In this document: positions 1 to 64,000 of the stretch, one piece after another | Position numbering within the stretch: the stretch's first letter is position 1 | Layout of the letters: the number at the start of each line of letters is the position of its first letter | From: Bacteroidetes bacterium 37-13 | Lineage (GTDB): Bacteria > Bacteroidota > Bacteroidia > Chitinophagales > LD1 | Reading direction: 5' to 3' | Assembly: GCA_001897535.1 (NCBI GenBank) | Contig: MKTC01000040.1 | Location: forward strand, 1 to 64,000 | Length of the DNA stretch: 64,000 nucleotides | Notes under the pieces: generated by a model | What the model saw: only the letters and a program-made list of their open reading frames with translations | Databases searched by the model: none | What the model was told of the DNA's origin: nothing | Made by a program: the position numbers and the translations under genes

Positions 1-172
1 ACTTCGGCACCCGGAGATTTATCCCTGATGAGTTGCTCTCCAGCAGAGCTCACTTCCGTTTCATCTCCTATGCTAAATATAATCTGTAAACGGTATTCAG
101 GATTAAAATAAATGTGTAAACTTGTATCAGGATTTTTAATCAAAATGTGTAAACTTTTTTCAGGACGAGACA
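1..172. mobile_element. Terminus of an IS21-like insertion sequence (partial)
   Basis: Read on the minus strand from 172, the sequence starts TGTCTCGTCCTGAAAAAAGT and contains three spaced copies of a motif of the form CCTGA-N-AAGTTTACA (tips near 172, 132 and 102). A TG start and several internal copies of a terminal motif are typical of IS21-family ends, which is the basis for the family call. The same 27-bp tip, with one mismatch, recurs at 22127-22153, which supports 172 as the true outer edge. The element body lies to the left of the window. No transposase reading frame can be recognised in bases 1-90, so the istA/istB side is unknown. Confidence 0.5.
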
Positions 173-218
173 CCTCACTATAAGAGATAAGTCGGGATAA
201 AATTTTTCACAAACAAAA

Positions 219-249
219 AGCCGAAACACCTTTTTAAAGTATTTCGGCT
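219..249 (-). terminator. Rho-independent terminator of the aconitase gene
   Basis: AGCCGAAA (219-226) pairs with TTTCGGCT (242-249), forming an 8-bp stem. On the minus strand it is followed by a T-rich run (213-218). It lies about 40 bp after the aconitase stop codon. Confidence 0.8.
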
Positions 250-291
250 CATATTCTTTCGAGAGTAAATCTATTACTCTGTTTTTAATTT

Positions 292-2556
292 CTATTTAAC
301 GCTTGCACGGATAATATTAAGTGCAGCACCGGCTTTAAACCATTCAATTTGCTGTGCATTGTAAGTATGTGCCACTTCAAAACTATCGGTTGAGCCATCT
401 TTATGCGTAAGCTGCACAGTTAAGTTTTTGCCGGGAGCAAAAGCAGTTAAACCTAAAATTGCAAAAGTGTCATCTTCTTGAATTTTGTTGTAATCTTCTT
501 TATTTACAAAAGTAAGAGCCAACATGCCTTGCTTTTTTAAATTGGTTTCGTGGATACGCGCAAATGATTTCACCAATACAGCACGCACACCTAAAAAGCG
601 TGGTTCCATTGCAGCATGTTCGCGGCTTGAGCCTTCACCATAGTTTTCATCACCTACTACAACTGAACCAATTCCTGCGGCTTTGTATGCACGCTGAACT
701 TGTGGCACTTCGCCATATTCACCTGTGAGTTGGTTTTTTACTGTATTTGTTTTTTCATTGGCAAAGTTTACTGCACCAATTAGCAAGTTGTTGCTGATAT
801 TATCTAAGTGTCCGCGATATTTTAACCAAGGTCCCGCCATTGAAATATGGTCGGTAGTACATTTTCCTTTTGCCTTAATAAGCAATTTTAAACCTTGTAA
901 ATCTGTTCCTTCCCAAGCTTTAAAAGGCTCTAACAGTTGCAAGCGATCGCTTGTTGGGCTTACCACAACTTGCACTCCGCTTCCATCGGCAGCCGGTGCA
1001 ATGTAACCTGCATCTTCCACGGCAAAACCGTTGGTTGGCAGTTCATCGCCTGTTGGTGGATCAAGTTTTACGGCTTCACCTTTTTCGTTTACCAAAGTAT
1101 CGGTAAGCGGGTTAAAAGTTAGGCTTCCTGCAATAGCTAAAGCTGTAGTTAATTCCGGAGAAGCAACAAAAGCATAAGTATTCGGGTTGCCATCTTGGCG
1201 AGCAGCAAAGTTTCTATTGAAAGAGTGTACGATTGTATTTTTCTCTTTCTTATCAGCTCCTGTGCGCGCCCACATTCCAATGCATGGGCCGCAAGCGTTA
1301 GCAAAAACTTCACCGCCAATTTTATTGAAAGTATCAATAAAACCATCACGCTCAATGGTGTAGCGAATTTGCTCAGAACCCGGAGTGATGCTAAATTCTG
1401 CTTTAGCTTTCAAGTTTTTTTCTGCTACTTGTTTTGCTAAAGAAACAGCACGCGAAATATCTTCGTAAGAAGAGTTGGTGCAGCTACCAATCAAACCAAC
1501 TTTTACATCGGTTGGCCAGCCGTTTGCGGCAGCAACTTCTTTCATTTTAGAAACCGGAGTAGCTAAATCCGGTGTGAAAGGTCCGTTGATGTGCGGCTCT
1601 AATTCACTCAAATTTATTTCAATTACTTGGTCGAAATATTTTTCAGGATTTGCATAAACTTCTGCATCTCCGGTTAAATGTTCTTTTATGGTATCTGCTG
1701 CGGCAGCCACATCAGCGCGATCGGTAGCAATCAAATAGCGCTTCATGCTTTCATCGTAGCCAAAAGTTGAAGTAGTAGCGCCAATTTCTGCGCCCATGTT
1801 GCAAATAGTTCCTTTTCCTGTGCAGCTCATAGAAGTTGCACCTTCGCCAAAATATTCAACCACAGCACCGGTTCCGCCTTTTACGGTTAAAATACCTGCC
1901 ACTTTCAAAATCACATCTTTAGGAGAAACCCAACCATTCAATTTGCCAGTAAGTTTCACACCAATAAGTTTAGGCATTTTAAGTTCCCAAGCTAAGCCTG
2001 CCATCACATCGCAAGCATCAGCACCACCAACGCCAATGGCTATCATTCCCAAGCCGCCAGCATTTACCGTGTGAGAGTCTGTGCCAATCATCATTCCACC
2101 CGGAAAAGCGTAATTTTCCAATACAATTTGGTGAATAATTCCGGCTCCCGGTTTCCAAAAACCAATACCATATTTATTTGAAACTGAAGCTAAAAAATCA
2201 TATACTTCTTTATTGCCTGAAGTAGCTGCTGCAAGGTCGGTTTTAGAACCATTTTTTGCAGTAATTAAGTGGTCGCAATGCACCGTTGAAGGCACAGCCA
2301 CTTTTGGTCTTCCTGCTTGCATAAATTGCAAAAGCGCCATTTGTGCTGTTGCATCTTGCATCGCCACTCTATCCGGAGCAAAATCCACATAGTTTTTACC
2401 GCGCTCAAAAGATTCTAATGATTGTGAACTGTGCAAATGCGCATAAAGAATTTTTTCTGTAAGCGTTAAAGGGCGGTTTAATAACTTTCTTGTTGCTTCT
2501 ATGCGTGCAGGAAAGTTTGCATAAACCTGCTTAATCATTTCAATGTCAAATGCCAT
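292..2556 (-). CDS. acn: Aconitate hydratase
   Basis: Converts citrate to isocitrate in the TCA cycle using a [4Fe-4S] cluster; cytoplasmic. The 754-aa protein has the length and domain order of the mitochondrial/AcnA-like bacterial aconitases: an N-terminal three-subdomain catalytic core, a linker, and a C-terminal swivel domain. The cluster ligands are visible as GSCTNS (about residue 356) and ACGPCIG (about residues 421-424). The C-terminal part carries the conserved [11 protein letters not shown] active-site loop. It is a single-gene unit ending in a strong terminator. Both ends look intact. Confidence 0.97.
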
Positions 2557-2629
2557 TCTTATAGATTTATTGTTTTGTAATTATTGATTTAAAATTTGCT
2601 TGAGTTTCTAACGCTCAAATTTCGGGCTG

Positions 2630-2656
2630 CAAATGTAGAAGGTTTTATGATACAAA
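2630..2656 (-). promoter_or_regulatory. Candidate promoter for acn
   Basis: On the minus strand TACATTTG (2630-2637) fits the Bacteroidota -7 consensus TAnnTTTG, with TTTG upstream at 2653-2656. The spacer is only 15 bp, against 20 bp in the two better promoters of this window, so this is a weak call. Confidence 0.35.
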
Positions 2657-2735
2657 CATTATTTCACAGCGAAATTTCGCAGTTGCAATTTTCTTCCGTT
2701 TATTATTTCATAATTCTACCATAAACTACCAAGAG

Positions 2736-3128
2736 CTACTCGGGTTTTCTTCTACTTAAAAACAGGAATATTAGAGTGCCTGAAACAAGTGGCACAACTA
2801 TGGCAATGGTTAAGCTGCCAATTACATATTGCAACAAGTTTTTTTGAATGGCTTCGGGCGAAAGCAACTTATCGAATTGAAGGTGCATGGCATTTTTTCC
2901 CAGCCACCAACCGCCAACTTTATACGATGCAAAAATTAAAAACGGAATCACCGGAGGAAGACTGATGTTTGAAGCCAAAATAGTTATCGGTTTATTCAAT
3001 TTAAAAAAGATTGCCGAAACAACTGCGCCTGCCGTGTGAAATCCCCAAAACGGAGAAAGCCCCCAAAACAAACCGGTGGCGAATGATGCTGCTTTTATCA
3101 ATGGCGAATCTTGCGCGCGAAACACCAC
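2736..3128 (-). CDS. DUF2062 membrane domain, probably the C-terminal half of a split glycosyltransferase-DUF2062 protein
   Basis: A small hydrophobic protein (about 130 aa from the GTG at 3128) with the DUF2062 pattern: a conserved N-terminal ATGLFWGLSPFWGFHT stretch and two or three membrane segments. There is no ATG. The frame stays open upstream through IIRD up to the A10 tract at 3151-3160, where it would join the glycosyltransferase frame if the tract were one base longer. GT2-DUF2062 fusions of about 390 aa are common in Bacteroidota, so this is most likely the C-terminal half of such a protein rather than an independent gene. Its function is unknown; a role in polar lipid or exopolysaccharide export is only a guess. 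Confidence 0.75.
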   Translation of the reverse strand: MVFRAQDSPLIKAASFATGLFWGLSPFWGFHTAGAVVSAIFFKLNKPITILASNISLPPVIPFLIFASYKVGGWWLGKNAMHLQFDKLLSPEAIQKNLLQYVIGSLTIAIVVPLVSGTLIFLFLSRRKPE

Positions 3129-3136
3129 ATCGCGAA

Positions 3137-3901
3137 TTATTTGCCTAAAGTTTTTTTTTTAATACTGCGGTAAAAATTACGCGGTTTTATCCAGAAAAAA
3201 GTAAGGAAAACTAATACCGTATTCAGTATGCTTATTCGCGTAAAATCGTTAAATGGCCTAAAGTGCGAAACTCGCTCGCCTGCTGGCGGATAATATACTT
3301 TTACGGGAATAGCTATCACATTTATTCCCGCCCAAGCAGCACGCACAATCACTTCAATTTCAAACTCAAATTTGCGGGTGAAAAATTTAATGTTTTCCAT
3401 TGCTTTAACAGGGTAAACTCTATAACCACTTTGGGTATCGGGCAGTTTAATATCTGTTTCTAAATTGAACCAAAAGTTTGAAAACTTATTTCCAAAACTG
3501 CTTTTCCCAGGCACGCTTTCTTGGTTCATATTGCGAGCTCCAATTATTATGGCATTTCGATTTTCTTCTAATGCTTGAAGCATATTGGGCAAGTCAGAAG
3601 CAAAATGCTGCCCGTCTGTATCCATTGAAATTACGTAATCGTAGCCTAAACTTTTTGCAAATTCAAAGCCTTTGCGAAGCGCCCAGCCTTTGCCTTGGTT
3701 TGGTGAATAGCTAAGTACTTTTAGTTGTGCATAGCGGGATAATATTTCAGAAGTTTCATCAGTAGAACCATCGTTTACCACACACACATCATTAGAAAAT
3801 TCCAGCACATCTTTTATTACTTGTTCCAAAGTGCGATGGTTGTTGTAAGTAGGCAAAAGCACACAACATTTTAAGTCGGTAAATTTTTGTTTAGTGTTCA
3901 T
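3137..3901 (-). CDS. Family 2 glycosyltransferase (dolichol-phosphate mannosyltransferase-like)
   Basis: GT-A fold transferase using a nucleotide sugar at the cytoplasmic face. Visible motifs are the N-terminal LLPTYNNHRTLEQVI, VVNDGSTDET, the GWALRKGFEFA segment and the DxD-like SMDTDGQHF. It is 254 aa, with a basic, hydrophobic C-terminus ending in a run of lysines encoded by ten A residues. The stop codon comes only twelve bases after that tract, and DUF2062 follows in the alternative frame. It overlaps the FabZ-like gene by 11 bp, so GT2-FabZ-LolA probably form one operon. The trio resembles part of the aryl polyene/flexirubin-type lipid clusters of Bacteroidota; this is inference. Confidence 0.9.
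   Translation of the reverse strand: MNTKQKFTDLKCCVLLPTYNNHRTLEQVIKDVLEFSNDVCVVNDGSTDETSEILSRYAQLKVLSYSPNQGKGWALRKGFEFAKSLGYDYVISMDTDGQHFASDLPNMLQALEENRNAIIIGARNMNQESVPGKSSFGNKFSNFWFNLETDIKLPDTQSGYRVYPVKAMENIKFFTRKFEFEIEVIVRAAWAGINVIAIPVKVYYPPAGERVSHFRPFNDFTRISILNTVLVFLTFFWIKPRNFYRSIKKKTLGK
3151..3160 (-). other. Homopolymer A10 tract at a gene-fusion frameshift
   Basis: On the minus strand ten consecutive A residues encode the terminal lysines of the glycosyltransferase. With eleven, the frame would continue into the DUF2062 segment without a stop. It could be a slippage site for transcription or translation, a phase-variable tract, a fixed mutation, or an assembly error. Confidence 0.6.
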
Positions 3902-4268
3902 TGCTTACTTTAAAAATGCCCTTAAACTTTAAAAAAAAACGTTCTCCATTATCAATACTTGCTGTGGTATCAAACACATTTTCATCTCTTTTTTGAAAAC
4001 TCATTTTTACTATTAATTCCGGTGTATGTTGCGGCTCAATCACATTGATAAATTTGATACTTCCTACATTGGGCATTGCAATTTCAGTTTTAAAAGCTTG
4101 CCGTAAAATATCTTTCAACAATTCTATTTGGCACACGCCAGGGAAAACAGGAGAACCGGGAAAATGTCCTTTAAAAATTGGATGTTCAGCGTTTAATAAA
4201 ACTTTTGCCGCCACCGAATCCGGCAAAGTTTCTAACAGCGTAATGTCATAAAGTTTCGGTAAAAACAT
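3891..4268 (-). CDS. FabZ-like hotdog-fold 3-hydroxyacyl-ACP dehydratase
   Basis: A 125-aa single hotdog domain with the FabZ active-site signature: HPIFKGHFPGSPVFPGV at about residues 29-45 holds the catalytic His. The downstream Glu/Gln helix (CQIELLKDIL) is also present. FabZ enzymes dehydrate 3-hydroxyacyl-ACP during fatty acid synthesis. This one is shorter and more divergent than housekeeping FabZ and sits between a glycosyltransferase and LolA, so a specialised lipid or polyene pathway is more likely. It overlaps the next gene by 11 bp. Confidence 0.8.
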   Translation of the reverse strand: MFLPKLYDITLLETLPDSVAAKVLLNAEHPIFKGHFPGSPVFPGVCQIELLKDILRQAFKTEIAMPNVGSIKFINVIEPQHTPELIVKMSFQKRDENVFDTTASIDNGERFFLKFKGIFKVSNEH

Positions 4269-4311
4269 GGCGCGAAGATAGAAGCCTAATTCTTATATAG
4301 AAACAAATTTG

Positions 4312-4944
4312 CTACTGCACTTTAAAAAGTGTTTCGGGCAATGCTTTGTTCAGCGATTTATTGCTAAAAGTAAGGTAAGTGTAATCGCCTCCGTTTTCGT
4401 TCAGTTCTAAGCGCGTGGCAGAAAAATCTTTTTTATCCAGTATTAGAACTATAGAAGATAAAAAATCCCGCACCGTTTTTGAAGTTGGTGTGAGCTCAAC
4501 TTTTATAGCTTTCTCGTTTTCAAAAAGCTTGGTTGAAAAATCTTTGCTTTCCAGCATGCTTCCGGTAACGCTGCTCACAATTATTTTATTAAGCTGCTGA
4601 AAAGCCTTGCTTTTAGCCATGCTTACTTTTGTTATTTTGTTTTTATCTTGTAAAAAAGCATTTGTGCCATTTACAATCATTGCCTGGAAGTTGGGTTGGC
4701 GATACTCCAAGCGCACTTGATTGGGTTGGTTGAAATAAAAAACACCTTTTGAAGTGGTTTTTTCTTTCATCATGCTCATCTTTTTTTCTTGCAAAAAATC
4801 GCATTGTACCGTTTTAATTTTTGCAGAAGATTGTTCGATTAAAGAGCGTAACTCTGCTTCGTTTTTGGGCGTGTGGTATTGCTGGCTGAAAGTGCAAAAG
4901 CAGAAAACAAAAAGAGCAACCGAGAGTAGAAACTGTTTTTTCAT
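4312..4944 (-). CDS. LolA-like outer-membrane lipoprotein carrier
   Basis: A periplasmic protein of 210 aa with an N-terminal signal peptide (MKKQFLLSVALFVFCFCTFS). The LolA fold is suggested by the IKTVQCDFLQEKKM segment, the GVFYFNQPNQVRLEY strand pair and the C-terminal GGDYTYLTFSN strands. LolA chaperones lipoproteins from the inner to the outer membrane. Being next to a FabZ-like enzyme and a glycosyltransferase, it may be a dedicated carrier for a lipid pathway rather than the housekeeping LolA. Confidence 0.8.
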   Translation of the reverse strand: MKKQFLLSVALFVFCFCTFSQQYHTPKNEAELRSLIEQSSAKIKTVQCDFLQEKKMSMMKEKTTSKGVFYFNQPNQVRLEYRQPNFQAMIVNGTNAFLQDKNKITKVSMAKSKAFQQLNKIIVSSVTGSMLESKDFSTKLFENEKAIKVELTPTSKTVRDFLSSIVLILDKKDFSATRLELNENGGDYTYLTFSNKSLNKALPETLFKVQ

Positions 4945-5032
4945 TCCAATAAAGTAATGCTATTTTATTTTTGAATAAACAATTGATACAAAATGTTTAC
5001 CGGAGTTTAACTTTTGTATTTATACTTTAAAG

Positions 5033-6361
5033 TTAGTTTCTTTTAAATCCAGGAAAACTTCTACCGGCAGCACTCATTTTCTGTACGCTTTTCATCATCT
5101 TTTTCATTTCTTCAAACTGCTTTAGAAATTGGTTTACTTCTTGAATAGTGTTGCCGCTTCCTTTTGCAATTCTCTGCCTGCGTGTTCCATTCAGCAAGTC
5201 TGGATTAGAGCGTTCGTTTGGTGTCATGGAATGGATAATTGCTTCAATTTTTTTAAAGCTGCTATCGTTTATATCAATATCTTTTACAGCTTTTCCCAAA
5301 CCCGGAATCATACCGAGCAACTCTTTCATGTTGCCCATCTTTTTTATTTGCCCGAGTTGATATAAGAAGTCGTTGAAATCGAATTTGTCTTTTCTAATTT
5401 TTGCATCTAGTTCTTTGGCTTTCTTTTCATCGTATTGCTCTTGGGCGCGCTCTACAAACGATACAATATCGCCCATTCCCAAAATACGCTGTGCCATACG
5501 GTCAGGATAAAACGCATCGAGCGTATCCACCTTTTCGCCTGTGCTTACAAACTTTATTGGCTTACCAACGGTGTAAGTAATTGTGAGTGCCGCTCCACCG
5601 CGTGTGTCGCCATCTAATTTGGTAAGCACCACGCCATCAAAATCCAATTTATCGTTGAAAGCTTTTGCAGTATTCACAGCATCTTGCCCGGTCATGCTAT
5701 CCACTACAAATAGAATTTCATCGGGCTTCACAGCATTTTTTACTGCGCCAATTTCGGTCATCATAGCTTCATCAACCGCTAAGCGGCCTGCAGTATCAAT
5801 AATCACCAAATCTAAACCTTGGCTTTTGGCATACGCAATACCATTTTGCGCTATCTGAACCGGATTATTATTTTCTTTTTCGTGATAAACGGGAATACCT
5901 ATTTTTTCTCCTAACACAATCAACTGGTCTATAGCCGCAGGGCGATATACATCGGCTGCAACCATAAGCGGGCGCTTGAATTTTTTAGTTTTAAGCCAAT
6001 AAGCTAATTTGTGTGTGAAGGTAGTTTTTCCCGACCCTTGTAAGCCTGCAATCAGCACTACCGCAGGGCTTCCTTTTAAATTAAAATCAGCAGCCGTGCC
6101 GCCCATGAGCTGGGTTAGCTCATCGTTCATAATTTTCACCATCAACTGCCCCGGGCTCACAGCAGTTAATACGTTTTGTCCAAGTGCTTCTGCCTTTACT
6201 TTATCAGTAAATTCTTTTGCAATTTTATAGTTCACATCGGCATCTACCAACGCTCTGCGAATTTCTTTTACGGTTTCGGCAATGTTTATTTCCGAAATTC
6301 TTCCTTGTCCTTTTAGTACTTTAAACGCGCCTTCTAAACGCTCCTGTAAACTTTCAAACAT
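5033..6361 (-). CDS. ffh: Signal recognition particle protein Ffh (SRP54)
   Basis: The GTPase of the signal recognition particle; it binds 4.5S RNA and hydrophobic signal sequences and delivers ribosomes to FtsY. At 442 aa it has the full N, G and M domains. Visible are GLQGSGKTTF (about residue 109), DTAGRL, TKLDGDTRGGAAL, and a methionine-rich M domain with GMGDIVS and the SGNTIQEVNQFLKQF helix. I start at the ATG at 6361 (MFESLQERLEG), the usual family start; the frame is open for another 54 codons upstream, but that part is not Ffh-like. Confidence 0.97.
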   Translation of the reverse strand: MFESLQERLEGAFKVLKGQGRISEINIAETVKEIRRALVDADVNYKIAKEFTDKVKAEALGQNVLTAVSPGQLMVKIMNDELTQLMGGTAADFNLKGSPAVVLIAGLQGSGKTTFTHKLAYWLKTKKFKRPLMVAADVYRPAAIDQLIVLGEKIGIPVYHEKENNNPVQIAQNGIAYAKSQGLDLVIIDTAGRLAVDEAMMTEIGAVKNAVKPDEILFVVDSMTGQDAVNTAKAFNDKLDFDGVVLTKLDGDTRGGAALTITYTVGKPIKFVSTGEKVDTLDAFYPDRMAQRILGMGDIVSFVERAQEQYDEKKAKELDAKIRKDKFDFNDFLYQLGQIKKMGNMKELLGMIPGLGKAVKDIDINDSSFKKIEAIIHSMTPNERSNPDLLNGTRRQRIAKGSGNTIQEVNQFLKQFEEMKKMMKSVQKMSAAGRSFPGFKRN

Positions 6362-6573
6362 GATTACAATTTTTTCAAAATGGAGTGCGAATTTAGATAA
6401 AAAATTGAGGCGAAAAGGGTTGAGTGGTTTATTAACCCATATTAAGATTAAAAATATTCTTTGGTTGAAGTGCGATTTCATCTTCACTCCATACAATTTT
6501 CTGTATTGTTTTACTTTCTCCAATAACAGTTATTCACTTTCGCGGCTGCCGAATTTTATATTTTTGTATTGTT

Positions 6574-8355
6574 TTGGGAAAGGAAAAATCATCTCTTTTT
6601 GATTTCAGTTTGCTTGTTCGCATTTTAAAGTTAGCCATTCCATATAAAAATTGGTTTCGGTTTTCGCTTGTGATGTCGTTGCTCATGGCACTTATTGCGC
6701 CAATTAGACCCAAATTGGTTCAGTACACGGTAGATAATTACATCGTTCACTTTGATGCAGCCGGATTAAAAAATATGGCCTTGTTACTTTTACTGCTTTT
6801 GCTTGTAGAATCTACCATGCGCTATGGCTTTAATTACCTCACTGCTTGGCTTGGGCAAAGTGTTATTCGCGATTTAAGAATTCGAGTTTTTAAACACTTG
6901 ATTTTTTCGCGTTTAAAATATTTCGACACCACACCAATTGGCACTGCAACCACCCGTACCATTAGCGATATTGAAGCCGTAAACGATACTTTTTCCGAAG
7001 GTTTAATTACCATTATTGCAGATGTACTCACCATCTTTTTAGTGCTTGGTTTTATGTTTTATACCGATTGGAAAATCACTTTGGCCAGCATTGCTTTTCT
7101 TCCTTTTTTACTTTGGATTACGCGCTGGTTTCAAGAAGGTGTAAAGCGTTCTTTTCAAGACGAAAGAACACAAATTGGTCGCATGAATGCTTTTTTACAA
7201 GAGCATTTAACCGGCATGAGAATTATTCAACTTTTTAATGTAGAAAAAAAAGAGTTTGAAAAATTTCAAAGCATAAATGAAGAACTAAAACAAGCTAATA
7301 TTCGCGGCATTTGGTATTACTCTTTATTCTTTCCTGCGGTGGAAATTTTAATGGCAGGCTCGGTTGGCTTAATGGTGTGGATGGCTTCGCACGAAATATT
7401 GCACCACCAAGTTCAAGTTGGTGTAATTATGGCGTTTATTCTCTACATCAGTATGCTCTTTCGCCCATTGCGTTTTATTGCCGATAAAGTAAATACAATT
7501 CAACGTGGTTTAGTGGCTTGCGAAAGAGTTTTTAAGCTATTAGATAAAGATGAGCGCATTAGCGACATTGGCACTTTTTCTCCTCAAAAAGTACTTGGCA
7601 AAATTGAGTTTAAAGATGTGTGGTTCGCTTACAACAAAGAGCATTATGTGCTTAAAAATGTAAGTTTTGAACTGCCTGCCGGAGAAACACTTGCAGTAGT
7701 TGGACACACAGGTTCAGGCAAAACCACTACCATTTCGCTTTTGGGAAGATTTTATGAAATAAACAAAGGTGAAATATTATTAGACGGTGTAAACATTCGC
7801 GACTATAAACTTTCGGTATTACGTTCTCAAATGAGCATTGTATTGCAAGATGTGTTTCTTTTTGCGGGAAGTGTTTACGAAAATATCACTTTGCGCAACG
7901 AAAATATTTCGATGGAAGCAGTTGTAAACGCTGCGAAAATGATTGGCGCACATCAATTTATTTCGCAACTTCCCAATGGCTACAACTACGAAGTAATGGA
8001 ACGCGGGGCTACACTTTCTATGGGTCAGCGGCAGCTAATTTCATTTGTGCGCGCATTGGTTTACAACCCATCGGTTTTAATCTTAGATGAAGCTACGTCT
8101 TCTATTGATAGCGAAAGTGAAGCACTCATTCAGCAAGCGATAGAAAAGTTGGTAAAAGGCAGAACTTCTATTGTGATTGCACATAGGCTTTCTACTATTC
8201 GCCATGCCAATAAAATAGCGGTGTTTGACCAAGGTGAGCTAAAAGAATTTGGTTCGCACAACGAGCTAATTGCGCTTGAGGGCGAATACAAAAAACTGTT
8301 TGATATGCAGTTTAAAAAAGAAACAGCTTCAGATACTCAGCTTATTCAAGAATAA
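6574..8355 (+). CDS. ABC exporter, fused permease-ATPase (MsbA/lipid exporter-like)
   Basis: A 593-aa half-transporter with six predicted membrane helices in the first 320 residues and a C-terminal ATPase. Walker A is GHTGSGKTT (about residue 379), the Q-loop is VLQDVFLF, the signature is LSMGQRQ (about 481), and Walker B is LILDEATSSID. It acts as a homodimer or heterodimer, probably flipping lipid or exporting a hydrophobic compound. No ATG lies near the N-terminus, so the start used is the TTG at 6574 and is uncertain. Its end overlaps the convergent GHMP kinase gene by 14 bp. Confidence 0.9.
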   Translation: MGKEKSSLFDFSLLVRILKLAIPYKNWFRFSLVMSLLMALIAPIRPKLVQYTVDNYIVHFDAAGLKNMALLLLLLLLVESTMRYGFNYLTAWLGQSVIRDLRIRVFKHLIFSRLKYFDTTPIGTATTRTISDIEAVNDTFSEGLITIIADVLTIFLVLGFMFYTDWKITLASIAFLPFLLWITRWFQEGVKRSFQDERTQIGRMNAFLQEHLTGMRIIQLFNVEKKEFEKFQSINEELKQANIRGIWYYSLFFPAVEILMAGSVGLMVWMASHEILHHQVQVGVIMAFILYISMLFRPLRFIADKVNTIQRGLVACERVFKLLDKDERISDIGTFSPQKVLGKIEFKDVWFAYNKEHYVLKNVSFELPAGETLAVVGHTGSGKTTTISLLGRFYEINKGEILLDGVNIRDYKLSVLRSQMSIVLQDVFLFAGSVYENITLRNENISMEAVVNAAKMIGAHQFISQLPNGYNYEVMERGATLSMGQRQLISFVRALVYNPSVLILDEATSSIDSESEALIQQAIEKLVKGRTSIVIAHRLSTIRHANKIAVFDQGELKEFGSHNELIALEGEYKKLFDMQFKKETASDTQLIQE

Positions 8356-9262
8356 TCTCATTCCAAGCAAGCACCGTATCAAAATTATTTTGTCGTAAAA
8401 GTTGTTTTACTTTTTCTGCATCTTCTTCAAAAGCAAGCAATGCAAAATCACCACCCCAAGCACCTAAACTTTTAGCAGCCACAGGCAAGTTTGCAAAATG
8501 TGTTTGCTTCACTTTCTCCAGTTTTAATGCTTCACTCACATAGTTTTCATGTTCTTGAATTAGCTGCATAAATTTTTGAATTGTTGCACATTCAAGCATT
8601 TCGCGTGTAACTACATTTAGCCACTGTACATAATTTTCTTTATGAAGCGAAAGTGATTTATAGTGCGAAATTCCAGCCACGCTGGATTGCTTTTTTCCTA
8701 AATGAACAAATAATAATTGCTGTTTGAAACTTGGATTAAAATTCACTTGCGAATATTCCGGCTCTCCATTGTTTAATCTAAAAATAATTGATGAATTACT
8801 TTCTGCGCAAGCAATATCGTAACCCGAGCCGCCAAAGGTTTTTTTGAGCAAACTATACGGATTTACTTGAGCCCATTTCGCAATGCTGTAAATTAAAGTA
8901 GAGCTGCTACCTAAACCCCAATTCTGTGGAAATTCCAACTGTGTTTGCACAGCAATGTCTTCATCTGTAGAAAAAAAAATCGGGTTTAAATCTTTTGCTG
9001 CTGATAAAATTTTTGCAAGCATCACTTCTGCGGCAATATCACTTGTAGCTATTATTTCTTTCTTATTAAAAACCAATTGTAGCCAAGGTTTCCCTGTGTT
9101 ATCAAGTGCAACCCAAAATAAGTTATTCTCTTTTCCACTCAATTCTTTCACCTGAAATTTTTGGCCAAAACGAGTAGGCAATGCCAAAACATCCGCACCG
9201 TCTAATGCGAAATATTCGCCTGTTATCATCAATTTTCCATGTGCATAAATGCTTTCTTGCAT
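8342..9262 (-). CDS. GYDIA-family GHMP kinase
   Basis: A small-molecule kinase of the GHMP superfamily (mevalonate/galactokinase-like). Motif 1 is HGKLMITGEYFAL at the N-terminus, the ATP-binding motif 2 is WGLGSSST (about residue 117), and the family-naming GYDIACA follows. Motif 3 near the C-terminus (GAWGGDFALLAF) closes the active site. The substrate is unknown; a mevalonate-pathway role has been assumed for relatives. The ATG at 9262 is chosen over an upstream TTG at 9304. Confidence 0.88.
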   Translation of the reverse strand: MQESIYAHGKLMITGEYFALDGADVLALPTRFGQKFQVKELSGKENNLFWVALDNTGKPWLQLVFNKKEIIATSDIAAEVMLAKILSAAKDLNPIFFSTDEDIAVQTQLEFPQNWGLGSSSTLIYSIAKWAQVNPYSLLKKTFGGSGYDIACAESNSSIIFRLNNGEPEYSQVNFNPSFKQQLLFVHLGKKQSSVAGISHYKSLSLHKENYVQWLNVVTREMLECATIQKFMQLIQEHENYVSEALKLEKVKQTHFANLPVAAKSLGAWGGDFALLAFEEDAEKVKQLLRQNNFDTVLAWNEIILE

Positions 9263-9334
9263 GGCGCTAAGTTGAGGAATATTTTTTTGAAATAGTTCAA
9301 CCAAAAATCAACCAACTGTTTTTATTATTGTGTT

Positions 9335-10885
9335 ATGGCAAATAAAGAAGCGTTTTCGCAAAACATAGAACAAGGTTATACTTTTAAAGGTGAAAGTATT
9401 GTACTCGGCACCGCAATTTTTGATGGTGCGCCACTACCGCAAACATTGGTGCGTGCGCCACTTAAAACTTTTAACCGACATGGTTTAATTGCCGGAGCAA
9501 CCGGTACAGGGAAAACAAAAACACTGCAAGTAATTGCAGAGCAGTTAAGCAATGTTGGCGTACCTTGTTTGCTCATGGATATAAAAGGCGACTTAAGCGG
9601 TATTGCCGAGCCTGGCACAAGTAATGCAAAAATTGAAGAGCGCCACGCACACATTGGCATTGAATGGAAAGCATCAGGATCTCCTGTGGAGTTTCTTACA
9701 CTCAGCAACGAAAAAGGTGCAAGACTTCGCGCTACGGTAAGTGAGTTTGGGCCTGTACTATTCTCAAAAATTTTAGAGCTAAACGATACGCAACAAGGTG
9801 TTGTTGCACTTATTTTTAAATACTGCGATGACAACAATTTGCCCTTGCTCGATTTAAAGGATTTTAAAAAGGTGATGAACTACCTGATTAACGAAGGCAA
9901 ACAACAAGCCGAAGAACAATACGGTAGAATTTCAACTGCTACTACATCTACTATTCTTCGCAAAATAATTGAGTTGGAGCAGCAAGGTGCTGAAAAATTT
10001 TTCGGTGAACTTTCCTTTGATGTGGGCGATTTAGCTCGTGTTGATGAAAATGGTAAAGGTATTTTATCTATTATGCGCCTCACCGATATTCAAGATAGAC
10101 CTAAGTTGTTTTCTACTTTTATGCTAAGCCTTTTAGCAGAAGTATATAAAGAATTTCCTGAAGAAGGCGATAGCGGTAGACCTAAGTTGGTAATATTTAT
10201 TGATGAAGCACACTTGATATTTAACGAAGCAAGCAAAGCACTTTTAGACCAAATTGAAACTATCGTAAAATTGATACGAAGCAAAGGAATTGGCGTGTTT
10301 TTCTGCACACAAAACCCTATGGATATTCCCGATAGCGTGTTGGCACAATTAGGAATGAAAGTACAACATTCGTTGCGCGCTTTTACTGCAAAAGATAGAA
10401 TGCAGATTAAAAAAACAGCAGAAAATTATCCGTTAAGTGAATTTTACAAAACAGAAGATTTGCTTACTTCCATAGGGATTGGAGAAGCATTGATAAGTGT
10501 TTTAAATGAAAAAGGTTCTCCAACACCTTTAGCAGCAACACTTTTGCAAGCACCAGCTTCGCGCATGGATGTGCTCACGCCAGATGAAATCTCCGGAATA
10601 GTAAACAGCTCCCGCATTGCAAGAAAATACAATGAAGAAATTGACCGCGAAAGTGCTTTTGAATTGTTGAATAAAAGATTACAAGCAGCTACACAAGAAG
10701 GAGCTCCTACAAGTACAACTTCTACCACTAAAACTATTCAAGAAAAAGAAGAAACAAGCACCATTGAAAAAGCCGGAGGTGTAATTTCCGACATGGTAAA
10801 CAGCTCTGCAGGAAGAACAATTTTACGCGAAGTTACACGCGGTTTACTTGGTATGTTTTTAGGCAAACCTACCCGCAGAAGATAG
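9335..10885 (+). CDS. HerA-like ATPase, DUF853 family
   Basis: A P-loop ATPase of the HerA/FtsK superfamily (E. coli YjgR-like). Walker A is GATGTGKTKT (about residue 57), the MDIKGDLSGIAEPG segment follows, and Walker B is VIFIDEAHLIF (about residue 288). The arginine-rich FFCTQNPMDIPDSVL stretch is typical of the family. It has 516 aa, the usual length. The role is undefined; it may act in DNA processing or translocation. It is transcribed alone and convergent with the downstream hydrolase (11-bp gap). Confidence 0.9.
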   Translation: MANKEAFSQNIEQGYTFKGESIVLGTAIFDGAPLPQTLVRAPLKTFNRHGLIAGATGTGKTKTLQVIAEQLSNVGVPCLLMDIKGDLSGIAEPGTSNAKIEERHAHIGIEWKASGSPVEFLTLSNEKGARLRATVSEFGPVLFSKILELNDTQQGVVALIFKYCDDNNLPLLDLKDFKKVMNYLINEGKQQAEEQYGRISTATTSTILRKIIELEQQGAEKFFGELSFDVGDLARVDENGKGILSIMRLTDIQDRPKLFSTFMLSLLAEVYKEFPEEGDSGRPKLVIFIDEAHLIFNEASKALLDQIETIVKLIRSKGIGVFFCTQNPMDIPDSVLAQLGMKVQHSLRAFTAKDRMQIKKTAENYPLSEFYKTEDLLTSIGIGEALISVLNEKGSPTPLAATLLQAPASRMDVLTPDEISGIVNSSRIARKYNEEIDRESAFELLNKRLQAATQEGAPTSTTSTTKTIQEKEETSTIEKAGGVISDMVNSSAGRTILREVTRGLLGMFLGKPTRRR

Positions 10886-10896
10886 TGGTCTAAATT

Positions 10897-11652
10897 TTAT
10901 TCAGAGATAAATTTCTGAATAAAAGCAGAGGCGTTTTCTAAAGTAATTTTACCTGCTTCTTTATGAGGCGAATGTCCAACTTCCGGCACTATTAATTTTG
11001 CTGATTTTCCACTTATTTGTGAGATAATTTTCTCTACCTGAAACAGTGTTCCGTACTCATCATTTTCACCTTGAATAACTAATGTTGGACATTGAATAAG
11101 TGGCAGGAATTTTTCAATATTCCAAGTCCTAAATTCTTCTGTTTGCCATGTGGCAGCCCAAGCCCAAAACATAGTATCAGTCTTAGTTCCATGATACTTT
11201 TCCAACTTAGATTTCAAGTTAGTAGTTTCATACAATTTTACAGTATCTTTTATCCCACTTAGGGTAATATCTTCCACAAAAACATGTGCACCTTCAGTAA
11301 TTACGCCTCTTATTTTTTCAGGATATTTTCCCGCAGCAATAAGCGCAATAGAACCACCATCGCTATGCCCAAAAAGTATTACATTCTGAATATTCCAAAA
11401 GCTCAGTAATTCATTCAAAATATCAGCTTCCCACTCCATGTAATCATTGTCTCTTTTCGCATAGGAAAACGGGCACGATTTACCATAACCTTGCCTATCA
11501 TAAACCAATACATTACACCGAGTTAAAGCACTAAGCTTTTCAGGAAAATCGCGCCACAGTTCTATACAACCAAGCGAATCATGCAGAAAAATAATGGTTG
11601 GGTTATGCTGATAATTACCTATTCGCTTAACCGCAATTTCATTAAAATTCAT
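10897..11652 (-). CDS. Alpha/beta-fold hydrolase
   Basis: A 251-aa alpha/beta hydrolase. The nucleophile elbow is GHSDGG (Ser near residue 96), the oxyanion region is FLHDSLG, the acid is in GENDEYG (about 197), and the catalytic His is in VGHSPH (about 227). A cap region of about 70 residues follows the fifth strand. The substrate cannot be inferred. It lies 18 bp after PhoD on the same strand, so the two may be co-transcribed. Confidence 0.9.
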   Translation of the reverse strand: MNFNEIAVKRIGNYQHNPTIIFLHDSLGCIELWRDFPEKLSALTRCNVLVYDRQGYGKSCPFSYAKRDNDYMEWEADILNELLSFWNIQNVILFGHSDGGSIALIAAGKYPEKIRGVITEGAHVFVEDITLSGIKDTVKLYETTNLKSKLEKYHGTKTDTMFWAWAATWQTEEFRTWNIEKFLPLIQCPTLVIQGENDEYGTLFQVEKIISQISGKSAKLIVPEVGHSPHKEAGKITLENASAFIQKFISE

Positions 11653-11670
11653 CTTCGATTAAAGTGGCTT

Positions 11671-13527
11671 TTAATCTACTTTCAATACCTGCTTTACACC
11701 AACTCCTTTTGGTGTAGAAATTTGCAACACATAATTTCCTTTAGAAAGTTTTTCTAACTGTAATGCAGCTTCGTGCAAACCGATAGTATTTCCCGGAAGA
11801 GCTTGTTCATAAACCACTCTTCCACGCTTATCAAAAACCGTAGCAGTAGTTGAGCCGGAATTGAATAAATAGTATTGAACAAAAATTTCTTTTGTAAACG
11901 GATTTGGGAAACAATGTAACGAAACCAAATTTGGTTGTACCACACCAATGCCTGTAGAAATATCAGGAGCCTGAGTTGGCATTCCTGTGCGCGCACCAAT
12001 TGGCGACATTGCCAAGCGCAAAAATCTTTCTCCGTTATTTACTTGCCATGACGCTCCAACTGTAGTTGTAAATGGTTGCAATTTAATATCAGAAACATGC
12101 CTCCAATCGCCTTGAATACGCTGTGCAGTAACATCTAAAAGCACATAGCCGCGTTTTGTAAGTTCAATATATTTCATGTGTGGATTAGAATATTGAATTA
12201 AGGAAGAAGTAATAAAACCGGGCAATTCGCTGCCACTGGTAATACTGGTTGTAACAAATTCAACTGCTGCTGAGCCCGCACCTGTTAGTGGATTGTAAAT
12301 TGTAGAATCGTAAGGCACATCGTTTGCCCAAGAGCAGTGAATATCTCCGGTAATAAATGCTACATTCTGAATATTATTATTCAAAATATTATCCAATACT
12401 TTTTTGCGCTCGTAAGGGTATCCGTCCCACTGGTCAGGGTTCACAAAATTTGAGTTCATGGTTAGCGGGGCCACCATTACTTGATTGCCAATTATTTTCC
12501 AGGTAGCAGTTGAATTTTTTACTTCTCCATTCAGCCAATTCATTTGTGCATCACTCATTAGCCTTCTGGTAGTATCGTTTAATTCTGTATTGGTTGGCGG
12601 AATCATTAAGCCCTGAATTTGTTGGTCTCTTCCTTCCAAGCGCGTATCAATCATTATTAAATCTGCTAAGTTTCCAAATTTCATGTTGCGATATATAACC
12701 GAATCGTTGTTTGGAATTGTTTCACGAATTGGCATCCACTCATGGTAGGCTTGCATTCCTGCATCTTTTCTTACATACCAGTTTCCCTCAGTTGCAGTAT
12801 CGTGTGCACCAGCGCCACCTCTCCAACTGTCATTGGCAGTTTCATGGTCGTCCCACACGGTGATAAAAGGAAATTGACGATGACATTCGCGCAAATCCGG
12901 ATCTAATTTATACTGCGAATGCCGAATTCTGTATTCTGCCAACGTAAGCGGCTCATCTACCGGCATGTGGTTTCTAGTAGTATCATTTGGCACAGCAGAA
13001 ACCTTTCCTGACTCATAAATATAATCGCCTAAGTGCAGTACTGCATCTACTTCGTTTCTATTTGCAATATCTCTATAAACATGGAAATAACCATTCGGAA
13101 ACTTAGCGCAACTTACCACAGCAAAGCGCAAATTATTCACTCCGCTTACTGGCGCAGTGCGTGTTCTGCCCGTTACGGAATAAATTCCATTGGCAGCAAA
13201 ACGATAATAGTACCAAGTATTTGCCTGCAAGCCTGCGGCATCTACTTTCACTGTAAAATCTTTTGAAGCATCAGTAGTTTCTGTTCCGCTATTCACTATA
13301 TTGCTAAAGTTTGCATCGGTAGCAATTTGCCATTGCACTGTATCTGAAGAAGCAGAAGTTGTAATTCTGGTCCAAAGAATTACTCTATCGGGCAAAGGGT
13401 CGCCACTGGCTACACCATGATAAAAAGGCGCATAAGCAGGATTTACTGATGAGCGTGCTGGTGAAGTAGGTTGAGCTACTATACTCATCGAAATAAGTAC
13501 AGAAAATACGAGCAAAAGTTTTTTCAT
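11671..13527 (-). CDS. phoD: PhoD-family alkaline phosphatase with T9SS sorting domain
   Basis: A secreted phosphodiesterase/phosphatase. The order is signal peptide (first ~19 aa), a PhoD N-terminal beta domain (HGVASGDPLPDRVILWTRI), the metallophosphatase core and a C-terminal sorting domain. Metal-site motifs are SCAKFPNGYF, GDYIYESG (about residue 169), WDDHETAND (about 227) and TGDIHCSW (about 396). The last ~85 residues (CFPNPFTKEIFVQYY, GNYVLQIST) form a type A T9SS domain, so the enzyme should be exported to the surface or medium. It scavenges phosphate from phosphodiesters. Confidence 0.93.
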   Translation of the reverse strand: MKKLLLVFSVLISMSIVAQPTSPARSSVNPAYAPFYHGVASGDPLPDRVILWTRITTSASSDTVQWQIATDANFSNIVNSGTETTDASKDFTVKVDAAGLQANTWYYYRFAANGIYSVTGRTRTAPVSGVNNLRFAVVSCAKFPNGYFHVYRDIANRNEVDAVLHLGDYIYESGKVSAVPNDTTRNHMPVDEPLTLAEYRIRHSQYKLDPDLRECHRQFPFITVWDDHETANDSWRGGAGAHDTATEGNWYVRKDAGMQAYHEWMPIRETIPNNDSVIYRNMKFGNLADLIMIDTRLEGRDQQIQGLMIPPTNTELNDTTRRLMSDAQMNWLNGEVKNSTATWKIIGNQVMVAPLTMNSNFVNPDQWDGYPYERKKVLDNILNNNIQNVAFITGDIHCSWANDVPYDSTIYNPLTGAGSAAVEFVTTSITSGSELPGFITSSLIQYSNPHMKYIELTKRGYVLLDVTAQRIQGDWRHVSDIKLQPFTTTVGASWQVNNGERFLRLAMSPIGARTGMPTQAPDISTGIGVVQPNLVSLHCFPNPFTKEIFVQYYLFNSGSTTATVFDKRGRVVYEQALPGNTIGLHEAALQLEKLSKGNYVLQISTPKGVGVKQVLKVD

Positions 13528-13784
13528 ACCGTTTGTTTAAGTTGCTAATGTAATTTTTCTAATTACAAATTGAACATTAAGCAACAGTTTTAACCATTAG
13601 CAATATTTGCATTTTTTAAGAGTAGGCGCAGCCTGCATTTTATACATAATAAATTGCTCAAATCATTTGCTACAAATGGTTTCACAAACAAATGCTTTCT
13701 TGTTTTATATCTAAAAAAGTTTGTAACGAATAGCCAAATCACTGTATCTAACTGGGTATTAAATAACAATTAAAAACTAACAAA

Positions 13785-14333
13785 ATGAAAAACTTAAAAA
13801 GTGCTTTAACATGGAGTGTTGGAATACTCATATTTACTTTATTCTATTCTACTGATGCTTTTGCCCGAAAAGGTGATGCTCCAAAGCTTACCGATCCTGA
13901 GATTGCTTCAGTTGCAGTAACTGCTAACCAAATTGATGTGGATTACGCTGTCATTGCGGCTAAAAAATCTAAAGATGCAGTGGTGTTGCGTTTTGCAAAA
14001 ACTATGAAAGATGACCACACCGCTGTGATAAAACAAGCAACAGAACTTGCAAAAAAATTAGGTGTAACTCCAAAAACTAATGCCGTTACCAAGTCGCTAT
14101 TAGATGGTGCTAAAAAAGAAAGTGCTACTCTAAATTCAAAAGCCGGAAAAGAGTTTAACAAAGCCTACATCAACAATGAAGTTGCCTATCACGAAGCAGT
14201 AATTAGTACTGTAGAAACTGTGTTGATTCCTCAAACCCAAAATAAAGAACTAAAAGCCTTTTTGGAAAAAGTAATGCCATCTTTAAAAATGCACTTAGAA
14301 CATGCCAAAAAAGTTCAAAGCGAATTAAAATAG
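13785..14333 (+). CDS. DUF4142 (ferritin-like) secreted protein
   Basis: A 182-aa protein with a signal peptide (cleavage after TDAFA) and an all-helical DUF4142 domain. The helices DPEIASVAVTANQIDVDYA and FAKTMKDDHTAVIKQA carry the conserved Asp-His pair, and MHLEHAKK closes the bundle. Members are periplasmic or surface proteins of unknown function, often linked to stress. It is followed 14 bp later by the cupredoxin, probably in the same operon. Confidence 0.9.
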   Translation: MKNLKSALTWSVGILIFTLFYSTDAFARKGDAPKLTDPEIASVAVTANQIDVDYAVIAAKKSKDAVVLRFAKTMKDDHTAVIKQATELAKKLGVTPKTNAVTKSLLDGAKKESATLNSKAGKEFNKAYINNEVAYHEAVISTVETVLIPQTQNKELKAFLEKVMPSLKMHLEHAKKVQSELK

Positions 14334-14347
14334 GAGTAATAACTAAA

Positions 14348-14698
14348 ATGAATGTTTTAAGAATAAGTTTGGCAGCAGTTTCCATTAGCTTGCTTTTGGC
14401 GAGTTGCAATAATTCAGGAACAACAACAAATACAGAAACGCAAGCAATACTGCCCAAGAGCGATACTATAATTATTTCTGAAATGAAATACACTCCTGAT
14501 AACATTACCATAAACAAAGGCGACACACTTGTTTTCATAAACAACGACATTGTTTCGCACGATGTAACAGAAGAAAATAAAGCATGGACTTCTTCTGAAT
14601 TAAAAGTGGGTGATGCGTGGAAAACAGTACCTGAGAAAAGTGCCAACTACTATTGCAGTATTCACGTGGTAATGAAAGGCGCATTTACAGTTAAGTAA
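14348..14698 (+). CDS. Cupredoxin (plastocyanin-like) lipoprotein
   Basis: A 116-aa type I copper protein. A lipobox (LLLASC, Cys about residue 20) makes it a membrane-anchored lipoprotein. The copper ligands are visible as His in IVSHDV and the Cys-x-x-His-x4-Met cluster in YYCSIHVVMKG. Such proteins shuttle electrons in the periplasm. Whether it serves the nearby respiratory operon (16-21 kb) is only a guess. Confidence 0.9.
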   Translation: MNVLRISLAAVSISLLLASCNNSGTTTNTETQAILPKSDTIIISEMKYTPDNITINKGDTLVFINNDIVSHDVTEENKAWTSSELKVGDAWKTVPEKSANYYCSIHVVMKGAFTVK

Positions 14699-14716
14699 CT
14701 TGTATTACTTTAAAAG

Positions 14717-14752
14717 AAATCCTTCGGCACAATAACCGAGGGATTTTTTTTT
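14717..14752 (+). terminator. Rho-independent terminator after the cupredoxin gene
   Basis: AAATCCTTCGG pairs with CCGAGGGATTT (one G-T pair) around a 7-base loop, followed by a run of T residues. It closes the DUF4142-cupredoxin operon. Confidence 0.85.
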
Positions 14753-14773
14753 GTAATCGCCAAAGTAAATTTT

Positions 14774-16051
14774 TTAACCTACATCTACACGATACATCTT
14801 TTCTAAATCCAAATGTTTCTGCGAAACCTGCAATACACTTTCCGCAGTTACATTTCTTATTTTTGTTAGAGATTCTTGAATATAATTTTCGTCTTGCCCA
14901 GTGCTTAAAAGCATTTTCAACATACCTGAAAAACGGTCGAATCCATCAACGCTTCTTAAGATTCTTCCACTCAAATAATTTTTCACTGTTTCAAGTTCTT
15001 CCTCATCTACCAATTCTGTGTGCATCAATCTTACTTCTTTCTCAATTTCGGCAAATGTTGCCGCACAAACATCTTTGCCAACTTCGCTCGAAATTTCAAG
15101 ATAAGAACCATGAGGAGAAGAAACAATCATAGAATGAATACCATAAGTGTAGCCTTTTTCTTCGCGGATATTCGCCATTAGGCGCGAACCGAAATAACCT
15201 CCAAAAATTGTGTTTGCAACACTAAAATCTATAAACTCAGAATCTGCCTTTCCAATAGTAATATTTCCTAACTGAATGGCACTTTGTACACTTCCCGCCT
15301 TATCAATATGCAAAGATTTTTCTAAGCTCGCAACAATGGGATAATCAATTTCTAAAGCTGAACTACCCAGCCAATTTTTTTGTCCAAAAATATTATTGAT
15401 TTCACTAATTATTTCCTGATTGTAATTGCCGGCAAGTATCACAAAACAGTTTTCAGAATTGAAAAAAGATTTAGTAAACAATTTTAAATCTTCAACACTC
15501 ACTTGGTCAAAATCTTCCATATTGGTAACTCTGCCAAAAGGATGATTTTTGCCCCAAAGTGCTTGTGAAAACCAGCGGTTAGAGATAAAATCATTTTTCT
15601 CTAACGCAACTGCCAAATTCTGTTTTCGCACGGTAACGATTGTGTTCAATTCTTGTTCAGGGAAAACACTTTGTGTAAGCGCTTCAAACACAACAGGAAG
15701 CTGACGAACAAAATCTTTGCTTAGGCAATTCAGTTTTATCAATGCTGTTTCTTGACCAGAATCAATACTAAAGTTTGAGCCATAATAATCAAAAAAATCT
15801 GCCAATTGCTTACCGTTACGCTCCGTTGTGCCCTCGCGCATCATTCTTGCTGCAAGTCCGGCAACCAAATTTTTTGTTTCGTACCATTTGCCTGCCTTAA
15901 ACACCAATTCAAACTTCACCACTTCACTTTCTCTATCAGGAATACCAAAGAGTTTTATACTATTATCTAAAGTTACTTTTTCAATAGTTGGAAGCGTTAC
16001 ATGCTCAATTACATTTACCTCAGGCGCTACTTTGCGATTTATTTCACTCAT
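14774..16051 (-). CDS. M16-family peptidase homologue lacking the zinc motif
   Basis: A 425-aa protein with the two-domain M16B fold, recognisable from FELVFKAGKWYE, the FGSRLMANIREEKGYTYGIHS segment and the C-terminal GRILRSVDGFDRFSGML. The zinc site HxxEH is replaced by GLAARMMREGT, so it is probably the non-catalytic partner of a two-subunit M16 protease or an inactive homologue. In many Bacteroidota the active subunit is encoded immediately beside it; here the upstream gene is a cytochrome b protein, so the partner is missing locally. Confidence 0.88.
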   Translation of the reverse strand: MSEINRKVAPEVNVIEHVTLPTIEKVTLDNSIKLFGIPDRESEVVKFELVFKAGKWYETKNLVAGLAARMMREGTTERNGKQLADFFDYYGSNFSIDSGQETALIKLNCLSKDFVRQLPVVFEALTQSVFPEQELNTIVTVRKQNLAVALEKNDFISNRWFSQALWGKNHPFGRVTNMEDFDQVSVEDLKLFTKSFFNSENCFVILAGNYNQEIISEINNIFGQKNWLGSSALEIDYPIVASLEKSLHIDKAGSVQSAIQLGNITIGKADSEFIDFSVANTIFGGYFGSRLMANIREEKGYTYGIHSMIVSSPHGSYLEISSEVGKDVCAATFAEIEKEVRLMHTELVDEEELETVKNYLSGRILRSVDGFDRFSGMLKMLLSTGQDENYIQESLTKIRNVTAESVLQVSQKHLDLEKMYRVDVG

Positions 16052-16120
16052 GTTTTCTTTTTAAAACGGCTGTGAAAATCGCAAATTTTACGATAAGAGT
16101 TGAAAATGAATAAGCGTGCG

Positions 16121-18037
16121 CTATTTAAGTTGTTTTAGCACTCCATCAGCAACAGTAATGATAGTGCCATCTTCTTTAGTTAAGCGCACATTCTTTAGCT
16201 CTGATATTTTTTTATCGCCTTCAGTTTCTACAACTTTAATATTCACTAAGGAATCTGCTGTTAGAATTTCATTATACACAAAAATTGAAATGTCTTGTCG
16301 AAGTCCGCGCGGAGTATATTTTTTTTCAAAAAGCACTTGATTATTGGTACTTGTAACCTCTACTTGAATTGGACTTCTGCGCTTCACAATTGGCTTTAGC
16401 GATTGCATTTGGCGTTGCTGCTTACCTGAATAATCTTCATATTCTGTAGGTGAAGAAATATATTTAAAATTAAGCACCAGCATGTTTTCACTCTTATTGA
16501 AAAAAGAAATTCTAGTGTTGCTCAAAAATGGAATTGCCAAAAATAAAGCAAAGAAAATAAGAACAGCAGCCCAATGATGCGGCTTGAAATAATCTAAAAT
16601 TTTAAGCTCTCCTTTCTCTGTATTTTCCAAATGCTTTGGAAGCTCTTTCACAAAATCACTCACCGCTTGCTGCGAATAATGGTTTGCTGTAATAAGTTGA
16701 ATTCTATTCAACGAAACACGTTTAGAAAGCACCGGCTGTCGTTTTCTTTCCAATCTTGAAACAGCAATATCTTTACCGTATCGGTGGTAACAATCTTCGC
16801 AACCTAAAAGCAGAACACCATCAGATTTTTCATTAAGCATTTGCTCTACATCTTTCATGTGCAAATCGCCTAAGCAAGTAAGTGTTTGAGTATCAAACGT
16901 AACACCGGCAGGCATTTCAACCTTTTTAAACTTTGAACATGAAATTACAGAAAGTTGCTTTTTACCCGAAAGATTTAAAATATCTACATCAGCAATGCCA
17001 GGCATCGAGATAGCAAAATCGCGGCAAGAAGCAATGCAAATACCGCAGCTTACACATTTATCAGGATCTAAAATTGCTTTGCGTTCACCTTTGTAAATAA
17101 GCATGTCTATCGCACCGTAAGGGCAATCTTCGGAGCAAAGTTTACAAGCGTTGCATTTATCTAAATCTATAGTTGCCGGAGCTACTTTTCTGTGCAAAAC
17201 AAAAGGCAACGAAGCCAGCAAACCTCCGGAAAGCAGCATGATTATCCAATTCATTTTCACTGACGCTATTTTCATAAAACTATAACCGAAAAAGTAGAAC
17301 CAATCAAAGGTTGTATTGTATGGAATAAAGCGCTCTTGCGCAGATGGGTCGCTCTTAACAGGAAAAATTAAGCATACACCAACTAAAGCAATAATGCTAT
17401 AAATCCAAATAGGTTTTGGTGAAAATATTTTGGGCTTTGCAATACGCATTACGTGCAACCACAGCACTATAATTAGAAAAATAGAGAAGAAAATATGTCC
17501 GAAAACAGATACTTTAAAGAAGCCACCAATCACATCAAGATTGTTTGAAATAAAAGAACCTGCAATGGAAGGATCGAAAATTGGAATGGCAGAAAAAAAT
17601 TTTGCAGTAAGATAGCCGATGAGCTTTCCTTTCTCGTCCCAAACCAAAATAAATCCAGTAACGCCAATAATAAGTACCACTAAAAGCGAAAAAATTCCGC
17701 TTATCCAAGAAAGTGCGCGTTTGTACTTTCCGGTGAGTAAGGTTTGCGTAAAATGCAGCACAATAAACACTACCAATAAATCACTACTATACCTGTGAAT
17801 ACTTCTAATTACTGCATGAACAGGATTGGCAGAAATCTGCTGAACAGAGTCAAACGCATGTGCCGGATCTACGTTGTAAAACAGAAACAAATAAACACCG
17901 CTTACACAAGCAACTGCAAACATTAAAATAGAAATATCACCTAAGTGATATAGCGGATTTAAGCGAGAAGAATAAACGCGGCTAAATACACTTGCAAATC
18001 GCTGAAAATACCAATGGTTTAGTTTTTTATCAATCAT
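16121..18037 (-). CDS. Cytochrome b - dicluster ferredoxin - MvhD-like fusion protein
   Basis: A 638-aa membrane redox protein. The N-terminal ~220 aa is a cytochrome b/b6-like four-helix domain with histidine pairs for two hemes (HAVIRSIHRYSSD; FGHIFFS and LWLHVMR). A 2[4Fe-4S] ferredoxin domain follows (CNACKLCSEDCPYGAID about 296; CVSCGICIASC about 330). Next comes a region like the MvhD/FlpD iron-sulfur domain (LLGCEDCYHRYG about 414). After one more membrane segment is a ~130-aa extracytoplasmic beta domain. It overlaps the SCO gene by 4 bp and is probably the quinol-side or electron-input module of the heme-copper enzyme encoded upstream. Confidence 0.85.
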   Translation of the reverse strand: MIDKKLNHWYFQRFASVFSRVYSSRLNPLYHLGDISILMFAVACVSGVYLFLFYNVDPAHAFDSVQQISANPVHAVIRSIHRYSSDLLVVFIVLHFTQTLLTGKYKRALSWISGIFSLLVVLIIGVTGFILVWDEKGKLIGYLTAKFFSAIPIFDPSIAGSFISNNLDVIGGFFKVSVFGHIFFSIFLIIVLWLHVMRIAKPKIFSPKPIWIYSIIALVGVCLIFPVKSDPSAQERFIPYNTTFDWFYFFGYSFMKIASVKMNWIIMLLSGGLLASLPFVLHRKVAPATIDLDKCNACKLCSEDCPYGAIDMLIYKGERKAILDPDKCVSCGICIASCRDFAISMPGIADVDILNLSGKKQLSVISCSKFKKVEMPAGVTFDTQTLTCLGDLHMKDVEQMLNEKSDGVLLLGCEDCYHRYGKDIAVSRLERKRQPVLSKRVSLNRIQLITANHYSQQAVSDFVKELPKHLENTEKGELKILDYFKPHHWAAVLIFFALFLAIPFLSNTRISFFNKSENMLVLNFKYISSPTEYEDYSGKQQRQMQSLKPIVKRRSPIQVEVTSTNNQVLFEKKYTPRGLRQDISIFVYNEILTADSLVNIKVVETEGDKKISELKNVRLTKEDGTIITVADGVLKQLK

Positions 18038-18816
18038 GATGCCTCAGATAAATCTTCCTTGTTAGTTGAATACAAATTCCTGATAAGTAGTATGCCTAAA
18101 ATCACTATAAACATTAGCCCAACAGAGGTTTGGGAAATAAACCGCCAATCAACGTGATAAGATTTTGTAGCCGGATTAAATGTGAAACACCGCACATAAA
18201 TGGTTTGAAAAAAGTTGTTCAACGAAGTTTTTTCAACTTGTGCTTCCATAATTGCCAATTTCAAATCTTTTGGCTTCGGCTCAATGCCATAAATATAGCG
18301 GGAAATTCTGCCGCTTGGCGTAACTACTACTACCAAATTTGGATGTCCATACTCATTACTTTTTTCATCGTAATCGTATTTGTAATCTATTGAATTAAGC
18401 AGTGCAGCAATTTCATTTTTTCCTGCTGTAACTGTTTTCCAATTTACGCCATTCATTTTCCACCGCTTTTCAAATGCAGCCAAATCTTCTTTGGTATCTG
18501 TGGAATCAAAAGAGAACGAAACAATATTAAAATCACTGCCGAGCGTTCCTAATGTTTCAACTGTTTTTAGCAAGCCACTGCTTATATAAGAACAAGCCAT
18601 CGGGCAGCGTGTGTAAACCGGAGAAAGTACTAACGGTTTGCCGTTCAAATTATCTAAAAGGCGCGCGGTGTTTCCCTTTGCATCGCGCACCTCAATATTT
18701 TCAACTTTCCGAGCAATAAATTTTTTTTCGTTGGGCAATTCAAACGATGAGAAAAGCACTAATAGCGCTAACAATACAGTTGAATTTCCCAAAAAATTGT
18801 TGTAACAAAATAACAT
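18034..18816 (-). CDS. SCO1/SenC copper-chaperone protein
   Basis: A 260-aa membrane-anchored thioredoxin-fold protein that helps metallate the CuA site of heme-copper enzymes. The copper motif is CPMAC (about residue 73) and the third ligand is His in YGHPN (about 157). There is an N-terminal signal anchor and a C-terminal membrane helix. It sits between subunit I and the cytochrome b-ferredoxin gene, the position senC occupies in norSY-senC clusters. Confidence 0.92.
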   Translation of the reverse strand: MLFCYNNFLGNSTVLLALLVLFSSFELPNEKKFIARKVENIEVRDAKGNTARLLDNLNGKPLVLSPVYTRCPMACSYISSGLLKTVETLGTLGSDFNIVSFSFDSTDTKEDLAAFEKRWKMNGVNWKTVTAGKNEIAALLNSIDYKYDYDEKSNEYGHPNLVVVVTPSGRISRYIYGIEPKPKDLKLAIMEAQVEKTSLNNFFQTIYVRCFTFNPATKSYHVDWRFISQTSVGLMFIVILGILLIRNLYSTNKEDLSEAS

Positions 18817-18837
18817 TCCATTCTTCTTAAACTTAAA

Positions 18838-20505
18838 CTATTGCACCCACCAAGTTGCCGCCAACCATTTCCAATTCACAAAGAATAGAACTGCAAAAGT
18901 TAGCAAGAACAAGAATGTGAGCACAAGTGTTCCAGGAGCTTCAAATCCTTTATGTTCTTTTGCTGCCGGAGCTAAAGGCGAAATATGTAATTGCATATCT
19001 TCCGGTCCGTTTACTTTAGGTCCAAAGAAAACAGAAACCACAACTTGCAAAACCCACATAAGCGCTGCAATAAATGCCAATGAACCACCAAGCATCATCA
19101 ATGTCCAAAAGAAATCTACAGCAGGATTAAAAGAGTGCGTGAAAGGTCCACCGCTAAATGAAGAGTCCCAGTGCCTGCGCGGAACACCAAGTTGCCCTAA
19201 TGCAATCATGGAAACCGAAAGAATAGCAATGCCGAAAAAGAACAACCACGGCTGAATTTGCGCCAATTTGAATGCTACAATTTTTCTACGGAAAATAAGC
19301 GGAATTAAGTAATATGTAATTCCCATAAAAGTAAGTGTGGTGCCAATTACAACCGTTCCTTTAAAGTGTCCCGGAATAGCAATGGTATTGTGTACGATAA
19401 TATTGGTTTGTTCCATTCCAAAAATTACTCCGGTGGTGCCGCCAATAAAACCAAAGCCTATACATGCTAAAACACAAGAAGTGAATGCCGGATTCGACCA
19501 TGGTGCTTTTGCCAACCATTCAAATAATCCTTTATTAAAACCCCAGCGCCTTTGTGCAGACTCCATAGAACTTGGCACTGCAAATGCGTGAATCATCGAA
19601 GCCAAAACTGCTAAATACATTGCATAAGATGTGTTCCAAACTTTCCACGCAGAACTTGTAGCCGGGTCGGTTAATAAATGGTGCGCAGATGCTAAGCAGA
19701 TAAACAAAATGTACAAGAAAAATGCAAAGCGCGAAACTCTTTCATTTATTGATGTTCCACCAATGGCTAAGAATGTAGTGAGATACCAAATACTCACCAT
19801 TGCAGAAACATTTATTTGCTGCGAAGAGTGCCCGAGTCCCCACCAAATAAGTTTGTAAACTGCCGGATCTACCGCTTTCACAATACCCAACGACCACAAA
19901 AAAGTAGGAATGTAAATAATAGCTCCGGTTGCCAATGTAATTACAGCAATAATAGCTGCGGCAACTAAGCCGTAAGTGAATAATGGCAATGTTTCGCCTA
20001 CGTTTTTGTTTCGCTTGGCGCTTACTATGTTTGCAAAAAACAAAGCAACACCTATTAAAGCTCCAACAGCAAATAGTATAATACCCAAATAATACAACGG
20101 GTCAGCTTTTAATGGCACATAAGAAGTGAGCATCACATCTGCTTTTCCTATTAGTATCATCACATTAGACATTACTAAACCGCCAACCATCAGCACAAAA
20201 GAAATCCAGCCCATTACCGGAGAAGTAAATTTTTGATTCAGCACAACGGTTGAGCCAAAATAAAGCCCTGCAATTTCAAAAAATACAATCCAATAAATAA
20301 GCGCATTCAGCCCATGAAATGTGGTTAAACGGTAGTACCATTCGGCATCTAACAAATGCACAGGCTGGTAACGAGTAAATACCAAAAGGATAGCTGCAAC
20401 TATTGCCATAAGCAATGAAACAACAGCCATCACGGCATTTAGCCTAATAAATTTCTCGGCAGTTAAGTCCACCTTAAAGCCGGTTATATCGCAAGTTCTA
20501 AACAT
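18838..20505 (-). CDS. Heme-copper oxidoreductase subunit I (probable sNOR/NorY-type nitric oxide reductase)
   Basis: A 555-aa protein with about 12-13 membrane helices. Visible ligands are the low-spin heme His in TTFHGLNALIYW (helix II), a CuB-type His in GHSSQQINVSAM (about 227), the His pair in SAHHLLTD (about 273) and the heme His in IPGHFKGTVV (about 380). In oxidases the helix VI motif is HPxVY with the cross-linked Tyr; here Tyr is replaced by Gln, which argues against O2 reduction. The HFH motif reads HFK. The gene order subunit II - subunit I - SenC matches the norSY-senC clusters known from ammonia oxidisers. Automated pipelines often name such proteins cbb3-type subunit I. The family is certain; the NO substrate is inference. 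Confidence 0.8.
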   Translation of the reverse strand: MFRTCDITGFKVDLTAEKFIRLNAVMAVVSLLMAIVAAILLVFTRYQPVHLLDAEWYYRLTTFHGLNALIYWIVFFEIAGLYFGSTVVLNQKFTSPVMGWISFVLMVGGLVMSNVMILIGKADVMLTSYVPLKADPLYYLGIILFAVGALIGVALFFANIVSAKRNKNVGETLPLFTYGLVAAAIIAVITLATGAIIYIPTFLWSLGIVKAVDPAVYKLIWWGLGHSSQQINVSAMVSIWYLTTFLAIGGTSINERVSRFAFFLYILFICLASAHHLLTDPATSSAWKVWNTSYAMYLAVLASMIHAFAVPSSMESAQRRWGFNKGLFEWLAKAPWSNPAFTSCVLACIGFGFIGGTTGVIFGMEQTNIIVHNTIAIPGHFKGTVVIGTTLTFMGITYYLIPLIFRRKIVAFKLAQIQPWLFFFGIAILSVSMIALGQLGVPRRHWDSSFSGGPFTHSFNPAVDFFWTLMMLGGSLAFIAALMWVLQVVVSVFFGPKVNGPEDMQLHISPLAPAAKEHKGFEAPGTLVLTFLFLLTFAVLFFVNWKWLAATWWVQ

Positions 20506-20516
20506 ACTTTTATGAT

Positions 20517-21443
20517 TTAACGGAGTGATTTAATATAAGAGGTAACTTGTTTCATTTCATTTGGGTTAAGTTCAATTTTTGTCATAGGAATTTTTTCAAA
20601 ACCTACAGCAATTTGCTTTTGCGGCTCAAGAATAGAAGAGGCCACATAAGCATCATCAACCGTAATTTCTGAAACTACTTTTCCTTCGTTCACTTTTATT
20701 TTTGAACCATATAATCCTTTAAAACTCGGTCCAATTTCTGAAGTGCCATCTGTTTTGTGGCAAGCATTACAGCCTTTCAAATTATAGACCATTTCTCCTG
20801 CACTTGCCAATTGCTCTTCTGTCCAGTTAGAAATATCTTCACTTGTATTTGTTGCAGTAGTTTTTGCAGGAGCTTTCATTTTATCATAGCCGTATTTCGC
20901 CATGTCTGCATCATCTTCAATTACCACAATTTTGCCAATCATACCATGGTGTCCAATTCCGCAATATTCATTGCATATAATTTTGTTTTCTCCCGCAGCT
21001 GTTGGCTTAAATTTTAATACATAATCATAATCAGGATAAACCTGAAAATTCATATTTGATGGCTGCAACGAAAAACCGTGCAATAAATCTTTTGATGAAA
21101 TATGCAGCGTGTACCATTCATCTTTTTTGAGTACCAAAACTGGCGACCAGCGCCACATTTGCCCCATTAAAACCACATCGCTTCCCGGTTCGGGCTTCAC
21201 CACCGGAATGCCGTTGTCCATACCAATCATATTGCGCTTTACATATTCATCATGCAACTGCGCAAACTCAATTGGGTTTGTTTTGTAAGTAGTACTCGAT
21301 GGATTTTGTTTTCCGAAAACGTGCCACAAAACCATCCACGCGAAAAGAAAAATACAGACAAAAAACGAGATGATAATCCACATGCGCTCGTCTTTTGCTA
21401 CTCGCTTTTTAAACCATCCTTCAGAAGGTGCTATTAAACTCAT
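20517..21443 (-). CDS. Heme-copper oxidoreductase subunit II with CuA and cytochrome c domains
   Basis: A 308-aa protein with one N-terminal membrane helix (WIIISFFVCIFLFAWMVLW). A cupredoxin domain carries the complete CuA site CNEYCGIGHHGM (about 161), and a C-terminal class I cytochrome c domain has CNACH (about 224) with distal Met in KIPMTK. The layout is caa3/NorS-like: soluble electrons enter through heme c to CuA, then to subunit I. The gene lies 11 bp before subunit I and 15 bp after a 58-aa membrane protein. Confidence 0.9.
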   Translation of the reverse strand: MSLIAPSEGWFKKRVAKDERMWIIISFFVCIFLFAWMVLWHVFGKQNPSSTTYKTNPIEFAQLHDEYVKRNMIGMDNGIPVVKPEPGSDVVLMGQMWRWSPVLVLKKDEWYTLHISSKDLLHGFSLQPSNMNFQVYPDYDYVLKFKPTAAGENKIICNEYCGIGHHGMIGKIVVIEDDADMAKYGYDKMKAPAKTTATNTSEDISNWTEEQLASAGEMVYNLKGCNACHKTDGTSEIGPSFKGLYGSKIKVNEGKVVSEITVDDAYVASSILEPQKQIAVGFEKIPMTKIELNPNEMKQVTSYIKSLR

Positions 21444-21458
21444 AAATGTAGATTTTGG

Positions 21459-21635
21459 TTATTTAAGAATTGCTTGCTTTACCGATTCCGGAATATTGGG
21501 AACTGTTGCAATTTCCATTACGCCCCACAGCAAGTAAAAAATTGCATAAATCGTTACCCCTAAAAAAAGGAGTAACATCACATCGTCCATTACAATTTGT
21601 AAGGCAGAGGTTTCTTTGGTATCTGGCTCGTTCAT
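21459..21635 (-). CDS. 58-aa single-span membrane protein, first gene of the heme-copper operon
   Basis: Starts at the ATG at 21635 (MNEPDTKETSALQIVMDD), contains one strong membrane helix (VMLLLFLGVTIYAIFYLLWG), and ends with NIPESVKQAILK. It is 15 bp upstream of subunit II on the same strand, directly behind a good promoter. It is probably a small accessory subunit or assembly factor; I recognise no family. Confidence 0.7.
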   Translation of the reverse strand: MNEPDTKETSALQIVMDDVMLLLFLGVTIYAIFYLLWGVMEIATVPNIPESVKQAILK

Positions 21636-21725
21636 ACTTCTTTGGTTTACATTTTCTAAGTGAAAAAATTGGTGTTTTTACACATCTGAAAAGCTGTATT
21701 TTCAACAGTTATTTCATTTGTATTC

Positions 21726-21757
21726 CAAAGCTATTTGGAGCTTTAGCTACTTCCAAA
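21726..21757 (-). promoter_or_regulatory. Promoter of the heme-copper (sNOR-like) operon
   Basis: On the minus strand TTTG (21754-21757), a 20-bp spacer and TAGCTTTG (21726-21733) match the Bacteroidota TTTG-N20-TAnnTTTG promoter. The expected leader to the ATG at 21635 is about 85 nt. An AAAGCT-N6-AGCTTT repeat (21728-21745) overlaps the -7 box. Confidence 0.6.
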
Positions 21758-21818
21758 AACGAAGTTTTTATATATTACCAAAAGATAAAATACTAAATGA
21801 TTGCTGCGTATTATTACT

Positions 21819-21846
21819 TAAAAACATGATGAACATCATGTTTTTA
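21819..21846. promoter_or_regulatory. Perfect 13-bp-arm palindrome upstream of the heme-copper operon (putative operator)
   Basis: TAAAAACATGATG, AA, CATCATGTTTTTA: a perfect inverted repeat centred about 110 bp upstream of the predicted transcription start. The length and symmetry fit a dimeric regulator such as a redox- or NO-responsive protein. It might instead work as an AT-rich bidirectional terminator, although no gene ends beside it. Confidence 0.5.
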
Positions 21847-22006
21847 CAACCCAAAGTGGGGTGTTACCAATAAAAGGGAGTTAAAAAATAATAACCCTTA
21901 CTTTTTATTGCTTATCGCTTGCTCTAATTTGTATAAAATCTAAATTTCTAAGCCTCACTTTAGAAAAACGCTATTTTAGGATATAGACATTCAGGCTCGT
22001 TTTTAT

Positions 22007-22126
22007 ATGCCAACCTTGTTAGACATCAAAGCGATACTTAGAAGTCATAAAGCCCGACTTTCTGCAAAGTACGGGGTGGATAGCATAGCTATTTTCGGCA
22101 ACTATAGCCGAGGTCAAGAACCAAAC
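22007..22126 (+). pseudogene. Truncated MNT-type nucleotidyltransferase
   Basis: About 40 codons resemble the N-terminus of a minimal nucleotidyltransferase (MntA-like antitoxin or KNTase fold): KYGVDSIAIFGNYSRGQE, where the usual GSYxRGE has Asn for Ser. Similarity stops at 22126, exactly where an IS21-like tip begins. The catalytic DxD strand is lost. It is a dead gene and marks the left edge of the accessory region. Confidence 0.6.
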
Positions 22127-22153
22127 TGTCTCGCCCTGAAAAAAGTTTACACA
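22127..22153 (+). mobile_element. Orphan IS21-like terminus
   Basis: TGTCTCGCCCTGAAAAAAGT plus TTACACA: 26 of 27 bases equal the minus-strand tip at 172-146. Similarity to that element stops after base 27, so only the tip is present. It sits at the breakpoint of the nucleotidyltransferase remnant. Confidence 0.65.
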
Positions 22154-22620
22154 ATCTTAATTCTTGCCTTTGCTTCCTTTTTAGCCATCTAGTTCAATTC
22201 AAATTTTAGTTGGTTAAAATACGATTTTTCACCCTTATTGTCCGTCTTTGGCAGGTGGGAGAATTTTTCGCTTTTGATTATTTTACGAATAAGGTGCTCA
22301 AGAATCGCTTCGCTTATTTGGCTCTTTTGCAAGCTTGGGTATGTGCGTTGACTTGTGCGGCTTGCAAATGTGCCAAATGTTCGTTGGCTGAATTTACTCA
22401 CGTCACTATTATTTTTTAATGGTGTTCGTGAATACTCCGTATTTCAAAATTTTTTGTGCGGTGGAAAAAAAATAAAAAACATAGGGTTAGTCAGCGGGTC
22501 GGTTTAGAAGCTGTCCGTTTGAAATATCGTTTCTATGTCTTTGGTTACCTGTCAAAATGGTTTACTTTTCTGTTTATGTTTTGGTCGTCTGTTCAATGTT
22601 TGGAGAGTCTCCCTACCATT
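22154..22620. other. Non-coding stretch of the accessory region
   Basis: About 470 bp without a convincing gene. Short open frames on both strands have low-complexity, non-protein-like translations. The only structure I see is the hairpin at 22316-22378. It probably holds debris of lost accessory genes. Confidence 0.5.
22316..22378. repeat. Two-stem hairpin element, copy 1
   Basis: ATTTGGC-TCTT-TTGCAAGC-loop-GCTTGCAA-ATGT-GCCAAAT. The outer (7 bp) and inner (8 bp) stems pair perfectly and are separated by the TCTT/ATGT internal loop shared with copies at 24041-24106 and 28246-28307. Confidence 0.7.
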
Positions 22621-22722
22621 GGCTATAACGTTTTTGCGCTTGGCGTTCGGGCGGGAAATCGAAGCACTTTTGCTGAGTTTTGCACTTAAGCCCGCCTGAC
22701 GCAAAACTGTTTGTTACAGGCA
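22621..22722. repeat. attC-like palindromic site B (left boundary of the MarR-VOC block)
   Basis: An imperfect palindrome: GGCTATAACG then TTTTTGCG on the left, CGCAAAA then GTTTGTTACAGGCA on the right, with an inner GGGCGGG (22649-22655) facing CCCGCC (22691-22696). The right end GTTACAGGCA (22713-22722) is the exact reverse complement of TGCCTGTAAC at 23838-23847, as expected for the two ends of one integron cassette. The right box fits GTTRRRY only partly. Confidence 0.45.
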
Positions 22723-22729
22723 GTGTTTT

Positions 22730-23191
22730 TTATTCGTCCTTGTTTTGTTCTATCAAGTTTACCATTGTCAAGTTGAATGACGACAGTTTGTTTCCAATAG
22801 CCGAAAAGAAATCAATGTCAGCATTTTCAACAGCTGTTAATGCTTTTTGCAGGACTTTAGCACCTTCGCCCGTCAATTTAATAACTTTGGCTCTTGTGTC
22901 AGTTTCGTGTCCTTGTCTGCTGATAAATTTCTTTTCTTCCAATGTCCGCAGAACTTTGGAAACCATCATTCTGTCTGAATTGCTTTGATTGGCAATGTCC
23001 ACTTGCGTTACATTGTCGTTTTCATTTGATAGCCAACCCAACGCAGTCAAAAGAACAAACTGTGTTTGGGTCAAATTCAAGGGGTCTAAAACTTTTTTGT
23101 GCTTTCGTTGCCAAAGCATAGTTACTTGTCCAAGCAAATAACCCGGACTTTCGTTAGGTGCTTTGAACTTAAATTCAATCTTTTTAGCCAT
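22730..23191 (-). CDS. MarR-family transcriptional regulator
   Basis: A 153-aa winged-helix regulator. The N-terminal helix (SPGYLLGQVTMLWQRKHKKVL) is for dimerisation; LTQTQFVLLTALGWL, then NVTQVDIANQSNSDRMMVSKVLRTLEEKKFISRQ, split here as helix-turn-helix plus recognition helix, and ETDTRAKVIKLTGEG as the wing. It follows the VOC gene by 7 bp, so the pair form one operon and it probably represses its own promoter at 23576-23616. The ligand is unknown. The two genes sit between attC-like sites, a common cassette cargo. Confidence 0.93.
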   Translation of the reverse strand: MAKKIEFKFKAPNESPGYLLGQVTMLWQRKHKKVLDPLNLTQTQFVLLTALGWLSNENDNVTQVDIANQSNSDRMMVSKVLRTLEEKKFISRQGHETDTRAKVIKLTGEGAKVLQKALTAVENADIDFFSAIGNKLSSFNLTMVNLIEQNKDE

Positions 23192-23198
23192 ACCGATT

Positions 23199-23564
23199 TT
23201 ATGCGTTTGTTTGTAAGAAAGTCAAAAAATAGCCGTCTGGGTCTTTCACAATTATTGTTTTACCAAATGGTGTGTTGTTGATTGTCCCTAAAATTGCAAT
23301 TCCTTTTGCGGTTAATTCTGTCTGTAAATCTTCAATAGTTCCGTCAATAGCAAACCAAAGTGAAGCACCAACGCCAAGTTCTTTGCCGTCTATGTTTGTC
23401 ATTGGCGTTCTAATAGCAAAACTTGCTTCGCCTTTGTTGAACTTAAAAACGTAGGCATACGGATTTGACAGTTCGGATACTTCAAATCCTAATTTTGTTG
23501 TGTAGAAGTCCTTTGAAACTTCTAAATCTCTTACCTGAAGAGATGCAAATTCTAATCGTCTCAT
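23199..23564 (-). CDS. VOC (glyoxalase/bleomycin resistance fold) protein
   Basis: A 121-aa protein with paired betaalphabetabetabeta modules: MRRLEFASLQVRDLEVSKDF at the start, a central WFAIDGTIEDLQTEL and a C-terminal KDPDGYFLTFLQ carrying the usual metal-ligand Asp/Glu region. Members are glyoxalases, dioxygenases or drug-binding resistance proteins. Pairing with MarR suggests inducible protection against a small toxic molecule. The ATG at 23564 is chosen; the frame is open for 17 codons upstream but those overlap the operator. Confidence 0.9.
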   Translation of the reverse strand: MRRLEFASLQVRDLEVSKDFYTTKLGFEVSELSNPYAYVFKFNKGEASFAIRTPMTNIDGKELGVGASLWFAIDGTIEDLQTELTAKGIAILGTINNTPFGKTIIVKDPDGYFLTFLQTNA

Positions 23565-23575
23565 TTTTTTAAATT

Positions 23576-23616
23576 TTGTTGTCGCAAATATAATATACAC
23601 GACAACAATATGCAAA
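23576..23616 (-). promoter_or_regulatory. Promoter with overlapping palindromic operator for VOC-MarR
   Basis: On the minus strand TTTG (23613-23616), 20-bp spacer, TATATTTG (23585-23592). A 9-bp inverted repeat TTGTTGTCG (23576-23584) / CGACAACAA (23600-23608) brackets the -7 box, which is a typical layout for MarR autorepression. Confidence 0.65.
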
Positions 23617-23837
23617 TAATTTTTCGGTTTTTTTGTTTTGCTGATTGTCTGACCGTTACTGTCGTGTTAGATGTTTGTCTATCGTGATAATTTTTCTAAA
23701 AGTCAACGTTGGACTGTCCAACCACAAAAGTTGGTAAAAGAACTGTCTTTGAAGTGTCGCACAAAGTCCGATGAAGTTAGTCAAGGACAGTCCACCGATA
23801 AGTTTTTCAAATGTCGGGCTGTGCGGTCCTCTAATAT

Positions 23838-23977
23838 TGCCTGTAACGTTTTGCGGCTTGGCAGCAGTGCGGGAATAAGTAGCGCAAAACTGTCAAGCTA
23901 CGACTAATGTATGAAAGAAATACTACACTTCAAATTCAGCACGTCACCCCGCATTGCGCCAAACCGCTGTTGGGTGC
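23838..23977. repeat. attC-like palindromic site C (junction between the two cassette-like blocks)
   Basis: TGCCTGTAAC (23838-23847), GTTTT spacer, GCGGCTTGGC (23853-23862), then GCGGG facing CCCGC, GCGCCAAACCGC (23956-23967) and GTTGGGTGC (23969-23977). The inner boxes pair with one mismatch, and GTTGGGT fits the integron GTTRRRY core. The total length of 140 bp is within the range of long attC sites. No integrase gene lies in the window. Confidence 0.5.
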
Positions 23978-24040
23978 TGGCCTTCTGTCTTTGTTATGTG
24001 TCTGTCAGTCATTTAGTGTCGGTTTTTGTTGTGCGTTGGC

Positions 24041-24106
24041 TTGGTGGCTCTTTTGCAAAACTTGGCATTAGTGTTGGCTTGTGCGGTTTTGCAAATGTGC
24101 CACCAA
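24041..24106. repeat. Two-stem hairpin element, copy 2
   Basis: TTGGTGGC-TCTT-TTGCAAAAC-loop-GTTTTGCAA-ATGT-GCCACCAA. Perfect 8-bp and 9-bp stems around the TCTT/ATGT internal loop. It ends 3 bp before the stop codon of the OLD-like gene, so it may also serve as its 3' mRNA structure. Confidence 0.75.
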
Positions 24107-24109
24107 ATT

Positions 24110-25897
24110 TCACTGATTTTCAATCATTTCTTTGTAACCCAAAATAACTGTTTTAATTGCTTCGTAATCTTCACCCTTCTTACGGATAAAATTATCAATC
24201 AATTGTTTCTTTGCAGACAATATTGAGTGGCTAGATGTGTCACCAAACTGAGTAGCAGCAAACTCGTTTATATTTAATTTTAAATCGATACCATAGTTTG
24301 GCACTTGTTTATTCAATGCATTAAGAATACTGTTTGCGAAATCTTTGTCCCAAATCAATTCCTCTGGAATACCTTTAGGTAGGTAATTTAGATTAGTGTA
24401 TATGAACTTTAAATAACGAATAGAAGAACTAATTTTTTGGGCTGTATCTCCACCATTTTGCCCCCCATCAATTCTAAAACCTAGTTTAGAAAAATCAATC
24501 CCTGTAGATTCTAAAAGTTTACTTTTAATAAAATTAAAATCAGAATTTTCCATCATGGAAAAATTATCAGGATTTAGTTTGGGTTTTTTCTTATCCCCGT
24601 CAAGTAAAACAAACTTATGCAACTCATTTTCTTCTGAATAGCCAACAGTATTTTTATACATCTGCTCTGCCCCACCTGGGAAAAACTTGACTGCAAATAA
24701 GAGCTCAAATTCAGCTCCTAAATCTCTAAGTATCGAAGAAATAAGAAGTTTAGCAGTAATATCTTCTACGATAATTAAGGATTTTTCATTTTCTGTAATT
24801 TCTAAACCTATGTTTTGAAATGCTTCTATGTAATTGCACTTATTTTTGATTGCAAATCGTCCATTGGAATTTTCATAAAAAAGCTTGATTGAAGCATCTG
24901 GTAAATATTCAACAAGTTTTGCTGAATGAGTGGAAACAACAACTTGTAATTTCTTAATAAGTGTTTGTCTTAACAAAAAAAGTTTCAGCCTTTCTTGAGC
25001 ACCTGGATGTAAAGAAACCTCTGGTTCATCAAGTATAATCAGAGAGTTATTAGGTGCATTCAATACTTCATATACTAGTTTTACTACAGCGAATTCACCA
25101 CGACCAGCGTATGCCTCTGAATATTTTAGATTATTTGTTACAAAATATATTGTTACACCATCAACATTATAGAAATTATGAAATAACAGATTGCATTCAC
25201 TGTAGTTTTTACCAAGAATTAAGCATACAGCAGCTAATTCATTAGCGTTCAGTTTTATTTGCTTATTTACTTTTCGTTTATCAAAGCTCTTTCTACCTGA
25301 ATTTTCAATATTGTTTTTTAAGTATTGAGAATATTTTCTCAGAACATCTTGTTTTGTTTTTAGTGTTTTGGTTGAATAGAATTTACCAAAGTAGAAATAC
25401 TTATCAAATGCACTTAGTTGCTCACGAAAATCAATATATCTTACCTCTTTTCTGATTGGCGCACTTCGCTTACTTCGACCAGCGCCAATCATGTTGTATT
25501 TCTTTGCAGGGGCTTGTGGTTCCCAATAGTCGCTACCTTTAGCAATACCCGTTCTCTGTTTTAAAATTTCAACAAGTGATGGATTATTGAAGCCGTATAT
25601 AAAACAATTCGGGTTTCCGCTATCATCTAATATTGGGTCAACATTTGTGTTAAACCAAAAGTCAGAAGTGCTTTTTCCATATGGTGCACCATATAATGCA
25701 TGAAGAGCAGAGCTTTTACCAGAGCCATTGAGACCAGTCAACACTGTGAATGGAAAATCAAAATCAATTCTTTCCTCTTTCTCAATGTTTTTGAAATTTG
25801 GGAATCGCATGTATTTAATGAATGGCTCAAACGAATTTGCATTAAATGCGCTCTGTATGTTATTTATACACTGTTTAATCTCATTCTGTATTGACAT
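24110..25897 (-). CDS. OLD-like ATPase with C-terminal TOPRIM nuclease domain
   Basis: A 595-aa protein of the overcoming-lysogenization-defect group. The ATPase has Walker A GLNGSGKSS (about 57), a late Walker B LIILDEPEVSLHPGAQ (about 291) and STHSAKLVEYL; the signature region is YAGRGEFAVVKL. A TOPRIM domain follows, with the acidic residues in LIIVEDITAK (about 376) and LLDGDKKK (about 431). OLD nucleases cut or nick DNA and occur in anti-phage systems (for example GajA of Gabija), but no UvrD-like gajB lies beside it. It is the last gene of the Vsr-methyltransferase-endonuclease run (10-bp gap), so it likely adds a defence activity to the restriction system. Confidence 0.85.
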   Translation of the reverse strand: MSIQNEIKQCINNIQSAFNANSFEPFIKYMRFPNFKNIEKEERIDFDFPFTVLTGLNGSGKSSALHALYGAPYGKSTSDFWFNTNVDPILDDSGNPNCFIYGFNNPSLVEILKQRTGIAKGSDYWEPQAPAKKYNMIGAGRSKRSAPIRKEVRYIDFREQLSAFDKYFYFGKFYSTKTLKTKQDVLRKYSQYLKNNIENSGRKSFDKRKVNKQIKLNANELAAVCLILGKNYSECNLLFHNFYNVDGVTIYFVTNNLKYSEAYAGRGEFAVVKLVYEVLNAPNNSLIILDEPEVSLHPGAQERLKLFLLRQTLIKKLQVVVSTHSAKLVEYLPDASIKLFYENSNGRFAIKNKCNYIEAFQNIGLEITENEKSLIIVEDITAKLLISSILRDLGAEFELLFAVKFFPGGAEQMYKNTVGYSEENELHKFVLLDGDKKKPKLNPDNFSMMENSDFNFIKSKLLESTGIDFSKLGFRIDGGQNGGDTAQKISSSIRYLKFIYTNLNYLPKGIPEELIWDKDFANSILNALNKQVPNYGIDLKLNINEFAATQFGDTSSHSILSAKKQLIDNFIRKKGEDYEAIKTVILGYKEMIENQ

Positions 25898-25907
25898 AAT
25901 TTAAAAA

Positions 25908-26531
25908 CTACTTTAATGCCTTTACTTTTTCAAAAGTTATTATTTGGTTGCTCTCAATTACTTTAACTGTCGGTGGTTCCGAGAATTTGTAGGATTTAAG
26001 CTCCTCTATAAGTTCATTAAACTCATTATTTGTCGCTACTACAACATTGTCAAGTCCTATTACATCACCACTTTTTATTTTTGCTTTTACACTTTTCGCT
26101 TCATTTTCTTCAAGTGTTACTAAGAAACTTAGTGCTTTTCTGTGAACGTATTTTAATGCGATTGCCTCTAAGTCGGCTTGTTTATACCGTTCACGCAAAC
26201 TTGTTTTTGCTGAAATACAAATTGGTCCTCTTTCTGCCGTGTAAAACATTAAGTCATAAATTACGTTTGGCACGAATGCAACTTTGGCACTCATATAAAG
26301 GGGTAAAATATTTTCTCGAACACACAAAGTCGCAAGTATGTATTCAAAGATTTTACCATTAAGATTGTTGTTTCCTTCAGGGTGTTTTTGAAATGCTTCC
26401 CAATACGTTGAAATGTAGTCAGAAGGTTTTTTGTATTTCACATTTAAAAAACTTGGAAACAAACTGTCAAAAACTATTTCCGCTTTGTTGTTTGCACCTA
26501 CTGTTATCCCTAATTGATTTAGTTTACTCAT
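25908..26531 (-). CDS. Putative type II restriction endonuclease (PD-(D/E)XK-like)
   Basis: A 207-aa protein. The call rests on context (its start overlaps the 5mC methyltransferase end by 4 bp) and on a possible nuclease core: Glu in LNGKIFEYIL (about 62), Asp in NVIYDLMFY (about 92) and CISAKTS (about 107), i.e. D-x(n)-SxK as in the Cfr10I/NgoMIV variant of the fold, followed by ERYKQADLEA. I do not recognise a named restriction family. The recognition site is unknown and should equal that of the methyltransferase. Confidence 0.6.
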   Translation of the reverse strand: MSKLNQLGITVGANNKAEIVFDSLFPSFLNVKYKKPSDYISTYWEAFQKHPEGNNNLNGKIFEYILATLCVRENILPLYMSAKVAFVPNVIYDLMFYTAERGPICISAKTSLRERYKQADLEAIALKYVHRKALSFLVTLEENEAKSVKAKIKSGDVIGLDNVVVATNNEFNELIEELKSYKFSEPPTVKVIESNQIITFEKVKALK

Positions 26532-27805
26532 TTTAAGATTTTGATTTTTATGGTTTTTAAAACTTGCTCTGCGGTTGCTTGAATAGCAGGAACGGCAACG
26601 GAGTTGCCGAACTGCTTATATGCGGAAGCATCAGCAACCGGAATTAAAAAATTGTCTGGGAAGCCTTGAAGCCTTGCCCATTCTCTTGGTGTCATTTTGC
26701 GAATTCCTTCTCTATTTACTTCACCTTTTATGTGAGTAGTGGGAGTGAAGTCCTTAATTCGTTTGTCAATAACCAAATTTCTTTCTCTGCCCATTCCTCC
26801 ACAAACGACTGCATTAGCAATTCCTGTGTCGGGAATTATCTCAAAACCAAAACCGTTTCCTTTGCTTTCGTGTCTTGACTTGTGATTATGGAGTGTTTGT
26901 AAATATTGAGTTGATAGATAGAATTTTGTTGGCGGAACTTTCTTCTCTTTTATGTCTGCAAACTTTACTTTTTTGTCAAGCGGTTTTGGGTATTCAAACT
27001 CTATAACTTTCGTGCTTTTATGAAAGCCAACTATAAAAATTCGCTCCCTGTTTTGAGGAACACCAAAATCTTTTGCATTCAAGATTTGTGGTTCCGGAAC
27101 ATAATAGCCTAAGTCGTTGCGAAGAACATTAAGTATTGTTTCCAATGTTTTCCCTCTATCGTGATTTCTTAAACCTTTTACGTTTTCAAGGAAAAATGCT
27201 TTTGGTTGTTTGCGTTTTATAATTTCTGCAACATCAAAAAACAATGTTCCTCTCGTGTCTTCAAATCCTCCACGTTTACCGGCAATAGAAAATGCTTGGC
27301 AAGGAAATCCTGCACACAAAACATCAAAACCGTCCGGAATGAATTTTTTTGTTTGCTCTTTGGTAATGTCACCAAATGGAACTTCACCAAAATTTGCTCG
27401 GTATGTTCTCTGTGCTTCTTTGTCCCACTCACTTGTAAAAACACATTTACCGCCTAAATTTTGCATTGCCATTCTGAAACCGCCAATACCGGCAAACAAG
27501 TCTATAAATTTGAATGTGTAATTTTCAGGTGTTGGAAATGGAACATCATTTACCTCAAAAAGTAGTTGTTGTAAAGCATCTTCGGCTACTAAACTTAAAC
27601 TTTCTTCTTCGTTTTTGTATGTAACATATTCTTTGATAGCTTTTTCAGCTTCTTTTTTGAAATGTTTAGAAACCCCGTTGTCAATATTGTGGAGATAATG
27701 AGTTATGACGGCTTTCTTTTGGTTGGATAAATTTGGCTCTACCAACCTGATTTGAAAGCGTTTGCCATCAAATTCGTCAATGCTTATTTTCTCTTTTAAT
27801 TTCAT
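26528..27805 (-). CDS. DNA (cytosine-5) methyltransferase
   Basis: A 425-aa Dcm-type enzyme transferring methyl from SAM to C5 of cytosine. Motif I is FIDLFAGIGGFR (about 100), motif IV GFPCQAFS with the catalytic Cys (about 165), motif VI FLENVKGL, motif VIII QNRERIF, and motifs IX/X are near the end with YKQFGNSVAVP (about 397). It has a ~95-aa N-terminal extension ahead of motif I. It overlaps Vsr by 29 bp upstream and the endonuclease by 4 bp downstream, making a compact restriction-modification operon. Confidence 0.95.
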   Translation of the reverse strand: MKLKEKISIDEFDGKRFQIRLVEPNLSNQKKAVITHYLHNIDNGVSKHFKKEAEKAIKEYVTYKNEEESLSLVAEDALQQLLFEVNDVPFPTPENYTFKFIDLFAGIGGFRMAMQNLGGKCVFTSEWDKEAQRTYRANFGEVPFGDITKEQTKKFIPDGFDVLCAGFPCQAFSIAGKRGGFEDTRGTLFFDVAEIIKRKQPKAFFLENVKGLRNHDRGKTLETILNVLRNDLGYYVPEPQILNAKDFGVPQNRERIFIVGFHKSTKVIEFEYPKPLDKKVKFADIKEKKVPPTKFYLSTQYLQTLHNHKSRHESKGNGFGFEIIPDTGIANAVVCGGMGRERNLVIDKRIKDFTPTTHIKGEVNREGIRKMTPREWARLQGFPDNFLIPVADASAYKQFGNSVAVPAIQATAEQVLKTIKIKILK

Positions 27806-28208
27806 TTATTGTATTTGTTATTTTGTTCGTGCAATTTCGCAAATTTTTAGTTACGTCCTCTCCCCAAAAGCGTAAAACTTTCCACCCGTCTTTCAACAAC
27901 TGTTCATTCACCTCTTTGTCACGTTCTATATTTCTTTGAATTTTTTTTAACCAAAAGTCTTGATTGCTTTTGTGGTCGTGTTTTCGAGTGTTCCAGTCTT
28001 TTCCGTGCCAAAACTCACTGTCAACGAAAATTGCAAGTTTGTAACGCTTCATAGTCAGGTCAGGTTTGCCGAAAACAGATTTGTCATTTTTTCGGTAACG
28101 GTGTCCAAGTGCCCAAAGTTCTTTCGCCAAAGCAATCTCGATTTTAGAACCTGTCGCCTTAACAGCCTGCATATTTTTTCGTCTTTGCTCTTTAGTTATT
28201 TTGTCCAT
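27777..28208 (-). CDS. vsr: Very short patch repair endonuclease (Vsr)
   Basis: Nicks next to T:G mismatches made by deamination of 5-methylcytosine, so it protects against the mutagenic side effect of the adjacent methyltransferase. At 143 aa it shows the family start (RRKNMQAVKATGSKIE), the catalytic GKPDLTMKRYKLAIFVDSEF cut at its metal-binding Asp (about 48), and FWHG (about 66) and the GWKVLRFWGEDV strand. The ATG at 28208 is chosen; the frame is open 29 codons further into the hairpin region, which is not Vsr-like. It is the first gene of the operon. Confidence 0.93.
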   Translation of the reverse strand: MDKITKEQRRKNMQAVKATGSKIEIALAKELWALGHRYRKNDKSVFGKPDLTMKRYKLAIFVDSEFWHGKDWNTRKHDHKSNQDFWLKKIQRNIERDKEVNEQLLKDGWKVLRFWGEDVTKNLRNCTNKITNTINEIKRENKH

Positions 28209-28245
28209 TGTTACAAAGTTAGAATTACTATCGAGCGGTGGCAAA

Positions 28246-28307
28246 ATTTTAGCTCTTTTGGCTGCGAAGCGGTTGCCTATGGGTTGGGCAGCCAAATGTG
28301 CTAAAAT
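28246..28307. repeat. Two-stem hairpin element, copy 3
   Basis: ATTTTAGC-TCTT-TTGGCTGC-loop-GCAGCCAA-ATGT-GCTAAAAT. Perfect 8-bp stems. Stem sequences differ from copies 1 and 2 but stay fully complementary, while the TCTT/ATGT internal loop is constant. It lies 37 bp upstream of the vsr start and 62 bp inside the block end at 28370. Confidence 0.75.
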
Positions 28308-28369
28308 GTGCGTTGGCTTTTCACTTTTTAGTCAGTCAGCTTGTCCTTGTGAACCGGTCAAATAGGCTT

Positions 28370-28378
28370 GCACCCAAC
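28370..28378. repeat. Right end of the restriction block (terminal inverted box)
   Basis: GCACCCAAC, exact reverse complement of GTTGGGTGC at 23969-23977; it also fits the integron R'' consensus RYYYAAC. No further attC half follows: 19 bp later the CRISPR array begins. Confidence 0.5.
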
Positions 28379-28397
28379 TCAGAAATATGCGAAGGTA

Positions 28398-28561
28398 ATC
28401 TACAATAGTAGAAATTTCAAGGTTCTAATAACCGCAAGAAAACAAGCACGTCCTGATATAATCTACAATAGTAGAAATTTCAAGGTTCTAATAACCATTT
28501 ACAATGAGTGAAGAAATTAAACCACATCTACAATAGTAGAAATTTCAAGGTTCTAATAACC
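28398..28561 (-). CRISPR. Type V-A CRISPR array, 3 repeats and 2 spacers
   Basis: Three identical 36-bp repeats at 28398-28433, 28461-28496 and 28526-28561, with spacers of 27 bp (28434-28460) and 29 bp (28497-28525). On the minus strand each repeat ends AATTTCTACTATTGTAGAT, the Cas12a crRNA hallmark: stem TCTAC/GTAGA with loop TATT. The array is therefore read on the minus strand, downstream of cas2, with each spacer 3' of GTAGAT. After the last repeat only 19 bp of possible spacer remain before the restriction block end, so the distal part of the array seems lost. Confidence 0.97.
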
Positions 28562-28745
28562 TCTATAAGTTAGCAAAAGTAATAGATGTATTGATTTCTC
28601 CAAGCTTTCGGGCAAATTGCTCTAAAGGATTTTTCTCCCCCTTAGGAAAACAACTTATAGTGAAATTTAAGTGCAAGCGATTGAGTTACAATAGATTGCA
28701 GGGTGTTGTAAAATTGGCAATGAATTTATTATGCCGAAGGTTGGT
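28562..28745 (-). promoter_or_regulatory. CRISPR leader region
   Basis: 184 bp between the cas2 stop and the first (leader-proximal) repeat on the minus strand. Its position identifies it as the leader. No protein-coding frame is credible; I could not assign promoter boxes. Confidence 0.55.
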
Positions 28746-29024
28746 TTACAGCATAATGAGGTCGTTATCTAAAAGGCTTGCACTTCCATATTTAATAATG
28801 CTGTTTTTATCAGAGGTAAAAATGTAAATGCTATCTCCGGCATCAAACATTTTTTTAAATTTCGATTCGATATTTGTAGTTACTATATCTAATATACGCT
28901 GTGAATTTTCAATTTCATAAACTGAAAATTGAACGCGGATGCCATACTTTTCTAAAAATTTTGAAAATTGGCTTCTGGTTTTGTTGCATGATATATCATA
29001 AGCAACAATTATTACTTTACTCAT
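28746..29024 (-). CDS. cas2: CRISPR-associated endonuclease Cas2
   Basis: A 92-aa ferredoxin-fold protein of the spacer-acquisition complex with Cas1. The N-terminal strand MSKVIIVAYDISCNKTRSQF carries the conserved Asp, KFLEKYGIRVQFSVYE the second strand, and DSIYIFTSD the fourth. The ATG at 29024 overlaps the cas1 end (TATGAG context) by 8 bp; 35 further upstream codons in this frame belong to the cas1 reading region. It seems intact although its partner is truncated. Confidence 0.93.
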   Translation of the reverse strand: MSKVIIVAYDISCNKTRSQFSKFLEKYGIRVQFSVYEIENSQRILDIVTTNIESKFKKMFDAGDSIYIFTSDKNSIIKYGSASLLDNDLIML

Positions 29025-29634
29025 AGTTAAAAGTTGGATAGGTTTCAACACTTTTTTTGCCCATAAAGCAGCGATAGTATGCTTGAATATATTTGTAGAT
29101 AGCTGATTTATGGCTGATGATAGCTTCAAAGAATACTTTAGTGTAAATTTTCTTATATTCTGGTTTTAAATAATAAGCATTTTTTTGCAGTTCAAAATCA
29201 GAGGATTTAAAGGTGCCATACTTTAGCGATTTTCTAATTTGGTGTTCAATAATACACCTAAATGGTTCCATTAAATCGAAAACTAAGCTTTTGCGCCTAA
29301 ACCAAAGTTGGTGGTAAATTCCTATGTAGGGATCAAAGCCAAAGAGCCGTGTCATACATTCTATGTAATTGAATAACATGGTATATCCAATGTCTAATGT
29401 AGCATTTAAGGTGTCTTGTTTTACTCGCGGATAACGTGCCAACCAATTTGCAAAGTTGAAGTAGGCATTAAAAAATGCTTTGGCTGCCCTGCCTTCTAAG
29501 CCCATAAGTTCTCTATAATCTGAAATGGTTAATGTTTTTTCTAAATTGCTGATAATGGTTGCTTGTGCAGCTTGAAAAGTTTCGTTTTTTTCTTTTGTTT
29601 TTTGTAATAATCGCACTTTTGGATTTGCCGTTTA
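29017..29634 (-). pseudogene. cas1: cas1, 5'-truncated (C-terminal domain only)
   Basis: About 200 residues match the helical C-terminal domain of type V Cas1: the conserved ELMGLEGRAAKAFF (first metal-ligand Glu), DIGYTMLFNYIECM, IYHQLWFRRKSLVFDLMEPF (catalytic His and acidic residues) and a QAYYRCFMG end. Full-length Cas1 is about 330 aa, so the N-terminal beta domain is missing. The frame is closed upstream by a TAA at 29632-29634; the first possible start is GTG at 29616. The missing part has been replaced by the 5' end of cas12a, so this is a deletion product. It is probably non-functional in spacer acquisition. Confidence 0.9.
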
Positions 29635-29636
29635 CA

Positions 29637-29763
29637 CTATCAGCTCTATTTTTATCTTGGGTTAATAAACCTTTTGCTTCGATGTGGTCTTTGGTTTTTC
29701 CAATGGGCTTTAGCTCAAATCTTAAAGTTTTGGAGAGTTGGTACTTGTTGGTAAGTTTTTCAT
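29637..29763 (-). pseudogene. cas12a: cas12a remnant: first ~40 codons only
   Basis: On the minus strand the frame encodes LTNKYQLSKTLRFELKPIGK followed by TKDHIEAKGLLTQDKNRADS. This is the N-terminus typical of Cas12a, whose members share a (T/V)NxYxLSKTLRFEL(I/K)PxGKT motif and a following GxxxxDxxRA. The ATG at 29763 is out of frame with it: adding one T after the third codon (AAC TT-ACC) would give MKNFTNKYQLSK, so a 1-bp deletion seems to have struck codon 4. Similarity ends near 29637, where cas1 sequence starts. The rest of cas12a and all of cas4 are absent. The effector is dead at this locus. Confidence 0.88.
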
Positions 29764-29908
29764 AATATTGTTATAGCTTGGTTTAATACTATAAAATTAA
29801 AATTGACTACTGTCAAATATTGTCAGTGGTTTAAAGTTCACTTTCTTTTTCTAAATTTTAAAATGGTGCAACTTTGATATAGTATTGTGCAACTTAAAAA
29901 GTAAGAAA

Positions 29909-30952
29909 ATGCTACCTACAAAATCTTATGCTGCACAAAATCCAAACGCTGATTTAGCACCATACCAATTTGAAAGAAGAAATGTGGGCAATCACGATGT
30001 ACAAATTGAAATTTTGTATTGTGGAGTTTGCCATAGCGATATTCATCAGGTGCGCAACGAGTGGGGCGGAGCTAAGTATCCAATGGTGCCGGGACACGAA
30101 ATTGTAGGCAGAATTGTAAAAGTGGGGGAGCATGTTACCAAATTTAAAGTGGGAGATTTGGCAGGTGTTGGTTGTATTGTAGATTCGTGTAGAACCTGCA
30201 ACAGTTGCTGCGAGGCACAAGAGCAATACTGTGAAAATGGTATGGTTGGCACTTACAACAGTTTTGAAAAAGATGGTGTAACCATTACGCAAGGCGGCTA
30301 TTCCGATAAAATTGTAGTGGACGAAAATTATGTTCTAAAAGTTTCAGAAAGCTTGCCATTGGAGCGTGTTGCTCCATTGCTTTGCGCAGGCATCACCACT
30401 TATTCTCCTCTAAAGCAATGGAACATTGGCAAAGGGCATCGCGTAGCTGTTTTAGGCTTAGGCGGTTTAGGCCACATGGCTGTAAAATTGGCTGCTTCGA
30501 TGGGCGCAGAAGTAACTGTTTTAAGCACTTCACCAAACAAACAAAAAGATGCGGAAGCGCTTGGCGCGCATAAATTTATTGTAACCCAAAATGCTGCTGA
30601 GCTGAAATCTGTAAAGAGCTATTTCGATTTTATTATTGATACTGTTTCCGCTTCGCACGATATAAATTTATATGTTTCATTGCTAAGGCTTAACGGCACT
30701 TTAATTATGCTCGGTATTCCTCCGGAAGCACCGGAATTGAGGGTTTACGGGCTTGTGAGCAAGCGAAGGAGAATTGCCGGTTCACTTATTGGTGGTATTG
30801 CTGAAACACAAGAAATGCTTGATTACTGTGCGAAACATAATATTGTGTGTGATGTGGAAGTGATTCCGATAAGTTATATAAATGAAGCTTACGAACGCAT
30901 GATAAAAGGCGATGTGCACTATCGCTTTGTAATTGACATGAAAACGCTGTAA
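29909..30952 (+). CDS. Zinc-dependent alcohol dehydrogenase (cinnamyl-alcohol/YahK-like)
   Basis: A 347-aa medium-chain dehydrogenase using NAD(P)H to interconvert alcohols and aldehydes. The catalytic zinc site is CGVCHSDIH (about 40) and PGHE (about 62), the structural zinc is held by the Cys cluster CRTCNSCCEAQEQYC (about 93-107), and the nucleotide-binding loop is GLGGLGHMAVKLA (about 184). It starts at the ATG at 29909 (MLPTKSYAAQNP), typical for the subfamily. It is divergent from the CRISPR remnant and a single-gene unit. Confidence 0.95.
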   Translation: MLPTKSYAAQNPNADLAPYQFERRNVGNHDVQIEILYCGVCHSDIHQVRNEWGGAKYPMVPGHEIVGRIVKVGEHVTKFKVGDLAGVGCIVDSCRTCNSCCEAQEQYCENGMVGTYNSFEKDGVTITQGGYSDKIVVDENYVLKVSESLPLERVAPLLCAGITTYSPLKQWNIGKGHRVAVLGLGGLGHMAVKLAASMGAEVTVLSTSPNKQKDAEALGAHKFIVTQNAAELKSVKSYFDFIIDTVSASHDINLYVSLLRLNGTLIMLGIPPEAPELRVYGLVSKRRRIAGSLIGGIAETQEMLDYCAKHNIVCDVEVIPISYINEAYERMIKGDVHYRFVIDMKTL

Positions 30953-31123
30953 GGCAGATTTAGTCAGTTGCTTCATATTTGCATTTGACCAGCCAGTATC
31001 TTTATAGTGTAGCTTTTCTTCACATTGAAAAAAATATTATTTCTTTTACTACCCGTTTAAAGTTGCATTTACAACTTGAATCTTCACACAAAAACAGCCA
31101 TAGTAATTATTCAAAAATAAAAA

Positions 31124-32227
31124 ACGAAGAAAATAAAATTTATCATTACAACATTTTTCCTAATAATTTCACTTCACGCTTTGTATGCACAAGTATTAAA
31201 CGATGATTGTGCAAGTGCTATTGATTATGGAATTTTAGATGGAAGAAAACAAGATTTTTCCTCAATAAATACAACGGGTTACGACACTTGCTTTCAAGTT
31301 TCAAACATTGGAGCAGTGGCCAACTTTCCGTTTTATTTTTCTAACAGCTTTTGCGGTCAATCACCAATTGATGCGGTCAATGGAATTGAAAACGATGTTT
31401 GGTATAAAATATCCACTTTGGGAAATTTTGAGATGTTTTGCAATACGTTTTCAAATTTTTCTGATACCGTAAAAATTACATTTTGGGCAGATGGCGGCAA
31501 CGGTTCCTGTGGCAGTTTCACAGGGGGTTCGCAACAACTGATAATTTTCAATAATCAAAACTGGTTTAATGAAAATTATGCTTACATCCCATTTTCATCC
31601 CATCCCTATTTGTATCTGCAAATTAGCGGCATTAACCCGGCAGATACCGTAGATTTTTATATGTGTTTAAGAGGCGGAAATTTTTCTGCAATTCCTGTTT
31701 GTTCAGTAGGTGGTTCATCAGTATATGACAGTTTATGCTTTGTTACCAATGTATCCACTACAAATCCAACATCAATAAGTTCAAACGATGGTAATATCAC
31801 AGTTTCCGTTTCAGAGGGCTTGCCCCCATATCATTTTGTTTGGAGCAATGGCGATACAGCTTCATCATTACAAGGGCTGTCAGTTGGCACATATACACTT
31901 TCAATTACCGATGCTTCAGGTTGCCAAAATTCACATAGCATCAACCTGACTGCGCCAACATCTATTAAGGAATCTCCCCAATCGGATTTTTCATTATTCC
32001 CTAACCCAACAAAAGAAATACTGAACCTCAAATTCAACAATAACAGCTATGCCAATGCTTACGAAATGGTGAATATGCTTGGACAAAGCATAACAGGTAT
32101 TAAACAGTTAAACAATAATGACACAGAGCAAATAAATGTAAGTGCTTTCAGCGAGGGTATTTATTTGCTAAAAATTTATGGACTAAATAATGTGGTAAAA
32201 ACGGAGAGAGTAATGATTCACAGATGA
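31124..32227 (+). CDS. Secreted protein with SprB-like repeat and T9SS sorting domain; start codon appears to be ACG
   Basis: About 367 aa. A signal peptide KKIKFIITTFFLIISLHALY-AQ is encoded from 31127, and the codon where ATG is expected (31124) reads ACG; the first standard alternative start (TTG, 31181) would remove the signal peptide. The mature part has a Cys-rich domain of unknown type (residues ~25-180), a SprB/Ig-like repeat (LPPYHFVWSNGDTASSLQGL), and a type A sorting domain (FSLFPNPTKEILNLKF ... EGIYLLKIYG). It could be translated weakly from ACG or be a recent pseudogene. Confidence 0.8.
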   Translation, partial: TKKIKFIITTFFLIISLHALYAQVLNDDCASAIDYGILDGRKQDFSSINTTGYDTCFQVSNIGAVANFPFYFSNSFCGQSPIDAVNGIENDVWYKISTLGNFEMFCNTFSNFSDTVKITFWADGGNGSCGSFTGGSQQLIIFNNQNWFNENYAYIPFSSHPYLYLQISGINPADTVDFYMCLRGGNFSAIPVCSVGGSSVYDSLCFVTNVSTTNPTSISSNDGNITVSVSEGLPPYHFVWSNGDTASSLQGLSVGTYTLSITDASGCQNSHSINLTAPTSIKESPQSDFSLFPNPTKEILNLKFNNNSYANAYEMVNMLGQSITGIKQLNNNDTEQINVSAFSEGIYLLKIYGLNNVVKTERVMIHR

Positions 32228-32358
32228 TAAACGATGTTTTGTTTTTTCGGTGGCGGACAAAAGAAATGCAGATCCCGACATTTAGCCCTTCCGGCAGCTA
32301 CGCATTTGCACACACTTTGCGCTTTTGCTCGGCACAAGGCGCTTTAATTTTTCTAAAA

Positions 32359-34149
32359 CTATTTTGCAGCAAGCGCTACTCGCTTTTGTATGTCGCTTAA
32401 CTCACCTTTTGGAATTGCTGCGATAAGTTTTTGCGTGTATTCTTTTTGTGGGTTGTTGTAAATTTCATCGCTGGAGCCCATTTCTTCAATTTTTCCACGG
32501 TTCATTACTACCATTCTGTCGCTCATAAATTTCACCACACTTAAATCGTGCGATATAAAAATATATGTGAACTTAAATTCTTCGCGCAACTCGATAAGCA
32601 AATTAAGCACTTGTGCTTGCACCGAAACGTCTAATGCACTCACAGATTCATCGCAAATAATAAACTGCGGATTGAGTGCCAAAGCGCGCGCAATACAAAT
32701 ACGCTGGCGCTGTCCTCCCGAAAATTCATGTGGATAGCGATAGAAAAATTCCGGCTTCATATTCACCTTTGTGAGCAATTCTATCACCTTATCTTTTCGC
32801 TCTTTTTCGTTGCTGTAAACGCCATGAACGGTCATGGGTTCCATAATGGCATCGCCAATGGTAATTCTTGGATTTAAAGAAGAATATGGATCTTGAAAAA
32901 TGATTTGGAGATTCTTGCGAACGTCCATCATTTCTTTGTTGGAAAGTGCGAGCAAATCTTTTCCTTTGTATATAATCTTTCCTTCGGTAGCAGGAGCTAA
33001 GCGCAAAATAGTTCTTCCTAAAGTTGTTTTACCGCAGCCGCTTTCGCCTACTAAGCCTAAGGTTTCGCCAGGGTAAACATTAAAAGAAACATCATCAACT
33101 GCCTTCACATAGTCTGTAGTTTTTCCAAAGAAATCTTTCTTAGTTGGGAACCATGTTTTTAAGTTTTGAACCTGCAAAATAGGTTCTTGCTTCATCAATT
33201 CTTCTCTGCGCTTATCGGTTATACTTTGGTCTATTACTACTGCGTTAATGGCATCTTCCACCGAAGTGTTTAATTCTTCGATAGAGCCATCGGGATTTTC
33301 ACGCATAAAATCAACTACCGTTGGCAACTTGCTCAAGCGCTTGCCCAATGGCGGACGACAAGCCAACAAACTCTTGGTGTATGGATGTTTTGGGTTGCTG
33401 AAAATTTCGAGAACTGTGCCTTGTTCTACAATTCTACCTTTATACATCACCAGCACTTTGTCGGCTATTTCTGCTATCACACCCAAGTCGTGTGTAATAA
33501 ACATAATGGCGCTATCAATTTCGTGCTTTAGTTGGTACATTAAATCCAAAATGGTTTTTTGTACCGTAACATCTAAAGCTGTTGTTGGTTCATCGGCAAT
33601 TAAAATTGAAGGATTGCAACTCATTGCCATCGCAATCATCACGCGCTGCTTCTGTCCTCCGGAAAGTTGATGCGGATAAGCCTCTAAAATACGCTGCGGA
33701 TTAGGCAGGCGCACTTTTTCAAACATTTTTAGCGTAATATCTTTCGCCTCTTGTTTGCTTACTTTTTGGTGCAGAAGTATAGCTTCCATCACTTGGTTTC
33801 CGCAAGTAAAAACAGGATTTAAGGAGGTCATTGGTTCCTGAAAAATCATAGCGATTTCATTACCGCGGTAATGGCGCATGTCTTTATCCGGAATTTGAGC
33901 CAAATCTACTTGCTTTCCATCGCGTGAATTGTAAAGAATTTGTCCACCGGCAATTCTTCCCGGAGGGTTGGGAATCAATCGCATAATTGAAAGTGAAGTA
34001 ACACTTTTTCCGGATCCGGATTCTCCAACAATACCAATGGTTTCGCCTTTGTTTAAGGTAAACGAAACATCGTTCACGGCTTTCACAATTCCGCCATCGG
34101 TTTTAAATTCGGTAACTAAGTTCTTTACGTCTAAAAGTAGCTTGCTCAT
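32359..34149 (-). CDS. Peptide/nickel-type ABC transporter, fused double ATPase (DppD-DppF/GsiA-like)
   Basis: A 596-aa cytoplasmic protein with two complete ATPase domains. Domain 1: Walker A GESGSGKS (about 43), signature LSGGQKQR (about 162), Walker B LIADEPTTALD. Domain 2: Walker A GESGCGKTT (about 368), signature SGGQRQR (about 478), Walker B CDESVSALD. Each is followed by an oligopeptide-transporter C-terminal segment (KHPYTKSLL; KEYTQKLIAAIPKG). It energises uptake of oligopeptides or similar ligands; the permeases are elsewhere. The ATG at 34149 (MSKLLLDVKNL) is preferred to one 7 codons upstream. Confidence 0.94.
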   Translation of the reverse strand: MSKLLLDVKNLVTEFKTDGGIVKAVNDVSFTLNKGETIGIVGESGSGKSVTSLSIMRLIPNPPGRIAGGQILYNSRDGKQVDLAQIPDKDMRHYRGNEIAMIFQEPMTSLNPVFTCGNQVMEAILLHQKVSKQEAKDITLKMFEKVRLPNPQRILEAYPHQLSGGQKQRVMIAMAMSCNPSILIADEPTTALDVTVQKTILDLMYQLKHEIDSAIMFITHDLGVIAEIADKVLVMYKGRIVEQGTVLEIFSNPKHPYTKSLLACRPPLGKRLSKLPTVVDFMRENPDGSIEELNTSVEDAINAVVIDQSITDKRREELMKQEPILQVQNLKTWFPTKKDFFGKTTDYVKAVDDVSFNVYPGETLGLVGESGCGKTTLGRTILRLAPATEGKIIYKGKDLLALSNKEMMDVRKNLQIIFQDPYSSLNPRITIGDAIMEPMTVHGVYSNEKERKDKVIELLTKVNMKPEFFYRYPHEFSGGQRQRICIARALALNPQFIICDESVSALDVSVQAQVLNLLIELREEFKFTYIFISHDLSVVKFMSDRMVVMNRGKIEEMGSSDEIYNNPQKEYTQKLIAAIPKGELSDIQKRVALAAK

Positions 34150-34333
34150 GTTCCTTTCTAAAGTTGGCAAACCTAATTTAATTTATAGAAACTATGGCTA
34201 TAAACTTTAAGTTGAAACTTATTTTTATTTGTATTGCTGTTTTCCAATTAGCACACACAGAAATATTTTGTTAGAAAACTACTGATGTATTCTTTAGTAT
34301 TATTAAATTCTCTTAATAATTTAGAACACCAAA

Positions 34334-36949
34334 ATGAAGTGCGTAAAAATACAATGGATGTGTTTGTTATTTTGTGCGGCAATTATTGCCGTATCAGGCT
34401 GCAATACATCTAAGCAAATTAAAGGCGGGAAAAACTTTAATACTCAAAATATTGAAGAAGATACGCTTGATGAAATTGTTTTAAACTTTTCTAAAGAGAA
34501 AAAATACAGAGCCTCGTATCCAATAGATTTTGACCTGCTCAATACTAAATTGGATTTACAAATTGATTGGCAGAAACAGCATTTGCCGGGCAAAGCAATA
34601 CTAAAATTAAAGCCCCATTTTTATGCAACTGATTCTTTGGTTTTAGATGCAAAAGGAATGGATATAATTGAAGTTGCGCTGATGGATAAACAAGGCAATC
34701 GCGCTCTACTAAAATACACTTACGATAGCTTGCAGCTAAAAATAAACTTGGGTAAAACATACACCGCAAAAGACACGCTGCAAATTTTTATAGATTATGT
34801 TGCCAAGCCAAACGAACGCAAAACAAGCGGCTCGGCAGCTATTACAAGCGACAAAGGTTTGTATTTCATCAATCCATTAGGTAAAGAAATTGGAAAGCCT
34901 ACCCAACTTTGGACACAAGGCGAAACTGAAGCAAACTCTTGCTGGTTTCCAACTATCGAATCACCAAACCAACGTCAAACTAACGAGATTTCAATTACTT
35001 GCGAAAAGAAATACGCCACACTTTCTAACGGAATACTTACCGCTACCAAAGATTTGGGCAACGGTTTAAAAACCGATACTTGGACAATGGATTTGGCACA
35101 TGCGCCATACCTTGTAATGCTTACCGTGGGCGAATTTGCAGTAACTAAAGATAAATGGAGAAACATAGATGTTGATTACTATGTAGAGCAAGATTATGCT
35201 GCCGATGCTAAAAATATTTTTGGAAACACTCCGGAAATGTTAGAGTTCTTTTCACAACTTATGGGCTACGATTATCCTTGGCAAAAATATGCTCAAGTAA
35301 TTGTGCGCGATTATGTGAGTGGTGCAATGGAAAACACTACTGCTTCACTTTTTGGTGAATTTGTGCAGCGCAACAAACGCGAGCTAATGGATTTGAATTT
35401 TGAAGACATTATTGCCCACGAGCTTTTTCACCATTGGTTTGGCGATTTGGTTACTTGCGAAAGTTGGAGCAATATTCCGCTCAACGAAGCATTTGCAAAC
35501 TACAGCGAATACCTTTGGGCAGAGCACAAATATGGCAAAATGGAAGCCGACAAAATGCTTCAAAACAACTTGATACTTTACCTTAGCGAAGCACAAAATA
35601 AAAATGTAGATTTAATTAGGTTTTACTACGATGATAAAGAAGAAATGTTTGACCGCCACAGCTACGAAAAAGGCGGGCACGTTTTGCACCTATTGCGCAA
35701 TGCTGTTGGAGATGAAGCTTTCTTTAAATCACTTCAACTTTATTTAAAAACAAATGCTTTTAAATCTGTTGAAATTCACCAACTGCGATTAGCTTTTGAA
35801 TCTGTTACCGGAAAAGACATGAACTGGTTTTTTAACCAATGGTTTTTAAATAGCGGACACCCAAAAATCACTTTCACCTATGCTTACAAAAATGATACCG
35901 CTTACGTAATTACCGAACAGCAACAAAACACCGGCAAAGGACTTATTTATGAACTGCCATTAAAAGCAGAAATTTGGAGTGGAAATAACTCTAAAATTTA
36001 TCCTATTCACTTAACGCATGAGCGCGATACATTTAAGTTCTATGCCGCAACTGAACCAGACCTGATTGATGGCGATGCAGAAAGAATTTTGCTTGGCACA
36101 AAAAAGGAAAATAAAAAAGTGCCGGAGTATGTTTTTCAGTATAAAAATCACCCACTTTACTTAGCAAAATATGAAGCATTGCAAAAGCTAAAGGTTGCGC
36201 AAGAAGAAGATTCTACTGCAAAAAATACACTTATCGCTGCTTTAGATAATAGTTTTTACGCCCTGCGAAAATATGCAGTAGAAAGTATAAAACTTAGCTC
36301 CGATTCTTCACCCGAAGTGCTTAGAAAAATTAAATGGATTGCGCTAAACGATAAACACCCGAATGTACGTACTGCAGCAGTTCAAAAACTTGGAAGATTA
36401 AAAGATTCTACCTTATTGAACACTTTTATGCAGTGCCTAAAAGATAGTTCTTACGCCACTGTTGCCGAAGCACTAAAAGCAATAAACACGCTCGATTCAA
36501 ACAAAGCAATGCAACTCGCAAAGCCATTTGAAAACGATAAGAATTATGAACTCACCGATGCGCTTTCAACAATTTATTCTGCCAGCACTTCAACACAAGC
36601 AAACAATTTCTTTATCCAGAAATTTAAAACCGTTACGGGCTACGGCAAATATCCTTTAATGTATCACTACGCAAATTATTTAAGCGGCATGAACAAAGCA
36701 ACAGTTCTTAGTGGAATTGAATTGCTAAAAAACCAAGCGCTAAGCACAGAAGCCAAGTTGATGATTTCTGCCGGAAAAGGCGCTATTAAAAGAGTTTTAA
36801 AGCAATTTGAAAGCAAGAAGAAAACATTAGAAAATGGGAATAAAGAAGCTACTGTGAATCTTCAAAATGGGTATGAAAATATTATCACAAAAGCTAACGA
36901 AGCACTTGATTTTATTAATAAACAAACCGAAGAAGAAAAGAAAAACTAG
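34334..36949 (+). CDS. M1-family aminopeptidase, lipoprotein
   Basis: An 871-aa zinc aminopeptidase. A lipobox (IIAVSGC, Cys about 22) anchors it to a membrane. The substrate-binding GAMEN (about 330), zinc motif HELFHHW-x17-NEAFANY (about 362-384) and catalytic Tyr region (RHSYEKGGHVLHLLR) are all present, so it should be active. The C-terminal ~300 residues contain HEAT-like helices. It overlaps the sigma-factor start by 1 bp, so the genes are likely co-transcribed. Confidence 0.95.
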   Translation: MKCVKIQWMCLLFCAAIIAVSGCNTSKQIKGGKNFNTQNIEEDTLDEIVLNFSKEKKYRASYPIDFDLLNTKLDLQIDWQKQHLPGKAILKLKPHFYATDSLVLDAKGMDIIEVALMDKQGNRALLKYTYDSLQLKINLGKTYTAKDTLQIFIDYVAKPNERKTSGSAAITSDKGLYFINPLGKEIGKPTQLWTQGETEANSCWFPTIESPNQRQTNEISITCEKKYATLSNGILTATKDLGNGLKTDTWTMDLAHAPYLVMLTVGEFAVTKDKWRNIDVDYYVEQDYAADAKNIFGNTPEMLEFFSQLMGYDYPWQKYAQVIVRDYVSGAMENTTASLFGEFVQRNKRELMDLNFEDIIAHELFHHWFGDLVTCESWSNIPLNEAFANYSEYLWAEHKYGKMEADKMLQNNLILYLSEAQNKNVDLIRFYYDDKEEMFDRHSYEKGGHVLHLLRNAVGDEAFFKSLQLYLKTNAFKSVEIHQLRLAFESVTGKDMNWFFNQWFLNSGHPKITFTYAYKNDTAYVITEQQQNTGKGLIYELPLKAEIWSGNNSKIYPIHLTHERDTFKFYAATEPDLIDGDAERILLGTKKENKKVPEYVFQYKNHPLYLAKYEALQKLKVAQEEDSTAKNTLIAALDNSFYALRKYAVESIKLSSDSSPEVLRKIKWIALNDKHPNVRTAAVQKLGRLKDSTLLNTFMQCLKDSSYATVAEALKAINTLDSNKAMQLAKPFENDKNYELTDALSTIYSASTSTQANNFFIQKFKTVTGYGKYPLMYHYANYLSGMNKATVLSGIELLKNQALSTEAKLMISAGKGAIKRVLKQFESKKKTLENGNKEATVNLQNGYENIITKANEALDFINKQTEEEKKN

Positions 36950-37557
36950 TGAGCCACAATTCACCATATAGCAATTTGAGTGATGAGGAGCTAATAAACC
37001 GCTACCGAAATTCGCACGACTTAAAGTATGTGGGAGAGCTTTATCATCGCTACAGCCATTTAGCTTATGGTGTGTGCTTAAAGTATTTTAAAAATGATGC
37101 CGCTGCACAAGATGCTGTGATGCAAATTTTTGAAAAACTTATTACCGATTTAAAAAAATATCATGTTGCTATTTTTAAATCTTGGTTGCATACCGTGATA
37201 AGAAACCATTGCATGATGCAGTTTAGAACGAATACTGCGACAGTTAGAAATGTGCAAGAATATAAACAAGAAATGCAAAATGAACCACAGTTTGATATGG
37301 AAAATCAACTGGAATTGCATCTAGAAGCTGCCGAAGAGAAAGAATGGCTTTTAAAGCACTTAAACGAAAGCATAAACGACTTGCGCGATGAACAAAAAAC
37401 TTGTGTTGAACTATTTTATCTTAAAGAAAAAAGTTATCAAGAAATTAGTGCCATCACCGGTTATTCGCTGAATGAAGTAAAGAGCTATATTCAAAATGGG
37501 AAAAGAAATTTAAAGAATATAATTATCGCAAAACATGAGCGGGCAAAGGAAAAATAA
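36949..37557 (+). CDS. ECF-type RNA polymerase sigma factor
   Basis: A 202-aa sigma-70 family protein. Region 2 is visible in YHRYSHLAYGVCLKYFKND and AQDAVMQIFEKLI; region 4 is DEQKTCVELFYLKEKSYQEI followed by SAITGYSLNEVKSYIQNGKR. It starts with GTG at 36949, overlapping the TAG stop of the aminopeptidase. The following gene has the layout of an anti-sigma protein. Confidence 0.93.
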   Translation: MSHNSPYSNLSDEELINRYRNSHDLKYVGELYHRYSHLAYGVCLKYFKNDAAAQDAVMQIFEKLITDLKKYHVAIFKSWLHTVIRNHCMMQFRTNTATVRNVQEYKQEMQNEPQFDMENQLELHLEAAEEKEWLLKHLNESINDLRDEQKTCVELFYLKEKSYQEISAITGYSLNEVKSYIQNGKRNLKNIIIAKHERAKEK

Positions 37558-37558
37558 C

Positions 37559-38725
37559 ATGCCTCTTACTCAAAACGGAGTAATAACAGACCAAGCAATT
37601 TTAGCTTATCTGAAAGGCGAACTATCGCCACACGATACCGCTGAGTTTGATAAACTGTTAGCTGCCGATCCATTTGCACGCGAAGCTTTAGAAGGTTTGC
37701 AAACAGCAAATGCTCAAAAACTAAAAGCAAGCTTTTCAGAATTATCGCATAAAATTCAAGAAAAATCAGGCTCGGCAAAAGCAGAAAAGAAAACCTCATT
37801 CACTCTATTTTTTAGATATGCAGCAGTTGCAGCTTTGGTTGCTGTGTTTATTGGCGTTGCATTTCTTACAACCAATTATTTTAATGAACAAGCACAAAAA
37901 TTAGCATTAAAAGAAGAAGCTACAACACAAGAAGCTGCGCCACTTTTACAAGAAGCCGATAGCCAAGTTCAACTTGCTGAAGCGCCAATTACCGATACCT
38001 TATCAACCGAAATGCTTGCGGAACAAAGTGCCGATATTAGCAGTATAAATGATAGCGCAACACAAGGAATAGCAAGCAATGCTGAAACTTCACAACAAGT
38101 TGCCACAAAAGCATCATCTATTGCTGCCAGCCCAACAATGCTGCCATCTCCACCGCCTGCGACTAAACAAGTTGCAGCGAAGCCTATTGCAAAAGAGCAA
38201 GAAACCAAGCAAGTAAAAGAGGCAACTAAACAGTCTAATGCAATTCAAACAAAAACAACTCAGTCTGCAGTAAGCAATACACCCAAAACAAATTCACAAG
38301 CAGATGCCATAACTGGCGATGCTGCAACAGCAGCAATACATGCTGCCGAAAAAAAGACTGAGGAAAAGAATGATAAACTTTCTGAAAGCATGGAGGATGC
38401 CATGGAGAGTTTCAACAATAGAGATTACAAAGATGCTGCAAAAAAGTTCAATAAAATTGCATCAAAAGATCCTTCAAACTTAGATGCAATTTACTTTGAA
38501 GGTATTAGCCAATTTATTAATGGCGATAACAATAAAGCGCTAAAGAACTTCGATAAATTGTTGAGTAATGGTGCCAAACATTCTGATGGTTCAAAATGGT
38601 ATAAAGCGCAAATTTTATTGAAGAAAGGAAAAAAGGAAGATGCAAAGAAACTATTGAACGACTTGAAAGAAGGCAATAGTTCTTTTAAAGATAGAGCCAT
38701 AAAAAAACTAACTGAAACCGAATAG
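37559..38725 (+). CDS. Putative anti-sigma factor with C-terminal TPR repeats
   Basis: About 388 aa. The N-terminal ~75 residues resemble a short anti-sigma domain (AILAYLKGELSPHDTAEFDKL). One membrane helix follows (about 81-102, AAVAALVAVFIGVAFLTTNYF cut at its ends), then a ~170-aa low-complexity linker rich in A, T, Q and K, and about 120 residues of TPR-like helices (MESFNNRDYKDAAKKFNKIA, NNKALKNFDKLL). It probably sequesters the sigma factor encoded immediately upstream. An alternative ATG at 37535 would overlap the sigma gene by 23 bp. Confidence 0.8.
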   Translation: MPLTQNGVITDQAILAYLKGELSPHDTAEFDKLLAADPFAREALEGLQTANAQKLKASFSELSHKIQEKSGSAKAEKKTSFTLFFRYAAVAALVAVFIGVAFLTTNYFNEQAQKLALKEEATTQEAAPLLQEADSQVQLAEAPITDTLSTEMLAEQSADISSINDSATQGIASNAETSQQVATKASSIAASPTMLPSPPPATKQVAAKPIAKEQETKQVKEATKQSNAIQTKTTQSAVSNTPKTNSQADAITGDAATAAIHAAEKKTEEKNDKLSESMEDAMESFNNRDYKDAAKKFNKIASKDPSNLDAIYFEGISQFINGDNNKALKNFDKLLSNGAKHSDGSKWYKAQILLKKGKKEDAKKLLNDLKEGNSSFKDRAIKKLTETE

Positions 38726-38733
38726 CAGTAGCT

Positions 38734-40947
38734 CTATTTCGTGCTTTCCAGCGTAGCGGTATCACAATCAAAACTCACACTAAAAGCAGAGTCTGCAGGC
38801 ATTTCGAAATCGTCTCTGCCAAGTTTTAAACTTCTATCGTTAAAACTTCTGCGCAAAAACTCTCCCACTACAGGTAATGCTGCTGAAGATCCTTGCCCTG
38901 TTGCAGTAGAACGAAAATGTACTGCGGGTTGTTCAAAGCCAACCCAACAAACTGCTACAATACTTGGTGTGAACCCAACAAACCAAGCATCGGCATTGCT
39001 TTGTGTAGTGCCTGTTTTTCCGGCAATTGGCATATTTAATCCAAAGCGACTGCGCAGCCTTGCACCAGTGCCTTTATTCACCACGCGCTTCATCATCCCA
39101 TCGGTAACCCACACTGTTTTTTCATCTAAAACTTCTTTGCGTTTTGGTGTATATTCTGCTAATTTATTTCCCTTTCTATCTTCAATTCTTTTAATAAAAA
39201 AAGGTTCACTTAAAGTTCCGTTATTGGCAAATGCCGTATAAGCTCTTGCCATTTCGAAAAGTGAAATATCGTTTACGCCAAGGCAAAGCGCAGGTACAGG
39301 TTCTAAACGACTTTCAATACCTAAATTCTTGCAAAATTGCACTAAAGCATCTGGTCCAAAATCTTTCATTAACTGTGCTGTAATTCTATTATCAGAATAC
39401 GTTAAACCTTCCTGCATTGGAACCATACTTCCATCTTCCCATTTCTTAGTTGCCGAAGGATCCCAAGTGGCATCTACGCCATCAAACTGTGGCGGCTCGT
39501 AAGGAATAAGTGTGCATGGATTGTAGCCACGCTCCACCGCTACCGCATATTGAAACGGTTTAAGAATAGAACCAACTTGTCGTTTGGTAGTTTTTTTTAC
39601 GTGGTCTAATTGAAAAAAGGTAATGTTTGGCCCACCAATCCAAGCTTTTATTTCACCAGTTTTTGGGTCTAAAGCCATAAATCCAATTTGAGCAATTTGC
39701 AAGTAATACTTAATAGAATCTAATGGCGACATGGTTGTATCTTTTGAATAATCACCTGCTGCATCATCATACGAAAAGATGGTCATTTCAACTTTCTTAT
39801 TGAAAATTTTTGCGATTTGCGCCTCGCTCTTTCCTTGTTCTTTAAGTGCTAAATAGCGCTCGCTTTGCTTCATCATTTTTTCGGGCAAATCCGGCTTTGC
39901 ACGCATACCGCTTTTCCAAGGTTCACGGTCTTTCCATTCAGTAAAAAAAGTGCTTTGTAAATAAGCTAAATGCGATTTTGCAGCTTCCTCAGCATAAAAT
40001 TGCATGCGCGAATCAATTGTGGTATAAACCTTTAATCCGTCTTTGTAAATATCCCATTTTGTGCCGTCAGATTTTGGATTTTTATCGCACCAGTTTTTTA
40101 ATTCTTGTCTTAAATATTCTCTAAAATAGGTTGCAATTCCTTCTCTAAAATCAGGATTGTGAAAATCTAAAACTATCGGCTTGTTGATATAATTTTTAAG
40201 CTGTTTTTCATTCAAATATCCGGCTTCAAACATTCGGTCTAAAACTAAATCTCTACGCTCTTTTGCAAGCTCTGGTCGTTTCTGCGGATTATACAAAGAT
40301 GGCCCATTCAACATTCCAATGAGCATGGCAGCCTCTTCCACATTTAAGTCTTTTGGCTTCTTATAGAAATAAGTAAAAGCAGCAGTTTTTATTCCGTAAG
40401 AATTATATCCAAAGCCAATGGTATTGAGGTAAACGCTAATAATTTCATCTTTAGAAAAAGTGCGTTCTAACTTAGCAGCCAACACCCATTCTTTAATTTT
40501 TTGTGCTGTTCTTTTTATTGGGTTTCGCTCTACTTTTTTGTTGAATAAATTTTTGGCGAGCTGTTGCGTAATTGTGCTGCCGCCTCCTGCATCTTGCCCT
40601 AAAATTCCGGTTTTAATTATTGCTCTAAAAAGCCCCTTTAAATCAATTCCACTGTGTGTGTAAAATCGTTTATCTTCTGTTGCTATCAAGCCTTGCACTA
40701 AGTAAGGCGAAAGTTCATCATAGCTAATTTCAATTCTGTTTTCAGTAAAGTAAGTTCCTAAGATTTGGTTATCGCTGGAGTAAACTGTTGTAGATACATC
40801 GTTGTTTGGATTTTGAATAGCATCTAAATCGGGCATTTCGCCAAGCAAACCTTTGGTAACGCCCCAAAAGAAAAAAATTAAAAACACCACAAAACTCCAA
40901 AGTGCAATTTGGGTGTATCTAAAAACTGATTTAAAATCTTGTTTCAT
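38734..40947 (-). CDS. Class A penicillin-binding protein (PBP1A-type)
   Basis: A 737-aa bifunctional peptidoglycan synthase. One N-terminal membrane helix (about 15-33); GT51 transglycosylase with IATEDKRFYTHSGID (catalytic Glu about 90) and GGSTITQQLAKNLF; transpeptidase with SILKPF (Ser nucleophile about 462), YSDN (about 518) and KTGTTQ (about 645). All catalytic motifs are intact. Its stop lies 8 bp from the convergent TPR gene. Confidence 0.96.
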   Translation of the reverse strand: MKQDFKSVFRYTQIALWSFVVFLIFFFWGVTKGLLGEMPDLDAIQNPNNDVSTTVYSSDNQILGTYFTENRIEISYDELSPYLVQGLIATEDKRFYTHSGIDLKGLFRAIIKTGILGQDAGGGSTITQQLAKNLFNKKVERNPIKRTAQKIKEWVLAAKLERTFSKDEIISVYLNTIGFGYNSYGIKTAAFTYFYKKPKDLNVEEAAMLIGMLNGPSLYNPQKRPELAKERRDLVLDRMFEAGYLNEKQLKNYINKPIVLDFHNPDFREGIATYFREYLRQELKNWCDKNPKSDGTKWDIYKDGLKVYTTIDSRMQFYAEEAAKSHLAYLQSTFFTEWKDREPWKSGMRAKPDLPEKMMKQSERYLALKEQGKSEAQIAKIFNKKVEMTIFSYDDAAGDYSKDTTMSPLDSIKYYLQIAQIGFMALDPKTGEIKAWIGGPNITFFQLDHVKKTTKRQVGSILKPFQYAVAVERGYNPCTLIPYEPPQFDGVDATWDPSATKKWEDGSMVPMQEGLTYSDNRITAQLMKDFGPDALVQFCKNLGIESRLEPVPALCLGVNDISLFEMARAYTAFANNGTLSEPFFIKRIEDRKGNKLAEYTPKRKEVLDEKTVWVTDGMMKRVVNKGTGARLRSRFGLNMPIAGKTGTTQSNADAWFVGFTPSIVAVCWVGFEQPAVHFRSTATGQGSSAALPVVGEFLRRSFNDRSLKLGRDDFEMPADSAFSVSFDCDTATLESTK

Positions 40948-40956
40948 CGAAGCAAA

Positions 40957-41529
40957 CTATTGTTGGTTTTTATATTGAACAAATGCTTCTAATGTGTTGT
41001 AATAGGCTTGTCCGTACTTGCGGATTAAGGCATCTTTTAAGAATTTGTAAACCGGAACTTTGAGTTTTTTTCCATTTGCACACGCGGCTTTGCAAATTTC
41101 CCAACGTTCGTAATTTACGGCATCATAGTGTTGGTGTTTGGTAATTCTTATCGGATATAAATGGCATGAAATAGGTTTTTGAAAGCCCACTTTTCCATCT
41201 TTCCAAGCACGCTCAATCCCACACATAGCAACGCCATTTTCAAAAACAGTATAAGCGCAAGCGCCATCTTTCCGCAGTGGTGTTGCATGTTTATTTTCTT
41301 CCTTCAAAAAAACGTGTTTACCTTCTTTTTCTATTGCTTCTATGCCTTCTTGTGTTAAATAAGGTTTCACGGCATCATAGATATTATCAAGTATAGGGAG
41401 TTCGTTTTCTTCAAGCGGAGCGCCATATTCGCCTTGTACACAACAAGCGCCTTTACAAGCGTTTAGGTCGCACACAAAGTGTTCTTCAATTACATCTAAA
41501 CTCACCAAAGTATTTTCTATCGAAAGCAT
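40957..41529 (-). CDS. DUF3109 family cysteine-rich protein
   Basis: A 190-aa protein with the DUF3109 cysteine pattern: CDLNACKGACC near the N-terminus, then CAYTVFENGVAMCGIE, CHLYPIRIT and CKAACANGKK. The Cys set resembles YkgJ-type zinc- or iron-sulfur-binding proteins. Function unknown. It is 9 bp upstream of the PBP1A gene on the same strand and may be co-transcribed. The ATG at 41529 (MLSIENTLVSLD) is chosen over one 7 codons upstream. Confidence 0.9.
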   Translation of the reverse strand: MLSIENTLVSLDVIEEHFVCDLNACKGACCVQGEYGAPLEENELPILDNIYDAVKPYLTQEGIEAIEKEGKHVFLKEENKHATPLRKDGACAYTVFENGVAMCGIERAWKDGKVGFQKPISCHLYPIRITKHQHYDAVNYERWEICKAACANGKKLKVPVYKFLKDALIRKYGQAYYNTLEAFVQYKNQQ

Positions 41530-41582
41530 AATAAGTGCAAATGAAAACAATTAGCCTATATTTCTTCATGTTCATTTATACT

Positions 41583-41754
41583 GAACCCAAACTATGCAGT
41601 AGAAGTTCTATTACGAAATAAAATTTCTGCAAAATATGAAACCGCGTAACTTTTACTCCCTCTCCATCGAACTACTTATGGATTATTCGTAAAAGTTCAT
41701 ATTTTATTGAACTTTTGCCTCTTAATAACGAATTCCACTGCATAATTTGGGTTG
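41583..41754. repeat. Small inverted-repeat element (MITE-like)
   Basis: The left arm GAACCCAAACTATGCAGTAG (from 41583) matches the reverse complement of the right arm, CAACCCAAATTATGCAGTGG (from 41754), with few mismatches. Weaker complementarity continues inwards (AAAATATGAA on both arms), so the ~170-bp unit could fold into a long imperfect hairpin. It has no coding capacity. It fills the gap between the divergent DUF3109 and MoxR genes and may carry or affect their promoters. Confidence 0.55.
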
Positions 41755-41792
41755 AAAGTTTATTTTCGCACACACTCAAAAATTCGTTTTAG

Positions 41793-42752
41793 ATGTATAA
41801 CAGCGATGTGGAAGCCTTAGATGCGTTTGCGGCAAAATATAAAACGCTAAAAACTGAAATAGGGAAAGTGATTGTGGGGCAACAAGAAGTGGTACACCAT
41901 GTATTGGTTTCTATTTTTTGTGACGGACACAGTTTGCTCATTGGTGTGCCGGGATTGGCTAAAACACTTACAGTTCAAACCATTTCACAAGTGTTAGATT
42001 TAACTTTCAATCGCATACAGTTTACACCAGATTTAATGCCGAGCGATATTATCGGTTCAGAAATTTTAGATGAATCGCGACAGTTTAAATTTAATCGCGG
42101 TCCTGTTTTCGCCAATATTGTTTTGGCAGATGAAATAAATCGTACACCGCCAAAAACACAATCTGCACTTTTAGAAAGTATGCAAGAGCGTAGTGTAACT
42201 GTTTCAGGGAATAGGCATATTTTACCTAAACCATTTTTTGTTTTAGCTACGCAAAATCCAATTGAGCAAGAAGGAACTTATCCTTTGCCTGAAGCCCAAT
42301 TAGACCGATTTATGTTTAGCATCACTTTAGATTATCCTTCGTTTGAAGAAGAAGTACAAGTGGTGAAGCAAACAACTTCGCAAACTAAAACTGAATTGAC
42401 TAAGCATCTTTCGGGTACTGATATTGTTTATTTTCAGCAGCTTATTCGCAAAATGCCGATAGCTGACAATGTATTGGAGTATGCTGTTTCGTTAGTGAAC
42501 AAAACTCGCCCGGAAAGTAATTTTGCAACTGATACAGTTAAAAATTATGTGGCTTGGGGCGCTGGTCCGCGCGCTTCACAGTTTTTGGTGTTGGGGGCAA
42601 AATGCCATGCGGCTACCAAAGGAAAATATTCACCCGATATTGAAGATGTGCAAGCTGTTGCATTGCCGGTTCTTCGCCATAGAGTTTTTAAAAATTACAA
42701 AGCTGAAGCCGAAGGACTTAGCATAGAAAAAATAATTTCAGGCTTGTTATAG
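41793..42752 (+). CDS. MoxR-family AAA+ ATPase
   Basis: A 319-aa AAA+ chaperone-like ATPase. Walker A is GVPGLAKT (about 52), Walker B VLADEINRT (about 111), sensor 1 ATQNPIEQEGTYPLPEAQLD, and the lid domain lies in the last ~80 residues. MoxR proteins usually work with DUF58/VWA-domain partners in protein or cofactor maturation; the usual DUF58 gene does not follow here, where gldC lies 34 bp downstream. Confidence 0.93.
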   Translation: MYNSDVEALDAFAAKYKTLKTEIGKVIVGQQEVVHHVLVSIFCDGHSLLIGVPGLAKTLTVQTISQVLDLTFNRIQFTPDLMPSDIIGSEILDESRQFKFNRGPVFANIVLADEINRTPPKTQSALLESMQERSVTVSGNRHILPKPFFVLATQNPIEQEGTYPLPEAQLDRFMFSITLDYPSFEEEVQVVKQTTSQTKTELTKHLSGTDIVYFQQLIRKMPIADNVLEYAVSLVNKTRPESNFATDTVKNYVAWGAGPRASQFLVLGAKCHAATKGKYSPDIEDVQAVALPVLRHRVFKNYKAEAEGLSIEKIISGLL

Positions 42753-42786
42753 CCTATAATTTCCTAATGATTTTAAACCAAATACA

Positions 42787-43140
42787 ATGAAAACTTCTGA
42801 GATAAAATTTAAGATTGATTTAGACAATCAAAATATTCCGCATAGCATTAAATGGCTGGCAACCGATTCACAACACAACGAATTAAAAGAGTGCAAAAGC
42901 ATGCAAATTTCACTTTGGGATATTGTTGAAAAAACGACTTACAATATTCACTTGTGGACAAAAGATATTACTACCGATGAAATGCACTCACAGTTTTTCC
43001 AAACGCTATTAAGTTTTGCAGATTCATATCAAAAAGCTACAGGCAACCCATTTGTGAAAGAAGAAATGCAGAAATTCGCAAATGACTTAGCCGCAAAAAC
43101 TGCCGAATGGGAAGAAGGCAGACAAACTACTAAGTGGTAA
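42787..43140 (+). CDS. gldC: Gliding motility protein GldC
   Basis: A 117-aa cytoplasmic protein with the conserved GldC layout: KTSEIKFKIDLDNQNIPHSI at the start, a central LWDIVEKTTYNIHLWTKDI and a C-terminal Trp. GldC is an accessory protein of Bacteroidota gliding/T9SS. Family members are of the same length. It is followed by a perfect bidirectional terminator. Confidence 0.93.
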   Translation: MKTSEIKFKIDLDNQNIPHSIKWLATDSQHNELKECKSMQISLWDIVEKTTYNIHLWTKDITTDEMHSQFFQTLLSFADSYQKATGNPFVKEEMQKFANDLAAKTAEWEEGRQTTKW

Positions 43141-43162
43141 TTTTCGGAAATAGCCTACTAAA

Positions 43163-43200
43163 AACAAAAAGGGAAATGAGCAATCATTTCCCTTTTTGTT
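43163..43200. terminator. Bidirectional terminator between gldC and the DUF1573 gene
   Basis: A perfect 17-bp inverted repeat: AACAAAAAGGGAAATGA, loop GCAA, TCATTTCCCTTTTTGTT. The flanking A and T runs serve both converging genes. Confidence 0.95.
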
Positions 43201-43232
43201 TAGCCTGCTTTTGCAGGCACTTTCTATAATTA

Positions 43233-43712
43233 TTATTTAGAAGGTGCTACTGCTGCCGGTGTTGGTTGTGCTTTTGCCGGAGCTACTGGTTGGCCAGAAG
43301 TTGCTCCTGCATTAGGATCTAAAATTGTACCGTGAATTTTTAAAGTTTCAGGGCTGTTTTTTGCATTAGATTCTACAGTTACCGTTTTAGTGAATGGTCC
43401 GATACGGTGTGTATCGTATTTCACTTTAATTACGCCAGATTTACCAGGCATTATCGGTTCTTTTGGGCATTCAGGAACTGTGCATCCACATGAACCGCGA
43501 CAGTTTGAAATAACTAATGGGCTTTTGCCTACGTTTACAAATTTAAACTCGCGTGCACCGTCTGCATCTTGTTTAATTGTTCCGTAATCAATTTCTGTAG
43601 AGTGCCATTTAAACTCCGGAGCATTAGGATCTACCGGATTGGCAACCCCTGTTTGTGCCGCAGCAAACATTGCTGTGCCTGCAACACATAAAGTGAAAAG
43701 TAATTTCTTCAT
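43233..43712 (-). CDS. DUF1573 domain secreted protein
   Basis: A 159-aa protein with a signal peptide (cleavage near AAAQTG) and one DUF1573 immunoglobulin-like domain: HSTEIDYGTIKQDADGAREF, the signature ISNCRGSCGCTVPECPKEPI and GVIKVKYDTHRIGPFTKTV. A Pro/Ala-rich tail ends the protein. Very common in Bacteroidota; function unknown, probably periplasmic. Confidence 0.93.
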   Translation of the reverse strand: MKKLLFTLCVAGTAMFAAAQTGVANPVDPNAPEFKWHSTEIDYGTIKQDADGAREFKFVNVGKSPLVISNCRGSCGCTVPECPKEPIMPGKSGVIKVKYDTHRIGPFTKTVTVESNAKNSPETLKIHGTILDPNAGATSGQPVAPAKAQPTPAAVAPSK

Positions 43713-43880
43713 GCTTTCTTAAATTTGTTTTTAAAAGTTGTTTACTAAAAGCAAAGCGAATTAACGCCTTTTTTCGTGTTACAAGATTTAGAAAATGCTA
43801 AAAGGTTTATCCTCTTAACAGTTTTTTGTTTTTCAAATATACTAACCAAAATAAAACGAAATAAAAGTTGAAGTATGCAA

Positions 43881-44957
43881 CTACACAGCAACACCACTTT
43901 CTTTCAGCTTTTCAGTTTGTTCGGCTACCGCAAGTGCTTCCAACATGCTATTGATATCTCCATCCATAAAAGCATCTAAATTATAGATGCTCATATTGAT
44001 TCGGTGGTCTGTAATTCTGCCTTGCGGATAATTGTAAGTTCTAATTTTTGCACTTCGGTCGCCTGTGCTTACTAATGTTTTTCTGCGTGCTGCTATTTCG
44101 TTTTCGTGCTCGCGAACTGCGGCTTCATAAATTCTGGTTTTCATCATTTTTAAAGCCATTTCGCGGTTTTTATGCTGGCTTCTTTCTTGTTGGCATTCCA
44201 CTACCACTCCGGTTGGAATGTGTGTAAGGCGCACCGCACTTTCTGTTCTGTTTACGTGCTGACCTCCTGCTCCACTTGCTCTAAAAACATCCATTTTTAT
44301 ATCGGCTTCATTCACTTGCACATCTACTTCATCTGCTTCGGGCAAAACCGCTACCGATGCCGCAGAAGTGTGTACTCTGCCTTGTGCTTCTGTTTTTGGA
44401 ACGCGCTGCACACGGTGTACACCACTTTCAAATTTTAATGAGCCATAAACATTGTTGCCTTTTATTTCTATCACAATTTCTTTGTAACCGCCCACTGTGC
44501 CTTCGTTTGCATTTACAAGACTCACAGCCCAACCTTTTACTTCGCAAAAGCGCGTGTACATACGCAGCAAATCTCCTGCAAAAATGCTTGCTTCATCACC
44601 TCCGGTTCCTGCTCTAATTTCTAACAATACATTTTTTTCGTCTTCAGGATCTTTAGGAACTAAAAGTTTTTTCAGTTCGGTTTCTATATTTTCTTTTTCA
44701 ATTTCTAATTGGTCTAAATCGGCTTTTGCCAACTCGCGAAATTCTTCATCTTTTTCTTTGTTTAAAATTTCTTTATTGTTTTCGATATTGCTTACCACTA
44801 ATTTATAGCGGTCGTAAACATTTACGACTTCTTCTAATTCGCGGTACTCTTTATTTAGTTTTGCAAATAGTTTCATATCGGTAGTGGCGGCAGGATCCAT
44901 TAACCTTTTTCCTATTTCAATAAACTTTCCTTTAAGCGATTCTAACTGAGAAAACAT
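43881..44957 (-). CDS. prfA: Peptide chain release factor 1
   Basis: A 358-aa class I release factor recognising UAA/UAG. It has the catalytic GGQ loop in GAGGQHVNRTESAVR (about 229), the codon-recognition PxT region in HRVQRVPKTEAQGRVHTSA and the RF-typical N-terminal coiled domain. Full length, intact, single gene. Confidence 0.97.
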   Translation of the reverse strand: MFSQLESLKGKFIEIGKRLMDPAATTDMKLFAKLNKEYRELEEVVNVYDRYKLVVSNIENNKEILNKEKDEEFRELAKADLDQLEIEKENIETELKKLLVPKDPEDEKNVLLEIRAGTGGDEASIFAGDLLRMYTRFCEVKGWAVSLVNANEGTVGGYKEIVIEIKGNNVYGSLKFESGVHRVQRVPKTEAQGRVHTSAASVAVLPEADEVDVQVNEADIKMDVFRASGAGGQHVNRTESAVRLTHIPTGVVVECQQERSQHKNREMALKMMKTRIYEAAVREHENEIAARRKTLVSTGDRSAKIRTYNYPQGRITDHRINMSIYNLDAFMDGDINSMLEALAVAEQTEKLKESGVAV

Positions 44958-45222
44958 GTAAAAAATTGAGGCGCGAAAATAGCTGATTATCCTAAAAAGT
45001 AGTAAACTATTATTTCTTCATCAATTTTATATAGCAAAAATGAAGTCTGTTGGAATGGAATATTGGGGTTTAAAACTGAATTTATTGTAGAGTTTATGTT
45101 TTTGTAAGAACATAAAAAAAAATAGGAAGTTTTTATTAAAAGTTATTGGTTGTCAATTCTAAATACTTAATTTTGAAGACCAGAAAGACACTAAATGAGT
45201 TTTAACTTTAATCGTTTTTTTA

Positions 45223-45831
45223 ATGAAAGTAACTTTAATTGGTGCATCTGGTTTAGCAAAAGATTTAGTGGGTGCGTTTGGATACGAAAATTATATACGT
45301 GGTGTAACTTTGTTTGATAATGTAACCGAAGCGAACGAAGAAATACTTTCTAACCACTATCCAATTATTCGCACAAAGGAGGCTTTGAAAAAACACTTTG
45401 AAACTGTTTCTCCTTTTTTTATTGTAGCAATTGCATCACCTGCAAAGCGGAGAAAGATGGCAGCAGAAATAAAAGCGCTTGGAGGTATAAATATTTCTTA
45501 TTTCTGTTCTCAAGCTTTAATAAGTCAATTTACAGAAATGTCGGAGCAAGGTGTTATTATCCAATTGGGATGTAATGTTTCAAGTGAGTGTGTTTTAGAA
45601 GAAGGGGTGTTTTTAAATGTACGCTGTATGCTTGGGCATGGTGTAAAAATTGGCAAGTACACTACCTTATCGCCAGATGTAAAAGTGCTTGGAAATGTTT
45701 CCATTGGGGAAAATTGTGTAATTGCAACCGGTGTAACTATTATGCCTAATGTGAAAGTTGGCAACAATGTAAAAATAGGAATGAACAAACTAATAACCAG
45801 TGATATTCCTGATAACACAGAGTTGTTTTAG
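45223..45831 (+). CDS. NeuD/PglD-like sugar O-acyltransferase (left-handed beta-helix)
   Basis: A 202-aa protein. The N-terminal Rossmann-like domain (MKVTLIGASGLAKDLVGAF) binds the sugar nucleotide; from about residue 95 hexapeptide repeats follow ([IVL]GxxxxI; for example VKIGKYTTLSPDVKVLGNVS and IGENCVIATGVTIMPNVKVG). Members acetylate amino or hydroxyl groups of surface sugars. It is the first gene of the 45-54 kb cluster. Confidence 0.9.
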   Translation: MKVTLIGASGLAKDLVGAFGYENYIRGVTLFDNVTEANEEILSNHYPIIRTKEALKKHFETVSPFFIVAIASPAKRRKMAAEIKALGGINISYFCSQALISQFTEMSEQGVIIQLGCNVSSECVLEEGVFLNVRCMLGHGVKIGKYTTLSPDVKVLGNVSIGENCVIATGVTIMPNVKVGNNVKIGMNKLITSDIPDNTELF

Positions 45832-45869
45832 ATTGAACAAAATTGCTAATGAATAAACAAGAATAGCGA

Positions 45870-46646
45870 ATGAATTTTTTTGAAACTTTTAGTGGTAATA
45901 TATCAGAGTTCAATGAGCTTTTTCAGAAAACAAAGCTTGTGCATGTACTACCCAATAAAGTTGGTTTATCAGCTGATGCTTATTTTAGAAAACTTGCGGC
46001 AGCGTGTGGCATTCCTTTAATTCATGATGAAGAACCAGCAACAGGGAAATTGGTGATTGATAGATGGTCAATTATTGAATATAATCCAGCAAAGGGCGAT
46101 ACTTACAAGTATAGCAATACGGCACAGCCACTTCATATTGATTACAGCTATTTTTCCTTCGATATTTATGCGGCATTTATTTTCTGCGAAAAGCAAGCTG
46201 AGTTTGGAGGCGCAACTCGTTTTATTGATGTAGATACTATTGTGCAAATTTTAGAAACAATAGATAAGACACTTTTAGAGCGCTTACAAAACACAATTAT
46301 TCAATTTGGTAGAGAAGGAAATCCGGTAGCAAACAAGAAAGATTTTATTCTCTCTAAAGATGATTTGGGTTGGAGAATTAACTGGAATTATTTTAGAGCA
46401 AAAGAAGACATTGTAAATATTACCTTGGTTGAAGATTTTAAGCGGTTTTTAGATGATTATATTGAGCAGAGTGGAGAATTAAAAGAGTTGAAATTGCAAC
46501 CCGGTGAAGGTGTTTTTTTTCATGATAAAAGAGTATTGCATGGACGCAATTCTTTTATTGGAAATAGACTTTTAAATAAAGCAGGAATAGTTACAACAGT
46601 GCCGGATATTGTGAAGAAGTTAATTGCCGAAGGGCGACAAAATTAA
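45870..46646 (+). CDS. TauD/TfdA-like Fe(II)/2-oxoglutarate dioxygenase
   Basis: A 258-aa double-stranded beta-helix oxygenase. The iron triad is visible as LHIDYSY (His-x-Asp, about 88) and the distal His in VLHGRNSF (about 224), with the 2OG-binding Arg probably in GNRLLNK. Such enzymes hydroxylate amino acids in natural products or cleave sulfonates; the clustering with surface-sugar genes suggests modification of a small molecule or glycan substituent. 38 bp after the acyltransferase. Confidence 0.85.
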   Translation: MNFFETFSGNISEFNELFQKTKLVHVLPNKVGLSADAYFRKLAAACGIPLIHDEEPATGKLVIDRWSIIEYNPAKGDTYKYSNTAQPLHIDYSYFSFDIYAAFIFCEKQAEFGGATRFIDVDTIVQILETIDKTLLERLQNTIIQFGREGNPVANKKDFILSKDDLGWRINWNYFRAKEDIVNITLVEDFKRFLDDYIEQSGELKELKLQPGEGVFFHDKRVLHGRNSFIGNRLLNKAGIVTTVPDIVKKLIAEGRQN

Positions 46647-46716
46647 GCACAAGATGAATGGCTACATTTGTGTTTTTACGCGTCTTTTTTTAAAACAATA
46701 CAATGCTAATCAATAG

Positions 46717-47430
46717 GTGAAAAAGAAACTCACATTTATCTCGTTAGCACTTTTGGTTTCTATCATTCTATTTTTTGAACTTGTTCCAGTATGGATTCAA
46801 GCAGCAACGCGTGATGAACTAAAAAATTGGTATCCAACTTTCGGAACGATAGCTTTCTATTTTATTCGAATATTTCTACCCATTGCATTTGCTGTTTCTA
46901 TTGGCGCATTACTCTTCTTATGGACAAAAGATGTTTTAAGCTATATCAAATATGGTGTAGAGTTTTTAAGAGATAAAATTAGTAACAATAGAAGAGGATT
47001 TTTCTACGCTGTTTTCTTAATGATTTTAGTTGCTCAATTTTATTACAACTATAATTATGATGAGGTTTATCCTGCTGTGATGATGCCACTGTTTGGGCAA
47101 GGAATCTATCCAAATCCGATAGAGGTAGAAACAGATGAATTGATTGTGAAGAACTGTAATGAACAACTATATACTTTGCAATTTTATGAGTTGCTAACAG
47201 AAGTAATTGGCGATGAGGAGGGCAAAATGATTTCTGCTAAAAAGATAACGCAAGTTCCACTAACGGATAACTTGAAGTTGTGGTTGAATATACATGCGCG
47301 AAAGCGATTGAAAGAAAATTGTATTAAAGAAATTGAAATAATAAAAATTACAAGCGAATACTTTTACAATGGACAACAATTTAGCTTGAAGAATGAGAAG
47401 AAAGAACAGCTTCACAAAATTACTTATTGA
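46717..47430 (+). CDS. Membrane protein of unknown function, partner of HTTM-like protein (copy 1)
   Basis: A 237-aa protein starting with GTG. Three membrane segments fall in the first ~110 residues (LISLALLVSIILFFELVPVW-like; FIRIFLPIAFAVSIGALLFL; FFYAVFLMILVAQFYY); a ~120-aa extracytoplasmic domain follows, opening with PAVMMPLFGQGIYPNP. Not recognised. The gene at 50946 has the same plan (LWY motif after helix 1, three helices, then an FPMYNSF segment), and both precede an HTTM-like gene, overlapping it. Its stop overlaps the next ATG by 1 bp. Confidence 0.7.
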   Translation: MKKKLTFISLALLVSIILFFELVPVWIQAATRDELKNWYPTFGTIAFYFIRIFLPIAFAVSIGALLFLWTKDVLSYIKYGVEFLRDKISNNRRGFFYAVFLMILVAQFYYNYNYDEVYPAVMMPLFGQGIYPNPIEVETDELIVKNCNEQLYTLQFYELLTEVIGDEEGKMISAKKITQVPLTDNLKLWLNIHARKRLKENCIKEIEIIKITSEYFYNGQQFSLKNEKKEQLHKITY

Positions 47431-48539
47431 TGCAGACTTCAAAGTTGAATATTGTTGAAAGATGGTTGAACTATAATCCAATAGACGAAAGTGGATTAGC
47501 TGTTTTTAGAATTTTATTTTCATTCTTCTGTTTACTTTCACTTGTTGGTGTTTTGAGAATTGATACATTGACAATTTATCCCAACGAGTTTTATAAACCG
47601 CAAGTAAGTTTTGCATATCTTTTTGATAAGCTCCCACCTATTTATTTTTTATATCTTTTAGATACACTCTCAATTGTTTCTTTAGTTGGAATGCTGTTTG
47701 GTGTGAAAACGCAATGGAGTTCTATATTATTTGGCGTCTTTTTTATTTGTTCAGTTTCATTTATTTATGCATTTTCTAAAATCGGACATCAACATTTTAT
47801 GCCGTTTACGGCAATTATTTTTGCTTTCTCCGGTTGGGGAAACAAATACTCTATTGATGCAGTTTTTTCAAACAAGAACAATAAAAAAGGTGAGATTAAT
47901 GTTTATCCATTCTTTACTTTAATTATTGCGTTTTCATTTTTTACATCAGGGTTTGCAAAACTGCTTGGTGCTTGGCTCGATCCAAGTTTTCAAGCAGTAA
48001 GGTATTACCAACTTCGCGATTTGTTTTTTGTTGAACGATCTAATCTATTAACCCATTTTACTGCTTATGATTTAACTTCAAAGATGTTTTGGGAATTGAT
48101 GGATTACTTTATTGTAGCCATAGAAATACTACCGCTTTTTTTTATGTTTTATCCTAAAGTATTTCGCTACTTTATGTTTGGGTTAGCAAGTTTTCATCTT
48201 GGTGTTTATCTTGTTATGAATATCACATTTGGCATGTATCCACTAATATATTTACCGTTTATTGCAGATTGGAAGCATTCGTTTTTAATGGCTAAGATAA
48301 GGGGGCTTTTCAATGAAATTAGATTTGAAAAAAAGTTGCTTCAAATCGCATTTTTAATCGTGCTATTTGTTGCTGTGATTTTGCATTACATACTCAATTT
48401 TAATGATGTTAGAGGATTAAGTTTACATAGAGGAGTCATACTTGTAATGTCTTATATCATTACTTTATATTTCTTTTTAGAAGCAATGTTTATTAACTAT
48501 GCAAGGGATAAGGTCGTTGAGTTAAAGGCTGAAAAATAG
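47430..48539 (+). CDS. HTTM-like (vitamin K-dependent gamma-carboxylase-related) membrane protein, copy 1
   Basis: 369 aa with about eight membrane helices. The HTTM fold is suggested by the N-terminal ESGLAVFRILFSFFCLLSLV, the GHQHFMPFTAIIFAFSGWG helix pair and the SGFAKLLGAWLD motif before a short extracellular loop. Gamma-carboxylase-like proteins in bacteria are of unknown activity; the eukaryotic relatives oxidise vitamin K. Family assignment is by pattern and not certain. The ATG at 47430 is used. Confidence 0.65.
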   Translation: MQTSKLNIVERWLNYNPIDESGLAVFRILFSFFCLLSLVGVLRIDTLTIYPNEFYKPQVSFAYLFDKLPPIYFLYLLDTLSIVSLVGMLFGVKTQWSSILFGVFFICSVSFIYAFSKIGHQHFMPFTAIIFAFSGWGNKYSIDAVFSNKNNKKGEINVYPFFTLIIAFSFFTSGFAKLLGAWLDPSFQAVRYYQLRDLFFVERSNLLTHFTAYDLTSKMFWELMDYFIVAIEILPLFFMFYPKVFRYFMFGLASFHLGVYLVMNITFGMYPLIYLPFIADWKHSFLMAKIRGLFNEIRFEKKLLQIAFLIVLFVAVILHYILNFNDVRGLSLHRGVILVMSYIITLYFFLEAMFINYARDKVVELKAEK

Positions 48540-48553
48540 AGTACATTAGAGAA

Positions 48554-49474
48554 ATGTCATCAATAAAAGTTTCTGTAGCAATTCTTACTTATAATCAAGA
48601 AAATTCAATTCGTGAAGCAATAGAAAGTGTTTTGTCGCAACAGGTTAATTTTAATGTTGAAGTTATTGTGGTAAATGATGGCTCTACTGATAATTCTGAT
48701 GCTGTCATAAAAGAGTTGGCAGTGCTTTCTCCTCAGATTGTATATGTTCATCACAAAGAAAATTTAGGGATTAGAAGTAGTGTAATTGAGGTTAGTAAAA
48801 TATTGAAAGGAGAGTATGTTGCTGTTTTAGATGGAGATGATTTGTGGTGCTATCCACATAAGCTGCAAACGCAGATAGATTTTTTAGATAACAATGCTGA
48901 GTATGAAGGTTGTTTTCACGACACGGCAATACAGAATATGGTAAAGAATGGCAATAGTTATTTTGCGGCACACAAGTATTATTCTCAACGATATAGCTAT
49001 GAGAACGATTTCTTTTTCCCTGATATTGTAGATAGAATTTCGATTATTTCCTCCTCGTCTTCGGTGATGCGAGCAAGGAGACTAAAGAAATTGAACATGA
49101 GTATTTTAGATGACAATTTATCCATAGACTGGAAGTTGAAAGTGCTGATAATTTTAGATGATAAGTTTAAGTATTTTAATGAGGTCTGGTCTGTATATAG
49201 AAATCACGATGGAGGGATATCAAAAAGCAATAAGGTAAAGTTTCACTTGTCTCATATAAGATTTTTGAGACAGTTATTGGAAAAAGAGTGGTTTGAAAAT
49301 AGACAGTACGATATATATAGAGCAATTTCAAGCGAGTACAGAGTGCTATTAACTATCAAAGAAAGTAATGAAACGATTGATAAACAAAAACTATTTCCGC
49401 AATACCTAAAGTCTGAATTTGCTAGATTATGGTATTTTAGAAAGCAGTTTTTAGGTTCTAATACTAAGCAGTAG
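48554..49474 (+). CDS. Family 2 glycosyltransferase
   Basis: A 306-aa GT-A protein: AILTYNQENSIREAIESVLS, VIVVNDGSTDNSD, and the metal-binding LDGDDLWCYPHKLQ. The C-terminal half is helical (MRARRLKKLNMSILDD, VWSVYRNHDGGIS), as in WbbD/EpsH-like surface polysaccharide transferases. Composition is AT-rich with many AGA and ATA codons. 14 bp after the HTTM-like gene. Confidence 0.92.
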   Translation: MSSIKVSVAILTYNQENSIREAIESVLSQQVNFNVEVIVVNDGSTDNSDAVIKELAVLSPQIVYVHHKENLGIRSSVIEVSKILKGEYVAVLDGDDLWCYPHKLQTQIDFLDNNAEYEGCFHDTAIQNMVKNGNSYFAAHKYYSQRYSYENDFFFPDIVDRISIISSSSSVMRARRLKKLNMSILDDNLSIDWKLKVLIILDDKFKYFNEVWSVYRNHDGGISKSNKVKFHLSHIRFLRQLLEKEWFENRQYDIYRAISSEYRVLLTIKESNETIDKQKLFPQYLKSEFARLWYFRKQFLGSNTKQ

Positions 49475-49516
49475 AATTAGAAATAAATTTTAAAAATGTG
49501 GTACGAAGAAATAATA

Positions 49517-50953
49517 ATGTTTCAGAAGTTATTTAGAAGGTTAGTTTGGCTCTTAGTACTCTTAATTTTAGTTAGTTGCCATCGAGATAAAGAATTACTT
49601 AGAGAACGCTTTTCTATAAAGCAAGAATTGAACTTTGATTCTACTCAGAGAGTTTTGATTATCGAAAATCCTCACAGCTATCAAGTTGCTTTTCATCTTA
49701 AGGTAAGTAACTTATTTCCTTTAGATAGTGAAGACATAAAACAAATTGTTGAGTTGCATGCAAAGGAAAATAAAGTGCCAATAGAGCAAGCTGCATGGCA
49801 ATTTGTAAATCAATTAACCTTTAATAATTTACCTTACACAACAGAGAGATGGCAACATAATCCACAATTATTCATTAACTCAATTGGAGGTGGCTATTGT
49901 GATGATAGAGCTACAACACTAGTTGCTATTTGGAAAAACTGGTTCGATTCGGCACGTGTGGTAAATTTAGGCGGGCATGTTGTAGCTGAAGTTAAAAGCA
50001 ATGGCAAATGGCAAATGTTTGATTCTGATAAAGGAGTTGCATATTTAGATGAGGACAAAGAAGTATGTTCAATAGATGAATTGGAAGATTCCGCAAAATG
50101 GATTTCTAATCCAAAAGAAGGGTATGTTTTAGGTAATAATGTTGCTTTAAAATGTCCAACTCCAAGAGCCAAAGAACTTGCCAGCTTATATGCTTCAGAT
50201 AGTAATAATGTTGATGTTACAAAATGGCATTTGAGGTATAAAGAACTAAGTAGCCTATTTATTCTGCCAAGTAATTCAAGAATAGAATTGATAATGGATG
50301 TTCCATATAAATTAGTGATTCATTTAAGTCCCGAATCTAAAGGAGAATTACAGATTCCATTTGTGCCATACAAAGCATCGGGGAATATTGATTTTATTGA
50401 AAATGGAAACTTGCAGTCAGTAAATTCAAACAACTATCTTTTTAGTAATAACGAATTTCATAATAATTTACAGATAGTTAAGGCTGGACAGAAGAGTAAA
50501 ATTGAGTATTTAATCAACCCGAAATTAGATGAATTTGTTACAAGTAATCGTCTCTATATAAATAGTACGGATAGTTTAAAATTATTTACAGAGCGCCTTT
50601 CTGAACCAATTCAAAATGTATTGTTTGGTGAAGTAGGTTTATATTTTGATATAATTTTAAAAAATTATAGCAGCGAATTGGAAGAGTGGAGTAAGTTAGA
50701 GATTGATAACTTAGTATATAATGATTTTGAGGATATGTTTTTATCCTTTTTAGAAGAAGATAGTGATATTACAAGTGAGCAAATAAAGAAGAACGTAATG
50801 GTGTTTAGAAATGTCTATTTGAGCTTTTGTGATGATGAAAAAAAAATGAAAAAATATAAAAGAGCTTATCCGGTGAGTATGCTCCTTTTGTTTGCTTCAA
50901 TTAAAGATAATAAATTGGATTATTTTAAGAGTCTGACAAATATGCATGATTAA
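49517..50953 (+). CDS. Transglutaminase-like lipoprotein
   Basis: A 478-aa lipoprotein (lipobox LILVSC, Cys about 19). A papain-like transglutaminase core carries the triad GGGYCDDRATT (Cys about 127), GGHVVAEV (His about 154) and MFDSDKG (Asp about 169). The remaining ~300 residues are a beta-rich and then helical region I do not recognise. Bacterial members may be proteases or cross-linkers acting on surface proteins or peptidoglycan. Overlaps the next gene by 8 bp. Confidence 0.8.
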   Translation: MFQKLFRRLVWLLVLLILVSCHRDKELLRERFSIKQELNFDSTQRVLIIENPHSYQVAFHLKVSNLFPLDSEDIKQIVELHAKENKVPIEQAAWQFVNQLTFNNLPYTTERWQHNPQLFINSIGGGYCDDRATTLVAIWKNWFDSARVVNLGGHVVAEVKSNGKWQMFDSDKGVAYLDEDKEVCSIDELEDSAKWISNPKEGYVLGNNVALKCPTPRAKELASLYASDSNNVDVTKWHLRYKELSSLFILPSNSRIELIMDVPYKLVIHLSPESKGELQIPFVPYKASGNIDFIENGNLQSVNSNNYLFSNNEFHNNLQIVKAGQKSKIEYLINPKLDEFVTSNRLYINSTDSLKLFTERLSEPIQNVLFGEVGLYFDIILKNYSSELEEWSKLEIDNLVYNDFEDMFLSFLEEDSDITSEQIKKNVMVFRNVYLSFCDDEKKMKKYKRAYPVSMLLLFASIKDNKLDYFKSLTNMHD

Positions 50954-51617
50954 AGTAACTCCTAAATTTTTTAGTTTAACTGTACTTGTTGCTATTGTAT
51001 TTGTATGGAGTTTGGTGCAATATCAATGGTGGGTTTTAGCTTCACTGACTGAATTTCGTTTGTGGTATCAAAATACGGGTTTGTTATTATGGATAGCTAA
51101 ATCTGCTTTTGTTGCGGTAGGTTTTTTTGCCTTTTTGTTCTTGGTATTTTTTACAATAAAATACTTGCTCATTTATGCACTCAAAATCTTTAGGAACGAA
51201 AGATTTCAGAAAGTTTATATCAATAGCATTTTTTTTATACTGATGGTAATTTGTGGTTGGTATGTTAAAACAGAACATCCTTTTTGCGATTTTCCAATGT
51301 ATAATTCATTTCCAAATTGGTCTATTGTTTTTATGATGGAGGATATGAATGGAAATCAACTTCCGTTATCAACTTTCAGTAATTATAGCGCAAGTGATAT
51401 TCCTGATTTATATTTTAATTTTATGAATAATGCTCATGAACCTTATGGGCGTTTAGAAAGTAATGAATGGGCGTTAAAGGCAGGTGCTGAAATCGGTAGA
51501 AAAATTAAACTTAAGCAAGAGCTAAAAGGAGGATTTAGACTGGTGCGGGTCTATTACCATATTAAAAGCCATAAAATAGTTGAGGAGCGAACTGTGTTGT
51601 ATGAAAGAAATATTTAA
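50946..51617 (+). CDS. Membrane protein of unknown function, partner of HTTM-like protein (copy 2)
   Basis: A 223-aa protein with three membrane segments (FFSLTVLVAIVFVWSLV, IAKSAFVAVGFFAFLFLVFF, VYINSIFFILMVICGWYV) and a ~115-aa extracytoplasmic domain beginning CDFPMYNSFPNWSIV. The layout and the FRLWYQNTG / PMYNSF motifs parallel the gene at 46717 (LKNWYPTFG / MPLFGQG), so they are probably paralogues. It overlaps the next gene by 17 bp. Confidence 0.7.
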   Translation: MIKVTPKFFSLTVLVAIVFVWSLVQYQWWVLASLTEFRLWYQNTGLLLWIAKSAFVAVGFFAFLFLVFFTIKYLLIYALKIFRNERFQKVYINSIFFILMVICGWYVKTEHPFCDFPMYNSFPNWSIVFMMEDMNGNQLPLSTFSNYSASDIPDLYFNFMNNAHEPYGRLESNEWALKAGAEIGRKIKLKQELKGGFRLVRVYYHIKSHKIVEERTVLYERNI

Positions 51618-52488
51618 AAAATATTGGAGCAACAGCTACTCAATATTGGAATGGCAGTGGATGAAGTATTCTTTATCATTTATTTGGATAGCTTCAATTG
51701 CAAAAATATTGTTGTTGCAGCAAACCATAAGCTACCCTCGTTCTATATGGCGATGGATAAATCATGATTGGATACAACTGCCTTTAGTTAAAGTTATGGT
51801 TTTTATTGCAGCTGCATTTGCTTTGTGGCAATACATTAGAGAGAAAGACATGAAGCGGTCATTAACTGTAATTACACTTGTTTCAATTCTGGTTTTTTCA
51901 CTTTCTGATTCCTACGGTTATTTTGATAGGTACGATTTAATGTCTTGTGTATGGATAGCACAATGGGTTGCTTATGTTTTATTATCGCCTGAAAAACATG
52001 ATATACCACAAATGAGAATTCAGTTTTCAGTTCAGGCAGTTGTGGGTGTATATTTTTTGGCAGGAATCAACAAACTAGTGTCTTCCGGTTGGACTTGGGG
52101 ACTAAGCACAGAAGCATTCGCGCTACAAGTGATGAAAGGTAATATGGTTGATTATGCACAAGATGGAAGTATTGGCGCACTTCATTCGGCAACTTATCTT
52201 TCACAGATAGTCTTGAGTTATCCTGTTTTATTTAGTGCTTTACTTTCTCTTTCTTTATTTCTTGAGTTAGCTTGTGTGGTTGTTCTTTTTAGTAAAAAAC
52301 TCAGGATTATTTTTGGCTTGTGCTTTTTGGGAATGCATATTGGTATAGCGATATTTTTGAAAATCCATTTGCTTTCTACGGTTCCAATAGCAATGTTTTT
52401 TCTATTAAATCCAATGTATTTGATTGCAGAGTTTATAGTAAATGTTAGAACCAAGTTGATTCGTTGCTTTATACAACTAGGCCTTTAG
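51601..52488 (+). CDS. HTTM-like membrane protein, copy 2
   Basis: 295 aa with about seven membrane helices. VGVYFLAGINKLVSSGWTWG parallels the SGFAKLLGAWLD motif of the copy at 47430, and the GLCFLGMHIGIAIFLKIHLL helix parallels ASFHLGVYLVMNI there. Both belong to the same broad family, but the two copies are well diverged. The ATG at 51601 is chosen. Confidence 0.6.
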   Translation: MKEIFKKYWSNSYSILEWQWMKYSLSFIWIASIAKILLLQQTISYPRSIWRWINHDWIQLPLVKVMVFIAAAFALWQYIREKDMKRSLTVITLVSILVFSLSDSYGYFDRYDLMSCVWIAQWVAYVLLSPEKHDIPQMRIQFSVQAVVGVYFLAGINKLVSSGWTWGLSTEAFALQVMKGNMVDYAQDGSIGALHSATYLSQIVLSYPVLFSALLSLSLFLELACVVVLFSKKLRIIFGLCFLGMHIGIAIFLKIHLLSTVPIAMFFLLNPMYLIAEFIVNVRTKLIRCFIQLGL

Positions 52489-52534
52489 TTGGTGTTTTAT
52501 GTATTATATTTGATTCTACTCGCTGCTTTAACCA

Positions 52535-54577
52535 ATGATACACACACTATTCAAATTGGAACAATATCTTTATTCCAGGTCAACGAAACAGGGCTTTGTG
52601 TTTTTTCTATTGTGCACTGTGCTTTTATCTACTTTGGTTGTATTGTTTCATTATGTGGGGTATTCGTTTCTTTTTAGCTCGCCAATTAATGAACTTCAAC
52701 AGTATTATCCTAGATGGTATTGGTTGGTTTATACGATGCTTAAAATCATTGAATTGTTTTATTACACAGTAGTAGTAATTCAACTATATATATTGTCATC
52801 TCGGCTATTTGCAAATAGAACAATTAAATGGGTAGTGATAATTTCAGGAATTAGTGGAGTGTATTTTTGGGAAATACCTCTTTTGCCACTCTCTGTGTCT
52901 TTGGTTTTCCTCTATGCGTTATTGGTTTTTATGGATTGGGAATTGTTTATTGCAAGGTGGAATTTTTTAAGCAAGCATAAAATTCTTGAACCAAGCATAA
53001 AATTGATTGATGTTCGAGAAAAATGGATTGTGCTTGCATTGGTAGTGCTTGCGTTTTTATTGAGGTTATTATGGATTTTACTTACCGATAATTCAGGTAA
53101 TGGCGATGCGGGTATGCGTTTATTCGGAACGCAAAATTGGATATTTAGATGTTCAATATTAAATGAAAGTAGAATTGGTATTTTAGACCTTCCTGTAGTA
53201 TATCTGTTTCCTTCTCGCGATTGGCTGCCTTTGCATTACTACTTAATGTATGCTGCAAAATTAGTTAGTGGTGAGTTGATATATTCTTCGCGTATTCTTA
53301 CTGCACTTTTTGGAGCTCTTTCTGTTATACCGATTTACAAGTTGGCAGGGCTAAAGTTTAATCGAACTACTGCTTTAATTTCTGCGCTTATCCTAACTTT
53401 TTATCTTTTTCATATCTATTTGTCTTCTTTAGTACTTAGCGAGCCATTTTACATATTCTTCCTACTATGGGCTTATTATTTCATCGAAAATTGGAGGGTC
53501 TCCAATAATAATATTGGGTTGGTTTATATTGGACTGATGCTGGCTTGCCTTAACTTATTGCGGTTTGAGGGTTGGTTTTTCAGCGCTTGTTGTGTGGTGT
53601 TGCTTCCATTATTAAAAAATATTACTGAGTGGCGTAAATACTTATACTTTTTGGCTATTGTATTTACTTCAATTATTTTTGTAATGTATTGTGAGGTTAC
53701 ATTAGGTGAACACCCTTTACGGGGTATTCTTTATAGTGATTATGAGGTTAAAGCAACTTTAACAAGTAATCCAATTTCTATTTTGGGGATAATAACTACA
53801 TATCGAAATTCTTGGCTGCCATTGAGTTTCTTGGGTTTGTTATTTTTTTCTGCATACTATACTTGGAAGTATAACAATAAATTATTGTTATGTCATATTT
53901 TATATGTAATTCCACTATTCCCTTTCATTTATAAGCTTTTTAATGGCACACTAACTGCACAGCCCAGATATATGCTATTGTATATGGTGCCACTAATTCC
54001 TTTTGTTGCTTATTTTTTTTATTTATTGTACCGTATTCTTCGGTTAAAATTATTCTTCGGTTTCTTTATATTTTATTTAGTGTTGTTCAATGTTGTATTT
54101 TACAAACAATTGCAAAGTGGTTATCCGATATTAAAATACCCAAGTGGATTTCATAAAAGTGCTACTTTCGTTAGAAAAATTGAACAATGTAGTTTTTACA
54201 TTGATGCCGATGTGGACTATGCCCATTTTAATTGGAATGCAATAAATGGCTTTAATTCAGTAGGAATTGATGGTGAAGAATATAGGAGAATCAAGGCAAA
54301 GTTGAAATTACCTGATAAGGTAGATATTGTTATATCATCAAGAGAAAGAAGAATAGCATCTTCGGTAGAAAGTAATATGGATATATGGAGAGTTTGGAAC
54401 AGTAAAAAACTTGATACACTTCTATACAATAAGAGCATTTCCCATATTGTAATTTTTCCTAACGGCACACTAAATGGCTACTTGAAATTCAGTAGAGATA
54501 CAGAAAAATTTAATGGATACACTTTTATTAGACTATGTAACTTTGATGGTTACATGGTATATGAAGTAATAAAATAA
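52535..54577 (+). CDS. ArnT/PMT-like (GT39/GT83) integral membrane glycosyltransferase
   Basis: A 680-aa protein with about 12-13 membrane helices and a C-terminal soluble domain of ~130 residues. The first lumenal loop contains the acidic GNGDAGMRLFGTQNWIFRCS motif and the second has FPSRDWLPLHYYLMY, as in lipid-linked-sugar-dependent GT-C transferases. It transfers a sugar from a polyprenyl phosphate at the outer face of the inner membrane. It closes the 45-54 kb cluster. Confidence 0.85.
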   Translation: MIHTLFKLEQYLYSRSTKQGFVFFLLCTVLLSTLVVLFHYVGYSFLFSSPINELQQYYPRWYWLVYTMLKIIELFYYTVVVIQLYILSSRLFANRTIKWVVIISGISGVYFWEIPLLPLSVSLVFLYALLVFMDWELFIARWNFLSKHKILEPSIKLIDVREKWIVLALVVLAFLLRLLWILLTDNSGNGDAGMRLFGTQNWIFRCSILNESRIGILDLPVVYLFPSRDWLPLHYYLMYAAKLVSGELIYSSRILTALFGALSVIPIYKLAGLKFNRTTALISALILTFYLFHIYLSSLVLSEPFYIFFLLWAYYFIENWRVSNNNIGLVYIGLMLACLNLLRFEGWFFSACCVVLLPLLKNITEWRKYLYFLAIVFTSIIFVMYCEVTLGEHPLRGILYSDYEVKATLTSNPISILGIITTYRNSWLPLSFLGLLFFSAYYTWKYNNKLLLCHILYVIPLFPFIYKLFNGTLTAQPRYMLLYMVPLIPFVAYFFYLLYRILRLKLFFGFFIFYLVLFNVVFYKQLQSGYPILKYPSGFHKSATFVRKIEQCSFYIDADVDYAHFNWNAINGFNSVGIDGEEYRRIKAKLKLPDKVDIVISSRERRIASSVESNMDIWRVWNSKKLDTLLYNKSISHIVIFPNGTLNGYLKFSRDTEKFNGYTFIRLCNFDGYMVYEVIK

Positions 54578-54587
54578 ACCACACAGT

Positions 54588-54971
54588 TTAAAGTTTCACT
54601 GCAATCACCGATATTTCAACATTCACATCTTTAGGTAAGCGGGCAACTTGCACTGTTTCACGTGCCGGAGGATTTAATGTAAAGTAGCTACCATAAACAG
54701 TATTTATTTTACTAAACTGGTTCATGTCTGTAATGAAAATGGTAGATTTTACTACATCGCTAAATTCAAAACCTGCTGCTGCTAATACAGCTTCAATATT
54801 TTTCATTACACAAGTAGTTTCAGCTTCAATGCTTTCGTTTTCAAGTTGCCCGGTTTGTGCGTTGAGCGGAATTTGCCCTGAAACATAAAGCGTATTACCA
54901 ACTTTTACGGCTTGGCTGTATGGTCCAATTGGCGCAGGAGCATTGGTGGTAAGTATTATTTCTTTTGCCAT
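54588..54971 (-). CDS. ridA: RidA family reactive-intermediate deaminase
   Basis: A 127-aa protein that hydrolyses reactive enamine/imine intermediates such as 2-aminoacrylate. Conserved family features are TTNAPAPIGPYSQAVKVG at the N-terminus, YVSGQIPL, and the PPARETVQVARLPKDVNVEI strand with the active-site Arg. Full length and intact. Convergent with the GT-C gene (10-bp gap). Confidence 0.95.
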   Translation of the reverse strand: MAKEIILTTNAPAPIGPYSQAVKVGNTLYVSGQIPLNAQTGQLENESIEAETTCVMKNIEAVLAAAGFEFSDVVKSTIFITDMNQFSKINTVYGSYFTLNPPARETVQVARLPKDVNVEISVIAVKL

Positions 54972-54994
54972 GATATTATATATATTTTTTGTTT

Positions 54995-55606
54995 TTAAAA
55001 TCTTCCTAAACGGATAAAAACCATTCCGCCAACGCCACTTAATTTTCCGCTGGTTAGGTCTTTAAATCTTTCACCTATAATTATTCTATAGTTTAAGCCA
55101 ATGCCGATTCGTAAAATTTTTGTGGCATTCCAAGTGCCATAAACTGCCGGAATTATACCACCGTAATTTCTTTTAACGGTAACGGTGTCAAAGCGAGTAA
55201 ACTTTACATTTGCCCAGCCTGCCGCAAGTTCGGGCTGTAGTGAAAATTTTTTATCGTGGAAAAAAATATAACCAAAACTTACACCTGCAAAATTATGTGC
55301 CGCATAAATTTTCTTAGTGTAATCAGGATAAGTTAGTGGTGTAATGTTGTTTCGCGAGGAAAGCAAATGATAATGTCCGCCAACTACAAATTTTCCATTT
55401 ATTACCCAGTGCAAACTAAAGTGCGATGTAGCAGCCGCACCGCCAAACATTTGCGTAGCAGCCACTCCGGCTTGCACATAAGCAGTACTCTCAAATTTTT
55501 TCGATTTAAAAAATGGCTCCAAAGTATCGCCTTGCTCTTGTGCAGAACTTGCGAAAAATAATAGTTGAAATACTGAAAGAATAAAGCAAATCTTTGCGTA
55601 TTGCAT
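54995..55606 (-). CDS. Outer-membrane beta-barrel-like protein of unknown function
   Basis: A 203-aa protein with a signal peptide (about 24 aa, cleaved after SSA). The remainder alternates polar and hydrophobic residues in about eight strands and ends in an aromatic residue (VFIRLGRF), as in small outer-membrane barrels. No specific family recognised. Located 23 bp upstream of ridA on the same strand. Confidence 0.7.
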   Translation of the reverse strand: MQYAKICFILSVFQLLFFASSAQEQGDTLEPFFKSKKFESTAYVQAGVAATQMFGGAAATSHFSLHWVINGKFVVGGHYHLLSSRNNITPLTYPDYTKKIYAAHNFAGVSFGYIFFHDKKFSLQPELAAGWANVKFTRFDTVTVKRNYGGIIPAVYGTWNATKILRIGIGLNYRIIIGERFKDLTSGKLSGVGGMVFIRLGRF

Positions 55607-55695
55607 TTTCAATAATATAACTTTGTTTGGAGTTATTTTGTGGCAATAATAAATATTGCAGTTGTTATGTTTAAACTAAACCTTAATTTTCGCCA

Positions 55696-55920
55696 ATGGA
55701 ATTAAAAGTATTTGTAGAGCGCTTTTCGGAATGTTTTAATAATTCGGCTGAAACAATAATGGCAGAAACAAAGTTTAAGCAGTTGGAAGAATGGGGTTCT
55801 ATGATGGCACTAATTGTGATTGCATCAATTGATAGTGAGTTCAAAAAAACGATAAATGCCGAAGATATTGCAGCTGCCGAAACTGTAGAAGATTTGTATA
55901 AAATAGCAGCAGCAAAATAA
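55696..55920 (+). CDS. Acyl carrier protein-like
   Basis: A 74-aa four-helix protein. The phosphopantetheine Ser is in EEWGSMMALIVIAS (about 34), where the usual DSL reads GSM. The acidic helix III/IV region (INAEDIAAAETVEDLYKIA) is typical of ACPs. It is 4 bp before a KASIII gene, so it is a dedicated ACP of a small acyl pathway rather than the housekeeping AcpP. Confidence 0.88.
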   Translation: MELKVFVERFSECFNNSAETIMAETKFKQLEEWGSMMALIVIASIDSEFKKTINAEDIAAAETVEDLYKIAAAK

Positions 55921-55924
55921 TATT

Positions 55925-56980
55925 ATGGCATTTTCAACAGTACATAATATATTTATAGAAGCTTTAGCTGCTGCGGTTCCTGCTCACACTGAAGATAATT
56001 TAGAGTTGCAACTTTTAAGCGAAAAAGAGAGAGAACTTTTTGTGAAAACTGTTGGTATTCGCTACCGTAAAGTGGCGCAAAAAAATATTACTGCCTCAGA
56101 TCTTTGTTTGGCATGTGCCGAAGATTTATTCAGTAAAAAAGTAGTGAATCGAAGCGAAATAAAAGTGCTGATTTTTATTACTCAAACACCAGATTATTTA
56201 ATCCCGAATACGGCTTCAATTCTTCAGCATAAATTAGGATTGCAAAAAGATTGCATTGCTTTTGATGTAAATTTAGGGTGTTCCGGTTTTGTTTACGGTT
56301 TAAATTTAGCTGCAAGTTTACTTGCAAATATTACTGAAGGAAAGGCACTGCTATTGGTTGGTGATGTTTCAACGGCAGTTATTTCGAAGCGCGATAAAAG
56401 TGTGGTGCCACTTTTTTCTGATGCAGGTTCGGCAACTGTATTGGCAAGAAAGACAAATAAAATAATGCAGTTTAATTTGCAAACCGATGGCGCAGAATAT
56501 GACGATATCATAATTTCCGATGGTGGAATGCGCAATAAAATTTCTGGCAATTCACTTCAAGAAATAGAAACAGGAAAAAGTAATTTTCGTGCGCCAATTC
56601 ACATGAAATTAGATGGTATTAGAATATTTAATTTTGCTTTACGCGAAGTAGCGCCAAACATAAAAGCGCTTTGCGAAGCTGCCAAGAAAACACAAGACGA
56701 AATTGATTTTTTTGTGCTGCACCAAGCCAATCGTTTAATGCTCGAAAGTGTTCGCAAAAAGTTAGGTGTTGAAGAAACGAAAGTGCCATATTCTCTTTAC
56801 GATTTTGGCAACACAAGTTCGGCTTCCATTCCACTTACAATGGTTACAAATTTACGTGATGATTTAATGAATAGAAAGTTGAAATTACTGCTGAGTGGTT
56901 TTGGCGTTGGACTTTCGTGGGGCAGCGTTTTGCTTGAAACGGAAAATATATTTGTTTCGCCACTTATTGAAATGGCATGA
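55925..56980 (+). CDS. 3-oxoacyl-ACP synthase III (FabH-like)
   Basis: A 351-aa thiolase-fold condensing enzyme. The triad is NLGCSGFVYGL (Cys about 118), VLHQANRLML (His about 265) and FGNTSSASIP (Asn about 296). It condenses an acyl-CoA or acyl-ACP starter with malonyl-ACP, or transfers acyl groups. In the ACP-KASIII-GT2 arrangement it is likely dedicated to a surface acyl-sugar or lipid. It overlaps the glycosyltransferase by 4 bp. Confidence 0.93.
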   Translation: MAFSTVHNIFIEALAAAVPAHTEDNLELQLLSEKERELFVKTVGIRYRKVAQKNITASDLCLACAEDLFSKKVVNRSEIKVLIFITQTPDYLIPNTASILQHKLGLQKDCIAFDVNLGCSGFVYGLNLAASLLANITEGKALLLVGDVSTAVISKRDKSVVPLFSDAGSATVLARKTNKIMQFNLQTDGAEYDDIIISDGGMRNKISGNSLQEIETGKSNFRAPIHMKLDGIRIFNFALREVAPNIKALCEAAKKTQDEIDFFVLHQANRLMLESVRKKLGVEETKVPYSLYDFGNTSSASIPLTMVTNLRDDLMNRKLKLLLSGFGVGLSWGSVLLETENIFVSPLIEMA

Positions 56981-57897
56981 GCACACCGCAATATTCAATT
57001 GTAGTTCCGGTTTACAGAAGTGAACAAACTTTGCCCGAATTATGCGCGGAGCTTATTAAGTTTTTTGCCTCAAAGAATCTTAGTTTTGAAATTGTATTAG
57101 TAAACGATGCCAGCCCTGATAATACTTGGGAAACGGTAACGAAAATTAAAGCAGAATATACTGCGTTTGTTACAGCAGTAAATCTTGCAAAAAATACAGG
57201 ACAACACCATGCACTTTTGTGCGGCTTTCAATATGCTAAAGGTGAATTTGTAATTACTATTGATGACGATTTACAGTTTCACCCAAATGAAATAGAAAAG
57301 CTAATTTACCAGCAGCAACTCACTAATGCAGATTTGGTGTATGGGTTGCAAATGCAAAAACAGCATACTTATATTAGAAATATGGGCAGCAAGGCGGTGG
57401 CACATATATTTACCAATTTTGGAAGCACACCGGGCAAAGGCTCTTCTTTTCGTTTAATAAAATCAAGTGTAGTACAAAAGATAAAGGATTTTAATCAGCG
57501 ATATATTTTTTTAGATGAACTCTTAGCATGGTTTGCTACCAATACACAGTTTGTAGGTGTAAATCATTACAAACGAGAACATGGAAAATCTGGTTATACC
57601 CTTTTTAAATTAGCACTTTGGACTCTCCGTCTTATTTTTACTTACACCACTTTACCACTTCGTGTAATGACATATTTTGGCTTGTTGGCATTTCTTATTT
57701 GCCTTGGCTTTGTTGCCTATTTTATTTACATGAAAGTTACCTGTGGTGCAGAACTTGGCTTCACGGCACTAATCACTTCAATAATTATGAGTACCGGACT
57801 TATACTATTTAGTCTTGGTATTATTGGTGAATATTTAAGCCGTTTATTTCAACTTCAAACCAAACGACCTGTTTTTTTTGTGAAAGAAGTGTTGTAA
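56977..57897 (+). CDS. Family 2 glycosyltransferase, ArnC/GtrB-like, membrane-anchored
   Basis: A 306-aa transferase with a GT-A domain (VVPVYRSEQTLPEL, VLVNDASPDNTW, TIDDDLQFHPNEI about 96) and two C-terminal membrane helices (about 228-250 and 262-285). Such enzymes charge polyprenyl phosphate with a sugar. It might supply the GT-C enzyme encoded 2.4 kb upstream, but that is speculation. Confidence 0.92.
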   Translation: MSTPQYSIVVPVYRSEQTLPELCAELIKFFASKNLSFEIVLVNDASPDNTWETVTKIKAEYTAFVTAVNLAKNTGQHHALLCGFQYAKGEFVITIDDDLQFHPNEIEKLIYQQQLTNADLVYGLQMQKQHTYIRNMGSKAVAHIFTNFGSTPGKGSSFRLIKSSVVQKIKDFNQRYIFLDELLAWFATNTQFVGVNHYKREHGKSGYTLFKLALWTLRLIFTYTTLPLRVMTYFGLLAFLICLGFVAYFIYMKVTCGAELGFTALITSIIMSTGLILFSLGIIGEYLSRLFQLQTKRPVFFVKEVL

Positions 57898-57939
57898 CGA
57901 AAACAGCATAAAAATTATCTAATCTCTATATTGCTTATT

Positions 57940-59178
57940 ATGAAAATTAAAGCAACCATTATTACTATTGGCGATGAACTCTTAATTGGCCAAACTGTTG
58001 ATACAAACAGTGTTTGGATAGGGCAGGAGTTAAATAAAATTGGTGTTGGAGTTTATCAAAAAATTGCCATTGGTGATGATGCGACACAAATTACTGAAGT
58101 GTTTCGCGATGCAGCACAAACTTCAAATATCATTTTAATAACAGGCGGTTTGGGGCCAACCAAAGATGATATTACAAAGAAAACATTGGCAGAATATTTT
58201 GGAGTGGGTTTTACATTTTATGAAACGGTTTGGGAAAAGATGAAAGCTATTTTCGAAAAGCGTGGAGCAAAAGTTTTAGAAATGAACAAAAGCCAAGCTA
58301 TGCTGCCGTCAAATGCGCAAATGCTACCCAACCAAAGAGGCACTGCACAAGGAATGTGGTTTGATGAAAATGGAGTGGTGTATGTGAGCATGCCCGGAGT
58401 GCCGCACGAAATGAAACACTTGATGGAGCAGGTGCTGCCAAAGCTGCAACAGCGGTTTGAATTGCCCCAAATTATACACCGAACAGTGATGACGGCTGGC
58501 GCAGGAGAATCTACCATTGCAACCATGCTCACCGATTTTGAAAATGCTTTGCCTCCTAATATTAAACTCGCTTACTTGCCCGATTTAGGAGTTGTGAAAC
58601 TTAGATTGAGTGCTTATGAAGATGTTGCAACAGAAGAAGTAGATTTATACTTAGAACAATTAAAAAGCATTTTAAAAGGCTATGTTTATTGCGATGGTGA
58701 ATTGAGTTTGCAAGAAGTAGTAGGCAGTTTGTTGTTGAAGCAAAAAAACACTCTTGCCACTGCCGAAAGTTGCACAGGAGGCTACTTAGCACATTTAATT
58801 ACTTCTATTCCTGGCAGCTCTGAATATTTTTTAGGAAGCATAGTTAGTTACAGTAATAACTTAAAAGCAAACTTACTGCACGTGCAGCAAGAAACACTTG
58901 GCACACAAGGTGCAGTAAGCGAAGCAACAGTAATAGAAATGGTGAAAGGAACATTGCAGCAAACCGGAGCAACTTATGCCGTTGCCATATCCGGTGTGGC
59001 AGGCCCTGGAGGCGGCACGGCAGAAAAACCTGTAGGAACAGTTTGTTTTGCTGTTGGTTCAAAAGAAAGAATTGTAAGCCGGAAATTACATTTCTTCCCT
59101 TCGCGGTTGGAGAATATAAAAGTGAGTGCCAATACCGCGTTAAACTTAGTTCGTAAGTTTATTTTAGAAGAAATTTAA
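57940..59178 (+). CDS. cinA: CinA family protein (nicotinamide-nucleotide amidase / damage-inducible protein)
   Basis: A 412-aa protein with both CinA domains. The N-terminal molybdopterin-binding-like COG1058 domain has IITIGDELLIGQTVDTNSVW and TGGLGPTKDDITKK (about 69); the C-terminal deamidase domain has TAESCTGGYLAHL (about 275) and ISGVAGPGGGTAEKPVGTV. It recycles NMN in pyridine nucleotide metabolism. The ATG at 57940 (MKIKATIITIGDE) is preferred to a TTG 3 codons earlier. Confidence 0.95.
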   Translation: MKIKATIITIGDELLIGQTVDTNSVWIGQELNKIGVGVYQKIAIGDDATQITEVFRDAAQTSNIILITGGLGPTKDDITKKTLAEYFGVGFTFYETVWEKMKAIFEKRGAKVLEMNKSQAMLPSNAQMLPNQRGTAQGMWFDENGVVYVSMPGVPHEMKHLMEQVLPKLQQRFELPQIIHRTVMTAGAGESTIATMLTDFENALPPNIKLAYLPDLGVVKLRLSAYEDVATEEVDLYLEQLKSILKGYVYCDGELSLQEVVGSLLLKQKNTLATAESCTGGYLAHLITSIPGSSEYFLGSIVSYSNNLKANLLHVQQETLGTQGAVSEATVIEMVKGTLQQTGATYAVAISGVAGPGGGTAEKPVGTVCFAVGSKERIVSRKLHFFPSRLENIKVSANTALNLVRKFILEEI

Positions 59179-59339
59179 GTGATAATAAGCGAGAGGGCAA
59201 TGGCTATGCTTCTAAACAAGAAATAATAAGTATTGAACGAAACTTTTGTGGAAAATTTCGATAAGCAAACATATTTCACATCTTTGTGGGTGAACAATAA
59301 CCAACATAAATGCTCGTTTTTTGAGCTTATTTGTTTTAC

Positions 59340-61637
59340 ATGAAATTAGTAATTTACTTTTCGTTAGTTTTTAGTGTTTTTACTTTGTCGGCTCAGGATA
59401 TGCTATTGCCGCTAAACAGCAATGCTGCTTTGCAGGTGAAAGAGAAAAATTTATCTCAACAAAATTCGGCAAGGCACAATGCACAAGGAAAATATTTAAT
59501 TGAAGCAGCATCGAAAAAACTTCCTTTTGTAGATGATTTTTCTACCGTGCGCCAGCGTACTTTTGCTTTCCCTGAAAACTATGTTTACGATTCTATTGTG
59601 AATGCTTCTGGCCCTTGTTTAGATGCTAATTTAATTACTTCAATTACAGGGCGTTTCCACACTCAGCCTTCGTTTGATTATACATATAACCTTATCACGC
59701 AACAAATTGACTCTACTCCTAAAGCTCCAATTTTATTTAAATACTTTACCTCTACGGGAACAAAATGTTTAGATGTTGTTTCTTACACTTATCAACTGTA
59801 CCCGGAATATTATACTTATAGTTTTAATACAACAACCGGAGCAAAAATAGATTCGCAGTTGGTGGTAAACGATACCATAAACAAGGATACATTGATTAAT
59901 TATGCTCCAATTTTGTATAGAGCAATGTTAGACACCAATTGGCGTTGGATGGATAATTTTGCTTTTATAAATAATACTTTACCTGTGTTTCCACCCACAA
60001 TTGGTGTGGCTACTTTAGATGGCTTAAATGAATATGGAAGACCATACGATCCGTTTATTCAACAGAGTTCTTATGGCAATGCAGATTATCTTACTTCTGT
60101 ACCTTTAGATTTAAGCAGTTATACCGAAAATGATTCTATTTATTTAAGTTTCTTTTATCAGCCAATGGGCTTGGGCGATTATCCCGATAAACCGGATTCG
60201 CTGGTAGTAGAATTTAAGAATGAATATACAGATAAATGGGATGTAATTTGGGAACGGAATGGCTACAACAGTATTCCTTCCGACACTAACTTAGATTTTA
60301 AACAAGTGCTGTTGGCAATGCCGGCAAAGCAAATTCCTATTACCAATTATTTTTATGATGCTTTCCAATTTCGCTTTCGCAATAAAGCTTCACTTACAGG
60401 CAACAACGACCATTGGCACATAGATTATGTGCGCTTAGATAAAAACCGAAGCCTGAGCGATACTTTAATTGATGATATTGCTTTTGTGTCGCCAATGCCT
60501 TCTATTTTAAAGAATTACTACTCTATGCCATCTGCACAATTCACGGGAAATGGCGATTTAACCGATACTATGAATATGTATGTGCGAAATTTGAATTATT
60601 ACAACAACACTGCTCCGGCAACCAACTTTCAAGGTTTTGGTAATGAAATTTTTCCGGGAAATTCTTCCATCTATAATGCGCCAATCCAAACTTTCAATGC
60701 CGGATATTCTAATACGGTGAGTAGAAATCCGCAAGCAGATTTTGCTATGCCTTCGGCTTTGGGAACACAAGATTCTATTTCTGTTTTGTTGAAAGAATGG
60801 ATAAGTCCGTTTGATGTGTTGCCGACTAATGATACTATTTCATCGGTACGCATTTTTTCTAATGAATTGGCGTATGATGATGGCACTGCAGAAAAGGCTT
60901 ACGGCTTGTATGGCGACCCAAGTAAAATTAAAAAGTTTGCTTATGAGTTTAACCTGAACAAACCAGATACGCTCACAGGGTTTAAAATTTTCTTCACCAA
61001 TATTGATGAGAACGTGAGCGACTTAGTTTTTAAATTTAATATTTGGGATTCGCTGGTGTTGCAGCAATTTAATCCGCCTGCTCCAATTTGGGAATCAAGC
61101 AATAAAACACCGCAGTATATTGATTCCGTAAATGGCTTTTCGGTGTATCGTTTAGATACTGCTTTAGTGGTTGATAAAAAAATATATTTTGGGTGGACAC
61201 AAGATGATTTTAGAAACTTGCAAATTGGCTACGACCGTAATAGCGCTAAAGGTTGCGGACATTATTACCTCTACACCAATGCCACTTGGAAACAATCGAG
61301 TATTTGCCAAATATTGCCCGGTTCGGTAATGATTCATTTACTCTTTGGAGATACTTCAAAAATAAAACCTACGCATATAGTAGATTTAAGAAAGGAGAAG
61401 TTTACTGTAAATGTTTATCCAAATCCAACCAATAACATATTGAATTTTGAATTAGAAAAAGAAGCCGATAATTACGAAGTATTCTTGATAGATATGCTTG
61501 GCAGAACTTACATTCAAAGCCGTTTAGAACAAAAATCAATTTCAATAAATAGTTTACCTGTCGGAATGTATTTTGTGCAAATACGCGATATTAAAACTAA
61601 CAATATTGCCATTAAAAAGGTATTGAAAACAGAATAA
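59340..61637 (+). CDS. Large secreted protein with T9SS sorting domain
   Basis: About 765 aa. A signal peptide (MKLVIYFSLVFSVFTLSAQ), ~640 residues of beta-rich sequence without a recognised catalytic domain (including a lectin-like LSFFYQPMGLGDYPDKPDSL segment), then a C-terminal type A sorting domain (VNVYPNPTNNILNFELEKEA, VGMYFVQIRD). Presumably surface-displayed or released. The ATG at 59340 is chosen over a TTG 3 codons upstream. Confidence 0.88.
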   Translation: MKLVIYFSLVFSVFTLSAQDMLLPLNSNAALQVKEKNLSQQNSARHNAQGKYLIEAASKKLPFVDDFSTVRQRTFAFPENYVYDSIVNASGPCLDANLITSITGRFHTQPSFDYTYNLITQQIDSTPKAPILFKYFTSTGTKCLDVVSYTYQLYPEYYTYSFNTTTGAKIDSQLVVNDTINKDTLINYAPILYRAMLDTNWRWMDNFAFINNTLPVFPPTIGVATLDGLNEYGRPYDPFIQQSSYGNADYLTSVPLDLSSYTENDSIYLSFFYQPMGLGDYPDKPDSLVVEFKNEYTDKWDVIWERNGYNSIPSDTNLDFKQVLLAMPAKQIPITNYFYDAFQFRFRNKASLTGNNDHWHIDYVRLDKNRSLSDTLIDDIAFVSPMPSILKNYYSMPSAQFTGNGDLTDTMNMYVRNLNYYNNTAPATNFQGFGNEIFPGNSSIYNAPIQTFNAGYSNTVSRNPQADFAMPSALGTQDSISVLLKEWISPFDVLPTNDTISSVRIFSNELAYDDGTAEKAYGLYGDPSKIKKFAYEFNLNKPDTLTGFKIFFTNIDENVSDLVFKFNIWDSLVLQQFNPPAPIWESSNKTPQYIDSVNGFSVYRLDTALVVDKKIYFGWTQDDFRNLQIGYDRNSAKGCGHYYLYTNATWKQSSICQILPGSVMIHLLFGDTSKIKPTHIVDLRKEKFTVNVYPNPTNNILNFELEKEADNYEVFLIDMLGRTYIQSRLEQKSISINSLPVGMYFVQIRDIKTNNIAIKKVLKTE

Positions 61638-61641
61638 CTCT

Positions 61642-62769
61642 TTACTTTTTAAAATATACCGGCATCGAAAAATTCAAGAAATGTATCGGGTGAAAAACCA
61701 CTTGTCCAAGCGTATTAAACTCAATGGCAGGAAATGGAAGTTTAATAATGTTTAGCGCCTGCAACAACACTTTTACATACTTGTTATTGGTTTTTATTTT
61801 GGTTAAATCAGCATCAATAGAAATAAAGAATTTGCGGTAACGTTTCACATCAGTTCTATCAACGATGTTTCCATTTTTATCTGTCCATTTATTTTCAAAA
61901 CCGCCATACATATTTCCTGCCCCGTAGCCAATGGCAATGTTTAGCCATTTAGCGTGCTTCTGCGATTTAAAAAACGATGAAGTATTTATACACAACCAAG
62001 TATTGATGTTATTGTAATCTTTAATAATTTTTTCGCCTACTGAAGTTCCAAATAAATCATCAGCACGTTGTTTTAACTCGCCACGTGGATAAGGATTTAG
62101 GTGTAAAGAATATTTTAGTTGAATACGCTGCTCGCCCCAAATAGCAAACTGTGTAGTTGCCAAAGCAGCACCTAAAAAATCAGCACCTAAATCGCTCACA
62201 CTCGCGCCCCATTTAGAAGAAAACCCATCTAAAAGCTCTATAAAAGCAATGTAGGTAAAAGCCATGCCACCCGATGTTAGAGCTGCGGGAACTTTTTTCA
62301 TTCCACTCCAACGCAATGCGTGGTAAGTATAAACCGAAATAAAATATGGTGAAAAAATATGCCCGCATTTGTCAATTTGATTCCACTCTCTTGAGTCATC
62401 GAAAAAGTGAAATTTACTGCGCGGATATTGTGCATACCAAGCGCGGTCTAAACCAACCATAGAAACCGCAAATAGGCCTGTGGTGATGCCAACTACGCCA
62501 GCTAATCTTTTCTTATTTAAGGTGGGAGAATTTTCTAACCAATGCCGCTTTTTTATGGTGGTAAAGGAGTCGGGTAATGCTCGCTTAAATACAGGTGATA
62601 CGGTAGATGGAACAGTATTAAAAGATGATGCTGGAAATGCTTGGGTAAAAGCAGTAGTGTCTTCTTGTGCAAATATTCCAAAGGGCAAAGCCGCAAATAC
62701 TATCATGCAGATTAAATATTTAATTTGCCGATAAAATCTTCCTTCATTTGCTTTGTGCATACATTGCAT
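61642..62769 (-). CDS. DUF2279 (YfiM-like) membrane-associated protein
   Basis: A 375-aa protein with an N-terminal signal or anchor (MIVFAALPFGIFAQ) and the DUF2279 core: DRAWYAQYPRSKFHFFDDSR, WNQIDKCGHIFSPYFIS, ELLDGFSSKWGASVSDLGAD. Its conserved Asp/His pattern (IDKCGH; SVSDLGAD) suggests a lipid-modifying fold, but no function is established. The 5' end lies 24 bp from the divergent ppk1 start. Confidence 0.85.
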   Translation of the reverse strand: MQCMHKANEGRFYRQIKYLICMIVFAALPFGIFAQEDTTAFTQAFPASSFNTVPSTVSPVFKRALPDSFTTIKKRHWLENSPTLNKKRLAGVVGITTGLFAVSMVGLDRAWYAQYPRSKFHFFDDSREWNQIDKCGHIFSPYFISVYTYHALRWSGMKKVPAALTSGGMAFTYIAFIELLDGFSSKWGASVSDLGADFLGAALATTQFAIWGEQRIQLKYSLHLNPYPRGELKQRADDLFGTSVGEKIIKDYNNINTWLCINTSSFFKSQKHAKWLNIAIGYGAGNMYGGFENKWTDKNGNIVDRTDVKRYRKFFISIDADLTKIKTNNKYVKVLLQALNIIKLPFPAIEFNTLGQVVFHPIHFLNFSMPVYFKK

Positions 62770-62793
62770 TGTAAGCGAATAAACAATAAAAAT

Positions 62794-64000
62794 ATGAAGC
62801 GCGATAAATTTGTAAATCGTGAAATTAGTTGGCTAAGTTTTAATGAAAGAGTGTTGCAAGAAGCGGCTGATGAAAATGTGCCGCTAATTGAGCGTTTGCG
62901 TTTTTTGGCAATTTTTTCAAACAATCAAGATGAGTTTTACAGAGTGCGTGTTGCTACCGTGAAGCGCATGATTGAACTAGGGAAAAAGAGCAGAGAATCT
63001 TATACTTCAAAACCCAAAAAACTCTTAGAAGAAATTCAGGAAATTGTAATAAGGCAAACTGCGAAATTTGAAGAAATTTACAACGAAATTACTGAACAGC
63101 TAAAGCAGCACGGTGTTTCAATTATTACAGAAAAAAGTTTAAGTAAATCACAAGAAAATTTTGCCCGAAATTATTTTAATGAATTTGTGCGCCCGGCTTT
63201 AGTGCCAATAATGTTAAGCCAAGTGCCGAAATTTCCTTACCTGAAAGGGAAAGCAATTTATTTGGCAATAAAACTTTATAGGGCAGAAAATATAAAGTCA
63301 GTTCAGTATGCTTTAATTGAAGTTCCTACTGATGTGGTAAATCGGTTTTTGATTCTTCCTTCCACATCAGAGCAAAAGCACATTGTTTTATTAGATGATT
63401 TAATCCGCTTTTTTCTACCTGAAATTTTTTCCCAATTCAATTTTAATAGGTTTGAAGCTTGGGCAATAAAACTTACGCGCGATGCGGAATTGGATATTGA
63501 TAATGATATTTCACAAAGTTTTATTGATAAAATTTCAAAGAGTGTAAAAGCGAGACAAAAAGGATTGCCGGTAAGATTTATTTACGACCAAAAAATTGAT
63601 AAACTTTTGCTTCATTTCATTACTTCTAAAATGAATTTAAAGCGAATGGATAATCTTATTCCGGGCGGCAGATACCATAACTTTAAAGACTTTATCAATT
63701 TCCCGAATGTAGGCGAAAAAAATTTGGTTTATCCGGCATTTAAACCGTTGCAGCATCCGGCTTTTGCTAATTCAAAAAGTATGTTTGAAGTATTGAAAGA
63801 GCGCGATGTAATGTTGCATTTTCCGTATCAAACATTTAACCATTTTGTTGATTTGCTTCGCGAAGCAGCGATAGACCCGAATGTAAAAAGTATAAGTATT
63901 ACACTCTATCGTGTAGCTGAAAAAAGTGTGGTGGTAAACACCTTGATAAATGCTGCCAAGAACGGCAAAAAGGTTACAGCAGTTGTAGAGCTTCAAGCAC
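62794..64000 (+). CDS. ppk1: Polyphosphate kinase 1 (5' part; runs off the window)
   Basis: About 402 codons are present from the ATG at 62794. The N-terminal domain is diagnostic: NREISWLSFNERVLQEA, RLRFLAIFSNNQDEFYRVRV; the start of the catalytic domains follows (DVMLHFPYQTFNHFVDLLRE, ITLYRVAEKSVVVNTLINAA). PPK1 makes polyphosphate from ATP; the catalytic histidines lie further on, outside the window. No frameshift is seen. Confidence 0.95.
   Translation, partial: MKRDKFVNREISWLSFNERVLQEAADENVPLIERLRFLAIFSNNQDEFYRVRVATVKRMIELGKKSRESYTSKPKKLLEEIQEIVIRQTAKFEEIYNEITEQLKQHGVSIITEKSLSKSQENFARNYFNEFVRPALVPIMLSQVPKFPYLKGKAIYLAIKLYRAENIKSVQYALIEVPTDVVNRFLILPSTSEQKHIVLLDDLIRFFLPEIFSQFNFNRFEAWAIKLTRDAELDIDNDISQSFIDKISKSVKARQKGLPVRFIYDQKIDKLLLHFITSKMNLKRMDNLIPGGRYHNFKDFINFPNVGEKNLVYPAFKPLQHPAFANSKSMFEVLKERDVMLHFPYQTFNHFVDLLREAAIDPNVKSISITLYRVAEKSVVVNTLINAAKNGKKVTAVVELQA

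What the first reader, a model, noticed from the sequence alone, without database searches (positions are those of the whole stretch)
45223..54577. Unrecognised nine-gene surface-modification cluster with a twice-occurring [three-helix protein + HTTM-like protein] pair
A run of plus-strand genes, mostly overlapping or close-spaced, encodes an acyltransferase, a TauD-like dioxygenase, pair 1 (46717 + 47430), a GT2, a transglutaminase-like lipoprotein, pair 2 (50946 + 51601) and a GT-C enzyme. In both pairs a small protein with an LWY/NWY motif and a P-M-[FY] segment precedes an HTTM (gamma-carboxylase-related) protein and overlaps it. The pairing implies a two-subunit membrane redox or carboxylase-like enzyme acting on a quinone or a surface polymer. 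AT-rich composition suggests transfer.
Basis: partly seen in the sequence, partly recalled or inferred. Interest (0 to 1): 0.65.

Follow-up and report, generated by a model that had tools for sequence, protein, structure and literature searches.

The report
Paired carboxylase-like membrane enzyme subunits
This bacterial gene cluster carries two copies of a two-gene system in which a relative of the human vitamin K-dependent carboxylase is made together with a small membrane-anchored partner, an arrangement that recurs across bacteria and suggests a widespread split version of this enzyme acting at the cell surface.

Summary
In detail: nine tightly spaced plus-strand genes, with two pairs of [small TM protein + HTTM-like protein]. 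HTTM1 and HTTM2 miss the Pfam and NCBIfam models, but profile comparison, a 71-protein alignment and an AlphaFold model (VIA Z 12-13 to human GGCX; next unrelated hit 6.5) place them in the VKGC/HTTM superfamily. Residues at GGCX Lys218 (catalytic base) and His287 are invariant in all 70 bacterial proteins aligned; His160 is kept in HTTM1 but is mostly Arg in this family's HTTM2.
The pairing is a rule. In about 81 of 82 loci (some duplicates) a short HTTM protein follows a small TM+soluble partner; full-length VKGC-like proteins do in 0 of 29. Known examples of the partner are SdpA and DUF5819; small1 and small2 match no model. The two pairs are old lineages (clade support 100 and 98), lie side by side in 9 of at least 12 sampled genomes having both, form one operon in one, and are fused HTTM1~small2 in one genus.
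Best reading: split, VKGC-like, probably menaquinol-dependent membrane enzymes modifying an envelope glycan or lipid. Architecture is well supported, chemistry inferred, substrate unknown. That the partner equals the VKGC luminal domain is untested structurally and unsupported by sequence.

The parts
45223..45831 (+). NeuD/PglD-type hexapeptide acyltransferase
   Evidence: TIGR03570 E 7e-37 (below its curated cut-off), PF00132
45870..46646 (+). TauD-like 2OG-Fe(II) oxygenase
   Evidence: PF02668 E 2e-15, over cut-off
46717..47430 (+). small1: N-terminal 2-TM module, third TM, soluble domain
   Evidence: No Pfam/NCBIfam match; homologues precede every HTTM1-clade homologue examined
46717..46926 (+). 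N-terminal 'NWYP' 2-TM module of small1
   Evidence: HMM from small2 N-termini matches residues 4-70, E 3e-4
47071..47094 (+). small1 core motif PAVMMPLF (orthologues WPAFVFPGF)
47427..48539 (+). HTTM1: VKGC/HTTM-superfamily transmembrane subunit
   Evidence: Profile match to canonical VKGC-like proteins 97.9%; homologues exceed the PF05090 cut-off; clade support 100/100
47787..47789 (+). HTTM1 His121, aligned to GGCX His160
47958..47960 (+). HTTM1 Lys178, aligned to GGCX Lys218
48195..48197 (+). HTTM1 His257, aligned to GGCX His287
48554..49474 (+). GT2 glycosyltransferase
   Evidence: PF00535 E 5e-27
49496..50953 (+). lipoprotein with transglutaminase-like C-H-D pattern; two paralogues in this genome
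   Evidence: By eye; no Pfam hit above cut-off; paralogues on C28 and C13, C28 next to a further pair
50946..51617 (+). small2: N-terminal 2-TM module, third TM, soluble b-a-a-b-b core
   Evidence: No Pfam/NCBIfam match; model pLDDT 77, soluble core about 90
51279..51302 (+). small2 core motif PFCDFPMY (family HPFSxxPMY)
51601..52488 (+). HTTM2: VKGC/HTTM-superfamily transmembrane subunit
   Evidence: AF2 pLDDT 85.8, pTM 0.81; PDB best matches all GGCX, Foldseek prob 0.96-0.97, VIA Z 12-12.9
51928..51930 (+). HTTM2 Arg117, aligned to GGCX His160
52072..52074 (+). HTTM2 Lys165, aligned to GGCX Lys218
52336..52338 (+). HTTM2 His253, aligned to GGCX His287
52535..54577 (+). GT-C (PMT_2-type) membrane glycosyltransferase
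   Evidence: PF13231, 27.3 bits vs cut-off 26.1; homologue follows another small2-HTTM2 pair in this genome (L044)

Best explanation
Each pair encodes a two-subunit integral membrane enzyme of the vitamin K-dependent carboxylase (VKGC/HTTM) superfamily. The HTTM protein is the catalytic transmembrane part. The small protein is a membrane-anchored soluble subunit, probably facing the periplasm, which may take the place of the C-terminal luminal domain that full-length VKGC proteins carry in cis. Shown here: membership of the superfamily, near-obligate gene pairing, invariant Lys218 and His287 equivalents, and conservation of the two pair types as a double module. Inferred: that the two products bind each other; that the universal lysine deprotonates menaquinol, oxygenation makes a strong base, and that base abstracts a proton from an envelope substrate bound by the small subunit. 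HTTM1, which keeps the His160 equivalent, may carboxylate; HTTM2, which mostly has Arg there in this family, may do a different follow-on reaction. The likely substrate is a surface glycan or lipid made by the same cluster. The two pairs probably act in one pathway and perhaps one complex.
For: Pairing in all 21 HTTM2 loci of the family and about 81/82 short-HTTM loci in all, against 0/29 full-length VKGC-like loci. Profile relations with controls under 1%. GGCX structural match. Lys218 and His287 equivalents invariant in 70/70 bacterial sequences; His160 kept in 15/16 HTTM1, Arg in 16/21 family HTTM2. Lys218 as the residue that starts the reaction: PMC9146348. MenD present in this genome. Both HTTM genes within about 3 kb in 9 genomes of 4 families, one four-gene operon in G208, HTTM1~small2 fusion read in G032 and G079. 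Separate clades. Cluster neighbours with GTs, flippase, Wzt-like ATPases, 2OG oxygenases.
Against: No substrate, no biochemistry. The VKGC luminal-domain equivalence has no significant sequence support (6/60 shuffles as good), and the small2 model had no convincing PDB match. No VKOR in this genome, so quinone epoxide recycling would need another route. Many HTTM2 pairs have no glycan genes nearby.
Confidence: 0.55

Rival explanations
1. The pairs are SdpAB-like maturation factors: they process or modify a secreted peptide or lipoprotein rather than a glycan or lipid.
For: SdpA+SdpB is the studied case of the same architecture (TIGR04033/TIGR04034 hits in Bacteroidota with SdpA upstream); YitP and YitO are proposed to be needed for YIT toxin processing (PMC6818787). 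A lipoprotein with a transglutaminase-like pattern lies between the pairs.
Against: No SdpC-like or other short precursor gene in the cluster; the SdpB model matches nothing in this genome; small1 and small2 do not match SdpA models; neighbours are mostly glycan genes.
Confidence: 0.2
2. The HTTM proteins are non-catalytic membrane scaffolds or transporters that keep the fold but not the chemistry.
For: His160 is lost in SdpB-like proteins and most family HTTM2; no VKOR; the near-constant neighbour of the distant HTTM2 pair is an MMPL transporter.
Against: Lys218 and His287 equivalents are invariant in 70/70 otherwise highly divergent proteins, which is unexpected for a scaffold.
Confidence: 0.15
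3. The two pairs are a recent tandem duplication or chance neighbours in a mosaic glycan island, with no joint function.
For: In the family most genomes with HTTM2 pairs lack HTTM1; the window pairs are separated by two genes; low GC island.
Against: HTTM1 and HTTM2 are separate clades with 100 and 98 support, so not recent duplicates; co-location in 9 of at least 12 genomes having both, a four-gene operon and a fusion.
Confidence: 0.1

Closest known systems
SdpA-SdpB (TIGR04034/PF17418 + TIGR04033), Bacillus cannibalism toxin maturation
   Same: Small single-TM protein with a soluble domain encoded directly upstream of a short HTTM-type protein; Lys218 and His287 equivalents kept
   Different: No SdpC precursor here; no match to SdpA/SdpB models; SdpB lacks the N159/H160 motif that HTTM1 largely keeps; glycan-type neighbours
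Vitamin K-dependent gamma-carboxylase GGCX and bacterial VKGC-like proteins (PF05090, 424-515 aa)
   Same: Transmembrane fold, Lys218, His287; N159/H160 motif largely kept in the HTTM1 clade
   Different: C-terminal luminal domain absent from the HTTM protein; a separate small protein is encoded instead; carboxylation untested
DUF5819 (PF19136) + HTTM pairs of Streptomyces relatives
   Same: Same two-gene layout, W-x-[LF]-F-A-P motif after the TM
   Different: small1 and small2 have PM[FY]/PGF motifs and match no Pfam family

Membership tests
HTTM / VKGC superfamily (PF05090) | Match to the curated Pfam model | tested here: not met
   Window HTTM1 and HTTM2 give no PF05090 hit; HTTM1 homologues of G032, G037, G079, G087, G137 and G148 exceed its cut-off. 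Not members by the model itself; the superfamily relation rests on the next two rows
HTTM / VKGC superfamily (PF05090) | Profile and fold similarity to the VKGC transmembrane domain | tested here: met
   hhalign: VKGC-like set vs HTTM1 97.9%, vs joint HTTM2 set 95.8%; HTTM2 model vs GGCX VIA Z 12-12.9, about 250 residues, rmsd about 5
HTTM / VKGC superfamily (PF05090) | Catalytic Lys218 and conserved His287 | tested here: met
   70/70 bacterial sequences
Vitamin K-dependent gamma-carboxylase | N159/H160 active-site motif | tested here: inconclusive
   HTTM1 clade N 13/16, H 15/16 (window G, H); family HTTM2 mostly Arg at 160
Vitamin K-dependent gamma-carboxylase | Luminal domain in the same chain | tested here: not met
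   Absent from HTTM1 and HTTM2 (lengths 370 and 295 aa; model); the small partner as replacement has no significant sequence support
Vitamin K-dependent gamma-carboxylase | Glu carboxylation with quinone epoxidation | not testable with these tools
   Needs biochemistry
SdpAB | TIGR04033 / TIGR04034 or PF17418 match | tested here: not met
SdpAB | Small TM partner gene directly upstream of a short HTTM gene | tested here: met
SdpAB | Adjacent SdpC-type precursor | tested here: not met
   None among the nine genes or immediate flanks, by inspection of the ORFs

The most novel reading that the evidence does not exclude
A large class of bacterial enzymes are split vitamin K carboxylase relatives: a short HTTM catalytic subunit and a separately encoded small subunit that stands in for the luminal domain, including SdpAB. 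The double module small1-HTTM1-small2-HTTM2 is one complex that uses menaquinol oxygenation to modify surface glycans or lipids.
Probability: 0.3. Interest if true: 0.82.

Novelty: new variant of a known kind. Interest (0 to 1): 0.62.

Why it matters
HTTM proteins are common in bacteria and, apart from animal GGCX, their chemistry is largely unknown (own knowledge). The pairing rule (short HTTM protein with partner, full-length VKGC-like protein without) gives a concrete structural hypothesis for SdpA, SdpB, DUF5819 and two unnamed partner families at once. It predicts that the invariant lysine is the common catalytic feature and that carboxylation is only one possible outcome. It makes the role of SdpAB in toxin maturation directly testable.

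Tried and rejected
Recent tandem duplication: rejected by the tree. HTTM proteins occurring alone: rejected for short ones. Small partner equals VKGC luminal domain by sequence: one hhalign run gave 37%, but the shuffle test did not support it (6/60 as good), so it is kept only as a hypothesis. Fold searches with the small2 model gave no convincing match, and GGCX was not among the rows. PDB sequence searches with the HTTM1 and HTTM2 profiles: no relevant hit. Low-E Pfam hits for some small2 homologues (NLPC_P60 N-term, TMEM117) judged spurious. Empty-site comparison: the closest genome has a different gene next to prfA, so no clean insertion site was found. TGase-like lipoprotein: apart from two paralogues in this genome, only one weak match in 295 other sampled Bacteroidota, so it is not a general partner. 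The profile scan of genome contigs reached 15 loci, 8 of them in the same family. The paper library holds nothing on DUF5819.

Full report
What is there. The nine genes are real, all on the plus strand and closely spaced or overlapping. Standard models identify a NeuD-like acyltransferase, a TauD-type oxygenase, a GT2 and a PMT_2-type GT-C enzyme. The lipoprotein between the pairs has a transglutaminase-like C-H-D pattern by eye only. The four proteins of the two pairs match no Pfam or NCBIfam model.

Is the pairing real? In the family of this genome, 13 of 30 genomes carry HTTM2 homologues, and all 21 such loci have a small2-type gene directly upstream, almost always overlapping (the partner of one, L043_8, was recognised by its motif in the alignment rather than by search). 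The HTTM1 homologue of G009 follows a small1 homologue. Across 296 Bacteroidota genomes HTTM1-profile hits occur in 21 and HTTM2-profile hits in 40. Every HTTM1-clade locus examined has an upstream small protein with a TM and mostly a [WY]Pxxxx[PG]-type motif; the HTTM2 loci of the distant group have one with [FY]WPFSIYPMF. SdpB-like and other short HTTM proteins have an SdpA-like, DUF5819-like or unnamed partner in the same position. In total about 81 of 82 loci with a short HTTM protein have the partner; the count includes some loci listed twice, and some where the automatic TM threshold failed (the automatic count is 68) but the motif is present in the right place. L118 showed none. By contrast none of 29 full-length VKGC-like proteins (424-515 aa, with their own C-terminal domain) has such a partner.

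Are the two pairs related to each other? Yes, but anciently. HTTM1 and HTTM2 show nothing by BLAST and 92% by profile comparison, with unrelated polytopic families below 1%. In a maximum-likelihood tree HTTM1 (100/100) and HTTM2 (96.6/98) are separate clades, each with members from distant families. Small1 and small2 profiles align over nearly their full length (score 32.6; best of 60 shuffles 25.1). Both window proteins also carry an N-terminal 2-TM 'WY' module, present in a GT-C protein of the same genome too, and absent from most short homologues.

The double module. HTTM1 and HTTM2 hits lie within about 3 kb of each other in nine genomes (G000, G032, G037, G079, G087, G137, G148, G208, G232), from four families. 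At least three others (G200, G240, G315) have both on different contigs. In G208 the order is small1-HTTM1-small2-HTTM2 on one strand. In G032 and G079 HTTM1 is fused at its C-terminus to small2 and followed by HTTM2, with small1 upstream (L101, L102); G037 and G087, of the same genus, have HTTM1 frames of the same length. The order HTTM-then-small inside this fusion is the domain order of VKGC.

What they are. The HTTM2 model (pLDDT 85.8, pTM 0.81) has only GGCX structures as good PDB matches (Foldseek probability 0.96-0.97 although E-values are only 0.5; VIA Z 12-12.9 over about 250 residues, next unrelated hit 6.5). The tool warns that helical bundles can reach Z 13 by chance; the gap to the next rows and full coverage argue against that here. 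Canonical Bacteroidota VKGC-like proteins align to human GGCX at E 3e-46 and put their lysine on Lys218. In an alignment of 70 bacterial HTTM proteins plus GGCX, Lys218 and His287 are invariant; His160 is present in all canonical, 15/16 HTTM1 and 9/9 distant HTTM2 proteins, is mostly Arg in the family HTTM2 proteins, and is lost in SdpB-like ones. In GGCX Lys218 starts the reaction, being the base that deprotonates reduced vitamin K, and Lys218 and His160 are essential (PMC9146348).

How it may work (inferred). The shared lysine suggests a shared first step, quinol deprotonation and oxygenation to a strong base; this genome encodes MenD and so probably makes menaquinone. It has no VKOR. The variable His160 position suggests that the second step differs between HTTM1 and HTTM2. 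The small subunit may bind substrate and cap the active site, as the luminal domain does in GGCX. That analogy rests on complementarity of occurrence and on the fusion order; sequence comparison does not support common descent, and no direct structure comparison could be made.

Substrate. Several loci are polysaccharide-type clusters: GT4, flippase, FkbM methyltransferase; Wzt-like ABC ATPase, B12-radical SAM proteins and many PhyH or WelO5-like oxygenases; GT2, PhyH, Wzt-like and GT-C on C29 of this genome; Cupin_8 oxygenase, LuxE, GT2 and the lipoprotein paralogue on C28, beside a fifth, very diverged pair. A 2OG-type oxygenase lies near the pair in the window, C28, C29, L026, L032, L035, L036, L038 and L041. 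Ten or more other family loci show no such genes. The distant HTTM2 pairs lie next to an MMPL transporter in most loci, which would also suit a lipid substrate.

Verdict. The new points are the pairing rule, the double module with its fusion, the invariant Lys and His, and two partner families without a model. The chemistry and substrate are open.

Noticed in passing
L139-L167 (canonical VKGC-like loci): Nearly all full-length VKGC-like proteins of Bacteroidota have a lipoprotein of about 370 aa with an N-terminal FDRxAxLxNWADNIIIPxF motif (imelysin-like by eye) directly upstream: a second conserved pair.
   Followed up: no
G000:C28, L192:577-1939: A fifth, very diverged small+HTTM-like pair (VEWFPFLNYGMY motif) next to LuxE, Cupin_8 oxygenase, GT2 and a paralogue of the window lipoprotein.
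   Followed up: partly
window 46717-46926, 50946-51197; L044:9063-11009: An N-terminal 2-TM module with a WY(P) motif is shared by small1, small2 and a GT-C enzyme. The window GT-C has a similar segment by eye (INELQQYYPRWYW) but no HMM hit.
   Followed up: partly
L036, L041, L038, L026: Clusters with up to eight PhyH-type oxygenases, WelO5-like proteins, B12-radical SAM proteins and Wzt-like ATPases: heavily oxidised surface glycan or natural product loci in Bacteroidota MAGs.
   Followed up: partly
L098-L117: The distant HTTM2 pair is a near-constant neighbour of an MMPL-family transporter of about 838 aa.
   Followed up: no
window 55925-57897: A KAS III-type enzyme and a GT2 follow the cluster after two minus-strand genes; they may belong to the same pathway.
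   Followed up: no
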